A stretch of DNA of 64,000 bases from Gemmatimonadota bacterium (GTDB taxonomy: Bacteria > JAAXHH01): the NCBI GenBank assembly GCA_009837395.1, contig VXTP01000033.1, positions 60,428 to 124,427 on the forward strand. The letters are read 5' to 3'. Positions within the stretch are counted from its first letter, which is position 1. Each line of letters starts with the position of its first letter. Below are positions 1-64,000 of this stretch, piece after piece. The position numbers were made by a program, and so were the translations under genes. The notes below the pieces were generated by a model that had not been told where the DNA came from, did not search any database, and worked only from the letters and a program-made list of their open reading frames with translations.

Positions 1-1
1 G

Positions 2-232
2 GACCGCGACGACACCGTCCTGTTTTCCGAATCGAACAGCCGTTTTGTGGTGGAAGTGCCCGGTGGCCGGGAAGCCGAATTCGAAGCCCAAATGGAAGGA
101 AGCCCGTTCGGCCGCGTGGGGACCGTGTCCGGGGAGGAATGTTTACGCGTGCGCGGGCTGGGCGGCGATGAGATCGTTTCTACGGAATTGTCCATATTGA
201 AGGAAGCGTGGCAGCGGCCCCTGCGGTGGTGA
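2..232 (+). CDS. purL: phosphoribosylformylglycinamidine synthase II, C-terminal fragment (5' truncated by window)
   Basis: Frame continues upstream of the listed ORF: DRDDTVLFSESNSRFVVEVP..., the typical PurL C-terminal domain; directly upstream of purQ. Confidence 0.85.
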   Translation, partial: DRDDTVLFSESNSRFVVEVPGGREAEFEAQMEGSPFGRVGTVSGEECLRVRGLGGDEIVSTELSILKEAWQRPLRW

Positions 233-268
233 CACCGCGCGGGGGGCCATATCGACCCTGGAGCATCC

Positions 269-1147
269 ATGTCCAAAGTCTCAGTCCTGATACTGCGCGC
301 CGCGGGGATCAACTGCGACGAGGAAACGGCCCACGCTTTCCGCCTCGCCGGCGCGGAGCGCGTGGATCCCGTCCACATCAATGCCTTTATCCAGGGGAGT
401 CGGCGCCTGTCCGAATACGACGTGCTGGTCCTGTCCGGTGGGTTTTCCTACGGCGACGATCTCTCCGGCGGCAAAGTGCTCGCCAACGAGATGCAGTGCA
501 AGCTGATGGAAGACGTGGAAACGTTCACCGGGGAAGGCAAACTCATCCTCGGCATCTGCAACGGATTCCAGGTGCTGGTCAAGATGGGGCTGCTGCCCCA
601 GACGGAACCGGGCGGCCGAAGGCAGGAAGCGACGGTGTTCTACAACGATTCCGGCAAGTTCGAATGCCGCTGGGTCTATCTGCGGAGAAACCCCGCAAGT
701 CCCTGCGTCTTCACCCGCGACATGCCGGAGACCATCTACATACCGGTCGCGAACGGGGAAGGCAAGGTCATGCTGGCATCGGAGGACGTGCAGGCGCGGC
801 TGGGGCCGGGCGGCCATATCGCGTTGCAGTACGTCAACCCGCCCTGGGTGGCCACCGGGGAGTCCGCCGAAGAGGCCGCCGGGGCGACCGCAGCTGCCGC
901 CCGAGAGGCCGCCGGTGCGGCCGCCGGGGACGTAACGGGGGAGACGGCCTATCCCTGGAGTCCCAACGGCTCGGTGGACGCCATCGCCGGGATCTGCGAC
1001 GCCACGGGGCGGATCTTCGGGCTCATGCCTCATCCGGAGCGTTACACCCACCCGACCCATCATCCCCGGTGGACCCGGGAGGGCTGCCGGGAACCGGACG
1101 GCCTGCATATCTTCCGGAATGCCGTGAACTATGTCCGCGGGGCCTAA
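269..1147 (+). CDS. purQ: phosphoribosylformylglycinamidine synthase I (glutaminase subunit)
   Basis: VLILRAAGINCDEETAHAFRLAGAE, GGFSYGDDLSGG, GICNGFQVLVKMGLLP, MPHPER motifs. Confidence 0.95.
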   Translation: MSKVSVLILRAAGINCDEETAHAFRLAGAERVDPVHINAFIQGSRRLSEYDVLVLSGGFSYGDDLSGGKVLANEMQCKLMEDVETFTGEGKLILGICNGFQVLVKMGLLPQTEPGGRRQEATVFYNDSGKFECRWVYLRRNPASPCVFTRDMPETIYIPVANGEGKVMLASEDVQARLGPGGHIALQYVNPPWVATGESAEEAAGATAAAAREAAGAAAGDVTGETAYPWSPNGSVDAIAGICDATGRIFGLMPHPERYTHPTHHPRWTREGCREPDGLHIFRNAVNYVRGA

Positions 1148-1173
1148 GTAGCTGCCGAAGGGAGCGCGATTAG

Positions 1174-1722
1174 ATGAGCTTCCCTCCGTTCACGCGAGCC
1201 ATCGAACGCCGCATGTACGTGATCGGGATCCTCCTGGTCCCCGTCGCGCTCTTCGTGCTGCTCAGCCTCGTCACCCACGCCGAAACCGACTACCCCAATT
1301 CGAGCCGGAGTCCGGTTGAAGTCACCAACCTGGGCGGCCTGCCCGGCGCCCTGGTATCCTACGGCGTGATGCTCGCCCTGGGATACGGGGGGTACGTCGT
1401 CCCCGTCTTCATTGGATTGCTGGCCTGGAACCGGATCCGGGGGCAGCATCCGGTGAGACTGCTCGTGCAAGCCGCCTGGCTGCTGGTCCTCGTAATAGCC
1501 GGGGTTTCCACGGGGAGCCTGATTCCGGTGCTTCCCGAGTCCCTCAGGTTCAGGATCGGCGGCGTGCTGGGGTTCTACCTTGGCGGGCAGATGGCGGGTG
1601 TGCTGGGCGTGGACCGATCACTGGTACTGGGCGGCGCCCTGTTTCTGGTTGTCCTGGTGGCCATGTTGTACTTTTGCCTGATCAGACGCCGCACACGCCG
1701 GCAGGTCGGATCCCACTCCTGA
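1174..1722 (+). CDS. stand-alone FtsK 4TM (N-terminal membrane) domain protein
   Basis: Hydrophobic protein resembling the FtsK/SpoIIIE N-terminal membrane domain (GGLPGALVSYGVMLALGYGGYVVPVFIGLLAWNR); stops at 182 aa with no motor domain. Confidence 0.6.
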   Translation: MSFPPFTRAIERRMYVIGILLVPVALFVLLSLVTHAETDYPNSSRSPVEVTNLGGLPGALVSYGVMLALGYGGYVVPVFIGLLAWNRIRGQHPVRLLVQAAWLLVLVIAGVSTGSLIPVLPESLRFRIGGVLGFYLGGQMAGVLGVDRSLVLGGALFLVVLVAMLYFCLIRRRTRRQVGSHS

Positions 1723-1774
1723 ACCCAGCGTGGTCTACCCGTGGTCTCGACCGGATCAAACCGGAGTGCTGTCC

Positions 1775-3847
1775 ATGAAGCAATGTGCCGTTATTCTGTT
1801 CATACTCGCAGCAACCCCAGCGATCGTTGCGGATCCGCTTGACCAACGTGCCTTCGAGCCTGGCGCTGTTCCAGTGGCGACCAAAATAGCCGAAAGCCTT
1901 CAGGAGGCGCTTTCGGCCGGGTTGCCCGGTGACCGCACGAAAGTGTGGGTCTACCTGGCGGATAAGGGGGACCCCAGCGGTACAGGATACGCCCTGGCCG
2001 TGGCTGCGGCGGAAGACCGATTGACCCCTCGCGCACAGCGCAGACTCGCGATGAGAGGGAACGGTCCTGCGGGATGGGAGGACATCCCGATCCACACACC
2101 TTATGTTAACCGGATCGCGGAGTCGGGCGTACTGATCCACTATATGTCCCGCTGGCACAACGCGGTAAGCGTATCGGGCGATCCGAAGTTGATTCAAAGC
2201 CTTGCAGAACTGCCCTTCGTCCTGAGGATAGAAGCGGTCGACCGCCTGCGACGTCCGCCCCCTGTCACACCACGCCGGCACGCGCCGCCGGAGACAACAC
2301 CGAGTCATCGTCGGACCCGAGCCAACCGGTTCGATTACGGACCGTCTTTCGTCCAATCGAACCAGTTGCAGGTACCTGAGCTGCACGATATCGGCTTGTC
2401 GGGCCAGGGCGTGTTGGTGGCGTTGTTCGACACTGGATTCAGCCTGGATCACGCTGCCTTCGACAGCCTACGAAGCAGGGTGGAGGCACAGCACGATTTC
2501 GTGGAGGATCACTTGGGGATGGCCGGATTCCCTTACGATGTGCATGGCACGCAGGTGCTCTCGGTAATTGGTGGGTTCGCGCCGGGCAAACTGGTCGGGC
2601 CGGCCTTCGGCGCCCGTTACCTCCTCGCGAGTACGGAGGCCGTTACCTTCGAGAACGAGATTGAGGAGGACTGGTGGATCGCCGCGCTCGAGTGGGCCGA
2701 CAGCCTCGGCGTGGACGTAGTCTGTAGCTCTCTCGGCTACATCGACTGGTATGCCTATGAAGACATGGACGGCAAATCCGCCATGATTTCCCGGGCGGCC
2801 TCCATGGCGGCGGACCGCGGCATCGTAGTAGTGAGCGCCATGGGAAACTTGGGCGGCCAGCCATACGAGAAGATGAGCGCTCCCTCTGACTCGGAGAAGG
2901 TGATATCCGTTGGCGCTGTCGACGCCTCAGGTAACCGGTGGGCGTCTTCGTCTATTGGACCTACATACGACGGACGTATAAAGCCGGACGTGATGGCCAT
3001 GGGCCAAGGTGTCTACACGGTGCAGCCGTTTTCCGGCCAGTCCTATACTCACAACAACGGCACATCTTTTTCCACGCCCCTGGTGGCCGGGGTCGCCGCG
3101 CTACTGCTGGAAGCCTACCCCCACTGGACCCCTGAAAAGGTGCAAAGGGTACTCCGCCAGACGGCCAGCCAGGCCGCCTCCCCGGATACCCTGAACGGGT
3201 ACGGCATCGTCCAGGCGGCCGACGCCCTGATGACCGAGTCGCGAGGAACCGTGAGGTCATTCACCGCCGAAAGCGGACCAAGCGGCGTGTTCCTCTCCTG
3301 GACTGCAGGATTGGAAATCAACCTGCTTGCCTACCGAATCGAACGAAGGGACTACCCCGTCGGACGCTATGACTCGTTGGCCACTGTGCCTGTGACCAGG
3401 GTCATGCACGATGGCCCCGCTATGAAAGCTTATTCCTATAGCGACACGGCCGTACAACCGGGCAACGCATATGAATACCGATTGCAGCCCGTAGGCCGCG
3501 AGGAGTTCACGTTGACGGCAGAACACGTCACGGTGCGCATCGATCACACGTCCGGCCCGTCCGACGGACTGGTAGCGATCCTCTATCCGAACGCGCCGAA
3601 TCCATTCTCCGGTAGCACGGACATTCGTTTCGAACTGACGGAAACTACTCCGGTAACCTTGATGATCTACAATCTGTTAGGAAGGCGGGTGCGGGTCCTG
3701 GCGGACCGGATGTATGGACCTGGTCGTTACGCCCTGACCTGGAATGGACGGGACGGCGACGGCCGGGCCGTGCCCAGCGGCGTGTATCTGTACCGCATGA
3801 CCGCCGGCGGGATCGAGCAGAATGGCAAGATGCTGCTGCTGCGTTAG
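1775..3847 (+). CDS. secreted S8 (subtilisin-like) peptidase with FlgD-like/T9SS-type C-terminal domain
   Basis: Signal peptide MKQCAVILFILAATPAIVA; DTGFSLDHAAF, HGTQVLSVIGG, NGTSFSTPLVAGVAALLLEAYP catalytic motifs; C-term LYPNAPNPFSGSTDIRFEL...GVYLYRM. Confidence 0.9.
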   Translation: MKQCAVILFILAATPAIVADPLDQRAFEPGAVPVATKIAESLQEALSAGLPGDRTKVWVYLADKGDPSGTGYALAVAAAEDRLTPRAQRRLAMRGNGPAGWEDIPIHTPYVNRIAESGVLIHYMSRWHNAVSVSGDPKLIQSLAELPFVLRIEAVDRLRRPPPVTPRRHAPPETTPSHRRTRANRFDYGPSFVQSNQLQVPELHDIGLSGQGVLVALFDTGFSLDHAAFDSLRSRVEAQHDFVEDHLGMAGFPYDVHGTQVLSVIGGFAPGKLVGPAFGARYLLASTEAVTFENEIEEDWWIAALEWADSLGVDVVCSSLGYIDWYAYEDMDGKSAMISRAASMAADRGIVVVSAMGNLGGQPYEKMSAPSDSEKVISVGAVDASGNRWASSSIGPTYDGRIKPDVMAMGQGVYTVQPFSGQSYTHNNGTSFSTPLVAGVAALLLEAYPHWTPEKVQRVLRQTASQAASPDTLNGYGIVQAADALMTESRGTVRSFTAESGPSGVFLSWTAGLEINLLAYRIERRDYPVGRYDSLATVPVTRVMHDGPAMKAYSYSDTAVQPGNAYEYRLQPVGREEFTLTAEHVTVRIDHTSGPSDGLVAILYPNAPNPFSGSTDIRFELTETTPVTLMIYNLLGRRVRVLADRMYGPGRYALTWNGRDGDGRAVPSGVYLYRMTAGGIEQNGKMLLLR

Positions 3848-3929
3848 GGTCGGCGCGCTGCTGCGTTAGAGTCGGCGCGCAGCCGGGTCGCGACACGCGG
3901 TTTCAGCCCGGCGTGTTTCGATAAAGAGG

Positions 3930-3959
3930 TTGACATCCAGGCGGGTTCAGGTTTATATA
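3930..3959 (+). promoter_or_regulatory. sigma70-type promoter upstream of erpA
   Basis: TTGACA (3930-3935), 18-nt spacer, TATATA (3954-3959). Confidence 0.55.
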
Positions 3960-4051
3960 GCCTTAGCAACAAACGGTACATGTTTCCGGTCGTGCAAGAC
4001 GGATACTAGTCAGCGCAAAAAAGCTACTTACGCCATTCATTCGCAAGGGGG

Positions 4052-4384
4052 TTGGACATCATGGTCACCGTGACCGACGTTGCCGCCGACAAGATCAAAA
4101 CCATGATCGAGGATCAGGAGAACCCGGATCTCGGACTGCGCGTCATGATCTCCGGCGGGGGATGTTCCGGTTTTCAGTACAAGCTTGCTTTCGACAAGAA
4201 CGCGACCGACAACGACCAGATCATCGAGCAGAACGGCATCAAGGTTTTCGTCGACAACAAGAGCGCTATCTACCTGATGGGTGCGGAACTGGACTATGTG
4301 GAAGGGCTGATGGGCGCCGGGTTCAAGGTCAGCAATCCCAATGCCAAGGGCACCTGCGGCTGCGGCGAGTCGTTTTACGTATAG
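4052..4384 (+). CDS. erpA: HesB/IscA-family iron-sulfur cluster insertion protein
   Basis: GGGCSGFQYKLAFD and C-terminal GTCGCGESFYV Cys motifs. Confidence 0.9.
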   Translation: MDIMVTVTDVAADKIKTMIEDQENPDLGLRVMISGGGCSGFQYKLAFDKNATDNDQIIEQNGIKVFVDNKSAIYLMGAELDYVEGLMGAGFKVSNPNAKGTCGCGESFYV

Positions 4385-4465
4385 GTCCGACAGGCGCGGG
4401 AACGGAACCGCGCATCCCAGGCGGACCGGACAGCCCAGGCAGTCCGTAAACGCGGATCGAGCACT

Positions 4466-5290
4466 TTGGCTGCGGAAACCGAAAACCCCCGTGTGTCTCT
4501 GACCGGTATCCGCCGCGTCATCGCCGTGGCCAGCGGCAAGGGCGGCGTGGGCAAATCGACGGTAAGCGTCAACCTGTCCCTCGCTCTCGCGGATGCGGGC
4601 CATGCGGTCGGCCTGCTCGACGCGGATATTTACGGCCCGAACGTGCCCCAGATGATGGGCGTATCCGGGTCCCTCGAGAAAGATCCTTCCGGCAGTATCC
4701 AACCCATTGTCAAGCATGGTGTCCGGCTGGTCTCCGTCGGTTTCGTCGCGGGACCGTCCGACGCGGTGATCTACCGGGGTCCCCTGGTCGGCAAGATGGT
4801 GAAGAGTTTCCTCGGCAACGTTTCCTGGGGGGAACTGGACTACCTGGTGGTCGATCTTCCGCCCGGCACCGGCGACGCGTCGCTGACCCTGGCCCAGTCG
4901 GTCGAGCTCACCGGGGCCGTCATCGTCACGACCCCCCAGCAGGTCGCTCTGTCGGACGTGCGCAAGGCGATCACCATGTTCCAGCGGTTGCGGGTCCCCG
5001 TGCTGGGCATTGTCGAGAACATGAGTTACTTCCTCAACGCCGCGACGGGTGAACGGACCCACATCTTCGGCCGGGGCGGCGGTGCTGCGTTGAGCGATGA
5101 ACTGGGCCTGCCTTTCCTGGGTGAAATTCCCCTTTCGCCGGCCGTCTGCGCGGGAGGAGATGCCGGAGAACCGATCTTCCTCGAGCCCGCTAACGCCGTC
5201 GAAACGGCGGCCTTCAAGGGTATCCGAGCGGCCGTGGAGGCCGAGATCGAGAACCAGCCGGAGCCATTGCCCGGTCCGGTCCGGACCTGA
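4466..5290 (+). CDS. apbC: Mrp/NBP35-family Fe-S carrier ATPase
   Basis: ASGKGGVGKSTVSVNLSLALA Walker A, DADIYGPNVPQMMG, DLPPGTGDASLTLAQS, ENMSYF. Confidence 0.9.
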   Translation: MAAETENPRVSLTGIRRVIAVASGKGGVGKSTVSVNLSLALADAGHAVGLLDADIYGPNVPQMMGVSGSLEKDPSGSIQPIVKHGVRLVSVGFVAGPSDAVIYRGPLVGKMVKSFLGNVSWGELDYLVVDLPPGTGDASLTLAQSVELTGAVIVTTPQQVALSDVRKAITMFQRLRVPVLGIVENMSYFLNAATGERTHIFGRGGGAALSDELGLPFLGEIPLSPAVCAGGDAGEPIFLEPANAVETAAFKGIRAAVEAEIENQPEPLPGPVRT

Positions 5291-5814
5291 TGCCGCGGCT
5301 TCCCCGGACAGTCTACGAAGACATGGCGGCCCATGCCGTGGCGGAGTATCCAAGGGAGTGCTGCGGGTTCCTGACCGGTACAGACGATCCGTACGATCCG
5401 GCCAACCTGGCTAACCCGGCTAACCCGGTCAACTCGGTGGACCCCGTAGACCCGGAGTCCTGGCGGGTGCACCGGTGCAGGAACATCCAGGACGAGTTGC
5501 ACGCGAAAGACCCGGCGGAACATCCCCGGGACGCCCGGACCGCCTACGCGTTCAGCCGGGCGGACATGGAGCGGCTGTTCTTTGGGGAGTTCGACCCTCC
5601 GGGCGCGCGGGTCCAGGGATTCTATCATTCCCATCCGGACGCGCCGGCGTACTTCTCGGAGAAGGACCGGATGGATGCCCTGACCGGCTGGCTGGACCCG
5701 GAACCCGGCTACCTGGTCCTTTCCGTCACGGAGGACGCCGTAAGCGATATCAAGATGTTCCGGTGGGTGGACGATGAGACGGGATTCGAGGAACTGCCGG
5801 TGGAACTGGTCTGA
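5290..5814 (+). CDS. M67 (JAB1/MPN+) family metallopeptidase
   Basis: YPRECCGFLTG, YHSHPDAPAYFSEKD (HxHx7-10D JAMM motif). Confidence 0.8.
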   Translation: MPRLPRTVYEDMAAHAVAEYPRECCGFLTGTDDPYDPANLANPANPVNSVDPVDPESWRVHRCRNIQDELHAKDPAEHPRDARTAYAFSRADMERLFFGEFDPPGARVQGFYHSHPDAPAYFSEKDRMDALTGWLDPEPGYLVLSVTEDAVSDIKMFRWVDDETGFEELPVELV

Positions 5815-5835
5815 TGCGGTAGCGGAGAAAGACGC

Positions 5836-6936
5836 ATGAAAGAGGTTTTCGACGAGGTTGTAAACGTCCTGTCGCGGGGTGAAAAGGCGGCACTTTCCAC
5901 CATCGTGTCGAGTAAGGGCTCGCTGCCGATGAGCAAGAAGGCGAAAATGCTCGTCAAGGGGGACGGTTCGTTCACCGGCACGGTGGGCGGCGGTTGCCTG
6001 GAAGCCGACGTCTGGGCCGAAGCCCGTGAAGTCATGGACCGGTCCGCTCCCAGGCTGCAGCACTTCATCCTGACCGAGAAGCATGCCGGCGACGAGGGAC
6101 TGAACTGCGGCGGCAACGTGGAGATCTTCACGGAACCGATCCGGACGGGCCCCATGCAGGAGATCTTCGAGGCGATCCGCGGGCTTCACGACGCGCGGGG
6201 CATCGGACTCCTGGCCACGCTGGTGTCGAGCCGGGCCGGAACGGAAGCCGGCAAGATGCTGCTCACCGATACCGGCGAGACCGTCGGCACGCTCGGAGAC
6301 CCCGCCCTGGACGACCGGATCCGGCTGGATTCGGACCTGGAAATCACCGAGAACCTGTTGCGGGTGGTCACGCTGGAGCACGAAGGCGTGGAGACCCGGA
6401 TCTTCCTGGAGTCCATCTGGCCGGCGCCGCAGCTGTTCCTTTTCGGCGGCGGCCACGTCGCCAGGGCCATTGCCCGGATCGCCGATACCGTCGGGTTCCG
6501 CATCATCGTGGTGGACGACCGGCCGGCCTTCGCGAACCATGAGCGGTTTCCCGAGGCCGACGAGGTAGTCGTGGACGCCTTCGACGAGGTCGTGGGCAAG
6601 CTGCCCATCGACGGCTCGTCCTACCTGGTCGCGGTGACCCGCGGACACCAGTGGGACCAGCCCGTCATCGAGCAGGCGGTTTGGACCGACGCCGCCTATA
6701 TCGGCATGATCGGCAGCCGGCGCAAGATTGCCCTGATGTGGAAGAACCTGGAAGAGAAAGGCGTGCCCCGGCACCTGCTCGAGCAGGTACACGCGCCCAT
6801 CGGCAAGGAGATCGGCGCCGATACCCCCGAAGAGATCGCCGTCAGTATCATGGCCGAGTTGGTCGAATTCCGGCGGTCCGGCGGAAAGCCGGCCCACCTG
6901 GTTTCCACGGTGAAGGACGCGGCCGGTACGCGCTGA
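5836..6936 (+). CDS. XdhC/CoxI family protein
   Basis: KAALSTIVSSKGSLPMSKKAKMLV, GGGCLEADVW, LFGGGHVARAIARIADTVGF, IGMIGSRRK. Confidence 0.85.
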   Translation: MKEVFDEVVNVLSRGEKAALSTIVSSKGSLPMSKKAKMLVKGDGSFTGTVGGGCLEADVWAEAREVMDRSAPRLQHFILTEKHAGDEGLNCGGNVEIFTEPIRTGPMQEIFEAIRGLHDARGIGLLATLVSSRAGTEAGKMLLTDTGETVGTLGDPALDDRIRLDSDLEITENLLRVVTLEHEGVETRIFLESIWPAPQLFLFGGGHVARAIARIADTVGFRIIVVDDRPAFANHERFPEADEVVVDAFDEVVGKLPIDGSSYLVAVTRGHQWDQPVIEQAVWTDAAYIGMIGSRRKIALMWKNLEEKGVPRHLLEQVHAPIGKEIGADTPEEIAVSIMAELVEFRRSGGKPAHLVSTVKDAAGTR

Positions 6937-6979
6937 CATACGCACCGCGCGCTGGTCGGCGGGCACCGCTCCGCGCTAG

Positions 6980-8212
6980 CTAAGCTTCCCCCAGCTCGTC
7001 GCGATGTTCCCCGATCTTCGCGACCGCCCGAACGATGTCATCCATGTCGTCCCGGTCCCCCAGCAGCACATTCTGCGTGAACCAGACCGCCTCCGAACGG
7101 CAGGCCTGTTCCGTTACCGGCAGATTCTTCGTGCCATAGTCAACGGCGGACAGCGCCGGGCTTTGGTAAATGCCGTAATTCCGTTCCGTGAAAACCGGTT
7201 GTTTGTACAGAGGGATGGAGTAGCCCGGACTGGCGGGGATCCCCTCGGCGCGCAGGGCCTCGATGAACCGTGTTTTCGGGACACCGCCGAAGGATGCTTC
7301 GTTGTACCTGAACATGTAGATGTGCCGCGCGTGGCGGTCGGCCTTCGCGGGCCTGGCCACCGGGACGATGCCCGGAACCGCCCCGAGGCGTTCGGTCAGG
7401 TACTCGCCGTTCGCGTGACGCTGGTCGGCCTGGGCCTCCAGGTGATCCATCTGGACCAGGAGCAGGGCGCCCTGTACCTCGGTCATCCGGTTGTTGCCGG
7501 CCACGCGGAAGTGGTTGTATCGGGGTCCCTGCTCGGCGTGCCCGCAGTCGGCGAGGGACCGCGCCGCAGCCGCCAGGCCGTCGTCGTTGGTGAGCATTAT
7601 GCCCCCTTCGCCGGCGGTAAGGTTCTTGGAGGACTGGAAGCTGAAGGCGCCAATCGAACCGATGGCGCCCACGCCCCGGCCTCCCCACCGCGCGCCGTGG
7701 GCCTGTGCCGCGTCCTCGATCACCGCCAGGCCATGGCGACCGGCGATTTCATTGATCCGGTCCATGTCCGCGGGCAGGCCCGCGAAATGCACCGCCACGA
7801 CGGCCCGGGTCCGCGGTGTGACGGCTTCCTCGACCCGGTCGGGGTCCAGGTTGTAGGTAAGGGGATCGATGTCGACGAACACGGGCACGGCGTTCGACAT
7901 CACGACCGAACTGGCCGATGCGATGAAGGTGTAGGCCGGCAAGATGACCTCGTCACCGGGTTCGATGCCGATGGCCTGCAGCGCGAGGCAGAGGGCCGTG
8001 GTGCCGTTGCTGACGGCAATGCCGTGGGCGGCGTGCTGGAAGGATGCGAAGCGATGTTCGAGACTGCGCACCTTCTCGCCCTGGATGCTTCCCCACAGGC
8101 CGGAGCGCACGGTTTCACCGGCGGCCCGGGCGCTCGCGTCCAGGTTCATGGGCCAGAACGGAAAAGGTTCGGTCCGTACCGGCGCCGCGCCGTTTATCGC
8201 CAATCGGGGCAT
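6980..8212 (-). CDS. DegT/DnrJ/EryC1/StrS family PLP aminotransferase
   Basis: GDEVILPAYTFIASASSVVMSNAVPVFVDIDP, IEDAAQAHGARW, FSFQSSKNLTAGEGGIMLTND. Confidence 0.9.
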   Translation of the reverse strand: MPRLAINGAAPVRTEPFPFWPMNLDASARAAGETVRSGLWGSIQGEKVRSLEHRFASFQHAAHGIAVSNGTTALCLALQAIGIEPGDEVILPAYTFIASASSVVMSNAVPVFVDIDPLTYNLDPDRVEEAVTPRTRAVVAVHFAGLPADMDRINEIAGRHGLAVIEDAAQAHGARWGGRGVGAIGSIGAFSFQSSKNLTAGEGGIMLTNDDGLAAAARSLADCGHAEQGPRYNHFRVAGNNRMTEVQGALLLVQMDHLEAQADQRHANGEYLTERLGAVPGIVPVARPAKADRHARHIYMFRYNEASFGGVPKTRFIEALRAEGIPASPGYSIPLYKQPVFTERNYGIYQSPALSAVDYGTKNLPVTEQACRSEAVWFTQNVLLGDRDDMDDIVRAVAKIGEHRDELGEA

Positions 8213-8227
8213 GGCATTCTCCCGTAA

Positions 8228-9139
8228 TCAGTTGAACAGGGCGTCCACGAAGGCCGGCGCGTCGAAGTCCTGCAGGTCCTCGATTTGTTCGCCCACGCCG
8301 ATGAGTTTGACGGGGATCCCCAGGTGCACGCCGATGGCAAACACGATGCCGCCCCGTGCGGTCCCGTCCAGTTTCGTAAGTGCGATACCAGTGAGGCCGC
8401 CCAGGGCTTCGCTGAAGACGCGGGCCTGGGAGAGGGCGTTCTGGCCCGTGGTCCCGTCGAGCACGAGCAGCACCTCGTGGGGCGCGCCATCCATCTGCTT
8501 GCCCGCGGTGCGCTTGATCTTCTTCAGTTCCTCCATCAGGTTGTCCTTGGTGTGTAGCCGGCCCGCCGTGTCGATGATCACCACGTCCACGTCCCGGGCG
8601 GCGGCGGCCTGCATGGCGTCGTAAACTACGGCCGAGGGGTCGGATCCGTGCTGGTGCCGGATGAAGTCTGCCTTCGCGCGCCGCGCCCAGACCTCCAGCT
8701 GGTCGATGGCCGCCGCCCGAAAGGTGTCGGCCGCGGCGATCAGGACTTTCTTCCCATTGCCGGCGTAACGTGCCGCCATTTTCCCTGCGGTCGTGGTCTT
8801 GCCCGAGCCATTGACCCCCACGATCATGATGACCCGGGGCCGCTGGTCCGGTACGGGTACCGTTGCATCGCCCAGAATGTCCGTCATCTCCTCGCGGAGC
8901 AGACCCATGAGGTCTTCGGGGTTCCGGGTCCGGTGGTCGACCGCGCGGTCCCGCAGTCCGTCGATGATCCGCAGGGTCGTTTCCACGCCCACGTCGGTCT
9001 GCAGCAGGATGGCTTCGATTTCCTCCAGCAGGTCCTCGTCGATCCGGTCATACCGGCCCACGGCCTGGTGGATCCGGCGCGTCAGCCCGTCCCGTGTTTT
9101 GGCGAGTCCGTCTCTCAGTCTGCGTACGACACCCAACAT
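8228..9139 (-). CDS. ftsY: signal recognition particle receptor GTPase
   Basis: [59 protein letters not shown]; internal start [11 protein letters not shown] chosen. Confidence 0.95.
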
Positions 9140-9299
9140 GCCCTGGTCTCCGGAATCCACTGGTGTTGATCCTGCTGGCTGGCTGCCCGCCCGCCCGGCC
9201 GACCTTTTTGGCCAGCCGGACCGCATACAAAAAACCGGGAGTGCGTCGATCGGCCTTCCCGGCTTTCGTTGAATATCCTTCGTGCCTGGCCGCGCCTGA

Positions 9300-9641
9300 T
9301 TACAGGTGGCCGTCGATCTTTTCGGCGAGTTGCTGCTTGGGGAGCGCGCCGATGATCCGGTCCACCTCGGCGCCGTCCTTGAAGATCAGGAGGCTCGGAA
9401 TGCTCCGAATGCCGAAACGGGTGGCCGCTTCCCGGTTCTCGTCCACGTCTACCTTGACGACTTTCAGGCGTCCGTCGTAGTCGCCTGCGAGCTCCACCAG
9501 CGTGGGCGCGACGGCCTTGCAGGGCCCGCACCACTCCGCCCAGAAGTCGACCAGTACGGGCGTGCTGCTGTTAATGACCTCGGATTCGAATTGATCGTCC
9601 GTAATCGCTGTAGGCTGTCCCACTATCGCTGCTCCTTTCAC
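9300..9641 (-). CDS. trxA: thioredoxin
   Basis: VLVDFWAEWCGPCKAVAPTL active site. Confidence 0.95.
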   Translation of the reverse strand: MKGAAIVGQPTAITDDQFESEVINSSTPVLVDFWAEWCGPCKAVAPTLVELAGDYDGRLKVVKVDVDENREAATRFGIRSIPSLLIFKDGAEVDRIIGALPKQQLAEKIDGHL

Positions 9642-9727
9642 GGTGATGTATGTAAATCGCTCCCAGCCAAATTCGGTCTTTCACGGGCGTTTTGTCAAGC
9701 ATTTTCGAAGCGCGATCAAGGAGAGGA

Positions 9728-11389
9728 TCAGGCATCTTCGTCCAGACCGTAGTCCCTGATCTTGCGGTAGATGGACCGCTCGCTGATGCCGAGTTCCCGC
9801 GCGGCCCTGCCCCGGTGCCCTTCGTTTCGTTCGAGCGCGCGGCGTATGGCCTCCCGCTCCCAGTCTTCCATGGAACGCAATCGGTCCAGGCCGTCGTCGG
9901 CCGGGACCGCCTCGGCCGGCCGTTCGAAACCAGGCCCCGCGTCGTCGTGAGGCGGTTCGAAACCAGGCCCCGCGTCGTCGTGGTACGATTCAAAACCAGG
10001 CCCCGCGTCGTCGTGGGCCGGTTCGACGTACTGTGCCGTTTCCAAGGGAGGCTTTTCGAGGCCCCGCTCCGCTTCCGCGGGGGGCGGCAGCTGAAAACGT
10101 TCGGGAAGCTGTTCCGGACCCCGGCCGAGGGCGGAGGTGATCTTGGCCGGGAGTTCGTGGATGGCGGTCAGGATCTGCCACAGGATCTTGTAGAACATCT
10201 CGCGGTCCATGTCCTGCGGGTCGCGGTTCTGTGGGACCGGCAGGGCCCGGTTCGCCATGGGCGGCGTGTAGATCCTGTCCGGCAGGTCGCCCGCGTCGAT
10301 CCTGGCCTTGCCGGAAGTCACCACAAGCGATTCGACGAGGTGTCGCAGTTCCCGTATGTTACCCGGCCAAACGTAGTCGGAGAGGGCAGCCAGGGCTTCC
10401 TCCGTGAAGACGGGAGGGGGCGCGCCGGGCTTCCCGGGGGCGTGCCGCATGAAGTGGCCGATCAGCCGGGGGATGTCGTCGCGGCGTTCCCGCAGGGCGG
10501 GCAGATGGATGTGCACGGCGTTGAGCCGGTAGTACAGGTCCTGGCGGAACGTACCGTCGTGGATGTCCCCGGAGAGGTCCCGGTTGGTCGATGCGATGAG
10601 GCGGACGTCGGTCTTCACCGGCGACGAGCCGCCGACACGGATGAACTCCTGCTGCTCCAGGACGCGCAGCAGCTTTACCTGCGTCGAACGGGGCATGTCG
10701 CCGATTTCATCGAGGAGCAGCGTGCCGCCGTGCGCCTGCTCGAAGTATCCCTTCCGCTGAACCTTGGCGTCCGTGAATGCGCCTTTTTCGTGACCGAACA
10801 ACTCGCTTTCCAGCACCCCTTCGGCGATGGCGCCGCAGTTGATGGGTATGAAAGGGCCGTCGCGCCGGTCACTGTAGTGGTGGATCGCCCGGGCGAATCC
10901 CTCCTTGCCGGTGCCGCTTTCTCCGGTGAGCAGGACCTGGATCCCCGTGGGCGCCACTTGTAGCACCGAGTCCATAGCGGCGATGAAACGCTCGTTCCTG
11001 CCCAGGAGCTGGAACCGTTGGTGGAACTCCCGCCGGAGGTCCAGCATGCGCATTTTCGTGAGCAGTTCTTCGGCGTCGACAGGCTTTTCGATATAGTCGC
11101 TGACGTCCAGTTGGCGGAACTGCCGGGGCGGCTCGTGCTGCCGGGTGGTGAGCATGATATCGGTGTCGGGGTGCTTCGCCGAAAGGGTGCGTATCAGCTG
11201 CTCCGGATCGGCGTCGCTCAGGGCGAGATCGACGAGGACGATATCGGGCGGGTCCGTCCTCGCCGCGCGCAATGCCTCGGCCGCGGCGTCGGTCTCCAGC
11301 ACGTCGTAACCCCCATTGCGCAGGATGCTCGCCGCGTGACGCCGGCTGTCCGTTTCACCGTCGACGATCAGTATCGACCGACCTTCCAA
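9728..11389 (-). CDS. sigma-54-dependent (NtrC-type) transcriptional regulator: receiver + AAA+ + Fis HTH
   Basis: GESGTGKEGFARAIH Walker A, HEKGAFTDA loop, GGTLLLDEIGDMP Walker B, C-term RAARELGISERSIYRKIRDYGL. Confidence 0.92.
   Translation of the reverse strand: MEGRSILIVDGETDSRRHAASILRNGGYDVLETDAAAEALRAARTDPPDIVLVDLALSDADPEQLIRTLSAKHPDTDIMLTTRQHEPPRQFRQLDVSDYIEKPVDAEELLTKMRMLDLRREFHQRFQLLGRNERFIAAMDSVLQVAPTGIQVLLTGESGTGKEGFARAIHHYSDRRDGPFIPINCGAIAEGVLESELFGHEKGAFTDAKVQRKGYFEQAHGGTLLLDEIGDMPRSTQVKLLRVLEQQEFIRVGGSSPVKTDVRLIASTNRDLSGDIHDGTFRQDLYYRLNAVHIHLPALRERRDDIPRLIGHFMRHAPGKPGAPPPVFTEEALAALSDYVWPGNIRELRHLVESLVVTSGKARIDAGDLPDRIYTPPMANRALPVPQNRDPQDMDREMFYKILWQILTAIHELPAKITSALGRGPEQLPERFQLPPPAEAERGLEKPPLETAQYVEPAHDDAGPGFESYHDDAGPGFEPPHDDAGPGFERPAEAVPADDGLDRLRSMEDWEREAIRRALERNEGHRGRAARELGISERSIYRKIRDYGLDEDA
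9923..10021 (-). repeat. 33-bp x3 in-frame tandem repeat (11-aa unit, HDDAGPGFE core)
   Basis: Three units ttcgaaaccaggccccgcgtcgtcgtg(aggcgg/gtacga/ggccgg) at 9923, 9956, 9989. Confidence 0.95.
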
Positions 11390-11410
11390 ACCGGAACTCC
11401 TTTGCTGACG

Positions 11411-13096
11411 CTACTCCAGGTGATAGGCCTTTATTTTCCGAAAGAGGGTGCGCTGTCCAATCTGCAGGACCCGGGCGGTCCGCGCCTTGTTCCGTCCGCA
11501 GGCGTCCAGGGTCGCTGCGATCAGTCTCCGCTCGCCTTCCTTCATCGTCATGCCCACCCGGATGTCCACACCGTCTTCGTCCTCGCCGTTCGCCGCGGAT
11601 TGGCCGGGCCGCTCGGGCAGGAACTCCGCCGGTATATCTTCCACGTCCAGCCCGTCCCCGTCGGCGAGCAATACCATGGTTTCCAGGCAGCGTCGCAACG
11701 AGGCGCCGTCCGCCGACCAGTCGACAGCGGCCAGTACGGCCAGGGCCTGGTCGGTAATGGGTCGGACGGGCACGTGGCGCTGTTCGGCGATTTTGCCGGC
11801 CAGGTAGCGGATGAAGTCCGGCGACAGTTCGTCCGGCCGGTCCGGCCGGTCCGGTCCATTGTTCAGCGGGACTACCGTCGATTCCGGCCGGGTATGCCGT
11901 ATGAATTCCGGGACGTCCGCCACGGACAGGGTCTTTCCCGTACCCATGACGATCATGCCCTCGATGCAGTTCTCCAGCTGACGCACGTTCCCGGGCCAGT
12001 GATAGGTGGAAAGCAGTTCCAGGGCTGACGGATCGATGCGCTCGATCGGCTTATTCTCCCGTTCGCCGAACCGGCGGATGCAGTGGTCGATCAGCAGCGG
12101 TAGATCCTCTTTCCGTTCCCGCAGAGGCGGCAGGGAGAGGGTCACCACGCGCAACCGGTAATAGAGGTCTTCCCGGAAGCGTCCGCTTTCGATCTCGGCT
12201 TCGAGGTCACGGTTTGTCGCCGCGATGACCCGGGTGTCCGTCTGCAGCCAGTTTCCGCTGCCTACCCGCTGGAACTTGCGTTCCTGGAGGACGCGCAACA
12301 GTTTCACCTGGGTGGAAGGCGCGAGTTCGCCCACCTCGTCCAGGAAGAGCGTGCCGCCGTCGGCCAGTTCGAACCGGCCCTTGTAGGTCTTGACCGCGTT
12401 CGTGAAGGCGCCTTTCTCGTGGCCGAACAGTTCGCTCTCGATCACCCCTTCCGAAAGGGCGTTGCAGAAGACGGGCACGAAGGACCTGTTCTTCCGGGAA
12501 CTTCCGTGGTGGAGGGCGTGGGCCACCAGTTCCTTGCCTGTGCCGCTCTCGCCGAAGATTAGAACCGTGGACTGGGTATCGGCGATCTGGAGGATCTGCT
12601 CCCGGATGCGCTGCATGGACGCGGACCGCCCCACGATGTTCTCGAATCCGTACCGGGTGTCGAGTTGGTTCAGCAACTCCTGGTTTACATGCACGATGCG
12701 CTGGCGGTCCAGGATCTTCTCGATTTCCGCCGCGAGTTTTTCTACGTATACGGGTTTCTCGAGTACGTCGTACGCCCCCTCCTTCATGGCGGCCACGGCC
12801 AGGCCCATGGCCCCGGGATCCGTCATCAGGATGACGCCTACCTCGGAATTTCTGCCCAGGGCGACGCCCATCAGGCGCAGGCCGTCTATGCCGGGGGCAT
12901 TCAGTTCCGAGATAATGACGTTCGGGGACTCCGCCGCCAGGACGTTGAGCGCCTGGTCGCTGTTCTCCACGGCAATCACGCGGTAATCCAGCTGGGTCAG
13001 GCCGTAGTGTTTCTCGTCCCGGCTGCGGGAGGAACCTTCAACCAGCAGGATGACCGATTCTGTCGGACTGTTCATGGTATGCGGGTCGGGAGGCAA
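11411..13096 (-). CDS. sigma-54-dependent (NtrC-type) transcriptional regulator with degenerate receiver domain
   Basis: GESGTGKELVAHALHHGS, HEKGAFTNA, GGTLFLDEVGELAP, C-term DACGRNKARTARVLQIGQRTLFRKIKAY. Confidence 0.92.
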   Translation of the reverse strand: MPPDPHTMNSPTESVILLVEGSSRSRDEKHYGLTQLDYRVIAVENSDQALNVLAAESPNVIISELNAPGIDGLRLMGVALGRNSEVGVILMTDPGAMGLAVAAMKEGAYDVLEKPVYVEKLAAEIEKILDRQRIVHVNQELLNQLDTRYGFENIVGRSASMQRIREQILQIADTQSTVLIFGESGTGKELVAHALHHGSSRKNRSFVPVFCNALSEGVIESELFGHEKGAFTNAVKTYKGRFELADGGTLFLDEVGELAPSTQVKLLRVLQERKFQRVGSGNWLQTDTRVIAATNRDLEAEIESGRFREDLYYRLRVVTLSLPPLRERKEDLPLLIDHCIRRFGERENKPIERIDPSALELLSTYHWPGNVRQLENCIEGMIVMGTGKTLSVADVPEFIRHTRPESTVVPLNNGPDRPDRPDELSPDFIRYLAGKIAEQRHVPVRPITDQALAVLAAVDWSADGASLRRCLETMVLLADGDGLDVEDIPAEFLPERPGQSAANGEDEDGVDIRVGMTMKEGERRLIAATLDACGRNKARTARVLQIGQRTLFRKIKAYHLE

Positions 13097-13307
13097 GGGT
13101 CAGGTTGACGGGGCTTCAGGACGGGTGGCCGCCTTGCAAGCCGGGCGGTCGCTTCCGATTTCGGCGTCCACTCGAAATTACGCCAGGGCCCGGTCGCTGT
13201 CAAACGTTAAACCGGGCGTGCGACGGCCCGGAGTGACCCGCCGCCGCGCGCTGCAGCACCCGCCGGCGTGCCCGGATTGACCCGCCGCCGCGCGCCGCTC
13301 GGCGGCA

Positions 13308-14057
13308 TCAGGGAAGCGGCTGGGCCGATACCTGGTAGGCGGGCATGACCCACATTTCGGGTATGACCACGCGGGCGGGCTGGCACATTATGAAAACGAC
13401 GGTGTCCGCGATGTCTTCGGGGGTGAGCATCAGGGACAGGCGCTTCTCCGACACGGGCTGGGGCCGGTTTTTGAGGATAGGCGTTTTTACTTCACCGGGC
13501 AGGATGGCGCTGGCGCGGAGCCCGAATTCGGCGGCTTCCAGGTTGATCGAATGGGTCAGCGACACCATGCCGTGCTTGGACGCGCAGTAGGCGGCCCCGC
13601 CGAGGAGGGACACCTGGCGTCCGGCCATGGACGCGACATTGATGATGGTGCCTTCGCCTCGCGCCTTCATGGGTTCGTAGACCACGCGGAAACAGTTGAA
13701 CGCGCCCGTGAGATTGATGTCTACTACGCGATCCCAGTCCTCCACCGACATTTCGGTCGCCGTACGCAGGGGCGTATTGACACCCGCGTTGTTCACCAGG
13801 ATCGACACCGGGCTTAGCTGATCGACCGCCCGGGTAATCGCCGTGTCGATCTGATCCCGGTCGGTCACGTCCATGGGGGCGATGACCGCACGCCGCCCCG
13901 CGGCTTCCACCTCTCCGGCGACGGTCGCAAGGGGCTCGCTCCGCCGGCTGGATAGGATCACGTCCGCGCCTTCCCGGGCCAGGGCCAGCGCGATGCCGCG
14001 TCCGATGCCGGAACCCGCGCCGGTGATCCAGGCCACCTGTCCCTCGAGTCTGTTCAT
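13308..14057 (-). CDS. SDR family NAD(P)-dependent oxidoreductase
   Basis: ITGAGSGIGRGIALALAREGADVI, NNAGVNTPL, YCASKHGMVSLTHS; start at MNRLEGQVAWITG. Confidence 0.9.
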   Translation of the reverse strand: MNRLEGQVAWITGAGSGIGRGIALALAREGADVILSSRRSEPLATVAGEVEAAGRRAVIAPMDVTDRDQIDTAITRAVDQLSPVSILVNNAGVNTPLRTATEMSVEDWDRVVDINLTGAFNCFRVVYEPMKARGEGTIINVASMAGRQVSLLGGAAYCASKHGMVSLTHSINLEAAEFGLRASAILPGEVKTPILKNRPQPVSEKRLSLMLTPEDIADTVVFIMCQPARVVIPEMWVMPAYQVSAQPLP

Positions 14058-14089
14058 GATACGCTCCGTTCTATGCGTTTTGCCGTCGG

Positions 14090-15064
14090 TCAGGCTTCCG
14101 TGAGTTCGTCGTGTACCGACCGCATATCGATACCCAGGCCGCGCAGCAGGTCTTTCCTGACCTTGCACACCATGGTATAGGCGGGATCGAACACGTTCCC
14201 CATGTCGTACTCGACACACTGGCCGAGCAGCGTGTGCGCCGCCCTGGGGTCGAGACCGTAGTCGGCCTGCAGCCAGCGCAGCATTTCTGTGGTCGCGTGC
14301 TGGACACACTGGTCGAGGGGCCGGGCGTTGCCCGCCGTGAAAAGGTATTCCGCGTTCTCGCCGCGGGGCCAGGCGCTGGGCTTACCCTTTAGCAACCTGA
14401 AGGTGAACTGCACGTCGAAGGAGATCTCGACGCCCGTGCCGACGATCTCCCCGTCGCCCTGCACCGCGTGGCCGTCGCCGATGTGGAACAGCGCGCCGGG
14501 CGCGAACACGGGGAAGTACGCGGTGACGCCTTCCACGAAACCCCGGTAGTCCATGTTGCCCCCGTGGCTGGCGGACGTGGCCGTCGAGATCGCCTGGCCC
14601 TTTTCCGGCGCTACGCCGAAACATCCCGTCATGGGCGCCAGAGGCAGGGACATCCGTCCGAGCCGGGTGTCGTCCGGGTCGACCAGCGTGACCGTCCCCC
14701 GCTCCGGATCCACCTCCCAGCGGCAGAGGTCGTCCCGGCTTTCGATCTCCCCCGCGGTCTCCCGCACGTAATCGGGATCGAGCACGTTGGGCGCCACGAG
14801 CGGACGGGTCCATCCGAAAGGGCGATTGGGCGTAAGCCGGTCCAGGTGCACGGCGAGCGTGTCGCCCGGTTCGGCGCCTTCGACGTGAAAGGGTCCCGTC
14901 TGTGGATTGCCCGGAGACGTCACAGGCGTGTCGGAACGGTCCTTTCCCCGGGCGTCGACCGTCGACGTGACGACCGTATCCCCGTCCTTCACGCGCAGGG
15001 CGGGTTCATGGGAACCCATGGTGGTGTGATAGCGGATGGGTTCGAAGTGGTGGACCATGATCAC
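14090..15064 (-). CDS. acetamidase/formamidase family protein
   Basis: VDARGKDRSDTPVTSPGNPQTGPFHVEGAEPGDTLAVHL, GCFGVAPEKG, GNMDYRGFVEG, GDGHAVQGDGEIVGTGVE. Confidence 0.85.
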   Translation of the reverse strand: MIMVHHFEPIRYHTTMGSHEPALRVKDGDTVVTSTVDARGKDRSDTPVTSPGNPQTGPFHVEGAEPGDTLAVHLDRLTPNRPFGWTRPLVAPNVLDPDYVRETAGEIESRDDLCRWEVDPERGTVTLVDPDDTRLGRMSLPLAPMTGCFGVAPEKGQAISTATSASHGGNMDYRGFVEGVTAYFPVFAPGALFHIGDGHAVQGDGEIVGTGVEISFDVQFTFRLLKGKPSAWPRGENAEYLFTAGNARPLDQCVQHATTEMLRWLQADYGLDPRAAHTLLGQCVEYDMGNVFDPAYTMVCKVRKDLLRGLGIDMRSVHDELTEA

Positions 15065-15194
15065 TCCCGGATTTCTGTGCTGCGCGAAACGGTGTCTGAT
15101 GCCTGGATCCGCCGGTTAGAATAACCATGGGCGGCGCACACGGTCAAGGTGAATCCGGTTGTTTTCACGCCGGAGTTCCGCGACGGGATATCCC

Positions 15195-15224
15195 TTGACA
15201 GGACCGCGGTCCGGATCCATAAAT
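15195..15224 (+). promoter_or_regulatory. possible sigma70-type promoter
   Basis: TTGACA (15195-15200), 18-nt spacer, CATAAA (15219-15224). Confidence 0.35.
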
Positions 15225-15285
15225 AACACAGCGTTCACGTCCACGGTGTTCACCTCCGTCTTGCACTGATTCCGGATCACCGAGC

Positions 15286-15576
15286 ATGCCTATCCGCCCC
15301 TATGACGAGACCCTGGTCGGCCTGACGCCGGCGGGCGACAAGGTCCATCACATCCTGCCCGAATTCCAGCGGACCCAGACGGGCTGCCCCCACGGCGTCG
15401 AGTTCTGGGTGGCGATACGCACCGTATCCCGGGATGACGCGCCGGTGATCCTGCAGTGGTGCATGTCGTGCCAGCAGGTGGAGGTCCTCGGTCAGGAGGA
15501 ATATGCCTGGCGGGCGCGCCTGGACGAAATGCGGAATGCCGGGGTGCGGGACCGGTCCGGACCGGAACGGGCGTAG
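15286..15576 (+). CDS. small uncharacterised protein with CPH and CxxC elements
   Basis: ORF with putative promoter upstream; GCPHGVEFWVAIRT...LQWCMSC suggests metal binding; family not recognised. Confidence 0.55.
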   Translation: MPIRPYDETLVGLTPAGDKVHHILPEFQRTQTGCPHGVEFWVAIRTVSRDDAPVILQWCMSCQQVEVLGQEEYAWRARLDEMRNAGVRDRSGPERA

Positions 15577-15680
15577 AGACGGACGTAACGAGCGAGACCG
15601 GGCGCCGGCGGTAGTGACGGGACGCGGCGCGCGAGACGGATCACGAATCGACTGTTCGACCATTCATAAGGAGCACGGGC

Positions 15681-16634
15681 ATGGCCAAGAAGACGAAAAT
15701 GTGGGGCGAGGATCATTCAAAGTACATCTGGCTGGACGGGGAGCAGATCCCCTGGGACCAGGGTACGGTGCATGTCACGCAGGGACATATATTCGCCCAC
15801 GCCATTTTCGAGGGGATCCGGGCCTACTGGAACGACGACCAGCAAAAACTCTTCGTCTTCCGTTTCAAGGAACACCTGGATCGCCTGTACCGGTCGATCA
15901 AACTGATGCGGATGGAAACGCCCTATTCGCTGGAAGACGTCTGGAACGGCTCCCTCGAGCTGTGCCGGGTCCACGGGTACCGGGAGGACGTCTATATCTT
16001 CCCGACCGTGTATTTCTCGCCGGATGTGTATCTCAACAAGATGGCGGGTCCGGCCCACGTCTACGTCCACACCTTTGCCTACGGCTCCAACCTGCGCCGT
16101 AAGGACGGCGCCCGGTGTTCGGTCAGCTCCTGGACGCGTATTTCGGACAACACGCTCCCGGCCCGCATCAAGTGCTGGGCAAACTACCGCAACAGCGCCA
16201 TCGCGTGGACCGACGCCACGCTCAAGGGCTTCGACGAAACGATCATGCTGAACAACCGCGGCAAGGTCTGCGAAGCGCCCGGCGCCTGCCTGATGATGAT
16301 CCAGGACGGCGTGCTGATCACCCCGCCGGTCACGGCAGACATCCTGGTGAGCGTCACCCGGGATACCATATTGAGGATCGGGCGGGACGTCATCGGGATG
16401 CCGGTCGTGGAAAGGGAGATCGACCGCACGGAACTGTATACGGCCGACGAGGTTTTCCTGTGCGGTACGGGCGCGGAAGTCACGCCGGTCGCCTCGATCG
16501 ACAACTACGACATCGGGGACGGGTCCATCGGCGCCGTGACGCAGCAGTTCCGCGAAGCCTACAACGGTCTCATCCGGGGGGTCGACGAACGCTTCCCCGA
16601 GTGGCGGACCGACGTGCCGCTGCAATCTGCGTAG
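15681..16634 (+). CDS. ilvE: branched-chain amino acid aminotransferase
   Basis: GTVHVTQGHIFAHAIFEGIRAYW, FRFKEHLDRLYRSIKLMRM, CWANYRNSAIAWTDATLKGFDETIMLN, FLCGTGAEVTPV. Confidence 0.93.
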   Translation: MAKKTKMWGEDHSKYIWLDGEQIPWDQGTVHVTQGHIFAHAIFEGIRAYWNDDQQKLFVFRFKEHLDRLYRSIKLMRMETPYSLEDVWNGSLELCRVHGYREDVYIFPTVYFSPDVYLNKMAGPAHVYVHTFAYGSNLRRKDGARCSVSSWTRISDNTLPARIKCWANYRNSAIAWTDATLKGFDETIMLNNRGKVCEAPGACLMMIQDGVLITPPVTADILVSVTRDTILRIGRDVIGMPVVEREIDRTELYTADEVFLCGTGAEVTPVASIDNYDIGDGSIGAVTQQFREAYNGLIRGVDERFPEWRTDVPLQSA

Positions 16635-16643
16635 TGCGGCGAC

Positions 16644-19403
16644 TCAGGGGGCCCGATTCTCGGCCGCCAGGCCGATCAGGTTGGCGAAGAGCCGCACGGC
16701 ACCGGGCACGCCCGCGGGAAGCTGGCGGAACCACGCGTAGCCCGTGTAGATATAGCGCCCCTTGCCGTAACGGGCTTCGAGAAGCCCGCCGCCCCTGGGC
16801 GGCTCACCCGGGTCCTGCGAGGCCATGAGCGGCGTGTAGCGGGAGTCCCACTCGCCCTGGAAGTACAGGCCGCGTTCCTGCACCCACCCTTCGAAGTCCG
16901 CGTCGGTGATCCGGTTGGGCCGGTTGAAGACGGGATGGTCCGGTACCAGGATGTCCACCGGCGCGTCCTCCCGGGTCACCCGGTCATGGGGGCGGTTGAT
17001 CTGGAAGGGGTAGGGCCCGTACTGGTCGAGGTTGAAGGCGTACTTGTTGTACTGCACGATGTAGACGCCCCCGGCCTCCACGTAGTCCAGCAGCCGCTGG
17101 TTCACGGCGATGAGATCGTCGCGGACTTCGTAGGCACGGATGCCCGCGATGATCAGGTCGAAGGCGTCCAGGTCGGCCGTGGCGAGGTCCTCCCCCGTCA
17201 GCAGCCGCACCTGCAGGCCCATCTGCTCCAGCACGAGCGGGACCTGGTCGCCCGATCCCATGATGTAACCCACCCTCAGGTCGTCCGGCAGATCGACCGG
17301 GGCCACCTGCACGACGGATGCCGAACCGCGGTACAGGTGCCTCGGTTCGATGTGGGGATAAGCGATCACCTCGTATCCCTCGCGGTATTCGTTCCCGCCG
17401 GCCGTCGCCACCGCCCGTACATCGTAGGCCCCGTCCCGGGCGTCCCGTGCCGGGACGACCGTGTAGTTGAACGTGGCGGCCTGTCCTCTTCCCGAGAACG
17501 ACAGGGGAATTTCCCCGGGCGAGACTTCCCACCCGTCCGGCGCCTCGAGGGACATTCCGCCTTCGATCCCGCCGTCCACGTTGCTGACCACGGACACGCT
17601 GAACCGCAAGGGGCTTTCCCGTCCCGACGGTGCGACTACCACCTGCGGGTCCATGGTGACCGACAGCGCGGGAACGACCTGGAGTTCGCGGCGGATTTCA
17701 CCGAAGGCCCGGTCGGCGAAGCGGTACTGCGCGGGCCGGCGGATATCGATCTCGACGCCGTCCACGAGAAACCGGGCCCGGCCGATCACGGGCTGCGGGC
17801 GCCAGGGTAGCCCGATCAGTGCCGTGTCGTCCACCACGACCCTCGGATCGTTCAGGGAGCGGCGGTGCCAGTAGGGCCGGGTGAGTCCGGCGTCGGGCGG
17901 TACTTCGACCCGCCAGTTCTCCGCGAAGCTTTCATTGTAGCCGATGTCCGAGGTCTGCCGGGGCGAACCGGGCGAATCGGACGGACCCGGCGGACCGGGC
18001 GAACCAGGTGGTCCAGGCGGTCCAGCCGCTCCGAACCGGGCTGCCGGTCTGGCCGGCCTGGCCGGGACCGGATCGGGGACTGCGTTCCAGCCCTCCGGAA
18101 CGTCCAGCGCCAGGTTGGTGACGCGGACGGGCCGCGCGCTGCGGTTCAGCAACACAAGGTGCACGCCGAGCAGGTTGCCCGGGACGACCCGGTCGTCGCT
18201 GGTCAGCACCTCGAAGGCCATACCGAGGGCCAGGACCGCCGCATTGGCGAAGTCTTCCTCCTTCTGATCAAGTATAAAGAGCATATCCGCGAGGACGCCG
18301 GCCGGCAGGCCGCCCTGTTCAAGGTCTTCCCGGAGCGCCCGGATCATACGCAGGCCCTCCAACACGGGGTCCAGCACAGCGGGAGGGTCGAGCGGGCGGT
18401 AGGCGTCCACGGCCTCACGGGCCAATGCGTCCAGCCGCTCGAGCCGGTCGGCGAATCCGGGGATCTTCCCGGCGTCCGGTCCGGCCATGGCATGGAACCG
18501 CATGAAAGTCGTGTCCAGGCCGTCGAACAGGTGGGCGTCTCCGTCCGCGTCCACCATGCCCGCGCGCGCGACCAGCTTGATCTTCGTGGTCGCCGGACCC
18601 TTCGGCTGCAGGGTTCCCATGTCCTGGGAGCGGTGCATGCTGCGGCCCGCCAGGCCGAGTTCACGGTACGACCGGTCCAGCACGGGACTGTAGGTGCCTA
18701 CGTCGACCACCAGGGAGTCGATGCTGTCGAAAGAAGCCCGCGTGTTGTTGATGTACAGCTTGCGGGCCTGCCAGGGACGCAGGCCGTCCCGCAGGTGTTC
18801 GGGAAAGCGTTCCGGATCGGCCGCGACGAAAAAGGCTTCGCGGGTGATCCTCCCAGCCGCCTGGTGATGCCCGTGGCCGTCGCGGGGAGAATCGGCGAAT
18901 ACGGATACGATCACGTCGGGACGGAAGCGGCGGATGACGCGCACCACGTCCGAAAGCAGCATTTCATCATGATTCCAGTATTCCAGGGTTTCCTCGGCCG
19001 ACTTGGAAAATCCGAAGTCGTAGGTCCGCGTAAAGAATTGCTCCGCGCCGTCGAATCGGCGAGCCGTCAGCAGCTCTTCCGTCCGTATCACGCCGATGGC
19101 GTCGTAGAGCTCGGGGCCGATGAGGTTCTGTCCGCCTTCGCCGCGGTTGAGCGAAAGGTAGGCGGTCCGCGCGTGCAATCCCCGGCTCACATAGGCGACC
19201 AGGGCGCTGTTCTCGTCGTCGGGATGAGCGCCGGTGTGCAGCATGCTGGCCACGACGGGCAGGCGCAGCACGGCCTGGGCCAGGGTGGACGTCCCCTTGC
19301 CGTCGGGCACCGGACGGATGTCGCCGGCCGTGGCGGCTGTGCTGGCCGCGACAGCCGGCGCGGAGAAAGCGAGCAGGAGACAGAGGAGAAATCGAGTGTA
19401 CAT
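16644..19403 (-). CDS. secreted PIG-L (LmbE-like) family deacetylase, multidomain
   Basis: Signal peptide; TGAHPDDENSALVAYVSRG, LNRGEGGQNLIGPELYDAIGVIRTEEL, DGHGHHQAAG; C-terminal ThuA/glutaminase-like region inferred. Confidence 0.85.
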   Translation of the reverse strand: MYTRFLLCLLLAFSAPAVAASTAATAGDIRPVPDGKGTSTLAQAVLRLPVVASMLHTGAHPDDENSALVAYVSRGLHARTAYLSLNRGEGGQNLIGPELYDAIGVIRTEELLTARRFDGAEQFFTRTYDFGFSKSAEETLEYWNHDEMLLSDVVRVIRRFRPDVIVSVFADSPRDGHGHHQAAGRITREAFFVAADPERFPEHLRDGLRPWQARKLYINNTRASFDSIDSLVVDVGTYSPVLDRSYRELGLAGRSMHRSQDMGTLQPKGPATTKIKLVARAGMVDADGDAHLFDGLDTTFMRFHAMAGPDAGKIPGFADRLERLDALAREAVDAYRPLDPPAVLDPVLEGLRMIRALREDLEQGGLPAGVLADMLFILDQKEEDFANAAVLALGMAFEVLTSDDRVVPGNLLGVHLVLLNRSARPVRVTNLALDVPEGWNAVPDPVPARPARPAARFGAAGPPGPPGSPGPPGPSDSPGSPRQTSDIGYNESFAENWRVEVPPDAGLTRPYWHRRSLNDPRVVVDDTALIGLPWRPQPVIGRARFLVDGVEIDIRRPAQYRFADRAFGEIRRELQVVPALSVTMDPQVVVAPSGRESPLRFSVSVVSNVDGGIEGGMSLEAPDGWEVSPGEIPLSFSGRGQAATFNYTVVPARDARDGAYDVRAVATAGGNEYREGYEVIAYPHIEPRHLYRGSASVVQVAPVDLPDDLRVGYIMGSGDQVPLVLEQMGLQVRLLTGEDLATADLDAFDLIIAGIRAYEVRDDLIAVNQRLLDYVEAGGVYIVQYNKYAFNLDQYGPYPFQINRPHDRVTREDAPVDILVPDHPVFNRPNRITDADFEGWVQERGLYFQGEWDSRYTPLMASQDPGEPPRGGGLLEARYGKGRYIYTGYAWFRQLPAGVPGAVRLFANLIGLAAENRAP

Positions 19404-19421
19404 GATGGGGCTCCGGTACGA

Positions 19422-19481
19422 TCAGGCGCCCGGCAGCGACCGGCGTTTCGGTCAGGCGCCCGGCAGCGACCGGCGGTATAG
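19422..19481. repeat. 30-bp x2 tandem duplication spanning the 3' end/stop codon of the minus-strand cytochrome gene
   Basis: tcaggcgcccggcagcgaccggcg... at 19422 and 19452. Confidence 0.9.
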
Positions 19482-20327
19482 CCAGATGACGCCCGCCGCC
19501 ACGAGAAAGAGTCCGATGAACATCCAGCCGAACCTGCGCCGAGTATCGACTTCGGTGCGCGCGGTTTCCACTTCTTTTCTGATGCTTGGGTAGACCTGTT
19601 CCAGCGAATCGACGACGGCGACCATTTTCTCGAGTACGAAGACGTGGGAGGCCCGCTCGACATAGGCGTCCCGTGCCAGGGTGGCCTGGGTCAGGATCAG
19701 GTCGACCGGGACCCCGGCCGAACGGATCTCCTCCGCGGCCTGCCGGAACTCGACGATGGGCTCGAGTCCCCGGTCGGTCAGGGCGATGTAATCGTCCATG
19801 ATCGCCTGCTCGTGACAGTCCTCGCAGTTGTCGGGTATGGAGATCAGGGATGCCTGGGGTTGGACTATTTCGTGGTTTGAGTGGCAGTCCACGCAGTTGG
19901 GCCAGAAATCCCCCTCGAGGCCGTGGGGACTGGGCACGTAGTTGGTCATCTGGGCCTGGTGGCACTCGCCGCACAGTTCATGGACGACGTAGGGGTCGGG
20001 CAGGCCCACAAAGTCCATTTCGACGTCGTGCGCTTCGTCTTCCACCATCGTCGCGGCGTTCCCGCCGTGACAATCCTGGCAGTAGATGTCCGCCGGAAGA
20101 TGCGCGCTCCGCTGCCATTCGGCCACCGGCAGGCTCATGTCTTCGTCGTCCAGGCCGGCATGGCAGCTGACGCAGTTATTGGTCGCCGCGGACTGTTGCG
20201 CTTCGGCGGAATCTGTTGTGTTCCAGGAGAGGATCAGCAGCGGAAGGAGGAAGAGAGCCGCCCGCGCCTGGAGGGCAGTCCGCGCCTGGAGGGACGCCCG
20301 CGCCGGGTATGCCGCTGGTCCGCTCAT
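19452..20327 (-). CDS. pentaheme c-type cytochrome, C-terminally membrane anchored
   Basis: Five CxxCH motifs (CVSCH, CQDCH, CGECH, CVDCH, CEDCH) and C-terminal TM WMFIGLFLVAAGVIWLYRR; start MSGPAAYPARAS overlaps the upstream gene's stop. Confidence 0.85.
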   Translation of the reverse strand: MSGPAAYPARASLQARTALQARAALFLLPLLILSWNTTDSAEAQQSAATNNCVSCHAGLDDEDMSLPVAEWQRSAHLPADIYCQDCHGGNAATMVEDEAHDVEMDFVGLPDPYVVHELCGECHQAQMTNYVPSPHGLEGDFWPNCVDCHSNHEIVQPQASLISIPDNCEDCHEQAIMDDYIALTDRGLEPIVEFRQAAEEIRSAGVPVDLILTQATLARDAYVERASHVFVLEKMVAVVDSLEQVYPSIRKEVETARTEVDTRRRFGWMFIGLFLVAAGVIWLYRRSLPGA

Positions 20328-21523
20328 TCGGTCCCCTCGCCGCCCATGTCCGGCAGGACAGCCGGTTCCTCGACCGTCCCGATGGCGTGGGGCCAGCCGT
20401 AGATGTCGAAATGATACCTCGTGCCCATGAAGGTCATCTCCGTTTCCGAGATCTTGCCGAGCAGTGCGAGGGCGATGTTCAGCACGATGAACAGGATGCC
20501 GAGGGATGTCGCGAGGGGCCGGCGCGCGGGCGTACGGGCCGGCGTACGGTCCCAGAAGGGCAGCAGCAAAATGGCCAGGACCACCAGGCCGGACCCGATG
20601 ATGCCGATGGTTTTCGGGAGGTATTTCAGTGCCTGGTAGGAGGACAGGAAATACCATTCCGGCTTGACGCCCACCGGCGTGTTGAAGGGGTCGGCCTTTT
20701 CGTGGAGCGGCAGTGGGTAGTAGATGATCATGAAGATCATCGACGCCAGGACCAGCAGGACCACGATGGCTTCTTTCATTACGTGCTGGGGGTAGAAGGG
20801 CTTGCCGCCGGCTTTCGTCAGTTCTTCCGGCGTCTTCTCCGGCACGTCCGTTCCTTCAAGCGGCGAGATGCCCTTGTACCGGATGAGGACCAGGTGCACG
20901 GTGACCAGGGCGATGAAGGCCCACGGCAGCAGCACCACGTGCAGCACGAAGAAGCGGGTGAGGGTTACGTCGGAGATGATTTCGCCGCCTCGCATGAGGA
21001 TCAGCAGGTACTCGCCGATGAGCGGCGTCGCGGCGGCGATTTCCGTACCCACCGTCGTGCCCCAGTAGGAGAGCTGGTCCCAGGGCAGGAGATAGCCCGT
21101 GAAGCCGAAGGCCAGGGTCACGACCAGCAGGCCGAACCCGAAGAGCCAGGTAAGCTCCCGGGGTTTCTTGTAACCGCCGTAGAAGAATACGCGGACCGAG
21201 TGCAGCAGCAAGAAGGCGATCATGAAATTGGCGCCGTAGGTATGCACCTGGCGCATGAGCCAGCCGAAGCGCACCTGTTCCATGATGTACTTCACGCTTT
21301 CGTAGGCCGTATCGGCCGACGCCTCGTAGTAGATCATCAGGAAGACGCCCGAGACGGCCTGGGAAAGGAAGAACATCAGGGTGACCGTTCCGAAGGAGAA
21401 CAGCCAGTTGAGATGGCGGGGCACGGGCTTGGTCAGCTGGCGGTGGCAGAATTCGATGATGACCGATATTTCCGTGCGATCATCGAGCCAGTTGTACACC
21501 TCGTTGGACAGGCGTCTGATCAT
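20324..21523 (-). CDS. cytochrome b of a bc-type quinol oxidoreductase
   Basis: RHLNWLFSFGTVTLMFFLSQAVSGVFLMIYYEAS, VHTYGANFMIAFLLLHSVRVFFYGGYK, GYLLPWDQLSYWG, PEWYFLSSYQALKYLP. Confidence 0.92.
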   Translation of the reverse strand: MIRRLSNEVYNWLDDRTEISVIIEFCHRQLTKPVPRHLNWLFSFGTVTLMFFLSQAVSGVFLMIYYEASADTAYESVKYIMEQVRFGWLMRQVHTYGANFMIAFLLLHSVRVFFYGGYKKPRELTWLFGFGLLVVTLAFGFTGYLLPWDQLSYWGTTVGTEIAAATPLIGEYLLILMRGGEIISDVTLTRFFVLHVVLLPWAFIALVTVHLVLIRYKGISPLEGTDVPEKTPEELTKAGGKPFYPQHVMKEAIVVLLVLASMIFMIIYYPLPLHEKADPFNTPVGVKPEWYFLSSYQALKYLPKTIGIIGSGLVVLAILLLPFWDRTPARTPARRPLATSLGILFIVLNIALALLGKISETEMTFMGTRYHFDIYGWPHAIGTVEEPAVLPDMGGEGTE

Positions 21524-21565
21524 GGTGGCTGGTTTCGTGCTCCGCGTAGTATGGACCGAACGGAC

Positions 21566-21600
21566 GCCGACGATTACACGCCGACGATTACACGCCGACG
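21566..21600. repeat. 14-bp x2.5 tandem repeat spanning the stop codon of the Rieske gene
   Basis: gccgacgattacac at 21566 and 21580, gccgacg at 21594. Confidence 0.9.
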
Positions 21601-22094
21601 ATGATCTTGTCGTCGGTGACGGACAGTTCGACCGCGGTCAGGGGACCGGGAATCGGTCCGCCCTGGACGCTTCCGTCCGTGCCGAATATGCCGCCGTGAC
21701 AGGGACAGATCAGGCTCTGCGTGCCCCCCTCCCACTTGACGACGCAACCCAGGTGGGGACAGACGGCGTTGTAGGCGATGTAACCTTCGGAAGTATTGAC
21801 CACGATGGTCGGCCGGCCCCGGTAGATCACCGTCCTGGACGTGCCGGGAGGCAGGGACGCGCGGTCGATTTCAACCCGGTTGGCGCCTTCGGCTTCGGGG
21901 GGCGGTTCGATGTAACGGATGAGCGGATAGACGGCCATCAGGGAACCGATACCGCCCAGCGCGCCGAGGCATCTCTGCAGGAATCGGCGGCGGCGGACCG
22001 GGTCGGGACGCGTTTTCCCTGGGGTCTTTCCGGGGGGCTTGCCGGACTTCTCGCCGGGTGCGGCTGGCCCGGGCGGCTTCTGTGACGAGGACAT
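21588..22094 (-). CDS. Rieske [2Fe-2S] protein of the bc-type complex
   Basis: CPHLGCVVKW and CPCHGGIFGTDGSVQGGP cluster-binding motifs; precedes cytochrome b. Confidence 0.93.
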   Translation of the reverse strand: MSSSQKPPGPAAPGEKSGKPPGKTPGKTRPDPVRRRRFLQRCLGALGGIGSLMAVYPLIRYIEPPPEAEGANRVEIDRASLPPGTSRTVIYRGRPTIVVNTSEGYIAYNAVCPHLGCVVKWEGGTQSLICPCHGGIFGTDGSVQGGPIPGPLTAVELSVTDDKIIVGV

Positions 22095-22247
22095 GTAGAT
22101 TATCCGTAATGACGTGATTTCTGGTCATGCGTAGATTAAGGACCGCCGGCCTGGATGTCAACCTCTTTCGGGGGGTTCCGGTGGACGTGCGTCCGACCCG
22201 AATCGCCTTGACACGGCGGGATAAAAGGGCGTACCTATTCAGATACC

Positions 22248-23249
22248 ATGGCCGCTTCATTCTACAGGACGGTCCTGCCGCTCCTTGCCGCGGCAACCCT
22301 GGCGCATGTCCCCGGATGCGCGGCTTCTTCGCTCTCCGTCCGCTTCGATGTCTACCGATCGCCCCTGCTCGGTCTCCCCGGCGAGGAAGAATCGATCGCC
22401 CTGCTCGGTTTCAACGGCACCGACCTGGCCCTGAACAACCTGACCGGGTTCCTGTTCGCCCGCGCCCTCGTTTCGGATTCCACGCTGACGGCCATCGAAA
22501 TGAGACCGGTACTCCGGACGCTGTCCCGCCACCCGCACGAGGCCGGCCGGATCCCCGATTCTCTCGCGCTGATCGTGGGAAGGGAAATCAACGCCGATAT
22601 CACACTCGTCGGCGATCTCGAAAGGGCTTATACGGAGACGTACGGGGAGGTGAAGGTCTTTCGGGAGGAGGCGGCCATGGAGGTGGGACTCGGCCGAACC
22701 GATATCAAGATCGTAAACAAGTCCTATATCGTGCCGCATATCGATCAGACGGCGGTCATGACGGCTACGCTCAGGGCCTACGACGTCGGTTCGAACGAAC
22801 TGCTCGGTAGCTTTTCCGTCACGGAAACCGAATCCTACCGTACGGTGCTGCCCGATCCCGTCGAATCGCCGCCGGAGGGGGCCGTCCCCGTCGAGATCGT
22901 TTCGCCGATGCTGACCGAGGTGATCGCCAGGCGCATCGTGGGCCGCCTGATGGCCTCCATCGTCCGGGAGGAAACCCAGGTTACGCGGCGGCTGGTTCCT
23001 GCCGGCAATCGCGGGGGAATCTCGGCGGCAAGGGAAGGGAACTGGTCCGGGGCGGTGGCGATCTGGGAAGGTCTCGTGGAAGTGGACCCGAACAACGCGG
23101 AAGCGTGGAACAACCTGGCGATCGCCTATGAAAGGTCCGGCCGACTGACCGATGCCGCGGCTGCCTACCGAAGCGCGCTCTCCTCAAGGCCCAGCGACCG
23201 GACGATCCAGGTCAACAGCCGGGCATTCGGACTCCCCGAAGCCCACTAG
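22248..23249 (+). CDS. TPR-containing probable lipoprotein
   Basis: N-terminal signal LLAAATLAHVPGCAAS; C-terminal TPR WEGLVEVDPNNAEAWNNLAIAYERSGRLTDAAAAYRSAL. Confidence 0.7.
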   Translation: MAASFYRTVLPLLAAATLAHVPGCAASSLSVRFDVYRSPLLGLPGEEESIALLGFNGTDLALNNLTGFLFARALVSDSTLTAIEMRPVLRTLSRHPHEAGRIPDSLALIVGREINADITLVGDLERAYTETYGEVKVFREEAAMEVGLGRTDIKIVNKSYIVPHIDQTAVMTATLRAYDVGSNELLGSFSVTETESYRTVLPDPVESPPEGAVPVEIVSPMLTEVIARRIVGRLMASIVREETQVTRRLVPAGNRGGISAAREGNWSGAVAIWEGLVEVDPNNAEAWNNLAIAYERSGRLTDAAAAYRSALSSRPSDRTIQVNSRAFGLPEAH

Positions 23250-23299
23250 TCGATCGAAACCATCCGGTTGCCCACTAGTCGATCGAAACCATCTGGTTG
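23242..23299. repeat. 29-bp x2 tandem duplication spanning stop codons of two convergent genes
   Basis: cccactagtcgatcgaaaccatc(c/t)ggttg at 23242 and 23271, one mismatch. Confidence 0.95.
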
Positions 23300-24294
23300 C
23301 CCGCGGCCGATGCGTAGATGCCATCCAGGATCTGCATGATCTCTACGCCCTGCTCGCCCGTGGACATGGGCGTGCGGCCGGCCAGGATGCAGTCCACGAA
23401 GTGGGCGATTTCGGCCGCGATGCAGTCCGACCATTCCCGCGGCGCGTAGGCGGGCGTGATATCCACCTGTTCGCCGTGCAGGTCGGTATAGACGGTCAAA
23501 TCGTTGCCCGTGATCTCGGCGCCACCCCGGGTGCCCATGAGCTTGACATAGGAGCCTTCCGAAGGCACGTGGGAGGCCCAGCTCGTCTCCGCGACGAGCG
23601 TGGCATCGCCCTCGAACCGGATGAAGGCCGCGGCCAGGTCTTCCACGTCGAAGACGCCTTCCACCGAATCGCTCAGCCGGGCATAGGTGGCGCCCACCAC
23701 GGACAGGGGCCGCGGATTGCCCATGAGCCAGCGCGTCAGATCGATCATGTGGACGCCCAGGTCGATCAAGGGCCCGCCGCCGGCCTGGGCCTTGCGCGTA
23801 AACCAGGTCCCAGCGCCCGGAATGCCGCTTCGCCTCAACCATCCGGTCTTCGCGTAGTAGATCTCACCCAGCACGTCCTGCGCGATCAGCTTCTTCAGGA
23901 TCTGCGTCTCGGCGCGGAACCGGTTGTTCAGGGCGATCATGAGGTAACGGCCGTTGCGCCGGGCGGCGGCGGCCATGTCGCGCGCCTGGGCCGCGTTCAG
24001 CGCCATGGGCTTCTCGCACAGCACGTGGACGCCGGCGTCCAGGCCGTCGATGGTCACGGGCGCGTGCAGGAAATTCGGCAGGCAGACGCTGACGAGATCG
24101 GGGCCCAGGGCGAGCAGGTCCCGGTAGGCGGAAAACGCGTGGGGCACGCCGTGTTCCGACGCGGTACGCTCGGCCAGCCCCACGTCCAGGTCGGCCAGCC
24201 CGACGACTTCCACCCGCTCGTCCGCGAGATAACCGGCGAGGTGGGCCCGTCCCAGCCCGAGTCCGATCACGCCGGCGGTCGTTTTTTCTTTCAT
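23275..24294 (-). CDS. Gfo/Idh/MocA family oxidoreductase
   Basis: GVIGLGLGRAHLAGYLADERVEVVGLADLD, CEKPMALNAAQARDM. Confidence 0.92.
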   Translation of the reverse strand: MKEKTTAGVIGLGLGRAHLAGYLADERVEVVGLADLDVGLAERTASEHGVPHAFSAYRDLLALGPDLVSVCLPNFLHAPVTIDGLDAGVHVLCEKPMALNAAQARDMAAAARRNGRYLMIALNNRFRAETQILKKLIAQDVLGEIYYAKTGWLRRSGIPGAGTWFTRKAQAGGGPLIDLGVHMIDLTRWLMGNPRPLSVVGATYARLSDSVEGVFDVEDLAAAFIRFEGDATLVAETSWASHVPSEGSYVKLMGTRGGAEITGNDLTVYTDLHGEQVDITPAYAPREWSDCIAAEIAHFVDCILAGRTPMSTGEQGVEIMQILDGIYASAAGNQMVSID

Positions 24295-24320
24295 TCGCCT
24301 CTGCTGGAATGATCCGGCGC

Positions 24321-24423
24321 CTACTTGCCGGCTACTTGCTGCCGCGGTAGGCGCCTACTTGCCGCCGTGGTAGATAACTACTTTCCGCCGCGGTAGATAA
24401 CTACTTTCCGCCGCGGTAGGCGA
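24321..24423. repeat. 23-bp tandem repeat (4 full copies plus partial) derived from the 3' terminus of the RidA-like gene
   Basis: Units start 24332, 24355, 24378, 24401; partial at 24321; core ctactt(t/g)c(c/t)gccg(c/t)ggtag. Confidence 0.93.
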
Positions 24424-24919
24424 TCAGGTCGATCTCGATACCGGCGTTCAGCACGACACCGGACTGTATGGTGGACCGGGCCGGCGGATCGCCCGTGTAG
24501 TAGGACCGGTACACTTCGTTCATGGCGCCGAAATCATCCAGGTCGTTGAGAAACACCGTGGCCTTGACCACGTCATCCATCGTCAGATCGGACTTGGCCA
24601 GGGCGCTCTGCAGGTTGTCCATGACCATTTTCGTTTCTGCCTCGATACCGCCGGGAATGATCCGGCCCCGGACGGCCGCGATCTTGCCGGACAGGAACAC
24701 GAAATCGCCCGCCTCGATGGCCTCGCTGTAGTTCGCGCCCGGGTTAACCGCCTTGCGGCCCCGGTCGTCCTGCGACTGGGCGGGCATGACGGCGTACCCC
24801 AGCGAAACGGCGGCGACGAGCAGCGCCGTGAGGCCGGCGAACAGCCACCTGGAAATCACGATGTTCAACTCGAAGCTTTCTTCCTTCCTGCTGCCACGGA
24901 TTCGTATGGTCGAGCCCAT
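24401..24919 (-). CDS. RidA (YjgF/YER057c/UK114) family protein with N-terminal TM/signal segment
   Basis: NPGANYSEAIEAGDFVFLSGKIAA, DDVVKATVFLNDLDDFGAMNEVY, PPARSTIQSG; hydrophobic WLFAGLTALLVAAVSLGYAV upstream. Confidence 0.85.
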   Translation of the reverse strand: MGSTIRIRGSRKEESFELNIVISRWLFAGLTALLVAAVSLGYAVMPAQSQDDRGRKAVNPGANYSEAIEAGDFVFLSGKIAAVRGRIIPGGIEAETKMVMDNLQSALAKSDLTMDDVVKATVFLNDLDDFGAMNEVYRSYYTGDPPARSTIQSGVVLNAGIEIDLIAYRGGK

Positions 24920-24940
24920 GATAACCTCCCCTGATTTTGA

Positions 24941-24969
24941 TTGACACTACATGCCTTCGGCATTATCTT
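24941..24969 (+). promoter_or_regulatory. strong sigma70-type promoter with an inverted repeat in the spacer
   Basis: TTGACA (24941-24946), 17-nt spacer containing ATGCC-TTC-GGCAT (24951-24963), TATCTT (24964-24969). Confidence 0.55.
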
Positions 24970-24975
24970 TATCGA

Positions 24976-25132
24976 CTATGATCAAAAAATCAAGTAGTAT
25001 TGGGAAAAGGATGGATAGGTCTACGTGCCTGATTGTTCGAATGGTCCGACTGCAGTTGCCTCTTCGGACCCGGGGCGCGGAAAAACCAGATTGATACGAA
25101 GGGAAATGCACGGTCAGCGTGCATTTTTTTTT
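24976..25132 (+). ncRNA. candidate small RNA or structured leader, ~155 nt
   Basis: Lies between the promoter at 24941 and the intrinsic terminator at 25104; contains GGTCCGA...TCGGACC stem-loop; family not recognised. Confidence 0.4.
25104..25132 (+). terminator. intrinsic terminator
   Basis: aaatgcac-ggtcagc-gtgcattt stem-loop followed directly by a T run. Confidence 0.8.
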
Positions 25133-25168
25133 GTCCGCCTTTTCATCTCCGTGGAGGGCTAAGGTCGC

Positions 25169-25885
25169 ATGCAGGAAAGCTTGAGAGCGCTGTTGGAATT
25201 GCAGAAGACGGATCAGGACCTGCACGAACTCGAACAGTACAAGGTAGACATACCCAACCAGCTCAAGTCAATGGAATCCGCCCAGTCCGAGGCGGAAGCC
25301 AGGCTCTCGGATCAGGAAACGAAGGTCTCGGACATCGATAAGGACCGGCGTCAGCACGAACGGGACCTGCAGGCCGCGCAGGAACAGGTCAAGAAGTACC
25401 AGGGACAGCTCTACAGCGTGAAGACCAACAAGGAGTACGATGCCCTCCAGGCGGAGATACAGGCGCAGAAGAACCGCATCTCCGAACTCGAGGACGCGAT
25501 TCTGCAGATGATTTCCGAGGCCGAGACCGAGCAGGAGACATTGGAGACCATACGCGGCGAGACCGAATCGCTCATCGAACGCTTCAGCGAGGAGCGGACG
25601 GCGCTCGAGTCCAGGCTTTCGGCGGTGGACGAAGACGTCGCCGTCAAAATGGACGAGCGGAAGCGGATGGCCATGCGCGTGGAGAACCCGGTCCTGAAGG
25701 TATACGACCGGATCCGGCGTAACCTGCGGGGGATGACCGTCGTACCGCTGAAGAAGGGGGCCTGCTCCGGCTGTTTCCACGTGATCCCGCTACAGGTCAT
25801 CATGCAGATCCGCCAGGGGCAGAGGCTGGTGTCCTGTGAGAGCTGCGGCCGGATCCTGATCCTCGAAGAAGGGCTGGAGTATTGA
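25169..25885 (+). CDS. coiled-coil protein with C4-type zinc ribbon (COG1579-like)
   Basis: Long coiled coil then CSGCFHVIP...LVSCESCGRILIL zinc ribbon. Confidence 0.85.
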   Translation: MQESLRALLELQKTDQDLHELEQYKVDIPNQLKSMESAQSEAEARLSDQETKVSDIDKDRRQHERDLQAAQEQVKKYQGQLYSVKTNKEYDALQAEIQAQKNRISELEDAILQMISEAETEQETLETIRGETESLIERFSEERTALESRLSAVDEDVAVKMDERKRMAMRVENPVLKVYDRIRRNLRGMTVVPLKKGACSGCFHVIPLQVIMQIRQGQRLVSCESCGRILILEEGLEY

Positions 25886-25918
25886 ACCGCGCCGCGTCCT
25901 GTGTTATATTGTATAGGT

Positions 25919-26308
25919 AAAACGTCCCAAGTCGACCAGGCGATCGCGTTCGCCGGCAGGGCGGACGAGGAAAGTCCGAGCACCGCAGGGCGGGATGCCT
26001 GCTAACGGCAGGGGGCAGTGATGCCACGGAAAGTGTCACAGAAAACACACGGCCGATCCCTTCGGGGAGGCAAAGGTGAAAAGGCGAGGTAAGAGCTCAC
26101 CGCGGTCCGGGTAACCGGTCCGGCAGGACAAACCCCATCTGGTGCAAGACCGAATAGGAGAGGAGAGACGGCCCGTCTCGACCGCCGGGAAACCGGAGAC
26201 TCTCGGGTTAGGTCGCACGAGGCGGCTGGTGACAGCCGTCCCAGATAGATGATCGCCACCTTCACCGCGAAGGTACAGAACTCGGCTTACGGTCGGCTTG
26301 GACGTTTT
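25919..26308 (+). ncRNA. rnpB: RNase P RNA, bacterial class A
   Basis: gaggaaagtccgagc, cacagaaa, ggtgaaaaggcgaggtaagagctcaccgcg, ggacaaaccccatctggtgcaag, acagaactcggcttac; P1 pairing aaaacgtcc...gtcgacc with ggtcggcttggacgtttt. Confidence 0.95.
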
Positions 26309-26352
26309 ACAGCACCTCGCGAAACGATCACCCTCAGATTCCGACAATTTAC

Positions 26353-28062
26353 ATGAACAGCCGCTGGGTCCTACTAGACGAACATCCCCAGGTTCCCCAG
26401 ATGATGGAGCTGATCAACGTCCCGCGCGTGATCGCGCAGATCCTGCTCAACCGGGGCGTTACGACCTTTGACGACGCCCGTTATTTCCTGAAGCCCACCC
26501 TCGAAGACCTGCACAGTCCCTTTCTCATGGCGGACATGGACCTGGCCGTGGAACGGATACACGACGCCATCCAGGGCGGGGAACACATCATGGTCTTCGG
26601 CGACTACGACGTGGACGGAACGACGGCGACCACGTTGCTTTACCTGACGATCAAGCTTTTGACGGAACGGATTTCCTCCTACATACCCAACCGAATGACC
26701 GACGGTTACGGATTGTCCATCGAAGGCCTGGAGGAAGCCAAAAGCCGCGGCGTAACGCTGATCCTGGCCGTCGACTGCGGGATTACCGCGAACGCCGAGG
26801 TGGAACTGGCCCGCGAAATGGGCATCGACGTCGTCATCATAGATCATCATGTTCCGGGCGATACCCTTCCGAACAGCGTAGCTATTCTGAATCCGAAGCG
26901 GGACGACTGCGAATACCCCTTCAAGGAGCTCTGCGGCGTCGGCCTGGCGTACAAAGTGGCGCAGGCGCTGGCCGAGCACGTGGGTCTGCCGGAGAACACG
27001 GTGTATACGCACATGGACCTCGTAGCCCTGGGCACCACGGCGGACATCGTCCCCCTGCGCGACGAGAACCGGGTGCTGACCAAGTACGGCCTGGACATGA
27101 TGCAGCAGACGCATAAATCGGGCCTGCAGGCGCTGCTGGACGTGGCGGGGCTGCGGGAGAAGGAACTGTCCACGGGCCACATGCTTTTCCTGCTGGCGCC
27201 CCGGATAAACGCCGCCGGCCGCATGGGCGACGCCACGCGCGTGGTCGATCTCCTGATTACCGAAGACCAGCAAAAAGCAGCGCAACTGGCCGAAGAGCTG
27301 AACGTGGAGAACAAGCGTCGGCGCAAAGAGGATACGCTCACCTTCGAAGCGGCCCGGGACATCGCGGAGAAGGATCCGGTCCTCAGGGAGTCGAAAGGCC
27401 TCGTACTCGCTTCGGACACCTGGCATCCCGGCATCATCGGCATCGTGGCGTCCCGCATGGTGGAAGCCTTCAACCGGCCGGTCGTGATGATCTCGACCGC
27501 GGGGGAGAAGGGACGCGGCTCGGCGCGGACCGTGGGCGATTTCCACCTGTACAACGCCATTAAGGAGTGCTCCGACCTGCTGATCCAGTTCGGCGGCCAC
27601 CACCATGCGGCGGGCCTGTCCATCGAAAAGGACCGTATCGACGAGTTCAGGCAGCGTTTCAACGAGGTGGTCGCGGCGCGCGCGACGCCGGCCGATTTCA
27701 TCCCCAAGCTCGAAATCGACTCGGAAATCGAACTCGACGAGGTGACCCCGCGCATGGTCAAACTCATGAAGATGATCGGGCCCTTCGGTCCGGCGAACCA
27801 CCACCCCGTGCTCGTATCCCGCAACCTGAGCGTCGTCGGAAAACTCCGGACCATCGGAATGGAAAAGAAACACCTGAGGTTCAGGGTCAGGCAGAAAGGC
27901 CGCACCATGGACGCGATCGGTTTCGGCATGGCGCATTTCGCCGATCGCCTGAACGACAGCCGGGACCGCCTGGACCTGGCCTACACCCTCGAGGAAAACA
28001 CCTTTCGAGGCGAAACCAGCCTCCAGATGAGAATAAAAGACATACAACTCGGCACGGTATAG
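26353..28062 (+). CDS. recJ: single-stranded-DNA-specific exonuclease RecJ
   Basis: MVFGDYDVDGTTATTLLY, VDCGITANAEV, IDHHVPGDTLPN, GGHHHAAGLSIE. Confidence 0.95.
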   Translation: MNSRWVLLDEHPQVPQMMELINVPRVIAQILLNRGVTTFDDARYFLKPTLEDLHSPFLMADMDLAVERIHDAIQGGEHIMVFGDYDVDGTTATTLLYLTIKLLTERISSYIPNRMTDGYGLSIEGLEEAKSRGVTLILAVDCGITANAEVELAREMGIDVVIIDHHVPGDTLPNSVAILNPKRDDCEYPFKELCGVGLAYKVAQALAEHVGLPENTVYTHMDLVALGTTADIVPLRDENRVLTKYGLDMMQQTHKSGLQALLDVAGLREKELSTGHMLFLLAPRINAAGRMGDATRVVDLLITEDQQKAAQLAEELNVENKRRRKEDTLTFEAARDIAEKDPVLRESKGLVLASDTWHPGIIGIVASRMVEAFNRPVVMISTAGEKGRGSARTVGDFHLYNAIKECSDLLIQFGGHHHAAGLSIEKDRIDEFRQRFNEVVAARATPADFIPKLEIDSEIELDEVTPRMVKLMKMIGPFGPANHHPVLVSRNLSVVGKLRTIGMEKKHLRFRVRQKGRTMDAIGFGMAHFADRLNDSRDRLDLAYTLEENTFRGETSLQMRIKDIQLGTV

Positions 28063-28077
28063 CTTCCGATCCCGCTA

Positions 28078-29015
28078 TGAAACTACTCGACCGTTTCCTT
28101 GCCGGCGACCGTACCGCCCTGTCCCGCGTCATCACCCTCCTTGAAAACGACAGAGACCGGCGTTCCGCCATGCTGGACGTGCTGTATCCCCGATCCGGCA
28201 AGGCCCGCCGCATCGGGATCACGGGCCCGCCCGGTTCCGGCAAGAGCACCCTTACCGACCGTCTCACCGCCCGGCTTCGCAAAAGCGGCCGCACGGTAGG
28301 CATCATCGCGGTGGACCCGACGAGCCCCTTCACCGGCGGCGCGCTGCTCGGTGACCGGCTCCGCATGCAGGGCTCGTGGGACGATCCGCAGGTTTTCATG
28401 CGCAGCCAGGCCGACCGGAGCCATACCGGCGGGCTTTCGGAGGCGACCCCTTACGCGATGACGGCCCTTGACGCCTTCGGCAAAGATGTTATCATTGTGG
28501 AGACCGTAGGCGTAGGCCAGTCCACCCTCGATGTTACCGACGTCAGCGATACGACCGTCGTCCTGCTCACCCCGGAATCGGGCGACAGCGTCCAGGCCAT
28601 GAAGGCCGGTATGATGGAGATCGCCGACGTGCTGGTCGTCAACAAGTCCGACCGCGAAGGCGCGGATCAGTTCGCGTCGGAACTCAAGATGATCGTGGAC
28701 ATGGGGCGGTGGGAGGAAGGCTGGAAACCGCCCGTCCTCACCGCCAGCGCACGGGACGATACCGGTATCGACGACGTGTATGAGCGCCTGGATGCCCACG
28801 GGGACTACCTCGCCGATGCTGGCAGGCTGCAGACGCGCCGGCTGCGCCAGGGACGTTCGGCCATCGAGAAAGCCCTCGGCGAGTTATGGCAGGGCCGGCT
28901 GACGGTGCTTCAGGACGCCGGAGACGCGATGGACCGCCTTTCCGAACGCGTGGCTCAGAGGGAGTTAAGCCCGCTGGCGGCCGCCCGGGAGATGATGGAT
29001 AAGATGGCGGATTGA
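28078..29015 (+). CDS. meaB: methylmalonyl-CoA mutase-associated G3E GTPase MeaB/ArgK
   Basis: IGITGPPGSGKSTLTDRL, VDPTSPFTGGALLGDRLRM, IVETVGVGQ, VVNKSDREGA. Confidence 0.93.
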
Positions 29016-29086
29016 CGCCGCGGTGCCGTCCCGCTGCTGCGCGGATTGACGTCGCGGTGCCGCCCCGCGGTGGCGCGGATTGAGAG
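29007..29086. repeat. 34-bp x2.35 tandem repeat spanning the meaB stop codon
   Basis: gcggattgacg(c/t)cgcggtgccg... at 29007 and 29041, partial gcggattgagag at 29075. Confidence 0.9.
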
Positions 29087-29097
29087 AACAGGTGATC

Positions 29098-29514
29098 ATG
29101 GCGGAAAACATTCGGGTACTCGTCGCCAAACCGGGTCTGGACGGCCATGACCGCGGCGCCAAAGTGGTGGCCGCGGCCTTGCGCGACGCCGGTATGGAAG
29201 TGATCTACACCGGGCTGCGGCAGACGCCCGAAATGATCGTGGAAGCGGCCGTGCAGGAGGACGTGGACGTGGTCGCGCTGAGCATCCTCTCGGGCGCTCA
29301 CATGACTATCTTCCCCCGCGTCATGGAACTGCTGCGGGAAAGGGGCGTCCACCACATGCTCCTCACCGGCGGCGGCATCATCCCGAAATCCGACGCGGAC
29401 GAACTCGCGGGCATCGGCGTGGGAGAGCTGTTCGGACCGGGCACATCGACACGGGATATCGTCACTTATATCAACGAGGAAGTGGGCCGCCGCCGCGTGG
29501 CGGACGAGATTTAG
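29098..29514 (+). CDS. cobalamin (B12)-binding domain protein, methylmalonyl-CoA mutase C-terminal-like
   Basis: [48 protein letters not shown]. Confidence 0.93.
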
Positions 29515-29631
29515 GCCGCGCCGCGACCGATAGGTTTCGGTCCGCGGCGGTATCGAGATGGACGAGATGCAACCCGCGCCGGCAGTGGTACGGAAGGCGT
29601 GGCGCTGACGCCAGGTCAGCAGGAGGGTCAC

Positions 29632-31338
29632 ATGCGAAAGTCAGTGATTGCGGCGACCATCGCGGGACTGATGTCCCTGGTATGGGCCGCCGTCGGCGAA
29701 GCCCAGGTGCGCAAGTCCAGCGCGGACCTGGTGCTGATAAACGGCACGGTTTACACGATGAATGCCGAACGGCCCAAGGCGCAGGCCGTGGCCGTCATCG
29801 GCAATCGGATCGCCGTCGTGGGCGTCGATGCGGACGTGGAACCCTTCATCGGTCCCGATACCCGGTTGATCGATCTCCAGGGCCAGACCATGGTGCCCGG
29901 ATTGAAGGAAAGCCACGGCCACCTCATGAGTATCGGCGTCGCGAAGATGACCGTCGACCTGGTCGGCATTTCAGGTTACGACGAGCTCATCGAACGGGTA
30001 GTTGCGGCGGCCGACGGTGTGGGGGAAGGCGAGTGGATCACCGGCCGCGGATGGCACGAGGAGAAGTGGACGGACCGCAGTTCGCTCACGGTCCGCGGGT
30101 TCATGACCCACCACAGACTGAGCGAGGCCGTGCCCGATATCCCGGTATACGTCCGCAGGGCCGACGGCCATGCCGCCTTCGCCAACGCCCGGGCCATGGA
30201 ACTGATGGGGATCGACAGTGACACGCAGTCTCCACCGGGCGGCGACATCATCAAGGACGACGACGGAAACCCCACCGGTATCCTGGTGGACAAGGCCATG
30301 GGACTGGTGCGCGTCCCCGGCCTCACCGAGAACCAGCGGCGTCAAGCCCTTGAACTCGGTATCCAGGAATGCCTGGCGAACGGCATCACCATGTTCGACG
30401 ACGCCGGGGTCGGCGAGGACGGGATCGACCTGTACAAGGAGTACGCGGATGCGGGTAAACTGGACATGCGCATCTACGTGATGGCCTCGAATCTGCACAC
30501 CATGGTCGCCTTGCAGAGGCCATGGTCTCATCCCGATGGGTTTCTCACCGTTCGGGCCGTCAAGATGTACGGCGACGGAGCGCTCGGATCGCGGGGCGCG
30601 TGGTTGCTGGAACCCTACGAAGACGACCCGGGGAATACCGGTTTCCCCACGACCCCGCCCGACATGATCTACGAGGCCGCCCGTTACGGACTGGCCAATG
30701 GCTGGCAGGTTTGCACCCACGCCATCGGCGACCGCGGTAACCGCATGATGCTCGACATGTACGAGAAGGCGATGAAGGAATTCCCCCACGTGAAGGACCA
30801 CCGGTTCCGCGACGAGCATACCCAGATCCTGGACGAGGCGGACATCCCCCGGTTCGCCCAACTGGGCGTGATCGCGTCGATGCAGGGTATACACGCGACC
30901 TCGGACCTTCCCTGGGCGCCGGACCGGCTCGGGCAAGCCCGTACGGCGGAGGGCGGCTATGTCTGGCAGAAGCTGCTGCAGCACGGCGTGAAGATCATCA
31001 ACGGGACCGACGCGCCGGTCGAAGACGTCAGTCCCATTGCTTCCTTCTATGCCAGCGTGACCCGTGAGCGGCCGGACGGGACGCCCGAAGGCGGGATGTA
31101 CGGCGACCAGCGCATGTCGCGCCAGGAGGCCCTCAGGTCCTATACCCTGGACGCCGCCTACGGCTCGTTTCACGAAAACGTGCTCGGATCCATCGAGCCC
31201 GGCAAGTTCGCCGATTTCACGGTGCTGTCGAAGGACATCATGACCGTGCCCGAGAACCAGATCCTGGACACGGAAATCGTGTACACCATCGTGGACGGGA
31301 AGGTGCGGTACGAGAGAGGGCGGCCCGCGGTTCCGTGA
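29632..31338 (+). CDS. secreted YtcJ-like amidohydrolase
   Basis: Signal peptide MRKSVIAATIAGLMSLVWAA; VPGLKESHGHLMSIG, GWHEEKW, THAIGDRGNRM, INGTDAPVEDVSP. Confidence 0.9.
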   Translation: MRKSVIAATIAGLMSLVWAAVGEAQVRKSSADLVLINGTVYTMNAERPKAQAVAVIGNRIAVVGVDADVEPFIGPDTRLIDLQGQTMVPGLKESHGHLMSIGVAKMTVDLVGISGYDELIERVVAAADGVGEGEWITGRGWHEEKWTDRSSLTVRGFMTHHRLSEAVPDIPVYVRRADGHAAFANARAMELMGIDSDTQSPPGGDIIKDDDGNPTGILVDKAMGLVRVPGLTENQRRQALELGIQECLANGITMFDDAGVGEDGIDLYKEYADAGKLDMRIYVMASNLHTMVALQRPWSHPDGFLTVRAVKMYGDGALGSRGAWLLEPYEDDPGNTGFPTTPPDMIYEAARYGLANGWQVCTHAIGDRGNRMMLDMYEKAMKEFPHVKDHRFRDEHTQILDEADIPRFAQLGVIASMQGIHATSDLPWAPDRLGQARTAEGGYVWQKLLQHGVKIINGTDAPVEDVSPIASFYASVTRERPDGTPEGGMYGDQRMSRQEALRSYTLDAAYGSFHENVLGSIEPGKFADFTVLSKDIMTVPENQILDTEIVYTIVDGKVRYERGRPAVP

Positions 31339-31430
31339 TGGGACCGGCCGAAGCAAGCGGCCCGCCATACCGTAATGGTAAGGCCGAAGTGGGCCGGGAA
31401 GCGCGCCGAAGTACAACAGGCAGTGCAGGG

Positions 31431-31467
31431 AACGGGGAGGGAACCCACGGGGGCTTTCCCCGTTCTT
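31431..31467 (+). terminator. probable intrinsic terminator after the amidohydrolase gene
   Basis: AACGGGGA (31431-31438) pairs with TCCCCGTT (31457-31464), followed by cttt. Confidence 0.5.
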
Positions 31468-31578
31468 TATATCAGGGAATCCATCCACTGCAGCACTTGA
31501 CGCGGACGCGTTTCGGATGCATATTTCCAGGCTTGCATAGGACGTGTTTTGCATGGGTATTCCGCGAGAGGAGAGGGC

Positions 31579-32328
31579 ATGGCCGCCCATCTCTGGGTCG
31601 GTCTGATGGCCGGCCTGATGGTCATGCAGGGCGTTGAAGCACCGGGGGGCGTCCGGACGCCGGAGGACGTCGAACCGCCGGAGGACGTCGGATCGCCGGA
31701 ATACGTCGGACCGCCGGAGCAGCTTCATACGACGGAGACCGTCACCGGAAAGATGCGCCAGCGCCTCGACGCCGTGCAGTCCCTGGCGGCCCGGTATACC
31801 GTTACGACGTTTGCGGCCGTGCTCGAAAGCCGTAGCGAGACCGAGGGGAAACTCTATCTGCAGAGGGACCGGAACCGCCTGCGCCTGGAAGAGGCCGGCC
31901 AGACCATCGTTTCAGACGGCGAGACGCTATGGACCTACGTGCCCGGCAACCGGCAGGTCATCGTGTCGCCGGCGGGGGAAGAGGGATCGGAATCCGGACC
32001 CGGGCGTATGGGCCGGCCAGGCCGACCGGACGACTTCATATTTAACTACTCGAACCGCTACCTGTATGCGCTGGAGGGCAGGGAACCGGTCGATGGCATG
32101 CCGTGCTCCCGACTCAGGCTCACCGCCGTCGAACCGGCCGACGGCCTTCCGGATCTGCGCATCTGGGTGGACGAGGAAAACTGGCTTACGCGGAAAGTGA
32201 CGTACCGGGACGACATGGGGTCTGAAACCACCTTGCGTTTCATGGATTACCGTCTGAACGAGAAACTCGCCCCGGGGCTGTTCGAAATGACGGCGCCCGA
32301 TGGGGTCGAATGGGTCGACCTGCGCTGA
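31579..32328 (+). CDS. LolA-like outer-membrane lipoprotein carrier protein
   Basis: MRQRLDAVQSLAARYTVTTFA, LYLQRDRNRLRLEEAGQTIVSDGETLWTYVPGNRQVIV fold signature. Confidence 0.8.
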   Translation: MAAHLWVGLMAGLMVMQGVEAPGGVRTPEDVEPPEDVGSPEYVGPPEQLHTTETVTGKMRQRLDAVQSLAARYTVTTFAAVLESRSETEGKLYLQRDRNRLRLEEAGQTIVSDGETLWTYVPGNRQVIVSPAGEEGSESGPGRMGRPGRPDDFIFNYSNRYLYALEGREPVDGMPCSRLRLTAVEPADGLPDLRIWVDEENWLTRKVTYRDDMGSETTLRFMDYRLNEKLAPGLFEMTAPDGVEWVDLR

Positions 32329-32366
32329 AGGACGCCGCGCAGAAACGGAGCAAGCGGAGAAAGACA

Positions 32367-33791
32367 TTGCCCAACATCAGTCTCGCAAGCCTGGGTTGTT
32401 CGAAGAACCTGGTGGATTCCGAAGTCATGCTGGGTCAGCTCACCCGGGCCGGATACAACGTGGTGGCTGACCACGGCGACGCGGACGTCATCATCGTGAA
32501 CACCTGCGCGTTCATCGGTCCCGCCAAAGAGGAGTCCATCGAGACCATCCTGGACCTTGCGCGGTTCAAGGAAGACGGCCGGTGCGATTCGCTCGTCGTC
32601 ACGGGATGCATGGCGCAGCGGTACGCCCACGGCCTGGTCGCGGAAATGCCGGAAGTGGACGCCGTGATCGGCGTGCATCAATACCCGCGCATTGTCCAGC
32701 TGCTGGACCGCCTGCGCGACCGGCACGAGACGCTGCGGGAGATACGCAGACAGCCCCTGCCCACCGACTATTCCTACCCCAGGGTCATCACCACGCCCCG
32801 CCATTCCGTGTACCTCAAGATCGCCGAGGGGTGCGACCGCCGGTGCACGTTCTGCATCATCCCCGCCATCCGGGGCGGCCAGCGGAGCCGGACCGTGGAT
32901 TCACTCGTGGAAGAGGCCCGCATGCTGGCCGGCCAGGGCGCCGTCGAGCTGAACCTGATCTCGCAGGACACTACCTGGTACGGCAAGGACCTGCCGGAAC
33001 CGGCCCGGCTGGAAGACCTGCTCGCGGCCCTGAACGGCGTGGAGGGCGTGCGCTGGATCCGGGCGCTGTACAACCACCCCGTGCGGTTCACCGACCGGCT
33101 GATCCATGCCTTCGCCGACCTGGAACGGGTCTGCGACTACATCGACATGCCGCTGCAGCACATATCGGATCCCATGCTCGACCGAATGAACCGCGAGACG
33201 ACCTCGAAGGAGACGCGCGCGCTCATGAAGCGGATCCGTGCCCGGATGCCTGAGGCGACGCTGAGGACCACCTTCATCGTGGGCTTTCCGGGAGAGACCG
33301 AAGAAGATTTCGTCGAGCTCTACGACTTCGTCGAGGAGACGCGGTTCGACCGCATGGGCGTGTTCATGTATTCGCAGGAGGAGCAGACGCCGGCCGCCCG
33401 GTACGACGGCCAGATCCCCGAGCCCGTCAAGCAGGAGCGGCACGACCGGCTCATGGCGCTGCAGCGCGAGATTTCACTCGAACGCAACCGGTCCTTCGTG
33501 GGGAAGACGGTCGACGTGCTGATCGACGAGCTTGCCGATGAAGGGCACTACACCGGGCGGACCGCCGCGGATGCGCCGGAGGTCGACAACGAGGTGCTGG
33601 TCACCGGCGAAGGCCTGGCCCCCGGTGACTTCGCCTCCGTGGACATCATCGACGCGATGGAATACGACCTGGTCGGCGCGGTCTCGACAGGGGCTCCCGT
33701 ACCCGGCGGACCGAACTCGCAGCGAGGGCCGAACACGCAGCGAGGGCCGAACTCGCAGAAGTTTCCCGCCCATTCTGGAACACCGGCATGA
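32367..33791 (+). CDS. rimO: ribosomal protein S12 methylthiotransferase (start TTG 32367, or ATG 32310)
   Basis: ISLASLGCSKNLVDSEVMLG, VNTCAFIGPAKEESIETIL, KIAEGCDRRCTFCIIPAIRG radical-SAM motif, TRAM-like C-terminus. Confidence 0.95.
   Translation: MPNISLASLGCSKNLVDSEVMLGQLTRAGYNVVADHGDADVIIVNTCAFIGPAKEESIETILDLARFKEDGRCDSLVVTGCMAQRYAHGLVAEMPEVDAVIGVHQYPRIVQLLDRLRDRHETLREIRRQPLPTDYSYPRVITTPRHSVYLKIAEGCDRRCTFCIIPAIRGGQRSRTVDSLVEEARMLAGQGAVELNLISQDTTWYGKDLPEPARLEDLLAALNGVEGVRWIRALYNHPVRFTDRLIHAFADLERVCDYIDMPLQHISDPMLDRMNRETTSKETRALMKRIRARMPEATLRTTFIVGFPGETEEDFVELYDFVEETRFDRMGVFMYSQEEQTPAARYDGQIPEPVKQERHDRLMALQREISLERNRSFVGKTVDVLIDELADEGHYTGRTAADAPEVDNEVLVTGEGLAPGDFASVDIIDAMEYDLVGAVSTGAPVPGGPNSQRGPNTQRGPNSQKFPAHSGTPA
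33711..33761 (+). repeat. 18-bp x~2.8 in-frame tandem repeat in the rimO C-terminal extension
   Basis: ccgaac(t/a)cgcagcgaggg at 33711, 33729, partial at 33747; encodes GPNSQR/GPNTQR/GPNSQK. Confidence 0.9.
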
Positions 33792-34708
33792 TCATCCTGC
33801 TTCTACGCCACTTCAGGATCCCCGTCACGGGGGTATTCCTCGCCCTGTTCGTGCTTCCGGCTTGCAGCCCGCCCGATTTCGAGTCCGACTGGACCGCGGA
33901 GAAGCTCTACGACTACGCCATGGAGCGCGTGGAACAGGAGGACTGGCTGAATGCCCTGGACGCCTTCCGGGCTATCACCCTCGGCCATTCCGGCAGCGAT
34001 ATCGTGGACGACGCCCTGTACCACCAGGGGGAAATGCACATCAACCTGGAGGAATACCCCCTTGCCACGCTCGTATTCCGCCGGCTGATCAACGATTTTC
34101 CCCAGAGCCCGTACAGCGACGAGAGCCAGTACAAGCTGGCCTATGCCACGTTCCTCCAGTCCAATCCGCCCCATCTCACGCAGGACAAGACCTTCGAGGC
34201 CATCCGCGAACTCCAGTTCTTCCTCCAGGAGTATCCCGACAGCGAATGGAGCGCGGAAGTCCACGAACTGTTGCAGGAGTGTTTCGACAAGGTGGCCGAG
34301 AAGGACTACCGGATCGGCAACCTCTACTACAAGCTGAAGGACTGGGAAGCGGCCCGTCTCTATTTCGGGGAACTGCTGGAGACCTACCCCATGAGCAACT
34401 GGGCTTCCCGGGCGCAATACGAAATCGCCGACAGCTACGCGAGGGAGGGGAAATACCGGGAAGCCATCGAGCAGTTCGAGATCTTCATCCAGAGTTATCC
34501 CGAGAACGAACGGTCGGCGGAGGCCGGAAAGCGTCTTTCCGAACTGAGAGAAGCCTACGAGGTGACGGCCGATCCGCCTGGTCCGGCCGATCCGGCCGAT
34601 ACGCCTGACCCACTCAGACCGTCCGCGGAATTCGGAAGCGCCGGGAACGATCCGGCTTCCACGGACGGATCCTCACCGGTCGAATCTGAGAGCGGCAACT
34701 CACCGTGA
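33788..34708 (+). CDS. bamD: outer membrane protein assembly factor BamD-like TPR lipoprotein
   Basis: Lipoprotein signal LFVLPACSPPDF, TPR units; KLYDYAMERVEQEDWLNALDAFRAITLGHSGSDIVDDALY. Confidence 0.85.
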   Translation: MIILLLRHFRIPVTGVFLALFVLPACSPPDFESDWTAEKLYDYAMERVEQEDWLNALDAFRAITLGHSGSDIVDDALYHQGEMHINLEEYPLATLVFRRLINDFPQSPYSDESQYKLAYATFLQSNPPHLTQDKTFEAIRELQFFLQEYPDSEWSAEVHELLQECFDKVAEKDYRIGNLYYKLKDWEAARLYFGELLETYPMSNWASRAQYEIADSYAREGKYREAIEQFEIFIQSYPENERSAEAGKRLSELREAYEVTADPPGPADPADTPDPLRPSAEFGSAGNDPASTDGSSPVESESGNSP

Positions 34709-35295
34709 ATATCCAACGGCTTGGCGTCTACGGGGGCACGTTCGACCCGATTCACGCCGGCCACCTGGTCATTGCCCGGGGCGTGGTCGAACACTGCGCC
34801 CTCGACCGGCTCCTGTTCATCCCGTCCGCCCGCCCCCCGCACAAGCGGGGACACGCCGTCGCCCAGCCGGATGACCGGTACCGCATGGCGCAGCTGGCCG
34901 CGCGGAACGATCCCCTGTTCGAGGTGTCGGACGCGGAGATCAACCGGCCCGGCCTGTCCTACACCGTGGACACGCTGGAGGCGCTGCGGGAGATTTACGG
35001 CGAGGCGTGTGCGTTCCACCTCGTCATCGGGGCCGACAGCCTGCTCGAGATCGACACCTGGCATGCGCCGGACCGTGTATTCGAACTGGCGACGGTCGTG
35101 ACGGTTCCCCGGCCCGGCAAGGACCTCTCCGGTCTGGATCCCCGCTGGCGGGACCGGGTCGTCTCCCTCCAGCTTCCCGAGATCGACATCTCTTCCACGG
35201 ACATCCGCCGTCGCGTCAAAGCAGGGCTTCCCATCGCCCACCTGGTCCCGGAGGAAGTGGCGGGATATATCGAAGAACGTGGTCTTTACAGGTAA
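34705..35295 (+). CDS. nadD: nicotinate-nucleotide adenylyltransferase (GTG start)
   Basis: RLGVYGGTFDPIHAGHLVIA, FIPSARPPHK, GADSLLEIDTWH, ISSTDIRRRV. Confidence 0.95.
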   Translation: MNIQRLGVYGGTFDPIHAGHLVIARGVVEHCALDRLLFIPSARPPHKRGHAVAQPDDRYRMAQLAARNDPLFEVSDAEINRPGLSYTVDTLEALREIYGEACAFHLVIGADSLLEIDTWHAPDRVFELATVVTVPRPGKDLSGLDPRWRDRVVSLQLPEIDISSTDIRRRVKAGLPIAHLVPEEVAGYIEERGLYR

Positions 35296-35325
35296 AGAGG
35301 CCCTGGCGGCCCGGGCGTGCCAGCT

Positions 35326-35916
35326 TCAGGAGACGATGCGCTTCCAGAGCGCTTCGGCCTTCTCGATCAGTTCGTCCTGCGTGCCGTTGTTTTCCAGGAC
35401 AAAATCAGCCCATCGGGCCTGTTTCGCGTCGGGCTCCTGGGCGGCGATGCGCGCTTCGGCCTCTTCCCCGGTCAGGCCACGAAGGATGATCCGTTCTTTC
35501 CGCGTGGAGGCGGGCGCGGTGACCAGGATGACCCGGTCGGCCAGGTCGGTGGGTCCGGTGTCGACGAGCAGGGGGGCGTCCACCACGACGACCCCGTCGT
35601 AGCCCTCGCCGCGCATCCCGGCGATCCGGCGGCGAATCTCCGCGCGGATGGCGGGCCGAACCAGGCGGTTCAGCAACTGCCGGGCCTGCCCGTCGCCGAA
35701 GACCAGGCGTCCGAGGGCCCGCCGGTCCACGTCCCCTTCGGCCGTCAGGACGTCCTCTCCGAAGGCCGACCGGATATGGTCGCGCATCCCCTCGGTCCGA
35801 AGCAGGTCGTGGCCGATGGCGTCGGCGTCCAGGACGCGGGCACCGAGCCGCTCGAAAACCCGGGCCGCCGTCGACTTACCCGAGGCGATGCCGCCGGCTA
35901 CTCCGATGACGATCAA
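35326..35916 (-). CDS. coaE: dephospho-CoA kinase
   Basis: IGVAGGIASGKSTAARVFERLGARVLDADAIGHDLL. Confidence 0.95.
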   Translation of the reverse strand: MIVIGVAGGIASGKSTAARVFERLGARVLDADAIGHDLLRTEGMRDHIRSAFGEDVLTAEGDVDRRALGRLVFGDGQARQLLNRLVRPAIRAEIRRRIAGMRGEGYDGVVVVDAPLLVDTGPTDLADRVILVTAPASTRKERIILRGLTGEEAEARIAAQEPDAKQARWADFVLENNGTQDELIEKAEALWKRIVS

Positions 35917-35923
35917 GTCTCAC

Positions 35924-38900
35924 CTATACCCCGACCGTTCCGGCGCCGTTGGCCTCCTCGCCCGGAGCGGCCGCGGGTTCCAGCGCCTCCGATTCGGCAT
36001 CCTCGAGGCGCACGGAGACCATCTTGGACAGGCCGGGTTCTTCCATGGTAATGCCGTAGAGGTAATCGGCGGCTTCCATGGTCCGCTTGTTGTGGGTGAC
36101 CACCAGGAACTGCGTGTCGCTGGTAAACTGGCGCAGGGCGCTGGCGAAGCGCCGGACGTTGGCGTCGTCCAGCGGCGCGTCCACCTCGTCGAACACGCAG
36201 AAGGGGCTGGGCTTCACGAGGTAGATGGCAAAGAGCAGGGCGATGGCCGTGAGGGCCGTCTCGCCGCCGGACAGCAGGGCCAGGCTTTGCAACCGCTTTC
36301 CTCCCGGCCGCGCCATGATCTCGATGCCCGTTTCGAGGGGGTCCCCTTCTTCGAGCATGAGGTCGGCCTCGCCGCCTTCGAACAGCGTCTGGAACGTGGT
36401 CATGAAGTTGGTCCGGACCTCTTCAAAGGTGGTCATGAAGCGGGACCGGGCGGCCTTGTTCATCTTGATGATGGTCTTCTCCAGGTTGTCCTTGGCCTCG
36501 ATGAGGTCGTTCTGCTGCTGCTGGAGGAAGTCGAGCCGTTCCTTGCCCGCCCGGTACTCTTCCACCGCCGCCATGTTGATGGGACCCAGGTCGTCCACCT
36601 TGCGCTGGATGCTGTCCCGCAAGGTCTGGGCGGCGTCGGGCGAGTATTCGTCCAGTTCCTCGATCCGCGGCAGTTCGTCCATGCCCTCGGGATCGGTGTC
36701 GTGCCGGTCCATCAGTTGCCGCCGGATCTCGTTGCTCTTCATGTACAACTCGGCGTCCTCCAGTTCCGCCTGGTGGACCTGCTCCTGCACCTGGGTCAGT
36801 GCGTTCCGGTTCTCGCCGAGGTGCTGCTGCAGCTGGCGTTCGGCTTCCTGCAGGTTCTGGTGCTCTTCGAGGACGGCGTCGCGGTCCACCGCGCGCTCCC
36901 GCCGGGTCGTGTAGTGCGCCTCCAGTTGTTTCTCGTTCTTTTTCTGGGCTTTATCCAGTTCCGTGGACTGGCTGCCGGCCTCCACCGCCTCGGTCTTTCG
37001 CTGGGTCAGGAGATTGGCCAGGCGCTCGTTCTCCTGGGTGAGGAATTCATCGGTGGTGCTCAGCTCGTTGCTCCGGCTCTCCATGGACACGAGGGCGACA
37101 CGGGCTTCGTTGGCCGCTTCAGCCAGGAGCTGGCGTTCCTCCTCCATCTCGTCCAGGGTCTGCTGGTTGGTCCGTTCTTCTGCTTCGGCCGATACCCGGT
37201 CGCGGGCGAGGGAATCCATCGCCTTTTTACGTTTCTCGCGCTCCCCGGCCGCAGCCTTCGCGTCCGCGGCCAGGGAATCCGCTTCACGAGCGAGTTCTTC
37301 GTCCTGTTCCGTCATCCGGGCCCGCTCGAAATCCAACTGCCGATCCCTGGACTCCGTTTCCATCAACTTGCGCCGGGACTCGCCGAGGACCTGCTCGACG
37401 GAGGCCTGCCGTTCCGCCAGCGCGGCCAGTTCTGTCTCCAGGCCTTCCAGTTCGCCGGCGACCTTATCCCGTTGCGCCCGGTCTTCCTCCAGTTCCCCTT
37501 CGATCTCCGCGATCCGCTCCGCGCGGCGCAGGAGGTCCGACTCGCCCGCTTCGGACGGTCCGAACGAACCTCCCGTCAGTACGCCGGCCGGGTCCACGAC
37601 CTCGCCGCCGGCCGTCAGCAGTTTCCAGTCCTGGTCGGTGTCGAACAAAGGGGAAAGGCGCAGGGCCGTTTCCACGTCCTTCACGAGCACGACCCGGGAG
37701 AGCAGGTGGGTCACCGCCGGGCCCAGCGCCTTGTCGGACTTGACCATGGTGCTCGCGCGGCCGATGATGCCGTCGTCCTCGAAGGGCAGGTCCGCGGGCG
37801 CGGGGCGGGACTTCATCCGGTCCAAAAGGATGAAGGAAGCCCGACCGGCCTCCTGCTCACGAAGGTAGGCCAGGCCGGTTTCGGCATCTTCCGTGCGGCC
37901 GGCCACGACGTACTGCAGCATGTCGTCCAGGTAGGCCGCGATTACCGTTTCGTAGGCCTTGTCGATCGTGATTCCGTCCGCCAGCACGCCGCGGAGCCCA
38001 TCGACGTCCGCGCCGTTGGTGAGCAGCGTCCGGACGCCCTGGCCGTATCCTTCGTACTGCCGGTGCATGCGATCGAGGAGCGTCCATTCCTTTTCCGCCG
38101 TCGCAATGGTCGTTTCGAGGCCGGACAGCTCGTCCCTGGCCGACTCGATGCACTGCTGCGCGTCCTGGACGGACTCCGTCAGGTTCGCGTGCAGCGCCGC
38201 ATTCTCTTCCACCACGCCACGGACGGCGCTCAGTTCCTTCTGCACGGTCTCGACGGCTGTCTTCTTCGATGCCAGTTCTTCGGCGAGCTTCTTCCGAGCG
38301 GTCTCCACCTCGGCGCTTCTTTCGCGAAGGGATGCTTCGCGGGCTTGAAGGGAACTGATCGCCGCCAGCTCGCTCGAGTGCTGCTGGATCGCCGCCATGC
38401 TGCGGTCCCGCAGCGCCTGGGTGGATTCTTTCTGCGCGGAGATCCGGCCGGCGTAGGTCCGGAACGCCTCGTCCCGCTCCGCGAAGGTAGCGCGCGCCTG
38501 TTCCAGCGCCGTCTCCAGCGTCTTGCGGTCGTCCCCGATCCGGGCGAGCTGGGACCGGATGTTTTCCAGTTCGGTCTCTGCCTGTTCGGCTTCCCCCGAC
38601 GCGGATTGGGCCCGCTGCTCCAGGCCGGTCCGGCGCTCCTTGCTGACCAGGAGCTCCTCTTCCAGCGACCGGATCTGGTCGTCGATCTGGTTCACGGCGT
38701 CCTGTCGCTGCTGGAGTTTCTCCTCCTTTTCCAGCTGGACGGCCTTGCTCTTCTCGACCTCCGCCTCGGCGGTCCGTATGCGGGTCTGAACGGCTTCCTT
38801 CCGCTCCGCGAACTGCCGTATCCGTTCCCGGACGGGCTCGGTCTGCCTCCGCAGGTCCTGGAAGGCGTGACAGGCGACCACGATCTCCACGTCCTTCATC

Positions 38901-39562
38901 TGCTGCATCAGCCGCTCGTACCGCTCGTACTTGCGCACCTGCCGCCGCAGCGTGCTCACGCTCCGTTCGACCTCGTCCAGGAGGTCGGCGATGCGTACCA
39001 GGTCGTGCTCGGTGCCTTCGAGCTTGCGCTGCGCCAGGCGCCGCCGCGTCTTGTACTTGTTGATGCCGGCGGCCTCCTCGATGAGCTGGCGCCGTTCCAG
39101 GGGGCTGCCGTTCACCACCGATTCCACCATGCCCTGCTCGATGATGGAGTAGGCGTGGGCGCCCATCCCCGTGTCCAGCAGGAGGTTGGTGATGTCCTTG
39201 AGGCGGCAGGGCACCTTGTTGATCTGGTACTCGCTCGCGCCCGAGCGGAAATAGCGACGCGTGATCGTGACTTCACTGTATTCGACGGGCAGCATCTGCT
39301 CGCTGTTGTCGATCGTCAGCGAGACTTCCGCCATGCCGAGGGGCTTGCGGGCGGCCGTACCGTTGAAAATGATGTCTTCCATCCGGTCGCCCCGCAGCGA
39401 AGTCGCGCGGTGCTCCCCCAGCGCCCAGCGAATAGCGTCGACGATATTGGACTTGCCGCAGCCGTTCGGACCGACTACGGCCGTGATGCCGTCGCTGAAC
39501 TTCACCTTCAGCCGGGTGGAGAATGACTTGAAACCGATCATTTCAAGATGGGAGAGACGCAT
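35924..39562 (-). CDS. smc: chromosome segregation ATPase SMC
   Basis: [51 protein letters not shown], hinge, [41 protein letters not shown]. Confidence 0.97.
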   Translation of the reverse strand: [1212 protein letters not shown]

Positions 39563-39768
39563 CGGACACGGATCCTGATGGCGAATGCAGCCGGTTTTGA
39601 AATACGGTAAAGTCGGATCGGGATGAAAATGGGTTTCAGGAGACTGTTATGGGGGTATATTAGTATATGTAGGGGGCTTGTCAAGCGAATTATACACTAT
39701 GTACGGCGGTCCCGGACCATCGGAAACCACTGTAAACACGGATCGAAAGGGATTTTGCGGGGCCAGAT

Positions 39769-39813
39769 ATGGCGATGCCGGACATGGCGCGGTCGGATAT
39801 GGCACGGCCGTTG
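39769..39813 (+). repeat. 15-bp x3 tandem repeat of the start-codon region (three in-frame ATGs)
   Basis: atggcgatgccggac / atggcgcggtcggat / atggcacggccgttg. Confidence 0.75.
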
Positions 39814-40506
39814 GACGGCCAGAACATCGTGGTCATCATACCGGCCTTGAACGAAGAGGAATCGATCGGGCTGGTCCTGGCGCATATCCCTGAGGGGATG
39901 GCCGCGGCCGTGATCGTGGTGGACAACGGTTCGACGGACCGGACGGTAGCCGTGGCCGCGGAGGGCGGCGCCGTCGTCGTGCGCGAGCCCCGGCGCGGCT
40001 ATGGCGCGGCCTGCCTGCGCGGCATGGCCGAGGCCGCCCGGTTCGCCCCGGACGTCATTGTGTTCCTGGACGGCGACTACAGCGACTACCCGGAAGAGAT
40101 GGCGGACCTGGTGCGGCCGATCGTGGAAGACGGCTGCGACCTGGTGATCGGGTCGCGTATGCTGGGCCGCCGCGCGCCGGGGTCCATGCCGGTCCAGGCC
40201 GTCATCGGGAACGTCCTCGTACCGCGGATCATCCGGTGGCTCTACGGCCATCGGTACACCGATCTCGGGCCTTTCCGAGCCATACGCTACGACCGGCTGC
40301 TCGAGCTGGAGATGGCGGATCTAAACTTCGGCTGGACCGTCGAGATGCAGATCAAGGCGGCGCAGAAGGGGTATCGGACGCTTGACGTGCCGGTGCGCTA
40401 TCGGAAGCGCGTCGGCGTTTCCAAGATTACGGGCACGCTGTCCGGCGCGGTCCGGGCGGGCTTGAAGATCCTGTGGGTGACTTTCAGGTATGCGTTTGGT
40501 AGGTGA
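39769..40506 (+). CDS. family 2 glycosyltransferase (dolichol-phosphate-mannose synthase-like)
   Basis: IVVIIPALNEEESIGLVLAHIP, VVDNGSTDRTV, FLDGDYSDYPEEMADLV, IGSRMLGRR. Confidence 0.9.
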   Translation: MAMPDMARSDMARPLDGQNIVVIIPALNEEESIGLVLAHIPEGMAAAVIVVDNGSTDRTVAVAAEGGAVVVREPRRGYGAACLRGMAEAARFAPDVIVFLDGDYSDYPEEMADLVRPIVEDGCDLVIGSRMLGRRAPGSMPVQAVIGNVLVPRIIRWLYGHRYTDLGPFRAIRYDRLLELEMADLNFGWTVEMQIKAAQKGYRTLDVPVRYRKRVGVSKITGTLSGAVRAGLKILWVTFRYAFGR

Positions 40507-40692
40507 GGTGTGCTCAACTGTGCGTTTGCCACGGTAATCACGGACAATAACCAATGCGATTATTGCAATCACAGAAATATCACTTTTGCGTGATTATTCT
40601 TCTTGCTACTATCACAAAATCCACTAATTTGACGCTGGTTTGCGTGACAGCTCACAAGACTGCCGGATACAAGCTGAATTCAGGAGAATCCA

Positions 40693-42561
40693 GTGTTCAG
40701 GCTTCAATACATCAGCGCTTCAAAATACACAACTGCCATTGGTATAATTCTGCGTTGTTTCTTTGTGCTGGTACTGGCCATGCAGGCCACATGTTCGAAG
40801 AGTCCCACGAAGTCGTCCGCACAGGATCCCACGTCGATTGTCCTGTCGGCGAACAAGCTGGTGTTTACCACGGTAGGCGAACAGATCCAGATAACCGCCA
40901 CGGTCCTGGACAAGGACAGCAAGGTCATCTCGGACGCCGCATTCATCTGGAAAAGTGAGAACCCGGACAACGCCACGGTCAGTAGTACCGGCCTGGTAAC
41001 CGCGATATCAGACGGTACAACCCACATCAAGGTCTATTCGGGCTACGCCACGGCAAGCGCAATCATTTCGGTCGAGCAAAGAGCGGGCAGTGTGGAGATC
41101 TCACCAACTGCCTTGACGCTGACGCACACTGGCCAAACCGGCCAGTTCAGTGCGGTTGTGAAAGACAAGGGCGATTCGCCGATTCCGGACGCGCCGGTGG
41201 TTTGGTCGAGCAGCCAAGATGCAGTTGCCACGGTGAACGCGGACGGTTTGGTGACGGCGGTATCCAACGGGACCGCTCAGATTAGTGCCACGTCGGGTGA
41301 TGTCTCCGCAAGCGTTACGATTGTCGTAGCGCAGGCTGCGTCCAGCATGACCATCACCCCGAATATCGCGACGCTGAGTTCAGTCGGCGCGACGGTGCAG
41401 CTCGAGGCGGTGGTGTATGACCTGAATGGTACGGTTATACCCGGAGTCCAGGCAGCCTGGTCGAGCAGTGAGCGTTCGGTCGCCACGGTGAACGCGGACG
41501 GTTTAGTGACGGCGGTATCCAACGGGACCGCTCAGATTAGTGCCGCGTCGGGAGACGTATCCGCGAGTGCTACGATTGTGGTGGAGCAGGCTGCGTCCAG
41601 CATCGACATCACGCCGGAGGCCGCGACGCTGGGATCCGTCGGCGCGACGGTGTTGTTCGAGGCGGTGGTGTATGATATGGAAGGTGTGGTTATACCCGGA
41701 GTTCAGGTGACCTGGTCGAGCAGTAAGCGTTCGGTCGCCACGGTGAGCGCGGATGGTGTGGTGACGGCGGTATCTAACGGAACCGCGCAGATAAGCGCCA
41801 CGTCGGGAGAGGTCTCCGCAAGTGCTACGATTGTCGTGGAGCAGGTTGCGTCCAGCATCGCCATCGCACCGGAGGCCGCGACGCTGGAATTCGTCGGTGC
41901 GACGATTCAGTTCGAGGCGATGGTGTTCGATAGCGCGGATGTGGTTATCCCGGATGCACCGGTGACCTGGTCGAGCAGTGAAACGGGAGTGGCTACAGTC
42001 GATACAACGGGACTTGCGACTTCTGTGGGGAGCGGCACGGCGACGATAACAGCCATGTCGGGTAAATCGTCCGGCTCGGCCACACTAACGGTAACCTTGC
42101 CGCCGCCTCCACCACCACCACCCCCTGAGCCACCGCCTGAGCCACCGCCAATACAGCCTCCACGACCGCCTGCACCACCGCCAACTGTATCGGATTTGAG
42201 AGTCTTTACTATCTTTATGTCATATACTCCAGTCCCTGGCAGCGGCACTCCCGGTTTCGTGCGTCCTGGAACCACGATAGAATTGACTCCGTGGGTAATC
42301 AACGATGGGCCGGAGTCCTCTCCGTCCACAAGGATTCGACTCTTCTACTCGACGGATAGGACGATCACGACATCGGACACGCAAGTGTTAAACTTCGCGA
42401 TGCCGGGTCTCTCCGTCTCGGAACGTTTCTCCAAGACTGTGAGCACGAAGGTGCCGTCAACGGCGGGAACTTACTTCTACGGTGCGTGCGTCGATGGGGT
42501 GGCGGGCGAGTCGAACACCTCGAACAACTGTTCTCTTCCCTTGCGTATATTTGTGGAATGA
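40693..42561 (+). CDS. secreted multi-Ig (BIG_2-type) repeat protein with Pro-rich linker and C-terminal CARDB-like domain
   Basis: Signal segment; about five repeats of ATVxADGLVTAVSNGTAQISATSGxVSASATIVV; PPPPPPPPPEPPPEPPP linker; C-term FTIFMSYTPVPGS...INDGPESSPSTRIRLFYS. Confidence 0.8.
   Translation: MFRLQYISASKYTTAIGIILRCFFVLVLAMQATCSKSPTKSSAQDPTSIVLSANKLVFTTVGEQIQITATVLDKDSKVISDAAFIWKSENPDNATVSSTGLVTAISDGTTHIKVYSGYATASAIISVEQRAGSVEISPTALTLTHTGQTGQFSAVVKDKGDSPIPDAPVVWSSSQDAVATVNADGLVTAVSNGTAQISATSGDVSASVTIVVAQAASSMTITPNIATLSSVGATVQLEAVVYDLNGTVIPGVQAAWSSSERSVATVNADGLVTAVSNGTAQISAASGDVSASATIVVEQAASSIDITPEAATLGSVGATVLFEAVVYDMEGVVIPGVQVTWSSSKRSVATVSADGVVTAVSNGTAQISATSGEVSASATIVVEQVASSIAIAPEAATLEFVGATIQFEAMVFDSADVVIPDAPVTWSSSETGVATVDTTGLATSVGSGTATITAMSGKSSGSATLTVTLPPPPPPPPPEPPPEPPPIQPPRPPAPPPTVSDLRVFTIFMSYTPVPGSGTPGFVRPGTTIELTPWVINDGPESSPSTRIRLFYSTDRTITTSDTQVLNFAMPGLSVSERFSKTVSTKVPSTAGTYFYGACVDGVAGESNTSNNCSLPLRIFVE
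40972..42060 (+). repeat. 255-bp period repeats encoding BIG_2 domains
   Basis: Equivalent positions at 40972, 41227, 41482, 41737, 41992, all 255 bp (85 aa) apart. Confidence 0.9.
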
Positions 42562-42614
42562 AAAGAACCTGAACTCATCTGACTGCTCAGTATACAAGGT
42601 TGAATTGGAGAACC

Positions 42615-43466
42615 TCACCCCTCCCCCGTCCCAACCGGCCGCTCCTCGTCGGTTATCCATTCACTCCAGGAACCCGGGTAGAGCACGGCGTCCCCCAGAC
42701 CCGCGTGGGCGATAGCGAGCAGGTTGTGGCATGCCGATACGCCGGATCCGCAGTAGTTTATAGCACGGTCGGCCGCCACGCCGCCAAATATCCCCTCGAA
42801 TCTCCGCCTCAGTTCCTCCGGCGACTGAAAGCACCCGTCTTCCCCCAGGTTCGCATCGAAGGTCGCACATGTGGCGCCCGGGATATGGCCGGCGACCGGA
42901 TCGATGGGCTCCTGTTCGCCGCGAAAACGTTCCGGCGTGCGGGCATCCAGGACGACCCAGCCTGCATCGTTCCGGTGCCGGTCGACGACGTCCACGTTGG
43001 CGACGAGGTGTGCCCTAACGTTAGGCGCGAAGGTGCACGGCGTCACTTCCCCTACTTCTTGCGTGACCGGCAGTCCCGCTCCGTTCCAGGCCGGCCAGCC
43101 GCCGTCCAGTACGGCTACGGCATCGTGACCCAGCCAGCGGAGCATCCACCACACCCGGCCGGCAACCGAACCCCCCGCGCCGTCGTAAACCGCGACCTGC
43201 ACGCTTCCGTCGATCCCGAACCGTGAAAAGACGCTGGCGGCCTTTTCCACCGAAGGCAGCGGATGACGTCCCGTTACACCGCGGATGATGGGTCCGGAGA
43301 GGTCGTCGTCCAGGTGGGCGTACAGGGCACCGGGCACATGGCCCTCGCCGTACTCACGGGCGCCCTGGTCCGCGTCGGCCAGGGAGAACCGGGCGTCGAT
43401 CACGCACCAGTCCGGGTCCTGGTAATGGCGGTTCAGCGTGTGTACGTCGATCAGCGTGGTATGCAT
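42615..43466 (-). CDS. sulfurtransferase (two-rhodanese-domain, thiosulfate/3-mercaptopyruvate type)
   Basis: WCVIDARFSLADADQGAREYGEGHVPGALYAHLDDDLSGP, NYCGSGVSACHNLLAIAHAGL. Confidence 0.93.
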   Translation of the reverse strand: MHTTLIDVHTLNRHYQDPDWCVIDARFSLADADQGAREYGEGHVPGALYAHLDDDLSGPIIRGVTGRHPLPSVEKAASVFSRFGIDGSVQVAVYDGAGGSVAGRVWWMLRWLGHDAVAVLDGGWPAWNGAGLPVTQEVGEVTPCTFAPNVRAHLVANVDVVDRHRNDAGWVVLDARTPERFRGEQEPIDPVAGHIPGATCATFDANLGEDGCFQSPEELRRRFEGIFGGVAADRAINYCGSGVSACHNLLAIAHAGLGDAVLYPGSWSEWITDEERPVGTGEG

Positions 43467-43492
43467 GGTTGATCCTCCGACCGGCGGGCCGT

Positions 43493-45634
43493 TCAGCTGC
43501 CGCCTGCCTGTTCCTCGTACTCGTATACGATCCTGATCGCCCGGATGTTCGCGATCTTGAAGACGTGTACGTCGCCCTCGGGGATGCGGTGCGCCTCGAT
43601 GAAGGGCGTGCCCCGGGTCCGTTCGATGCGGATGGGCTTGATCCGGTGCAGGAAGCTGCGGCTTCGATTGCCCAGGTAGTATTCGATGACGGCCCGGTGG
43701 TTGTTCTTCACCGCCATTTCCAGGAGTTCTTCCGTCTGCCCGGGAGACAGATACTGCAGGTTGGCGGCCTGCTCGATGTGCGGTGCGTTCCGGTCGGCTC
43801 CGCCCGATCCCCGGTGCAGCTGATAACCGGGCAGGCAGTCCCCGAATCCGAGGACCGGTTTTCGTTCGGATTCAGGGGGTGCAGGCTGCGCGCCGTCCGC
43901 GGGAGAATCGTTTCGGTCGGAATGGCCGCTTCGGTCGGAATGGCCGCTTCGGTCGGAATGGCCGCTTCGGTCGGAGTGATCGCTTCGGCCGGGTTGGCCG
44001 CTTTGCTCCCGCGGTTCTTTTGGGTCTGAACGCAGGCCGTTCCCGTTGCCGGACCGGGCACGCTGGGTCGCATCTCCGGCTTTGGGACCCGAAGTGGCCT
44101 CCGCTGGTCCGACGATCCCCGACCTCGGCATGTAGCCCTGTTTCTGCAGCAGGTCCATCAGTTCCCGGTACGTCTTGCGCTCCACGATGAGCGCGTCGGG
44201 CGCCACCTCGCCCTTGATGTATGGCGCGAGTTCCCCGTGGGCCTTGATGTGGCTGGCGATCTCGGCGCTGGCGGTCCGGAGGAGAAAGGTCTCCATGAAG
44301 TACACCTGGCCGTACGCATCGCCCCACGACTGGATCGAGTACGCGACGTTCTGGGGCACGTCCTTCTCGGAATGGTCCGCCAGGAAACCGTTGACGTCCG
44401 CGCCGGACATGTCCGTGTTGGCGGCCCGGTAGATGGTATCGCGGGTAACCCGGTAGGTCAGCGTGAGATCGACCTTTTCGAGGTCGGCGAAGCGTTCGAG
44501 CTTTTCCCGGATCCTCAGGTCCAGGTCCCGGGGCGCGATGATCTCGAAAGTGGGCTGGACGACGAACCCCGTGCTCCAGGCCTCCTCGTCCAGCCAGTCC
44601 TGCCCGCCGAGCACGTGCCGTCCCGCCGGCGTGATCACCAGGCCGCCGCCGTCCCCGTTCCTGCCGTCGTACTGACGCAGGAGGCCGATCCATTCGAGCT
44701 CGCGCAGCGCGGCGAGGATCTCCGCTCTTTCCTCGTCACTAAAGGCATCCGTCCGCACGTGGGGAGAGGAACAGGTCAGTACGCAGCGCAGGATCTGGTC
44801 CAGGTCCACCTGCGCGAAACCCACGCATAGTTGAAGGATGCCCGGCAGTGCGGATATCGCGGGAGAACGCGCCCGGTCCCGGGCGTGCCAGAAGGACAAC
44901 AGGTTCGCCAGTTTTTCCGTGGTGGGCTGCTCCAGCCACGACTCGAATTCACTGTCGGCGCGGAGGCGCCCGTCCTCTATGCGCGTCAGCCCGCGCCACT
45001 GCGCATAGTCCATGACGAAGCGCATCTGTTCGGGGGTTTCCTCCGCCGAGTCCGGCAAGCCGTTTATCACGGCTTCCTGCCGTTCCACCATGGCGTCGAG
45101 CGCCCGTTTGTAGGGCAGGCCCCGGTCCGTGAGCCGCGCCGGGTTGTGGCGCAGGCCGTTCACCAGGGCGAAGACGTTCCGGACCGCGGTAAGATCCCGG
45201 CTTTCATCGTCTTCCGATTTCGCCGCTTCCGTGGAGAAGATCCCCGCCAGCCGGTCCGTGAAATTGCGGATCAGCATGTCCCGGAGGTCTTCCGGCACGG
45301 TGAAGTCGACCGTGCGGTACGCCGGCCGCCGGCCGATCACGAGCCCCCGGTTCAGCAGTCCGTGGAGTTGTTCGATCAAACCGTCGTTGGAGGGTTTCCT
45401 CGTGTCGTAGACCCGTCCCGCCTCTCCGGCCGACAGTATGGCCAACAGGATCTCCCGGGCTTCTTCGCTCAGATCGTCCACGCACTGATCGATGTACCCC
45501 GGCTGGAAGACCTGGTCCGTGATTTCGCGGATCAGCCGGGCGCGGGAGATCATGCCGGGTTGCACGCCGAGGGTGACGGCCATGGATTTCAGGTCGTCCA
45601 TGGGCAGGGCGGCGAGGTAGTCCTGGAGGATCAA
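43493..45634 (-). CDS. helicase-associated (Helicase_C_3/XPB-Ssl2-like) domain protein with WYL-like C-terminus
   Basis: FVVQPTFEIIAPRDLDLRIREKLERFADLEKVDLTLTYRVTRDTIYRA..., C-term NHRAVIEYYLGNRSRSFLHRIKPIRIERTRGTPFIEAHR; TTG start chosen because the upstream ORF crosses the island boundary. Confidence 0.65.
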   Translation of the reverse strand: MILQDYLAALPMDDLKSMAVTLGVQPGMISRARLIREITDQVFQPGYIDQCVDDLSEEAREILLAILSAGEAGRVYDTRKPSNDGLIEQLHGLLNRGLVIGRRPAYRTVDFTVPEDLRDMLIRNFTDRLAGIFSTEAAKSEDDESRDLTAVRNVFALVNGLRHNPARLTDRGLPYKRALDAMVERQEAVINGLPDSAEETPEQMRFVMDYAQWRGLTRIEDGRLRADSEFESWLEQPTTEKLANLLSFWHARDRARSPAISALPGILQLCVGFAQVDLDQILRCVLTCSSPHVRTDAFSDEERAEILAALRELEWIGLLRQYDGRNGDGGGLVITPAGRHVLGGQDWLDEEAWSTGFVVQPTFEIIAPRDLDLRIREKLERFADLEKVDLTLTYRVTRDTIYRAANTDMSGADVNGFLADHSEKDVPQNVAYSIQSWGDAYGQVYFMETFLLRTASAEIASHIKAHGELAPYIKGEVAPDALIVERKTYRELMDLLQKQGYMPRSGIVGPAEATSGPKAGDATQRARSGNGNGLRSDPKEPREQSGQPGRSDHSDRSGHSDRSGHSDRSGHSDRNDSPADGAQPAPPESERKPVLGFGDCLPGYQLHRGSGGADRNAPHIEQAANLQYLSPGQTEELLEMAVKNNHRAVIEYYLGNRSRSFLHRIKPIRIERTRGTPFIEAHRIPEGDVHVFKIANIRAIRIVYEYEEQAGGS
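43912..44001 (-). repeat. 18-bp x5 in-frame tandem repeat (SDRSGH units)
   Basis: ttcggtcggaatggccgc at 43912, 43930, 43948; diverged copies at 43966 and 43984. Confidence 0.95.
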
Positions 45635-45655
45635 GGGTTCATTCCCATTCGATGG
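45635..45655. repeat. island boundary direct repeat, att-like (left)
   Basis: gggttcattcccattcgatgg, identical to 56538-56558. Confidence 0.9.
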
Positions 45656-45806
45656 AGAGCGATGCTTGCACTGCGAATTCAGTGGTTTACTTGCTTGTAA
45701 CCGGAGCGAACGAGGTCGGCCATCTGCCGGCGAAATGCCGCCGGAAAGATACCATGGCATCCGGAAAAGTGGCACTCATATAGACACAGGAAGTTATACG
45801 TGTCCG

Positions 45807-46247
45807 CTAGACCGGGTCAACTCCATTCTCATGATGGTGGGTAACGGCGAACCGTTCAAACCGGTGGAGGTTCAATTCGGCAGGCAGTTCGAGGAGCACA
45901 CCCGCATCCCGGGAGGCTTTGGCCCATGCCAGGAGCAAGTCGTAATGCCACTGTTCCTGGAGGCCGCCAAACCACTGCATCCCCTCGGGCGAGATGACGC
46001 AGAAGACATTGGCCAGATCGCACGGACCAAGGCATCCGGAGATCGTCAATTGCACCGACCTGTTCAGTTTTTCTTCTTTCCACTGCTGCTTGAGCCAGTC
46101 GCGGGGAAAGGGCGGGAACCCCTTGTCTGTCTGGCCGCAGCAACAGCCTTCGCAGCACACGACCTGGCCAAGAACATGGCCCCGGCCCGTAGCCAATGCG
46201 TCGTGTCTGCGGAGTGATTCGCGGATGCGTTGGGTCTGAGCATTCAT
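45807..46247 (-). CDS. thioredoxin-fold (2Fe-2S) ferredoxin-like protein
   Basis: VVCCEGCCCGQTDKGFPPFP...LTISGCLGPCDLANVFCVIS Cys pattern; 4-bp overlap with upstream PepSY gene. Confidence 0.7.
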   Translation of the reverse strand: MNAQTQRIRESLRRHDALATGRGHVLGQVVCCEGCCCGQTDKGFPPFPRDWLKQQWKEEKLNRSVQLTISGCLGPCDLANVFCVISPEGMQWFGGLQEQWHYDLLLAWAKASRDAGVLLELPAELNLHRFERFAVTHHHENGVDPV

Positions 46248-47926
46248 GCTTTATTCGCGCGATGACGTTTACGGATGCGAAGCAGGCGCCGCCAGGACAC
46301 GATGACGGCGGTTGAAGAGAACAGGAAACCGGCGCTGCACAGCACGATCACCACCACATCCCAAACGGGGCGATTGTCGATGAGGAAGCCGAAGTCCAGA
46401 CTGTGAAGGCCGTTGTAAAGCCAGCGTTTCGCGCGCCCGGTCTCCGTGAGTTGATTGATCAGCTCACCGGTGGTGAGGTCGATGTGGTACCAGGTCGCGT
46501 TGGCATCATCGAAGCGCACCCGCAACACGGGTAGTGGACGCCACCGCTGGTGATGGGAGTAGTAGTAGAGATCGTAATCCGTAAGTCGTTCGATAGAGAC
46601 GGTCCGCTGGCCGGCCATGCCCCGCTTTATTTGCGCGAGGACGGATTCCTCAAGACTGCCCTGCTCCGATGGAGTCAGCAATTGACGTTGGCCGTCGCCG
46701 GTGACGGCATAGGCGTAGGGTGATCCACCCAGCCATTGCCACACCAGTTCGCGTGAATCTGGCGGGAAACTCAGGCCGCGACCAGACGGCATCTCCGGTC
46801 CGCGGCCGGGCAATTCGAAGACAGCCCCGGTCGGGTGGCTGCGGACGGTGGCGGCTGCGGCGAGTGCACCGGCATGGGTCGTAGCGACAGAGACCGCACC
46901 GACATGGGTCGTACCGGCAGAAACCGCACCGACATGGGTGGCGCCGACGTTTAGTGCGCCGTAGGTGGGTGTGTCCAGATAGGCGGCGAGGGCACCGACG
47001 GTGGGCGTGTTTCGGTAGGCGGCGAGTCGATCGCTAAAAGGAATGTCATCGTCAAACACCCCCCAGGGGTTCATCGACAGAAGTCCGCTGAGCAGGAAGG
47101 TGGTCAGCGGTATCAGGAAAATCAACCCCAGCACATGGTGTAGTTTCAGTGTGCCCCGGTAGGGGGTCACATCGCTGCCACGATAACGCCTGCGGAACCT
47201 CAGGCGCATGACGCCGACTACCGCGCCGGTGACGATGGATACCAGGCCGGCGAGTGAGAGCACCACGATCACCCAGTGCCAGACAGAGACATGCTGGCGG
47301 AGCTGCACCGGGTAGATCCAGTGCAGGTTCGCCCCCAGCCAGTTCCAGCCGCGTTCCAGCGCGCTGGTATCCCGCACCACTTCCCCGGTCACCGAGGAGA
47401 CATAGAGTTCAGTGCCCGCCGGATCGTTCAGCGCAACTGTGTGAAGCGGCCGGTGAGGATGGAGGCTGCTGGACACGGACCACTGGTCCACGAGCAGGAG
47501 CGCCTCGTGCTCCGGTTGTGCCGGCGAGAGGCCGGTTGCGTGGGCGTAAACCCGGCTTGCCTGAAGCGCGTCTTCAGCGCCTATCTCGCCGATCGCACCG
47601 CCGGTGTCGGCAAACAGACCGTGGTGCGTGCCATCACCCGTACGCATGAGCCAGGCGGGCCGTCCAAGCACGGTGGTAAGGCGCAGTTCCTCGATGGTCT
47701 GCGCAGGATCAAGGCGCTGCAACAGTTCAGCAGGTCCGATCCGCAGTTCATTCGGTTCGAGTTCCGGCAGTGCGGCGAGACGTTCCGCCCGCGTCAGTTG
47801 CGGAAAACCGACATACATCATCACCACGCCGGAGAAAAACCACATGGCCACGAGCAGGCACATGGAGATACCCAGCCATCGGTGGCCGAGATAGAGCCAG
47901 CGGCGGAAGTTTATGGCGCGCCTCAC
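46244..47926 (-). CDS. PepSY-associated transmembrane protein (GTG start overlapping the WD40 stop)
   Basis: FRRWLYLGHRWLGISMCLLVAMWFFSGVVMMYVGFP, LKLHHVLGLIFLIPLTTFLLSGLLSMNP, WHYIDLTTGELI...WLYNGLHSLDF. Confidence 0.85.
   Translation of the reverse strand: MRRAINFRRWLYLGHRWLGISMCLLVAMWFFSGVVMMYVGFPQLTRAERLAALPELEPNELRIGPAELLQRLDPAQTIEELRLTTVLGRPAWLMRTGDGTHHGLFADTGGAIGEIGAEDALQASRVYAHATGLSPAQPEHEALLLVDQWSVSSSLHPHRPLHTVALNDPAGTELYVSSVTGEVVRDTSALERGWNWLGANLHWIYPVQLRQHVSVWHWVIVVLSLAGLVSIVTGAVVGVMRLRFRRRYRGSDVTPYRGTLKLHHVLGLIFLIPLTTFLLSGLLSMNPWGVFDDDIPFSDRLAAYRNTPTVGALAAYLDTPTYGALNVGATHVGAVSAGTTHVGAVSVATTHAGALAAAATVRSHPTGAVFELPGRGPEMPSGRGLSFPPDSRELVWQWLGGSPYAYAVTGDGQRQLLTPSEQGSLEESVLAQIKRGMAGQRTVSIERLTDYDLYYYSHHQRWRPLPVLRVRFDDANATWYHIDLTTGELINQLTETGRAKRWLYNGLHSLDFGFLIDNRPVWDVVVIVLCSAGFLFSSTAVIVSWRRLLRIRKRHRANKA
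46866..47027 (-). repeat. in-frame tandem repeats, 30-bp x3 then 36-bp x2, in the PepSY gene
   Basis: gcaccg(g/a)catgggt... at 46866, 46896, 46926; 36-bp units at 46956 and 46992. Confidence 0.85.
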
Positions 47927-48969
47927 CAGTTCTTCACTCTCCAGACCGTCACGCCGCCCTGCGCATCGAGCGCGGCGAGGGCACCCCCGTCCGGCCGCCA
48001 ATACACGTCGGAAACGACATCCGCCAGATACCCGCTCCCTATGGAACGACCTTCGCCGTCATGCTGAAGCGACCAGGCCACGACGGCCCCATCGCGGCCT
48101 CCCGAAGCCAGCCACAACGCGCCGGGAGCAAAGGAAAGCGTCGTGATGGGTTGAACATGATATTCCAGCACGCCGGGCCGCGTGCCTTCTGGACCCTGCC
48201 CCCGAAAGCTCCAGACCGTCACCGTTTCCCCTCCGCCGGTGGCCAGGAGGGTACCGGTGCCATCGAAAGCCAGGGCCGACGGCTTGCCCGGATAGCCGGA
48301 CATCATGGAGTCCTTTCCCGTGTCGCGGCGCCAGAAGTGCACCGAGTTGTCCTGGCTGCCGCAGGCCACGATGCCCCCGTCCGGGCTCAGAACCATGGAC
48401 ACCAGGGATCCCTGCCATTCCAGTTTCTGGTGAGGCTCGCCGGTGGACGCGTCAAAGAACGTCACGCGACCGTAACAGGCCGTCGCCAGCTCTGCCGCGC
48501 CAGACCACGCGACCGCGCTGACGGTGCTCGGATGGGCGTCCGATCGCCAGACCTCCGTGCCGTCCACGGTATATACGTAAACGTGCCTGGAGCAGGATAT
48601 CGCCAGCCACTGGCCGTCCGGCGACCACGCCACGTTTTCCACCCAGCTGTTTCCGACGTCGATCGCCTGGCTTACCTGGCCGTCGGCAGCCTGCCAGATC
48701 AAGGCGCGGCCGTCCTGCCCGGCCGTGGCGAAGGCGGTTCCGCCCGGATGGATCGCCGCCGCGAGCACGCCGCCCTCATGAACCTCGTGATGCGCCCACG
48801 CGGTCGCGCCGGACTTGCCGTCGAATGTGTAGACGCTACCCGCGGTGTCACCGATCACCAGGGCCTCACCGCGCAGGATCCAGCCCCCGGCGATGGGGTA
48901 ATCACCGACCGACGCGGACCAACCGTCGCGAATCACACCGCTCGGGTTGCCGACGTTCAGACCAGACAT
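47923..48969 (-). CDS. WD40 repeat beta-propeller protein
   Basis: Repeated blades: ISCSRHVYVYTVDGTEVWRSDAHPSTVSAVAWSGAAELATACYGRVTFFDASTGEP...; GSQDNSVHFWRRDTG; SGGRDGAVVAWSLQ. Confidence 0.88.
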   Translation of the reverse strand: MSGLNVGNPSGVIRDGWSASVGDYPIAGGWILRGEALVIGDTAGSVYTFDGKSGATAWAHHEVHEGGVLAAAIHPGGTAFATAGQDGRALIWQAADGQVSQAIDVGNSWVENVAWSPDGQWLAISCSRHVYVYTVDGTEVWRSDAHPSTVSAVAWSGAAELATACYGRVTFFDASTGEPHQKLEWQGSLVSMVLSPDGGIVACGSQDNSVHFWRRDTGKDSMMSGYPGKPSALAFDGTGTLLATGGGETVTVWSFRGQGPEGTRPGVLEYHVQPITTLSFAPGALWLASGGRDGAVVAWSLQHDGEGRSIGSGYLADVVSDVYWRPDGGALAALDAQGGVTVWRVKNW

Positions 48970-50303
48970 GCATTGAACCCTTGCCGCATGTCCTGCTCAT
49001 CGAGGTTGCGACCGATGAAAACGAGTTGGTTGTGGCGGGGATCGTCCCCCCATTCGCGATCCGGCTGGCCGTCAAAGAGCATATGAACTCCCTGAAAGAC
49101 GAAGCGACGGGACTCGCCCGCGAGGCTGATGAAGCCCTTCATCCGGAAGATGTCCACCCCCCGTTCACGGAGCAGTTCGCCCAGCCACATATTGAGCCGG
49201 TCGGGATCGACATCGCCCTCATGCTCGATGGCGATAGAACCCACTTCGTCGTCGTGCTCATGCTGTGCGACCCAGGTGCGTTCGACCTCATGCGCGATGG
49301 TCTCTCCGTCTGCGTTCCTCAACTGGATATCGAATTCATCCGCGGTGTGCTGGGTGAAGAGGCCGACCCGCGTCTGCCTGCCGACCTCCAGGAAGAAGGA
49401 CTTGCGCCCCGTGGAGTCGAGCTCGAGATTCACATGCTTCCCAACAGGAATCGCTTCGCCCGGGCCAAGGTCCTTCGCGGTTTCGGCATACCTGCGCACA
49501 CACCACTCCGCGCCTTCACGGAGGGCGGCGTCATCCGTGCCCTGGTCCGGCACGACGACGAGTGACATGGCCGGATCGGGCCCCTCGGCGAGACTGAGCT
49601 CGTATCGGCCGGCATCGAGCGTATAGACGCCCGTCCATTCAAACGGGTATTCGGGCTCGAGGAAAGTGGGACGACGCTCGAGCACATCGTCCAGGTCGAA
49701 GGCTTCGAGGTTGAGCACCGTGTCGACGGGAACCTCCGCCCGCTCGCTGCGCACGACTTTGGCCATTCGGTTCATTTCCCGGAGACGGGTTTCGAGCCGG
49801 TCGAGTACCTCGTCGTCGACGAGGTCCGTCTTGTTGAGCACCAGGACGTCCGCGAAGGCGATTTGCTCGGTGCTTTCGTCGCTTCGACCGAGCTGCTGCT
49901 CGATGTGGGCGGCATCGACGAGCGTGACGATCCCGTCAAGGGCGTACTCGTCGCGGATTTCGTCGTCCATGAAGAAGGTCTGGGCCACCGGACCGGGATC
50001 GGCGAGCCCCGTGGTCTCCACCAGCACATAGTCGAACTTGTCGCGGCGCTTCATGAGATTGCTGAGTACGCGGATGAGATCTCCGCGCACCGTGCAGCAG
50101 ATGCAGCCGTTCGACATCTCGAAGATTTCTTCGTCTGCGTCGATAACGAGCGCCTGATCGATGCCTACCTCCCCGTACTCGTTCTCGATCACGGCGATGC
50201 GCTTTCCGTGCTCCTCGGTCAGGATCCGGTTGAGCAGGGTCGTCTTCCCGGATCCGAGGAAACCGGTGAGGATGGAAACAGGTACTTTTTGCGGCGAGAT
50301 CAT
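48957..50303 (-). CDS. G3E GTPase, COG0523 (CobW/ZigA-type) putative metallochaperone
   Basis: [35 protein letters not shown] (CxCC), ETTGLADPGPVAQTFF, VLNKTDLV, CobW C-terminal domain. Confidence 0.92.
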   Translation of the reverse strand: MISPQKVPVSILTGFLGSGKTTLLNRILTEEHGKRIAVIENEYGEVGIDQALVIDADEEIFEMSNGCICCTVRGDLIRVLSNLMKRRDKFDYVLVETTGLADPGPVAQTFFMDDEIRDEYALDGIVTLVDAAHIEQQLGRSDESTEQIAFADVLVLNKTDLVDDEVLDRLETRLREMNRMAKVVRSERAEVPVDTVLNLEAFDLDDVLERRPTFLEPEYPFEWTGVYTLDAGRYELSLAEGPDPAMSLVVVPDQGTDDAALREGAEWCVRRYAETAKDLGPGEAIPVGKHVNLELDSTGRKSFFLEVGRQTRVGLFTQHTADEFDIQLRNADGETIAHEVERTWVAQHEHDDEVGSIAIEHEGDVDPDRLNMWLGELLRERGVDIFRMKGFISLAGESRRFVFQGVHMLFDGQPDREWGDDPRHNQLVFIGRNLDEQDMRQGFNACLV

Positions 50304-50315
50304 CTGGTTTCTCCT

Positions 50316-50621
50316 TTATGGGTTTGCTGGGTATTCGGGGACGGCCGCCGGGGTGTCGAAACCCCATGTCCTGCAGACCCGGACCAGGTCTTCGGCGTCC
50401 ACGGATTCAATGGACTTGTGCAGCTTGCACTGAAGCTGTGGCGCATCGGGCCGTAGCAGGCCGATCACGGTTTCGACAGGCGCGCAGCCTTCTTCGAGAC
50501 AAGCCAGTTCGGTGACCGTGACCGTCATGTCATCGGAAAGGCTCAGTGCTTCGCGCAATGCCTCCTTGATGTATCGGACCCGTTCGCGGTTCGGGCGACG
50601 GGGTGACGTGTTGATCAACAT
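50316..50621 (-). CDS. small conserved-looking Cys-rich protein in zinc operon
   Basis: TVTELACLEEGCAPVETVIGLLRPDAPQLQCKLHKSIESV; sandwiched between two G3E GTPase genes on the same strand. Confidence 0.7.
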   Translation of the reverse strand: MLINTSPRRPNRERVRYIKEALREALSLSDDMTVTVTELACLEEGCAPVETVIGLLRPDAPQLQCKLHKSIESVDAEDLVRVCRTWGFDTPAAVPEYPANP

Positions 50622-50661
50622 GTGCTTTCCTTTTCCTGCGACAGGTATGAGGCCGAGTCGG

Positions 50662-51882
50662 TCAGGCCGGCTCCTCGGCCATTTGAAGTTCCGGAAACGG
50701 ATTCGGGGCCTCAGCCCAGACCTTGCTGTCGGCGGCGGCGAGGCGCTCGTCGAGCAGGCACGCGTCGAGGCGTGCGCGTATCGTCTCCTCGTTCATCTGC
50801 TGGCCGATGAAGACCAGTTGCTGCGCGCGATCACCGAAGCGGGGATCCCAGCCCGGCTGCCGATCCGGCCGCTGATCCTCCGGATGCCCCCAGTGTTCGC
50901 GAGGTATGGCCGCCCACCACATCCCCAGGGGTTTCACGGTGCTGCCGCCGCCGGCCTGCGCCCACTCGTAGGCGACCCGATGGTCCGCGGCGACCCAGAA
51001 GAAGCCCTTCGAGCGGAGCACGCCGTACCAGTTCTCGTCGTCGTGCAGGAAGGCCCACAGCTTCTCGGCGTCGAAGGGCTGCGACGTCCGGTAGGTGAAG
51101 CTCGAGATCCCGTATTCTTCGGTCTCCGGCGTGTGTTCGCCCTGAAGCTCACGAATCCAGCCGGCGGAACTCTCCGCCTTCTCGTAGTCGAACAGGTTCG
51201 TGTCGAGCACGCGTTCGAGCGGGACCCTTCCATGCGTCGTCCTGAGGATCTCGGCGCCGGGGTTGAGCGCTTTCACGATGGCCTCGACCTCGAGCGCCTG
51301 TTCGTCGCTCACGAGATCGAGTTTGTTGAGCACGATGACGTCGGCGAACTCGATCTGGTCGGTGAGCAGATCGGTTACCGTCCGGTAATCTTCTTCACCC
51401 AGGGACTCACCGCGGTCCTGAAGCGCATCGGCGGCGGCGTAGTCCCGCAGGAAGCTCGCCGCGTCCACGACCGTGACCATCGTGTCGAGACGCGAAACCT
51501 GACTCAGGCTCACACCGTTCTCGTCCTCGAAGGTGAAGGTCTGCGCGACCGGAATGGGCTCCGAGATCCCAGTGGACTCGATGAGCAGGTAGTCGAAGCG
51601 TCTCTCCTGCGCGAGCCGTGCAACCTCGGCGAGCAGGTCGTCTCGCAGCGTGCAGCAGATGCAGCCGTTCGACATCTCGACCAGCTTCTCCTCGGTCCGC
51701 GAGAGCTGGGCACCGCTGTGCTCAACGAGCGCCGCGTCGATGTTGACCTCGCTCATGTCGTTGACGATGACCGCGACGCGCATGCCCTCGCGGTTGTTGA
51801 GCACGTTGTTGAGCAGCGAGGTTTTTCCGGCGCCGAGAAAGCCGGACAGGACGGTAACGGGTAGTTTTTCTGACAGGGGCAT
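50662..51882 (-). CDS. zigA: G3E GTPase, ZigA-type zinc metallochaperone
   Basis: [76 protein letters not shown]. Confidence 0.88.
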
Positions 51883-51946
51883 TGCTGTTCCTTCAGTCAT
51901 TGGGTGGTGAATCCGTCGAGCGAATTAGAATCGATAAGGGTTCATC

Positions 51947-52429
51947 TCAGTCCGTATCGTCTTTCTCCGAACTGCACTGTGCGCAGGTGCCCAGCAGTTC
52001 GACGACCGGTCGCCGGGTCCGGAATCCAATCTCCTTGCCCGCCGCATTCAGGCTCCTGGCCACGCTGGGGTCTTCAACTTCGGCGACCTCGCCGCAGTCG
52101 TCGCAGATCAGGAACTGGCCGGCGTGGGGATGATCCGGATGTGCACAGCCCACATAGGCGTTCAGGGTCTCGAGCCTGTGCACCAGGCCCTGCTCGAGCA
52201 GGAAATTCAATGCCCGGTAGACCGTCGGTGGCGCGGGATTCCGGACGACTCCGCGCATGCGCTCCAATAGGTCGTAAGCACTGAGCGGTTTTTCGGCTAC
52301 GCACAGCAGTTGAAGCGCGGCCTTGCGTTGTTCGGTCAGCCGCGCGCCGCGCTCACGGCACAGCACCTCGGCTCGTTCCAGTACCTGGGAAAGCGCTTTG
52401 TTATTCACAGGTCTCTCCTTCCCGATCAA
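51947..52429 (-). CDS. zur: Fur-family zinc uptake regulator
   Basis: RLTEQRKAALQLLCVAEKPLSAYDLLERM, PPTVYRALNFLLEQGLVHRLE, CAHPDHPHAGQFLICDDCGEVAEV, CAQC. Confidence 0.9.
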   Translation of the reverse strand: MIGKERPVNNKALSQVLERAEVLCRERGARLTEQRKAALQLLCVAEKPLSAYDLLERMRGVVRNPAPPTVYRALNFLLEQGLVHRLETLNAYVGCAHPDHPHAGQFLICDDCGEVAEVEDPSVARSLNAAGKEIGFRTRRPVVELLGTCAQCSSEKDDTD

Positions 52430-53355
52430 TCGCCCAGGGCGGCGACCAGTGTTCGGATGTTGTGCAACATCATGTCAAGGTGAGTATCAGCCGGTCCACC
52501 CGCCTTCGACAGCGCGTCGGAATAGAGCGTGCCGCCGATCTGTGCTCCGGTTTCACGGACGATCTGGTCGAGCAGGCGCCGGTCGGAGATGTTGTCGATG
52601 AAGACGGCCGGGATCTTTTCCCTGTTGATCTGACGTATCAGCCTGGCCACGTCGCCGGCGGACGGCTCCGCTTCGGTGCTGAAACCGACCGGGGCACGGA
52701 ACTCGATGCCGTAGGCTGCGGACAGATAGCCAAATGCGTCGTGGGAGGTGACCACCATGCGCCGTTCGGCCGGAAGCGACTCGATCGTCTCGCGTACCTG
52801 TGCCTCGACCGCGTCGATCTCCTCCATGTACCGCGTCGTGTTGCGGCGATAGGTCTCGGCCCCCGCCGGGTCGACCGCGGCCAATCCACCGGCGATGTTG
52901 CGGACATAGATCCGGGCGTTGTCCAGGCTCTGCCACGCATGGGGATCGATCTCGCGGTGGCCGCTTTCCCCTACCCAGAGGGGCTTGACGCCGGCGGTCG
53001 CCGTCACCACCCGTCCCTCGTACCCGGATGCCTTCGTCAGGCGGTCTATCCAGCCCTCAAAACCCAGTCCATTGACGACCAGCAACCTGGCTTCGGCGAC
53101 GGTCCGGGCGTCCGCCGGGGTCGGCTGATAAACGTGCGCGTCTTCGCCGGGACCGACGAGGGTGGTCACGTGCACCCGGTCACCGCCTATCTGCCGGACT
53201 ATATCACCCAGGATGCTGAACGACGCGACCACTTCGATGGAGGTGTCGGCCCGAGCGGTACCCGCCCCTGACACGGCGATCAAACAGGCGGCGAAGACAA
53301 AAGAGTGGAGAGATCGAATAAACAACTTGGCCCTTTCCTGGTTCATATCTGGCAT
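52426..53355 (-). CDS. znuA: zinc ABC transporter substrate-binding protein
   Basis: VVASFSILGDIVRQIGGDRVHVTTLVGPGEDAHVYQPTPAD, DPHAWQSLDNARIYVRNI, TSHDAFGYLSAAYGIEF. Confidence 0.92.
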   Translation of the reverse strand: MPDMNQERAKLFIRSLHSFVFAACLIAVSGAGTARADTSIEVVASFSILGDIVRQIGGDRVHVTTLVGPGEDAHVYQPTPADARTVAEARLLVVNGLGFEGWIDRLTKASGYEGRVVTATAGVKPLWVGESGHREIDPHAWQSLDNARIYVRNIAGGLAAVDPAGAETYRRNTTRYMEEIDAVEAQVRETIESLPAERRMVVTSHDAFGYLSAAYGIEFRAPVGFSTEAEPSAGDVARLIRQINREKIPAVFIDNISDRRLLDQIVRETGAQIGGTLYSDALSKAGGPADTHLDMMLHNIRTLVAALGD

Positions 53356-54221
53356 TATGCTTCCAGATGACGGCGTGGCCTGAGGTGCGTCATGATTACG
53401 CCGTCAGGCCCGAAGGACAGTGAGAACAGATAGAACGCCCCCGCCGTCAGGATGATGGCGGGGCCGGAAGGCAGACTGGCGTGATAGGACAACAACAGGC
53501 CGACATACCCACCCACAAAGGCCGCAAGCACACCGATGACCACCAGGGGCGTGAGATCCCGCGTCCAGAACCGGGCGGCAGCGGCGGGAAGGATCATGAT
53601 CCCAACCGCCATCAGGGTCCCCAGCGCATGAAACCCGCCCACCAGGTTGAACACCGCCAGCACGAGAAAACTGTAGTGGCCCACCGGGCTCAGGGAACTC
53701 ACCGAGCGGAGAAAGCCCGGGTCGAAACACTCCATCACCAATGGCCGGTAGAGGACAGCGAGCCCAAACAGGGTGACCGTGGCGATGCCCGCGACCAGGT
53801 ATATGGCCGCATCGTTCAATGCGAGCACCGTACCGAACAGGATGTGCAGCAGGTCGACGTTGCTGCCACGCGTCGAGACGATGACGACCCCGACGGCGAG
53901 GGAAATCAGATAGAAGGCGGCCAGGCTGGAATCCTCACGGGCCACGGTGGTGCGGGCCACCAGTCCGGAGAGCATGGCCACGGTCACCCCCGCGATCACA
54001 CCGCCGAGGGTCATGGCACCGAGCGACAGCCCCGCCACGAGGTATCCGAGCGCCGCGCCGGGAAGAATGGCATGGGCCATGGCATCCCCGGTCAGACTCA
54101 TCCGCCGCAGGGTCAGGAACACCCCGATGGGGGTAGCCCCCAGCGAAAGGGCAAGGCACCCGACCAGGGCCCGGCGCATGAAGCCGAATTCGACGAAGGG
54201 GGCGATGACGGCATCGTACAT
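53355..54221 (-). CDS. znuB: zinc ABC transporter permease
   Basis: MRRALVGCLALSLGATPIGVFLTLRRMSLTGDAMAHAILPGAALGYL; ABC-3 family. Confidence 0.9.
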   Translation of the reverse strand: MYDAVIAPFVEFGFMRRALVGCLALSLGATPIGVFLTLRRMSLTGDAMAHAILPGAALGYLVAGLSLGAMTLGGVIAGVTVAMLSGLVARTTVAREDSSLAAFYLISLAVGVVIVSTRGSNVDLLHILFGTVLALNDAAIYLVAGIATVTLFGLAVLYRPLVMECFDPGFLRSVSSLSPVGHYSFLVLAVFNLVGGFHALGTLMAVGIMILPAAAARFWTRDLTPLVVIGVLAAFVGGYVGLLLSYHASLPSGPAIILTAGAFYLFSLSFGPDGVIMTHLRPRRHLEA

Positions 54222-54270
54222 CACGCGTCCTCCATAGGAAAGTCCACCGGACTGGAGGGAACCCAGGCGT

Positions 54271-55020
54271 TCATCTGACGCATACGGCCGCTCCTTCGTC
54301 AAAGGCCTCGGTGAGACGGCGCGCATGGTCGAGATTCGCCGGGGAAAGGACGTCCTCCGTCGGTCCGGCGGCGATCTGCTCGCGGGCCAGCAGAAGGGTC
54401 TCGGGGAACTCCGACCGGACCTGGTCCAGGTCGTGCAGAACGGCGACCACTGTCCGCCGCTCCCGGTGCCAGCGGCGAATGAGCCCCTTGAGATCACGCA
54501 CCGTCGCCGAATCGATGGCCGTGAACGGTTCGTCCAGCAGGATCAGCCGAGCATCCTGGAGGAGCAGGCGGGCGAACAGGGCACGTTGCATCTGCCCCCC
54601 GGAGAGCGTGCCGATGGGGCGCCGCTCGAAACCACCCAGCCCCACGGTATCCAGGGCCTCGCCTACCATCCGGTCGCCTTCCCGTCCGAACCGACGGGAA
54701 GCCCCCCTTTGCCTCCACAGTCCCATGGCCACCACGTCGAAGACCGAGATCGGAAAGCTCCAGTCTATTTCGGCCTGTTGAGGGAGGTACGCGATTTCCG
54801 AAGGGTCGATCCCCGTCAACCTGATTGCACCGCCAAGTGGCGCGAGGCTGCCGATGGTCCCTTTGAGCAGCGTCGACTTCCCGGCGCCGTTAGGTCCCAC
54901 CACGGCGACGAGGGCACCGGCACGGATGGCGTAATCGAGATGATGGACCGCGGGATGGCGGTCGTATCCGAGGGTCAGATTGTCGAAACGCAAGATCGTG
55001 CTGTCCATTGTCGCACTCAT
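54271..55020 (-). CDS. znuC: zinc ABC transporter ATP-binding protein
   Basis: AVVGPNGAGKSTLLKGTIGSL, LSGGQMQRALFARLLLQDARLILLDEPFTAID. Confidence 0.92.
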   Translation of the reverse strand: MSATMDSTILRFDNLTLGYDRHPAVHHLDYAIRAGALVAVVGPNGAGKSTLLKGTIGSLAPLGGAIRLTGIDPSEIAYLPQQAEIDWSFPISVFDVVAMGLWRQRGASRRFGREGDRMVGEALDTVGLGGFERRPIGTLSGGQMQRALFARLLLQDARLILLDEPFTAIDSATVRDLKGLIRRWHRERRTVVAVLHDLDQVRSEFPETLLLAREQIAAGPTEDVLSPANLDHARRLTEAFDEGAAVCVR

Positions 55021-55127
55021 ATCAGGGCCCAGGCGACTGCGAACCACAGCAGTCCGGTGGCGACGCCGGCCAGCGCAATGCGTGCTCCGATGCCGGCTCG
55101 AAGAGGTGAAAATCCCGCTTTGTTCAT
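55017..55127 (-). CDS. 36-aa single-TM membrane protein, below the ORF-track size cutoff
   Basis: MNKAGFSPLRAGIGARIALAGVATGLLWFAVAWALI*; TGA overlaps the znuC ATG (ATGA). Confidence 0.6.
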   Translation of the reverse strand: MNKAGFSPLRAGIGARIALAGVATGLLWFAVAWALI

Positions 55128-55189
55128 TTATTACGACATGACCTTTCGCGATGACCGTTCGTGCGGAAACATAAGTCTATTTCCGTCCT

Positions 55190-56215
55190 TTACAAACCCA
55201 CTGCCGGTTTCAGTGCGAACGACGCGTTCAGCGCCCACAATCCCATCAGTACCAGAAAGGTGCCGCCGAGCGCACCCAGGCCGGCGCCGGCCAGCGTCCA
55301 CAGCGGTGACCGGTGAGCGACCACCGTACTCGCCCATGCCCGCGCCTCCGTCGCGATGATGGCCAGGACGACAATGGTGATCGCGGTACCTATGGACATG
55401 GCGATCACGGAGAGCGCGCCAAACCAGATCAGATCCATCGCGGTAGCGAGGATCAGCACAAACACGGCTCCGCTGCAGGGACGCAGTCCAATGGACAAAA
55501 CCACGCCAGCCGCCGCATGCCGGTTGCCGACCGTCTCGATCTCGGCCGCGCTGGGCATATGCCGGCAGGCGCTGCCCGCCCCGTGAACATGGCCGGCATG
55601 GTCGTGGCGGACTTCGCCGGTTACGCGCCGCAGACGTCGAACGCTTTCGGACAGGACGCCGGCCGCGCGTACCAGCAAGTAGAGTCCGACGAGGGCAAGC
55701 AAAGTGAAACTGGCCCGTGTCGCCCACAGTGATGCCGTATCCGTATCTATCGGCAGGCTCCCTGCCAATCCGATCGGCACGCACACCAGTAACAGTGCCG
55801 TCACGCCCTGAAGGAGCGCTGCCGCGGCTCCCATGGCGATACCTCGATTCAACCGGCTTCGTTGGGTCAACAGGTAGGTCGTCAACACGATCTTCCCGTG
55901 TCCGGGCCCCGCGGCATGCAATATACCGTAGAGAAAGCTCGTCAGCACCAAAGCCCAGCCGACGCCATCCGTGCCACGCAGCGATTCAAACTCCTGCATC
56001 AAGCCCATGAGGAATTCATTCTGCAATGCCCAGATCCAGAGCGCTACCTGGTCCCAGATCGCAACTCCCTGGCTGTTGTCGGCGTGACCATCACCCGTGG
56101 ATTGTTCGGCGGCGACATTCTCGACCGGCAGCATCGTTGTCGCGTGGATATCCATCGAGTACGCGACGGCACACAGGCATGCAAGAAAGAACCACATGTT
56201 GCAACTGACCCGCAT
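55190..56215 (-). CDS. NicO/RcnA-family nickel/cobalt-type transporter
   Basis: Signal peptide; LTSFLYGILHAAGPGHGKIVLTTYLLT, GVVLSIGLRPCSGAVFVLILATAMDL, His-rich loop RHDHAGHVHGAGSACRH. Confidence 0.88.
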   Translation of the reverse strand: MRVSCNMWFFLACLCAVAYSMDIHATTMLPVENVAAEQSTGDGHADNSQGVAIWDQVALWIWALQNEFLMGLMQEFESLRGTDGVGWALVLTSFLYGILHAAGPGHGKIVLTTYLLTQRSRLNRGIAMGAAAALLQGVTALLLVCVPIGLAGSLPIDTDTASLWATRASFTLLALVGLYLLVRAAGVLSESVRRLRRVTGEVRHDHAGHVHGAGSACRHMPSAAEIETVGNRHAAAGVVLSIGLRPCSGAVFVLILATAMDLIWFGALSVIAMSIGTAITIVVLAIIATEARAWASTVVAHRSPLWTLAGAGLGALGGTFLVLMGLWALNASFALKPAVGL

Positions 56216-56301
56216 CGAACAGTCACCTTTTAACAAACGGAATCCTGAGGTTGTTACCACCGCTATAGACAAAGACCAGTGTGCCGGTTGTCGTCATTTT
56301 T

Positions 56302-56319
56302 GTTATGTTATAACGTAAC
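56302..56319 (-). promoter_or_regulatory. Zur-box-like palindrome
   Basis: gttatgttataacgtaac, 16 of 18 positions symmetric; just downstream of the -10 of the zinc operon promoter. Confidence 0.75.
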
Positions 56320-56321
56320 GA

Positions 56322-56349
56322 ATAATAACTAAAAAAAGCACGTTGTCAA
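56322..56349 (-). promoter_or_regulatory. sigma70 promoter of the zinc operon
   Basis: Minus strand TTGACA (56349-56344), 16-nt spacer, TATTAT (56327-56322). Confidence 0.7.
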
Positions 56350-56537
56350 GCCCAAGATTGCCTGTTCCGTTAAAAGGCAGTCTGTGAAAGCTCGAACGTG
56401 CCGGAAAGTGCAGATTCGGTATGAAACAAGTCCGCTGTTATACGGATTTACGTGTGTTCTGGAATTTCCGAGTGCCAGCCGGAGTTGGAGAGGCGCCAAA
56501 CGGTGCTGGAGGGGGTCTCAGGACGAGTGCCGGACGT

Positions 56538-56558
56538 GGGTTCATTCCCATTCGATGG
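56538..56558. repeat. island boundary direct repeat, att-like (right), at the guaA 3' end
   Basis: gggttcattcccattcgatgg, identical to 45635-45655. Confidence 0.9.
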
Positions 56559-58083
56559 TGCCGGGTGGCTTGGAACTGAGGTCGTAGACCACGCGGTTTA
56601 CGCCTCGCACTTCGTTGATGATGCGGTTCGAAACGTGGGCCAGGAAGTCCGTGGGCAGGCGCGCCCAGTCGGCCGTCATGAAGTCCAGCGTGGTCACGGC
56701 CCGTAGGGCGATGACGCGCTCGTAGGTGCGGGCGTCGCCCATCACGCCGACGGTCTTGACCGGGAGCAGTACGGCCAGCGCCTGGGAGACTTCGTCGTAC
56801 AGGCCGGCCCGGCGCAGTTCGTCGATGAAGATCCTGTCCGCGTCCTGCAGCATGGCCACCCGCTCCCGGGTCACTTCACCGAGGACGCGGATACCCAGTC
56901 CCGGCCCCGGGAAGGGATGGCGGTTGATGATCTCGTCGGGCAGGCCGAGTTCCCGGCCCACGGTGCGCACCTCGTCCTTGAACAGGTTCCGCACCGGTTC
57001 CAGCAGTTCGAGTTCCAGATCGTCCGGCAACCCGCCCACGTTGTGGTGGGTCTTGATGACGCTGGCCGGGCCTTTCACGGAGGCGCTTTCGATCACGTCG
57101 GGGTAGAGGGTGCCCTGGGCCAGGATGTGGACGCCGCGCAGCGAGGTCAGTTCGCTTTCCAGGACGCGAATGAATTCGTCCCCGATGATCTTGCGCTTCT
57201 GTTCCGGTTCCTCCACGCCTTTCAGCCGGTCCAGGAACCGGTCCGAGGCGTCGACGAAGCGGAACCGGGCGTTGATGGTCCGTCGGTAGGTTTCCTCGAC
57301 CTCCCGGGCCTCGTCCTTCCTGAGCATGCCCGTGTCCACGAAGATGCAGGTGAGGCGGTCCCCGATGGCCCGGCCAATCAGCGCCGCCACGACCGAGGAA
57401 TCCACGCCGCCGCTGGCGAAGCAGGCCACGCGGCGCTCGCCCACGGTCTCCCGTATGGCGGCCAGGGCCTCGTCGATGAAGGTCTGCGGCGTCCAGCTTC
57501 CCTCGCAGCCGCATATGGCGAATACGAAGTTCTCCAGGATCTCGCGGCCCTGGACCGTGTGCACCACTTCCGGATGGAACTGCACGCCGTAGATCCGGCG
57601 TTCCGGATGGGCGACAGCGGCGATATGTCCGTTGTCGGAGCGGGCGATGACGTCGAAATCCGGCGGCGGCGCCTTGAGTTCGTCGCCGTGACTCATCCAG
57701 ACCGTCATGCGCTCCGGCAGGTCGCGGAACAGGGGCGTTTCGCCCGTCGTACGGATCCCTGCGTTGCCGTATTCCCGTGTTCCGGCGTGGGCGACCTCGC
57801 CTTCGTGGTAATGCCCCATGAGCTGCAGGCCGTAGCAGATCCCGAGGATCGGCCTGCCCGCCTCGAATATGGCCGGATCCGGATGGGGTGCGTCTTCCCC
57901 GTACACGCTGGCCGGACCGCCCGACAGGACGATGCCGGTGACGTTGCGCGCTGAGAGCTCGGACGCCGGCGTGTCATAGGGCAGCACCTCGCAATAGACG
58001 TGGCTTTCCCGTATGCGCCGCGCGATGAGTTGCGTGTACTGCGCGCCGAAATCGAGGATGGCAATCCAGTTCGAGTCAGCCAT
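56542..58083 (-). CDS. guaA: GMP synthase (glutamine-hydrolysing)
   Basis: AILDFGAQYTQLIARRIRESHVYCEV, ILGICYGLQLMGH, FASGGVDSSVVAALIGRAIGDRLTCIFVDTGMLRKDE, C-term PPGTIEWE. Confidence 0.97.
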   Translation of the reverse strand: MADSNWIAILDFGAQYTQLIARRIRESHVYCEVLPYDTPASELSARNVTGIVLSGGPASVYGEDAPHPDPAIFEAGRPILGICYGLQLMGHYHEGEVAHAGTREYGNAGIRTTGETPLFRDLPERMTVWMSHGDELKAPPPDFDVIARSDNGHIAAVAHPERRIYGVQFHPEVVHTVQGREILENFVFAICGCEGSWTPQTFIDEALAAIRETVGERRVACFASGGVDSSVVAALIGRAIGDRLTCIFVDTGMLRKDEAREVEETYRRTINARFRFVDASDRFLDRLKGVEEPEQKRKIIGDEFIRVLESELTSLRGVHILAQGTLYPDVIESASVKGPASVIKTHHNVGGLPDDLELELLEPVRNLFKDEVRTVGRELGLPDEIINRHPFPGPGLGIRVLGEVTRERVAMLQDADRIFIDELRRAGLYDEVSQALAVLLPVKTVGVMGDARTYERVIALRAVTTLDFMTADWARLPTDFLAHVSNRIINEVRGVNRVVYDLSSKPPGTIEWE

Positions 58084-58153
58084 TTAGCGGATTTCAGAGG
58101 GATGAAAGACGGGTGCCGTCAAACAAACGAACAGATTAGATAATATAGCCGGT

Positions 58154-60640
58154 TCATTGCGTTTCGTCCAGCGTTGAAAGTATTTCTTCGAGAGCAGGTT
58201 CGCCCGAGGTCACCCGGAGCGCGATATCCAGGGCGAACAGGTGTTTTCGCACGGCGTGGTCCGGTATCCGGACGGCGTCTTTCTCCGTGGTGACGATGCA
58301 TTCCGCGCCCGATGCTTCGACCAGGTCCAATGCCCGGTCCAGGTCGGACGGGGTGAAGGGGTGATGATCCCGGTATGCCAGAACCTGGGTCACATGGCCG
58401 CCGGCGTCCGTGACCGTCTGCACGAAGGAAGCCGGGTTGGCGATCCCGCAGAGGACGATTACTTCGCGGCTGGCCAGCCAGTCCGGCGGAAGCTGGGTAC
58501 TGTCGTCCAGGCCGCCGTCCAGGTCGTCGTCCAGGTTGTTCTCCAGGCCGTCGTCCAGGCGTCGCAGCCCCGCGGCTTCATAGACGGCTTCGATGACTGC
58601 CAGGTTGGGGAACTCTTCTTTGATACGCGCCGTGTCGACCGCCGCGAACCGGGCCTGGTCCGTCCGCGTCAGCACCAGGGCACGGGCGCGCCGAAGCGAG
58701 GAAACCGGTTCGCGATAGGGGCCGGCGGGGAGCAGGCGGTCCACGTTGTGCTCCGGACCGATCCGGCTAAGCTGGCCGGAGGCGTCATGCACCACGATGT
58801 CCACCGCGCGGGCCGTGCTCCGATGTTGGAATCCGTCGTCCAGCAGCAGCACGTCCGCCCCGTGCCGGTCAATGGCGATCCATCCCGCCGCCGTGCGGCT
58901 CGGACCTACGACCACCGGCACATCGGGAAGGGTCGAGGCCAGGAAAGCCGGTTCGTCGCCGACCTCTTGCCAGGGGGCGCCCGGTCTGACCGTCTGGGTC
59001 GCGCGGGAATTCCTGCCGTAACCGCGGCTCAGCACGGAGGGCCGGTAGCCGGCGTCCCGCAGGCGGCGGGCAAGGTATCTCACCACGGGCGTCTTCCCCG
59101 CGCCGCCCGCGGTCAGTGCGCCTACGCTGATCACCGGGACCGGCAGCCGGTCGGAGGTCAGCAGTTTCCTGTCGTACAACCCGTTGCGGAAACGGACCGC
59201 CATGCCCATCAGCAGGGACGCGGGCAGCAAAGCGACGCGCAGGGTCCGAATGGCCGGAGCGTGCTCGCCGGGGTCCATCAACCGGGTAATGAACGGTGTG
59301 CGTTGCGGGTAGCGCCGCGGCCCGGATTCGCCGGATCTGTCGGGGTCCGGCTCGAGGATCCACCGGTCGACCAGGTTCAGTGTCCGGTCCACGGCCTTCG
59401 CGCACTCGGACACGGCTTGCCGGGCGGCCGCACCCGTCTGCGCACGCTTGCCCGGATCATCCAGCCATTCGAGCCATCGCCGGGCGAGATCATCGCCGTC
59501 GTGAACGACCATGCCGCCCCCGGTGCGCAGCAGGGCCGCGGCGCTCGCCCGGACGTTCTCGGTGTGGGGACCGAAGAGGACCGGAATGCCGCATGTCGCG
59601 GGTTCGAGCAGGTTGTGGCCGCCGAGAGGAACCAGCGTGGCGCCGACGAAGGCCATGTCCGCGGCGGCGTACATGACCGCCAGTTCGCCCATGGTGTCCA
59701 GGATGATCACGTCGGCGGGAGCGGGGCTCGTCCCGCCCGAATCGTCGGGGCCGCCCAGCCGCGTTCGCCGAGCGAACCGCAGGCCGGCCGCCTTCAGCAT
59801 CTGCTCGGCCGGGGGTATACGCTGGAGGTGCCGGGGCGCCCAGATCATTTTTATTTCGGGATACCGTTCCCGTACGCGGACAAAGGCCGCCAGCACGGCC
59901 CGTTCCTCTTCCACGGGCCGGGGGCAACCCGCCATGATGACCGGCTCGGACTTGGAAAGGCCGAGTTCACGACGGAGCGCTTCCCGCCCCGGGCCCTTCT
60001 GTTCGGCGGCGAGGTCGAACTTGACATTACCGGTCACCCGCACCCGGTCCGGGTCAGCGCCGAAGGCAATGAACCGTTCCCCGTCGAGCGCATGCTGGAC
60101 ACCCAGGGCGGCCAGCCGCCGCAACATGTGCCTGAACAGCGGCTTCACGAAACGGTTTCGCGCGAGGCTGCGATCCGACATGCGGCCGTTCACCAGGGCC
60201 ACGGGGCAATCGTGAGCGGCGGCGGCCCCGAGCATGCCGGGCCAGAGTTCGCCTTCGAGCAGCACCAGTGCGCGGGGGCGTACCTGTCTGAACACCCGTC
60301 GGACGATGAAAGGCGCGTCGAGGGGCGCCAGTCCGAAGTACCGGCCCTGGGGTACGTGCTTCCTGACATAGGCCAGGCCGGTTTCCGTCATCGTGGTGAC
60401 CAGCACCTGGATACCGGGATGGCGTTCCGCGAATCCTCCGATCACTACCGCCAGGCCGGTGGCTTCGCCCACGGACGCGCAGTGGAACCAGACAACCGGC
60501 CGGTGCTCGCCGTCGGGGACGAGCGGCCGTTGGCCAAGCCGTTGGCGCATCCCGTACCGGTCCAGGATAGACAGGCAGGCCAGGACCGGTGAGAGCAGCA
60601 CGGTCAGCGCGGAGAACAGTATTGTGTACACAAAGATCAT
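58154..60640 (-). CDS. fusion of Kdo transferase (WaaA/KdtA) and tetraacyldisaccharide 4'-kinase (LpxK)
   Basis: N-half VWFHCASVGEATGL, LLEGELWPGMLGAAA, PLGGHNLLEPATCGIPVLFGPHTEN; C-half ALTAGGAGKTPVVRYLARRL, LSRGYGR, LLLDDGFQHRS. Confidence 0.92.
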   Translation of the reverse strand: MIFVYTILFSALTVLLSPVLACLSILDRYGMRQRLGQRPLVPDGEHRPVVWFHCASVGEATGLAVVIGGFAERHPGIQVLVTTMTETGLAYVRKHVPQGRYFGLAPLDAPFIVRRVFRQVRPRALVLLEGELWPGMLGAAAAHDCPVALVNGRMSDRSLARNRFVKPLFRHMLRRLAALGVQHALDGERFIAFGADPDRVRVTGNVKFDLAAEQKGPGREALRRELGLSKSEPVIMAGCPRPVEEERAVLAAFVRVRERYPEIKMIWAPRHLQRIPPAEQMLKAAGLRFARRTRLGGPDDSGGTSPAPADVIILDTMGELAVMYAAADMAFVGATLVPLGGHNLLEPATCGIPVLFGPHTENVRASAAALLRTGGGMVVHDGDDLARRWLEWLDDPGKRAQTGAAARQAVSECAKAVDRTLNLVDRWILEPDPDRSGESGPRRYPQRTPFITRLMDPGEHAPAIRTLRVALLPASLLMGMAVRFRNGLYDRKLLTSDRLPVPVISVGALTAGGAGKTPVVRYLARRLRDAGYRPSVLSRGYGRNSRATQTVRPGAPWQEVGDEPAFLASTLPDVPVVVGPSRTAAGWIAIDRHGADVLLLDDGFQHRSTARAVDIVVHDASGQLSRIGPEHNVDRLLPAGPYREPVSSLRRARALVLTRTDQARFAAVDTARIKEEFPNLAVIEAVYEAAGLRRLDDGLENNLDDDLDGGLDDSTQLPPDWLASREVIVLCGIANPASFVQTVTDAGGHVTQVLAYRDHHPFTPSDLDRALDLVEASGAECIVTTEKDAVRIPDHAVRKHLFALDIALRVTSGEPALEEILSTLDETQ

Positions 60641-60698
60641 GTCAGGAATCTGCCGGTTCGTCAGAAATTCGCCGGGTGTTCAGGACTCAGCCGCTTCG

Positions 60699-61358
60699 TC
60701 AGGACGCATCTAGGCTTCGTCCGGCAATTTCGCGTGCTTCCAACAGGCGTCGCTGAAGTTCGGCACGGTAGGGTTCGAGGCGGTCGACCGGCGCGTCTCC
60801 GGGTACGGTCAGCGGTTCACCGAAGGCAATCGCCGCCCTGGAAAAGGGGCGCGGAACCATGAACCGGTCCCAGCTCGAAAGCAAGCAGGCCTTGTTCGAG
60901 GCGACCGCGAAGGGCACGATAGGAAGGCCGGACCTCCCGGCGATGATGAGCGTGCCCGGCTTGACCTCGAGCCGGGGGCCGCGGGGTCCGTCCACAGTTA
61001 CCCCGAGGTCGTCGCCGGCGGCGCCGGCCGCCGCCATGCGGAACAGGGCGCGCGTTCCCCCCCGGGTGGAAGATCCGCGTATGGTCCCGTATCCCATGCA
61101 CTCAATGGCCCGGGCAATCCACTCGCCGTCCCGGTGCTGGCTCACCAGTACCTGTATCCCCTGCCGGCGGAAGGCATAGGTAGCCACCAGCAAGCCCTCG
61201 TGCCAGAAGGCGTATATTACCTTCCGGCCGCCTTCCCGCGCTTGTTCGACGTATTCCGCTCCGATCCTTCGGATGGAGAGCGTCCCTCCGAGCAGGCTTA
61301 TGGCCCCGGCGCTCAGTTTTCCGATCAAGGAGTTTACGGGGTTTTCAAGACCCGTCAT
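60699..61358 (-). CDS. lysophospholipid acyltransferase family (DUF374) protein
   Basis: YAFWHEGLLVATYAFRRQGIQVLVSQHRDGEWIARAIECMGYGTIRGSSTRGGTRAL, TVDGPRGPRLEVKPG. Confidence 0.85.
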   Translation of the reverse strand: MTGLENPVNSLIGKLSAGAISLLGGTLSIRRIGAEYVEQAREGGRKVIYAFWHEGLLVATYAFRRQGIQVLVSQHRDGEWIARAIECMGYGTIRGSSTRGGTRALFRMAAAGAAGDDLGVTVDGPRGPRLEVKPGTLIIAGRSGLPIVPFAVASNKACLLSSWDRFMVPRPFSRAAIAFGEPLTVPGDAPVDRLEPYRAELQRRLLEAREIAGRSLDAS

Positions 61359-62580
61359 CGACGGCCCCTTCCCTGCGCGGCTCGCTTTCCCCGCTCGGTC
61401 CGCTTTCCCGATCATTCATTTGATGTTTGTCCGCGCCGCCCGTCATGTCCAGGGCCAGGTCGGCGACGCGCAATGATGCGCCCGGCGTACCCAGGCGACT
61501 CCGTACTTCCCGGAGTTCGCTTGCCATGGACTGCCGTTTTCCCGGGTCCTTCAACAGCTCCAGGACCACGGGCGACAGCGTTTCCGGGTCGACGGCGTCC
61601 TGGAGAAACTCCGGTGCGATGCGCCGGCCCGCGACCACGTTCACCAGGCCGATGTCCGGTATGCTGACCAGGCGCCGGGCGATCCACCAGGACAAGCGGG
61701 ACATGCGGTAGAGGACCAACAGGGGCGTGCCGAAGCAGGCGGATTCCAGGGTTGCTGTTCCCGACGTTACGAGCAACAGGTCGGCGTGGCGCATGACCTC
61801 GTAGGTACTTCCTTCCACCACGGGCACCTTTCGCGCGTCTTCTTCCAGGGCCGCATTCCCCGCGAGACACGCCGTCAGGTCGGTCTGGGAGACCGTTGGC
61901 GCCAGCCCGATGACCCCCTGGGTTTCGGGCAGCTCCTGCCGGACGTTCTTCAGTGTGCCGGCCATCGCGGGGAGCATGCGTTCCACCTCCATGACCCGGC
62001 TGCCGGGCAGCATTCCGATGAACGGCCGGTCGGGATCCAGGCCCGCGGCTTCGCAGAATTCGGTCCTGGTTTGCCGGCTCTCGAGCACTTCCAGAAGGGG
62101 GTGGCCGACGAAGACCGCCCTCCCGCCGGCTTTCTCGTAGAGTTCCACTTCGAATGGAAAGACCACGGCCATGCAGTCCACGTTCCGGACGATGGCGTGG
62201 ATCCGCCGAGGTCTCCAGGCCCAGACCTGCGGACTGATGTAGTACAGGACCGGTATGCCTCGCTTGCGCGCCTTGCGGGCGATGCGGAGATTGAAGTCGG
62301 GATAGTCGATGAGGATGACCAGGTCCGGCCGCCGGGATTCGAGGAGACCGTCCAGCCGCCTCAGCGCCCGGCGAATGAAGGGCAGATGCCGGACGACCTC
62401 GGTAAGGCCCATTACCGAGAAGCGATCGATGTGGTATACCAGCGCGCAGCCGGCCCGCTCCATGCGGTCCCCGCCGACCCCGAAAATATCGATTTCCGGG
62501 TGCCTGGCCTTGAGCGCGGCCACGACCCCCGCTCCGTGCATCTCGCCCGACGCTTCGCCGGCGATGATCATGATCCGCAA
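61345..62580 (-). CDS. lpxB: lipid-A-disaccharide synthase
   Basis: MIIAGEASGEMHGAGVVAALK, YYISPQVWAWRPRRI, FVGHPLLEVL, LLPGSRVMEVERMLPAM. Confidence 0.95.
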   Translation of the reverse strand: MRIMIIAGEASGEMHGAGVVAALKARHPEIDIFGVGGDRMERAGCALVYHIDRFSVMGLTEVVRHLPFIRRALRRLDGLLESRRPDLVILIDYPDFNLRIARKARKRGIPVLYYISPQVWAWRPRRIHAIVRNVDCMAVVFPFEVELYEKAGGRAVFVGHPLLEVLESRQTRTEFCEAAGLDPDRPFIGMLPGSRVMEVERMLPAMAGTLKNVRQELPETQGVIGLAPTVSQTDLTACLAGNAALEEDARKVPVVEGSTYEVMRHADLLLVTSGTATLESACFGTPLLVLYRMSRLSWWIARRLVSIPDIGLVNVVAGRRIAPEFLQDAVDPETLSPVVLELLKDPGKRQSMASELREVRSRLGTPGASLRVADLALDMTGGADKHQMNDRESGPSGESEPRREGAVDDGS

Positions 62581-62750
62581 TGGCTTCGACTCCTTCGTAT
62601 GAACACGTCGTGTCGTTCCGGCCGTGCATTACGGTAGCAGCAACAGGCATCCTGAATCCAAAATACACTTTGAGGACGCAACCTCGGAGTATATTTTGAA
62701 GTCTTACCCGTTAAGGCAGTCTTAAACAGAAAACAGGAGATCGGAAAAGC

Positions 62751-63782
62751 ATGGCTGATTCCACGTCAGGACGCACCGTAGTTTTCGTCTCGTTAACCGG
62801 CGACGAGCAGGTGAAGGCTTACGACCAGGACCGGGAGACGGGCGCCCTGACCCTGCGGTCCACCAGCGACGCCCACGGTCCGTCCGGGGCGCTTTGCCTG
62901 CATCCGGCGGGCAACCTCATGTACAACGCCCACGTGGAATCCACCACGCTCGCGGCCTATAGGCTGGACACGGACTCCGGCGAACTCACCCTCGTCAACA
63001 AGGTGGATACCGGCATCACGATCCCCGCGCACCTCGTTACGGACCGCCGCGGCCGGTTCCTGCTGACGGTATACTACGGGGGCGGCGGCATCACCGTGCA
63101 CCGCTTGGGCGAAGACGGCGCGATCGGCGAGCTCATGCAGTACATCAACACGGGCGAAAAGGCCCATGCCGTCTACCTGGCGGCGGAGGACCGGTACGTG
63201 ATCGTTCCCCACGTCTGTCCCACCAACAAGACCAACCAGTTCCGGTTCGACGCGGAAACGGGGCAGTTGACCGCCAACGAACCCGCGGTGCTGAACCCCC
63301 CGGACGAGAACACGGGCCCCCGGCATATCTGCTTCCGGTCCGGCGGCGACGTGGCGTATATCGTCAATGAACAGGGGAACACGGTGACAGCCCACCACTT
63401 CGATGCGGACAGCGGTATCCTCGAGATCTTCCAGAACGTATCGACCCTGCCCGATGCCTGGAAGGAGGGTGGGGCTACTGCCCACGTGGAGGTGCACCGG
63501 AACGGGAAGTGGGCCTATGCCTCAAACCGGGGGCATGACAGTATCGTGGGCTACAATGTGGCAGCCGACGGCGCGCTGAGCGCCTTTGGGCACGTTTCGG
63601 TTCCGGCCAGTCCGCGGTCCTTCAACGTAGATCCGGATGGCCGGTTCCTCTATTGCGCCGGAGAAGCCGCGGGCGTGATGACGGCGTACCGCGTGGACCC
63701 CTCCGACGGGACCCTGCATCCGCTGCGGGATTATAACGTAGGCGACAAGCCATTCTGGGTAATGGCGACGACCCTGGGATGA
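62751..63782 (+). CDS. lactonase family (6-phosphogluconolactonase-like) seven-bladed propeller
   Basis: AYDQDRETGALTLRST, HPAGNLMYNAHVESTTLAAYRLD, GPRHICFRSGGDVAYIVNEQGNTVTAHHFD, AHVEVHRNGKWAYASNRGHDSIVGY. Confidence 0.88.
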   Translation: MADSTSGRTVVFVSLTGDEQVKAYDQDRETGALTLRSTSDAHGPSGALCLHPAGNLMYNAHVESTTLAAYRLDTDSGELTLVNKVDTGITIPAHLVTDRRGRFLLTVYYGGGGITVHRLGEDGAIGELMQYINTGEKAHAVYLAAEDRYVIVPHVCPTNKTNQFRFDAETGQLTANEPAVLNPPDENTGPRHICFRSGGDVAYIVNEQGNTVTAHHFDADSGILEIFQNVSTLPDAWKEGGATAHVEVHRNGKWAYASNRGHDSIVGYNVAADGALSAFGHVSVPASPRSFNVDPDGRFLYCAGEAAGVMTAYRVDPSDGTLHPLRDYNVGDKPFWVMATTLG

Positions 63783-63786
63783 GTGC

Positions 63787-64000
63787 ATGAGCGACAAGCG
63801 TCAAAACGGCGAGGAATCCAAGGGCCTGGTGGGCATGTTCACTGCCGAGCGGCAGCGTGAGCAGGACAACACCATGGACCGCAGGATCGAGAAGAAACGC
63901 TTCACACCGCGCCGGATCGCCTTAGGCGGCCTGGTGGCCGCGGTGATCGCCTTCGGGGCCTACGCGCTGCTCAGCGTCAACCCGTCCTCGCTGAACGTGG
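63787..64000 (+). CDS. probable HlyD-type periplasmic adaptor, N-terminal fragment (3' truncated by window)
   Basis: MSDKRQNGEESKGLVGMFTAERQREQDNTMDRRIEKKRFTPRRIALGGLVAAVIAFGAYALLSVNPSSLNV: charged N-term then one TM. Confidence 0.5.
   Translation, partial: MSDKRQNGEESKGLVGMFTAERQREQDNTMDRRIEKKRFTPRRIALGGLVAAVIAFGAYALLSVNPSSLNV

Follow-up and report, generated by a model that had tools for sequence, protein, structure and literature searches.

Two questions are raised by an operon of zinc-acquisition genes that carries both its own Fur-family regulator and, at its promoter, a palindrome of the Zur type: does this palindrome serve as the operator of that regulator, and how did operator, regulator and target genes come to lie together? 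We addressed both by analyzing the window, a 64-kb stretch of DNA with the operon on its minus strand, together with related genomes.

A Zur-like palindrome at a predicted promoter

Upstream of nicO, the minus strand reads TTGACA, 16 nt, TATTAT, the dinucleotide TC and then the 18-bp palindrome GTTACGTTATAACATAAC (hereafter the box), the whole running from 56349 down to 56302 and leaving 2 nt between the -10 hexamer and the box (Table 1). This is the arrangement, at the same coordinates, that the first-pass annotation of this DNA had described. With a score of 11 of 12, this promoter outranks the one other promoter-like site between 45400 and 56700. From the position of the -10 hexamer, transcription is predicted to start 6-8 nt downstream, at about 56314-56316, which lies within the box and is consistent with the earlier estimate of about 56315.

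When recomputed, 16 of the 18 box positions are symmetric, as previously counted. This symmetry proves nothing alone, because the 64 kb hold 14 windows that are symmetric at 16 or more of 18 positions, and we rejected it as evidence for a Zur box. Five such windows lie between 45 and 57 kb, so the earlier statement that the box is the only such palindrome fails for palindromes generally; it stands for Zur-like sequence, of which the box is the single match. Only 0.01 matches to the box sequence with at most three mismatches are expected in the window by chance, and the sole matches found are the two strand readings of the box itself. The first-pass annotation had also proposed a genome-wide search for further copies: pattern searches of the 3.8-Mb genome found no second site at up to three mismatches, and a looser pattern for further Zur sites yielded only 3-mismatch matches, at a rate no higher than that of a reversed control.

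The box fits several published descriptions of Zur sites. The core of the general proteobacterial Zur motif, GTTA-5N-TAAC (PMC4176598), occurs in it twice, in overlapping positions (56302-56314 and 56307-56319). Crystallographic work on E. coli Zur has provided a rule for the binding of two dimers, RNNNYRNNRYNNYRNNNY / TGWNAYRWTATAWYRTNWCA (PMC4219657); the box matches the first pattern at 18/18 positions and the second at 19/20, with the next best sites in the window reaching 16/20. It also shares half-sites with Zur sites of Paracoccus denitrificans at zur/znuA and aztA, which form another published definition (PMC5387054; for example GTAATGTAATAACAT and GTTACGATATAACAT). Moreover, the promoter that it overlaps is that of zinc-acquisition genes, with nicO-aztABC-zur-zigA downstream. 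These fits bear out the earlier assignment of the box to the Zur class. In the literature that we searched, we found no mention of the exact 18-mer palindrome.

The operon and its regulator

Eleven genes lie behind the box: nicO, aztA, aztB, aztC, zur, zigA, a gene for a 101-aa protein, a second COG0523 gene, and genes for WD40, PepSY and cysteine-rich proteins. The nicO gene more likely starts at an ATG with a ribosome-binding site near 56215, which would give a leader of about 100 nt, and the true start of aztB is probably nearer 54270. The 146-aa cysteine-rich protein at the end of the operon looks to us like one of the DUF1636 kind. Several neighboring genes overlap by a few bases and intergenic gaps are near zero, from which we infer one transcript that includes zur; autoregulation of zur would then be the simple reading, and a review links such autoregulation to the presence of zur in an operon (PMC6103462). 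Minor promoters could lie in the zur-zigA and nicO-aztA gaps.

Table 1. Positions of the promoter, predicted operator, operon genes and island boundaries in the window
Feature	Position	Strand	Remarks
-35 hexamer TTGACA	56344..56349	minus	TTGAC retained in 10/10 aligned loci
-10 hexamer TATTAT	56322..56327	minus	16-nt spacer to -35
Predicted Zur operator GTTACGTTATAACATAAC	56302..56319	minus	18 bp, 16/18 symmetric; two overlapping GTTA-N5-TAAC half-site pairs
nicO-family metal permease (PF03824)	55190..56272	minus	
aztA/znuC-type zinc ABC ATPase	54271..55047	minus	NF040873 above cut-off
aztB/znuB-type permease	53355..54497 (ORF)	minus	below curated cut-off
aztC/znuA-type zinc-binding protein	52426..53355	minus	below curated cut-off
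zur, Fur-family zinc sensor, 160 aa	51947..52429	minus	overlaps znuA stop
zigA, COG0523 zinc GTPase	50662..51900	minus	NF038288 above cut-off
101-aa protein, conserved in island, between the two COG0523 genes	50316..50621	minus	no Pfam/NCBIfam match
Second COG0523/CobW-family GTPase	48957..50303	minus	
WD40 beta-propeller protein	47923..48969	minus	
PepSY-associated membrane protein	46244..48001	minus	
146-aa cysteine-rich protein, last island gene	45807..46247	minus	no family match
guaA (GMP synthase), host gene	56542..58083	minus	island in its 3' end
attL-like direct repeat, last guaA bases + CCC, CCATCGAATGGGAATGAACCC	56538..56558	minus	
attR-like direct repeat, exact 21-bp copy of guaA end	45635..45655	minus	far island boundary
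Helicase_C_3 host gene	43493..45775	minus	directly behind guaA in island-free congeners

The first-pass annotation had placed zur itself inside the operon, and the Fur-family protein encoded there is, to judge by its residues, a true Zur. The closest solved structures, 7dh7 (1e-33) and E. coli Zur 4mtd (1e-30), are both Zur-type; 7dh7 was deposited as a "Fur family" regulator, and we believe it to be Xanthomonas Zur. All eight zinc ligands named for Zur (PMC4219657) are retained relative to the E. coli protein: the structural Cys103, Cys106, Cys143 and Cys146, and the regulatory His77, Cys88, His96 and Glu111 (E. coli numbering). Also retained are the base readers Tyr45 and Arg65, which correspond to Tyr52 and Arg72 of the island Zur, as well as Arg23, Thr25, Gln27, Arg28 and Tyr64. 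In contrast, the cooperativity pair Asp49-Arg52, a linker reported as enterobacterial/actinobacterial (PMC6103462), is Glu plus Arg here, and the two-dimer cooperativity of the island Zur is uncertain because Asp49 is Glu. The curated NCBIfam Zur model NF008646 has a cut-off of 167 bits, which the protein misses with 132 bits, and no other Fur-family model comes close; since this cut-off was set for one equivalog group, the functional assignment stands while the curated name is not earned. Besides the island Zur, no PF01475 protein was found in the 95.6% complete genome, so the usual rival, Fur or PerR acting at the box, falls away.

Box and Zur across the genus and at zinc genes elsewhere

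We next compared eleven other genomes of the genus (G001-G011). Zur and the box are both present in six of these (G001, G002, G003, G007, G009 and G010), and neither box, Zur nor AztC was found in G004, G005, G006 and G008. In the last, G011, the island is split between two contigs: one breaks off after the box, nicO, aztA and part of aztB, and the other holds the remainder. We rejected G011 as an exception with a box but no Zur: the first contig ends inside aztB and the second starts inside cobW2, so zur falls in the assembly gap. Every congener with the island has the box, and none without the island has it.

We also looked for box-like sites in 56 other loci, taken from gamma- and alphaproteobacteria and covering Zur relatives down to about 37% identity. 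These hold 33 sites within four mismatches of the palindrome, 22 of which lie at most 250 bp upstream of znuA, zur or COG0523 genes (background 6.7% of positions, p ~ 1e-18), in a set whose loci are partly interrelated and whose gene starts were taken from tblastn matches. By comparison, each of 20 shuffled control palindromes gave at most two near-zinc-gene sites. The other 11 sites include one about 320 bp before nicO and four before members of a shared family of ~220-aa proteins. In Chromatiales-type genomes, Zur-box-like sites precede this family in L008 (position 2376), L009 (2775), L010 (126) and L018 (3661), suggesting that it is likely another Zur target; we take the family to be DUF1826, a known Zur companion.

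These comparisons bear on whether the protein that binds the palindrome could be a different member of the Fur family (Fur, Mur, Nur or PerR) or an unrelated dimeric repressor, with a link to Zur that is positional only. Boxes of the Fur family are all AT-rich palindromes, and symmetry of the degree seen in the box is common in the window. Nonetheless, we consider such a regulator very unlikely: the 95.6% complete genome yielded no second PF01475 protein, the central TATA-type core and the spacing fit the Zur rule at 18/18 positions, box and Zur are jointly present or absent across the genus, and the same motif precedes zinc genes in other bacteria.

Conservation of the box

To the congeners we added two loci labelled Gemmatimonadota from outside the congener set, L004 and L012, giving an alignment of ten loci upstream of nicO (the window, seven congeners and these two). 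In 18-column windows, conservation of the intergenic region peaks in two places, at the box (mean column identity 0.956) and at the -35 block (0.944), with the remainder at 0.69-0.71; within the genus, much of this conservation is common descent. The distance from the -35 hexamer to the box is 22, 24, 28 or 33 nt, so spacer DNA was gained or lost while both elements stayed. The -10 hexamer is weaker in G003 (TGTTAT). In L004 and L012 the box is a perfect palindrome, GTTATGTTATAACATAAC, within flanks that differ. Separately, a block reaching about 10 nt upstream of the -35 hexamer, AATCTTGGGCTTGACA (about 56344-56375), is conserved nearly as well as the box across the ten loci, and is possibly an extended -35 element or a second site.

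Given this pattern, a box without a role, whether an AT-rich palindrome arisen by chance or a leftover of recently shared DNA, is highly improbable. The intergenic region is indeed AT-rich (GC 0.49 versus 0.64 for the genome) and the congeners are closely related, but 14 of the 18 box columns are invariant compared with 26 of 200 upstream and 11 of 140 downstream; the neighboring spacer and leader have altered in both sequence and length around an unchanged box, which is kept in L004 and L012 despite their different flanks. That an RNA element rather than the box should be the main control, acting from the ~100-nt leader between predicted start and likely ATG, is scarcely credible and was rejected: the leader folds no better than shuffled sequences (z = 0.35) and is poorly conserved.

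Overall, the box is very likely the operator of the island's own Zur and would repress the eleven-gene zinc operon, zur included. The first-pass reading of a Zur site at an operon containing zur is very probably right, with the fit to published Zur sites, the footprint of box and promoter, the co-occurrence of box and Zur, the conserved ligands and base readers of a regulator that is the sole Fur-family protein found in the genome, and the motif's enrichment at zinc genes all pointing to it. In the mechanism that we propose from sequence, zinc-loaded Zur, probably as two dimers on the 18-bp site, would cover the start region just behind the -10 hexamer and block transcription of all eleven genes. 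When zinc is scarce, Zur would release the DNA, allowing the uptake transporter, the NicO permease and the COG0523 GTPases to be made; Zur itself would rise as well, as expected of negative autoregulation. This one operon seems to make up the entire regulon of the island Zur.

A zinc island at the 3' end of guaA

The zinc operon makes up 10.9 kb between exact 21-bp direct repeats, one at the end of guaA and one at the far boundary. In G004, G006 and G008 the empty site is visible, with guaA joined directly to the Helicase_C_3 gene a few bases after its stop; G005 is too fragmented to show it. The 3' end of guaA is a known island hotspot with the core GAGTGGGA (PMC7775301, PMC9376610), and the repeat core reads GAATGGGA in the window and exactly GAGTGGGA in the attR of G003 and G011. 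We found no integrase or transfer genes among the eleven island genes, a P4-type integrase (with alpA) included. The island would be a decayed or integrase-less one, with its mobility historical because no integrase is present, and site-specific recombination is the presumed route of entry.

The insertion encloses the promoter region, so the genes brought their operator with them; operator, sensor and transporter genes seem to have entered jointly as a single mobile block. With promoter, operator, sensor and targets all contained in the 10.9 kb, they would have moved as one self-regulated unit. Both the bounding of the island by a direct repeat of the guaA end and the arrival of the operator with it go beyond the first-pass annotation.

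The Helicase_C_3 host gene, now separated from guaA by the island, may depend on read-through from the island or on a new promoter. One candidate for driving the displaced gene is a promoter-like TTGACC-16-TATAAC where the last island gene ends (45793-45820, minus strand), which is kept in G003 and G010 and not in G001 and G011. Between guaA and the island promoter lies a weak terminator-like hairpin (56431-56446), whose counterpart in G001, G009 and G011, with a T run and a more clear-cut G+C-rich stem, would insulate the zinc operon from guaA transcription.

Origin of the island

We next built a tree of 63 Zur proteins (155 columns, a single protein). The eight Zurs of the island hosts group together (98/92), and their group falls among Chromatiales-type Gammaproteobacteria, closest to symbionts of the Candidatus Thiodiazotropha type; some inner branches are weak. 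Among relatives sampled from the same family or order, none was found to have a Zur. Public records disagree on the host genus, one giving Gemmatimonadetes and others Latescibacterota, making its phylum uncertain; none of the records is labelled Proteobacteria. Transfer from a gammaproteobacterium is the likeliest reading, for which one protein of 155 columns is thin evidence. Regarding labels, the closely related island-bearing contigs L002, L003 and L035 carry conflicting assignments to Gemmatimonadetes or Candidatus Latescibacterota, at least one of which is doubtful. A further contig, L016 (3.9 kb, labelled Phycisphaeraceae), encodes a Zur nearly identical to a Chromatiaceae one from the similarly named bin L017, and is probably mis-binned.

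We lean towards a model in which a complete one-operon Zur regulon travelled in a guaA-integrating island from a Chromatiales-type gammaproteobacterium to host-associated bacteria of another phylum. There it would be the only Fur-family control circuit, and would work at once because its own operator comes along. Alternatively, the zinc operon could be old in the lineage, inherited vertically and lost in some congeners, with the 21-bp repeat incidental. Such a history would suit an island that sits at the same site in all congeners carrying it, has no integrase and is not marked by GC (0.626 versus 0.634 and 0.657 in the flanks). We regard it as unlikely, since the exact copy of the guaA end stands precisely at the far boundary, the site is a known hotspot whose exact core recurs in two congeners, Zur was not found in the sampled same-family or same-order relatives, and the Zur tree is nested in Gammaproteobacteria.

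Discussion

Our literature search turned up no paper dealing with a guaA-located zinc island or with a Latescibacterota Zur. Among the closest known systems are operons of the Chromatiales-type symbionts L008 and L010 (Candidatus Thiodiazotropha), which have the same nicO-aztABC-zur order with proteins 66-84% identical (Zur, 77-79%); there, however, no guaA match lies within the flank covered, and box-like sites precede other genes. In insertion site, the island resembles the guaA islands ICERspD18B and GIsul2, which likewise have a bounding repeat with a GARTGGGA core and an empty site in relatives (PMC7775301, PMC9376610). Unlike these, it has no integrase or transfer genes, and what it carries is zinc uptake under a regulator and operator of its own, not resistance.

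As for the regulatory circuit, the box matches the two-dimer pattern derived from the structure of the E. coli znuABC operator with two Zur dimers (PDB 4mtd; PMC4219657); the regulon is dispersed in E. coli, whereas here a single operon holds everything, zur included. P. denitrificans Zur controls gene types like those found here, an AztABC-type transporter and COG0523 genes, and is autoregulated (PMC5387054), but that genome has five strong Zur sites against one here; for AztD, part of the same comparison, no NCBIfam match was found in the island. The Zur regulon of Caulobacter crescentus has the same GTTA-N5-TAAC core (PMC4176598), with several dispersed targets, outer-membrane receptors among them, rather than one target operon.

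As a Zur box, then, the site is ordinary; its interest lies in a self-contained block of operator, sensor and targets at guaA, with one operator genome-wide. It offers a single testable operator for the zinc-starvation response of an uncultured lineage labelled Latescibacterota/Gemmatimonadota. More generally, it would illustrate how a trait under metal control can pass from one bacterium to a distant one with its switching intact, because the repressor gene is carried in the same block as the only site that it binds. Moreover, the presence or absence of this block at one chromosomal site within a genus provides a natural comparison for the worth of zinc scavenging.
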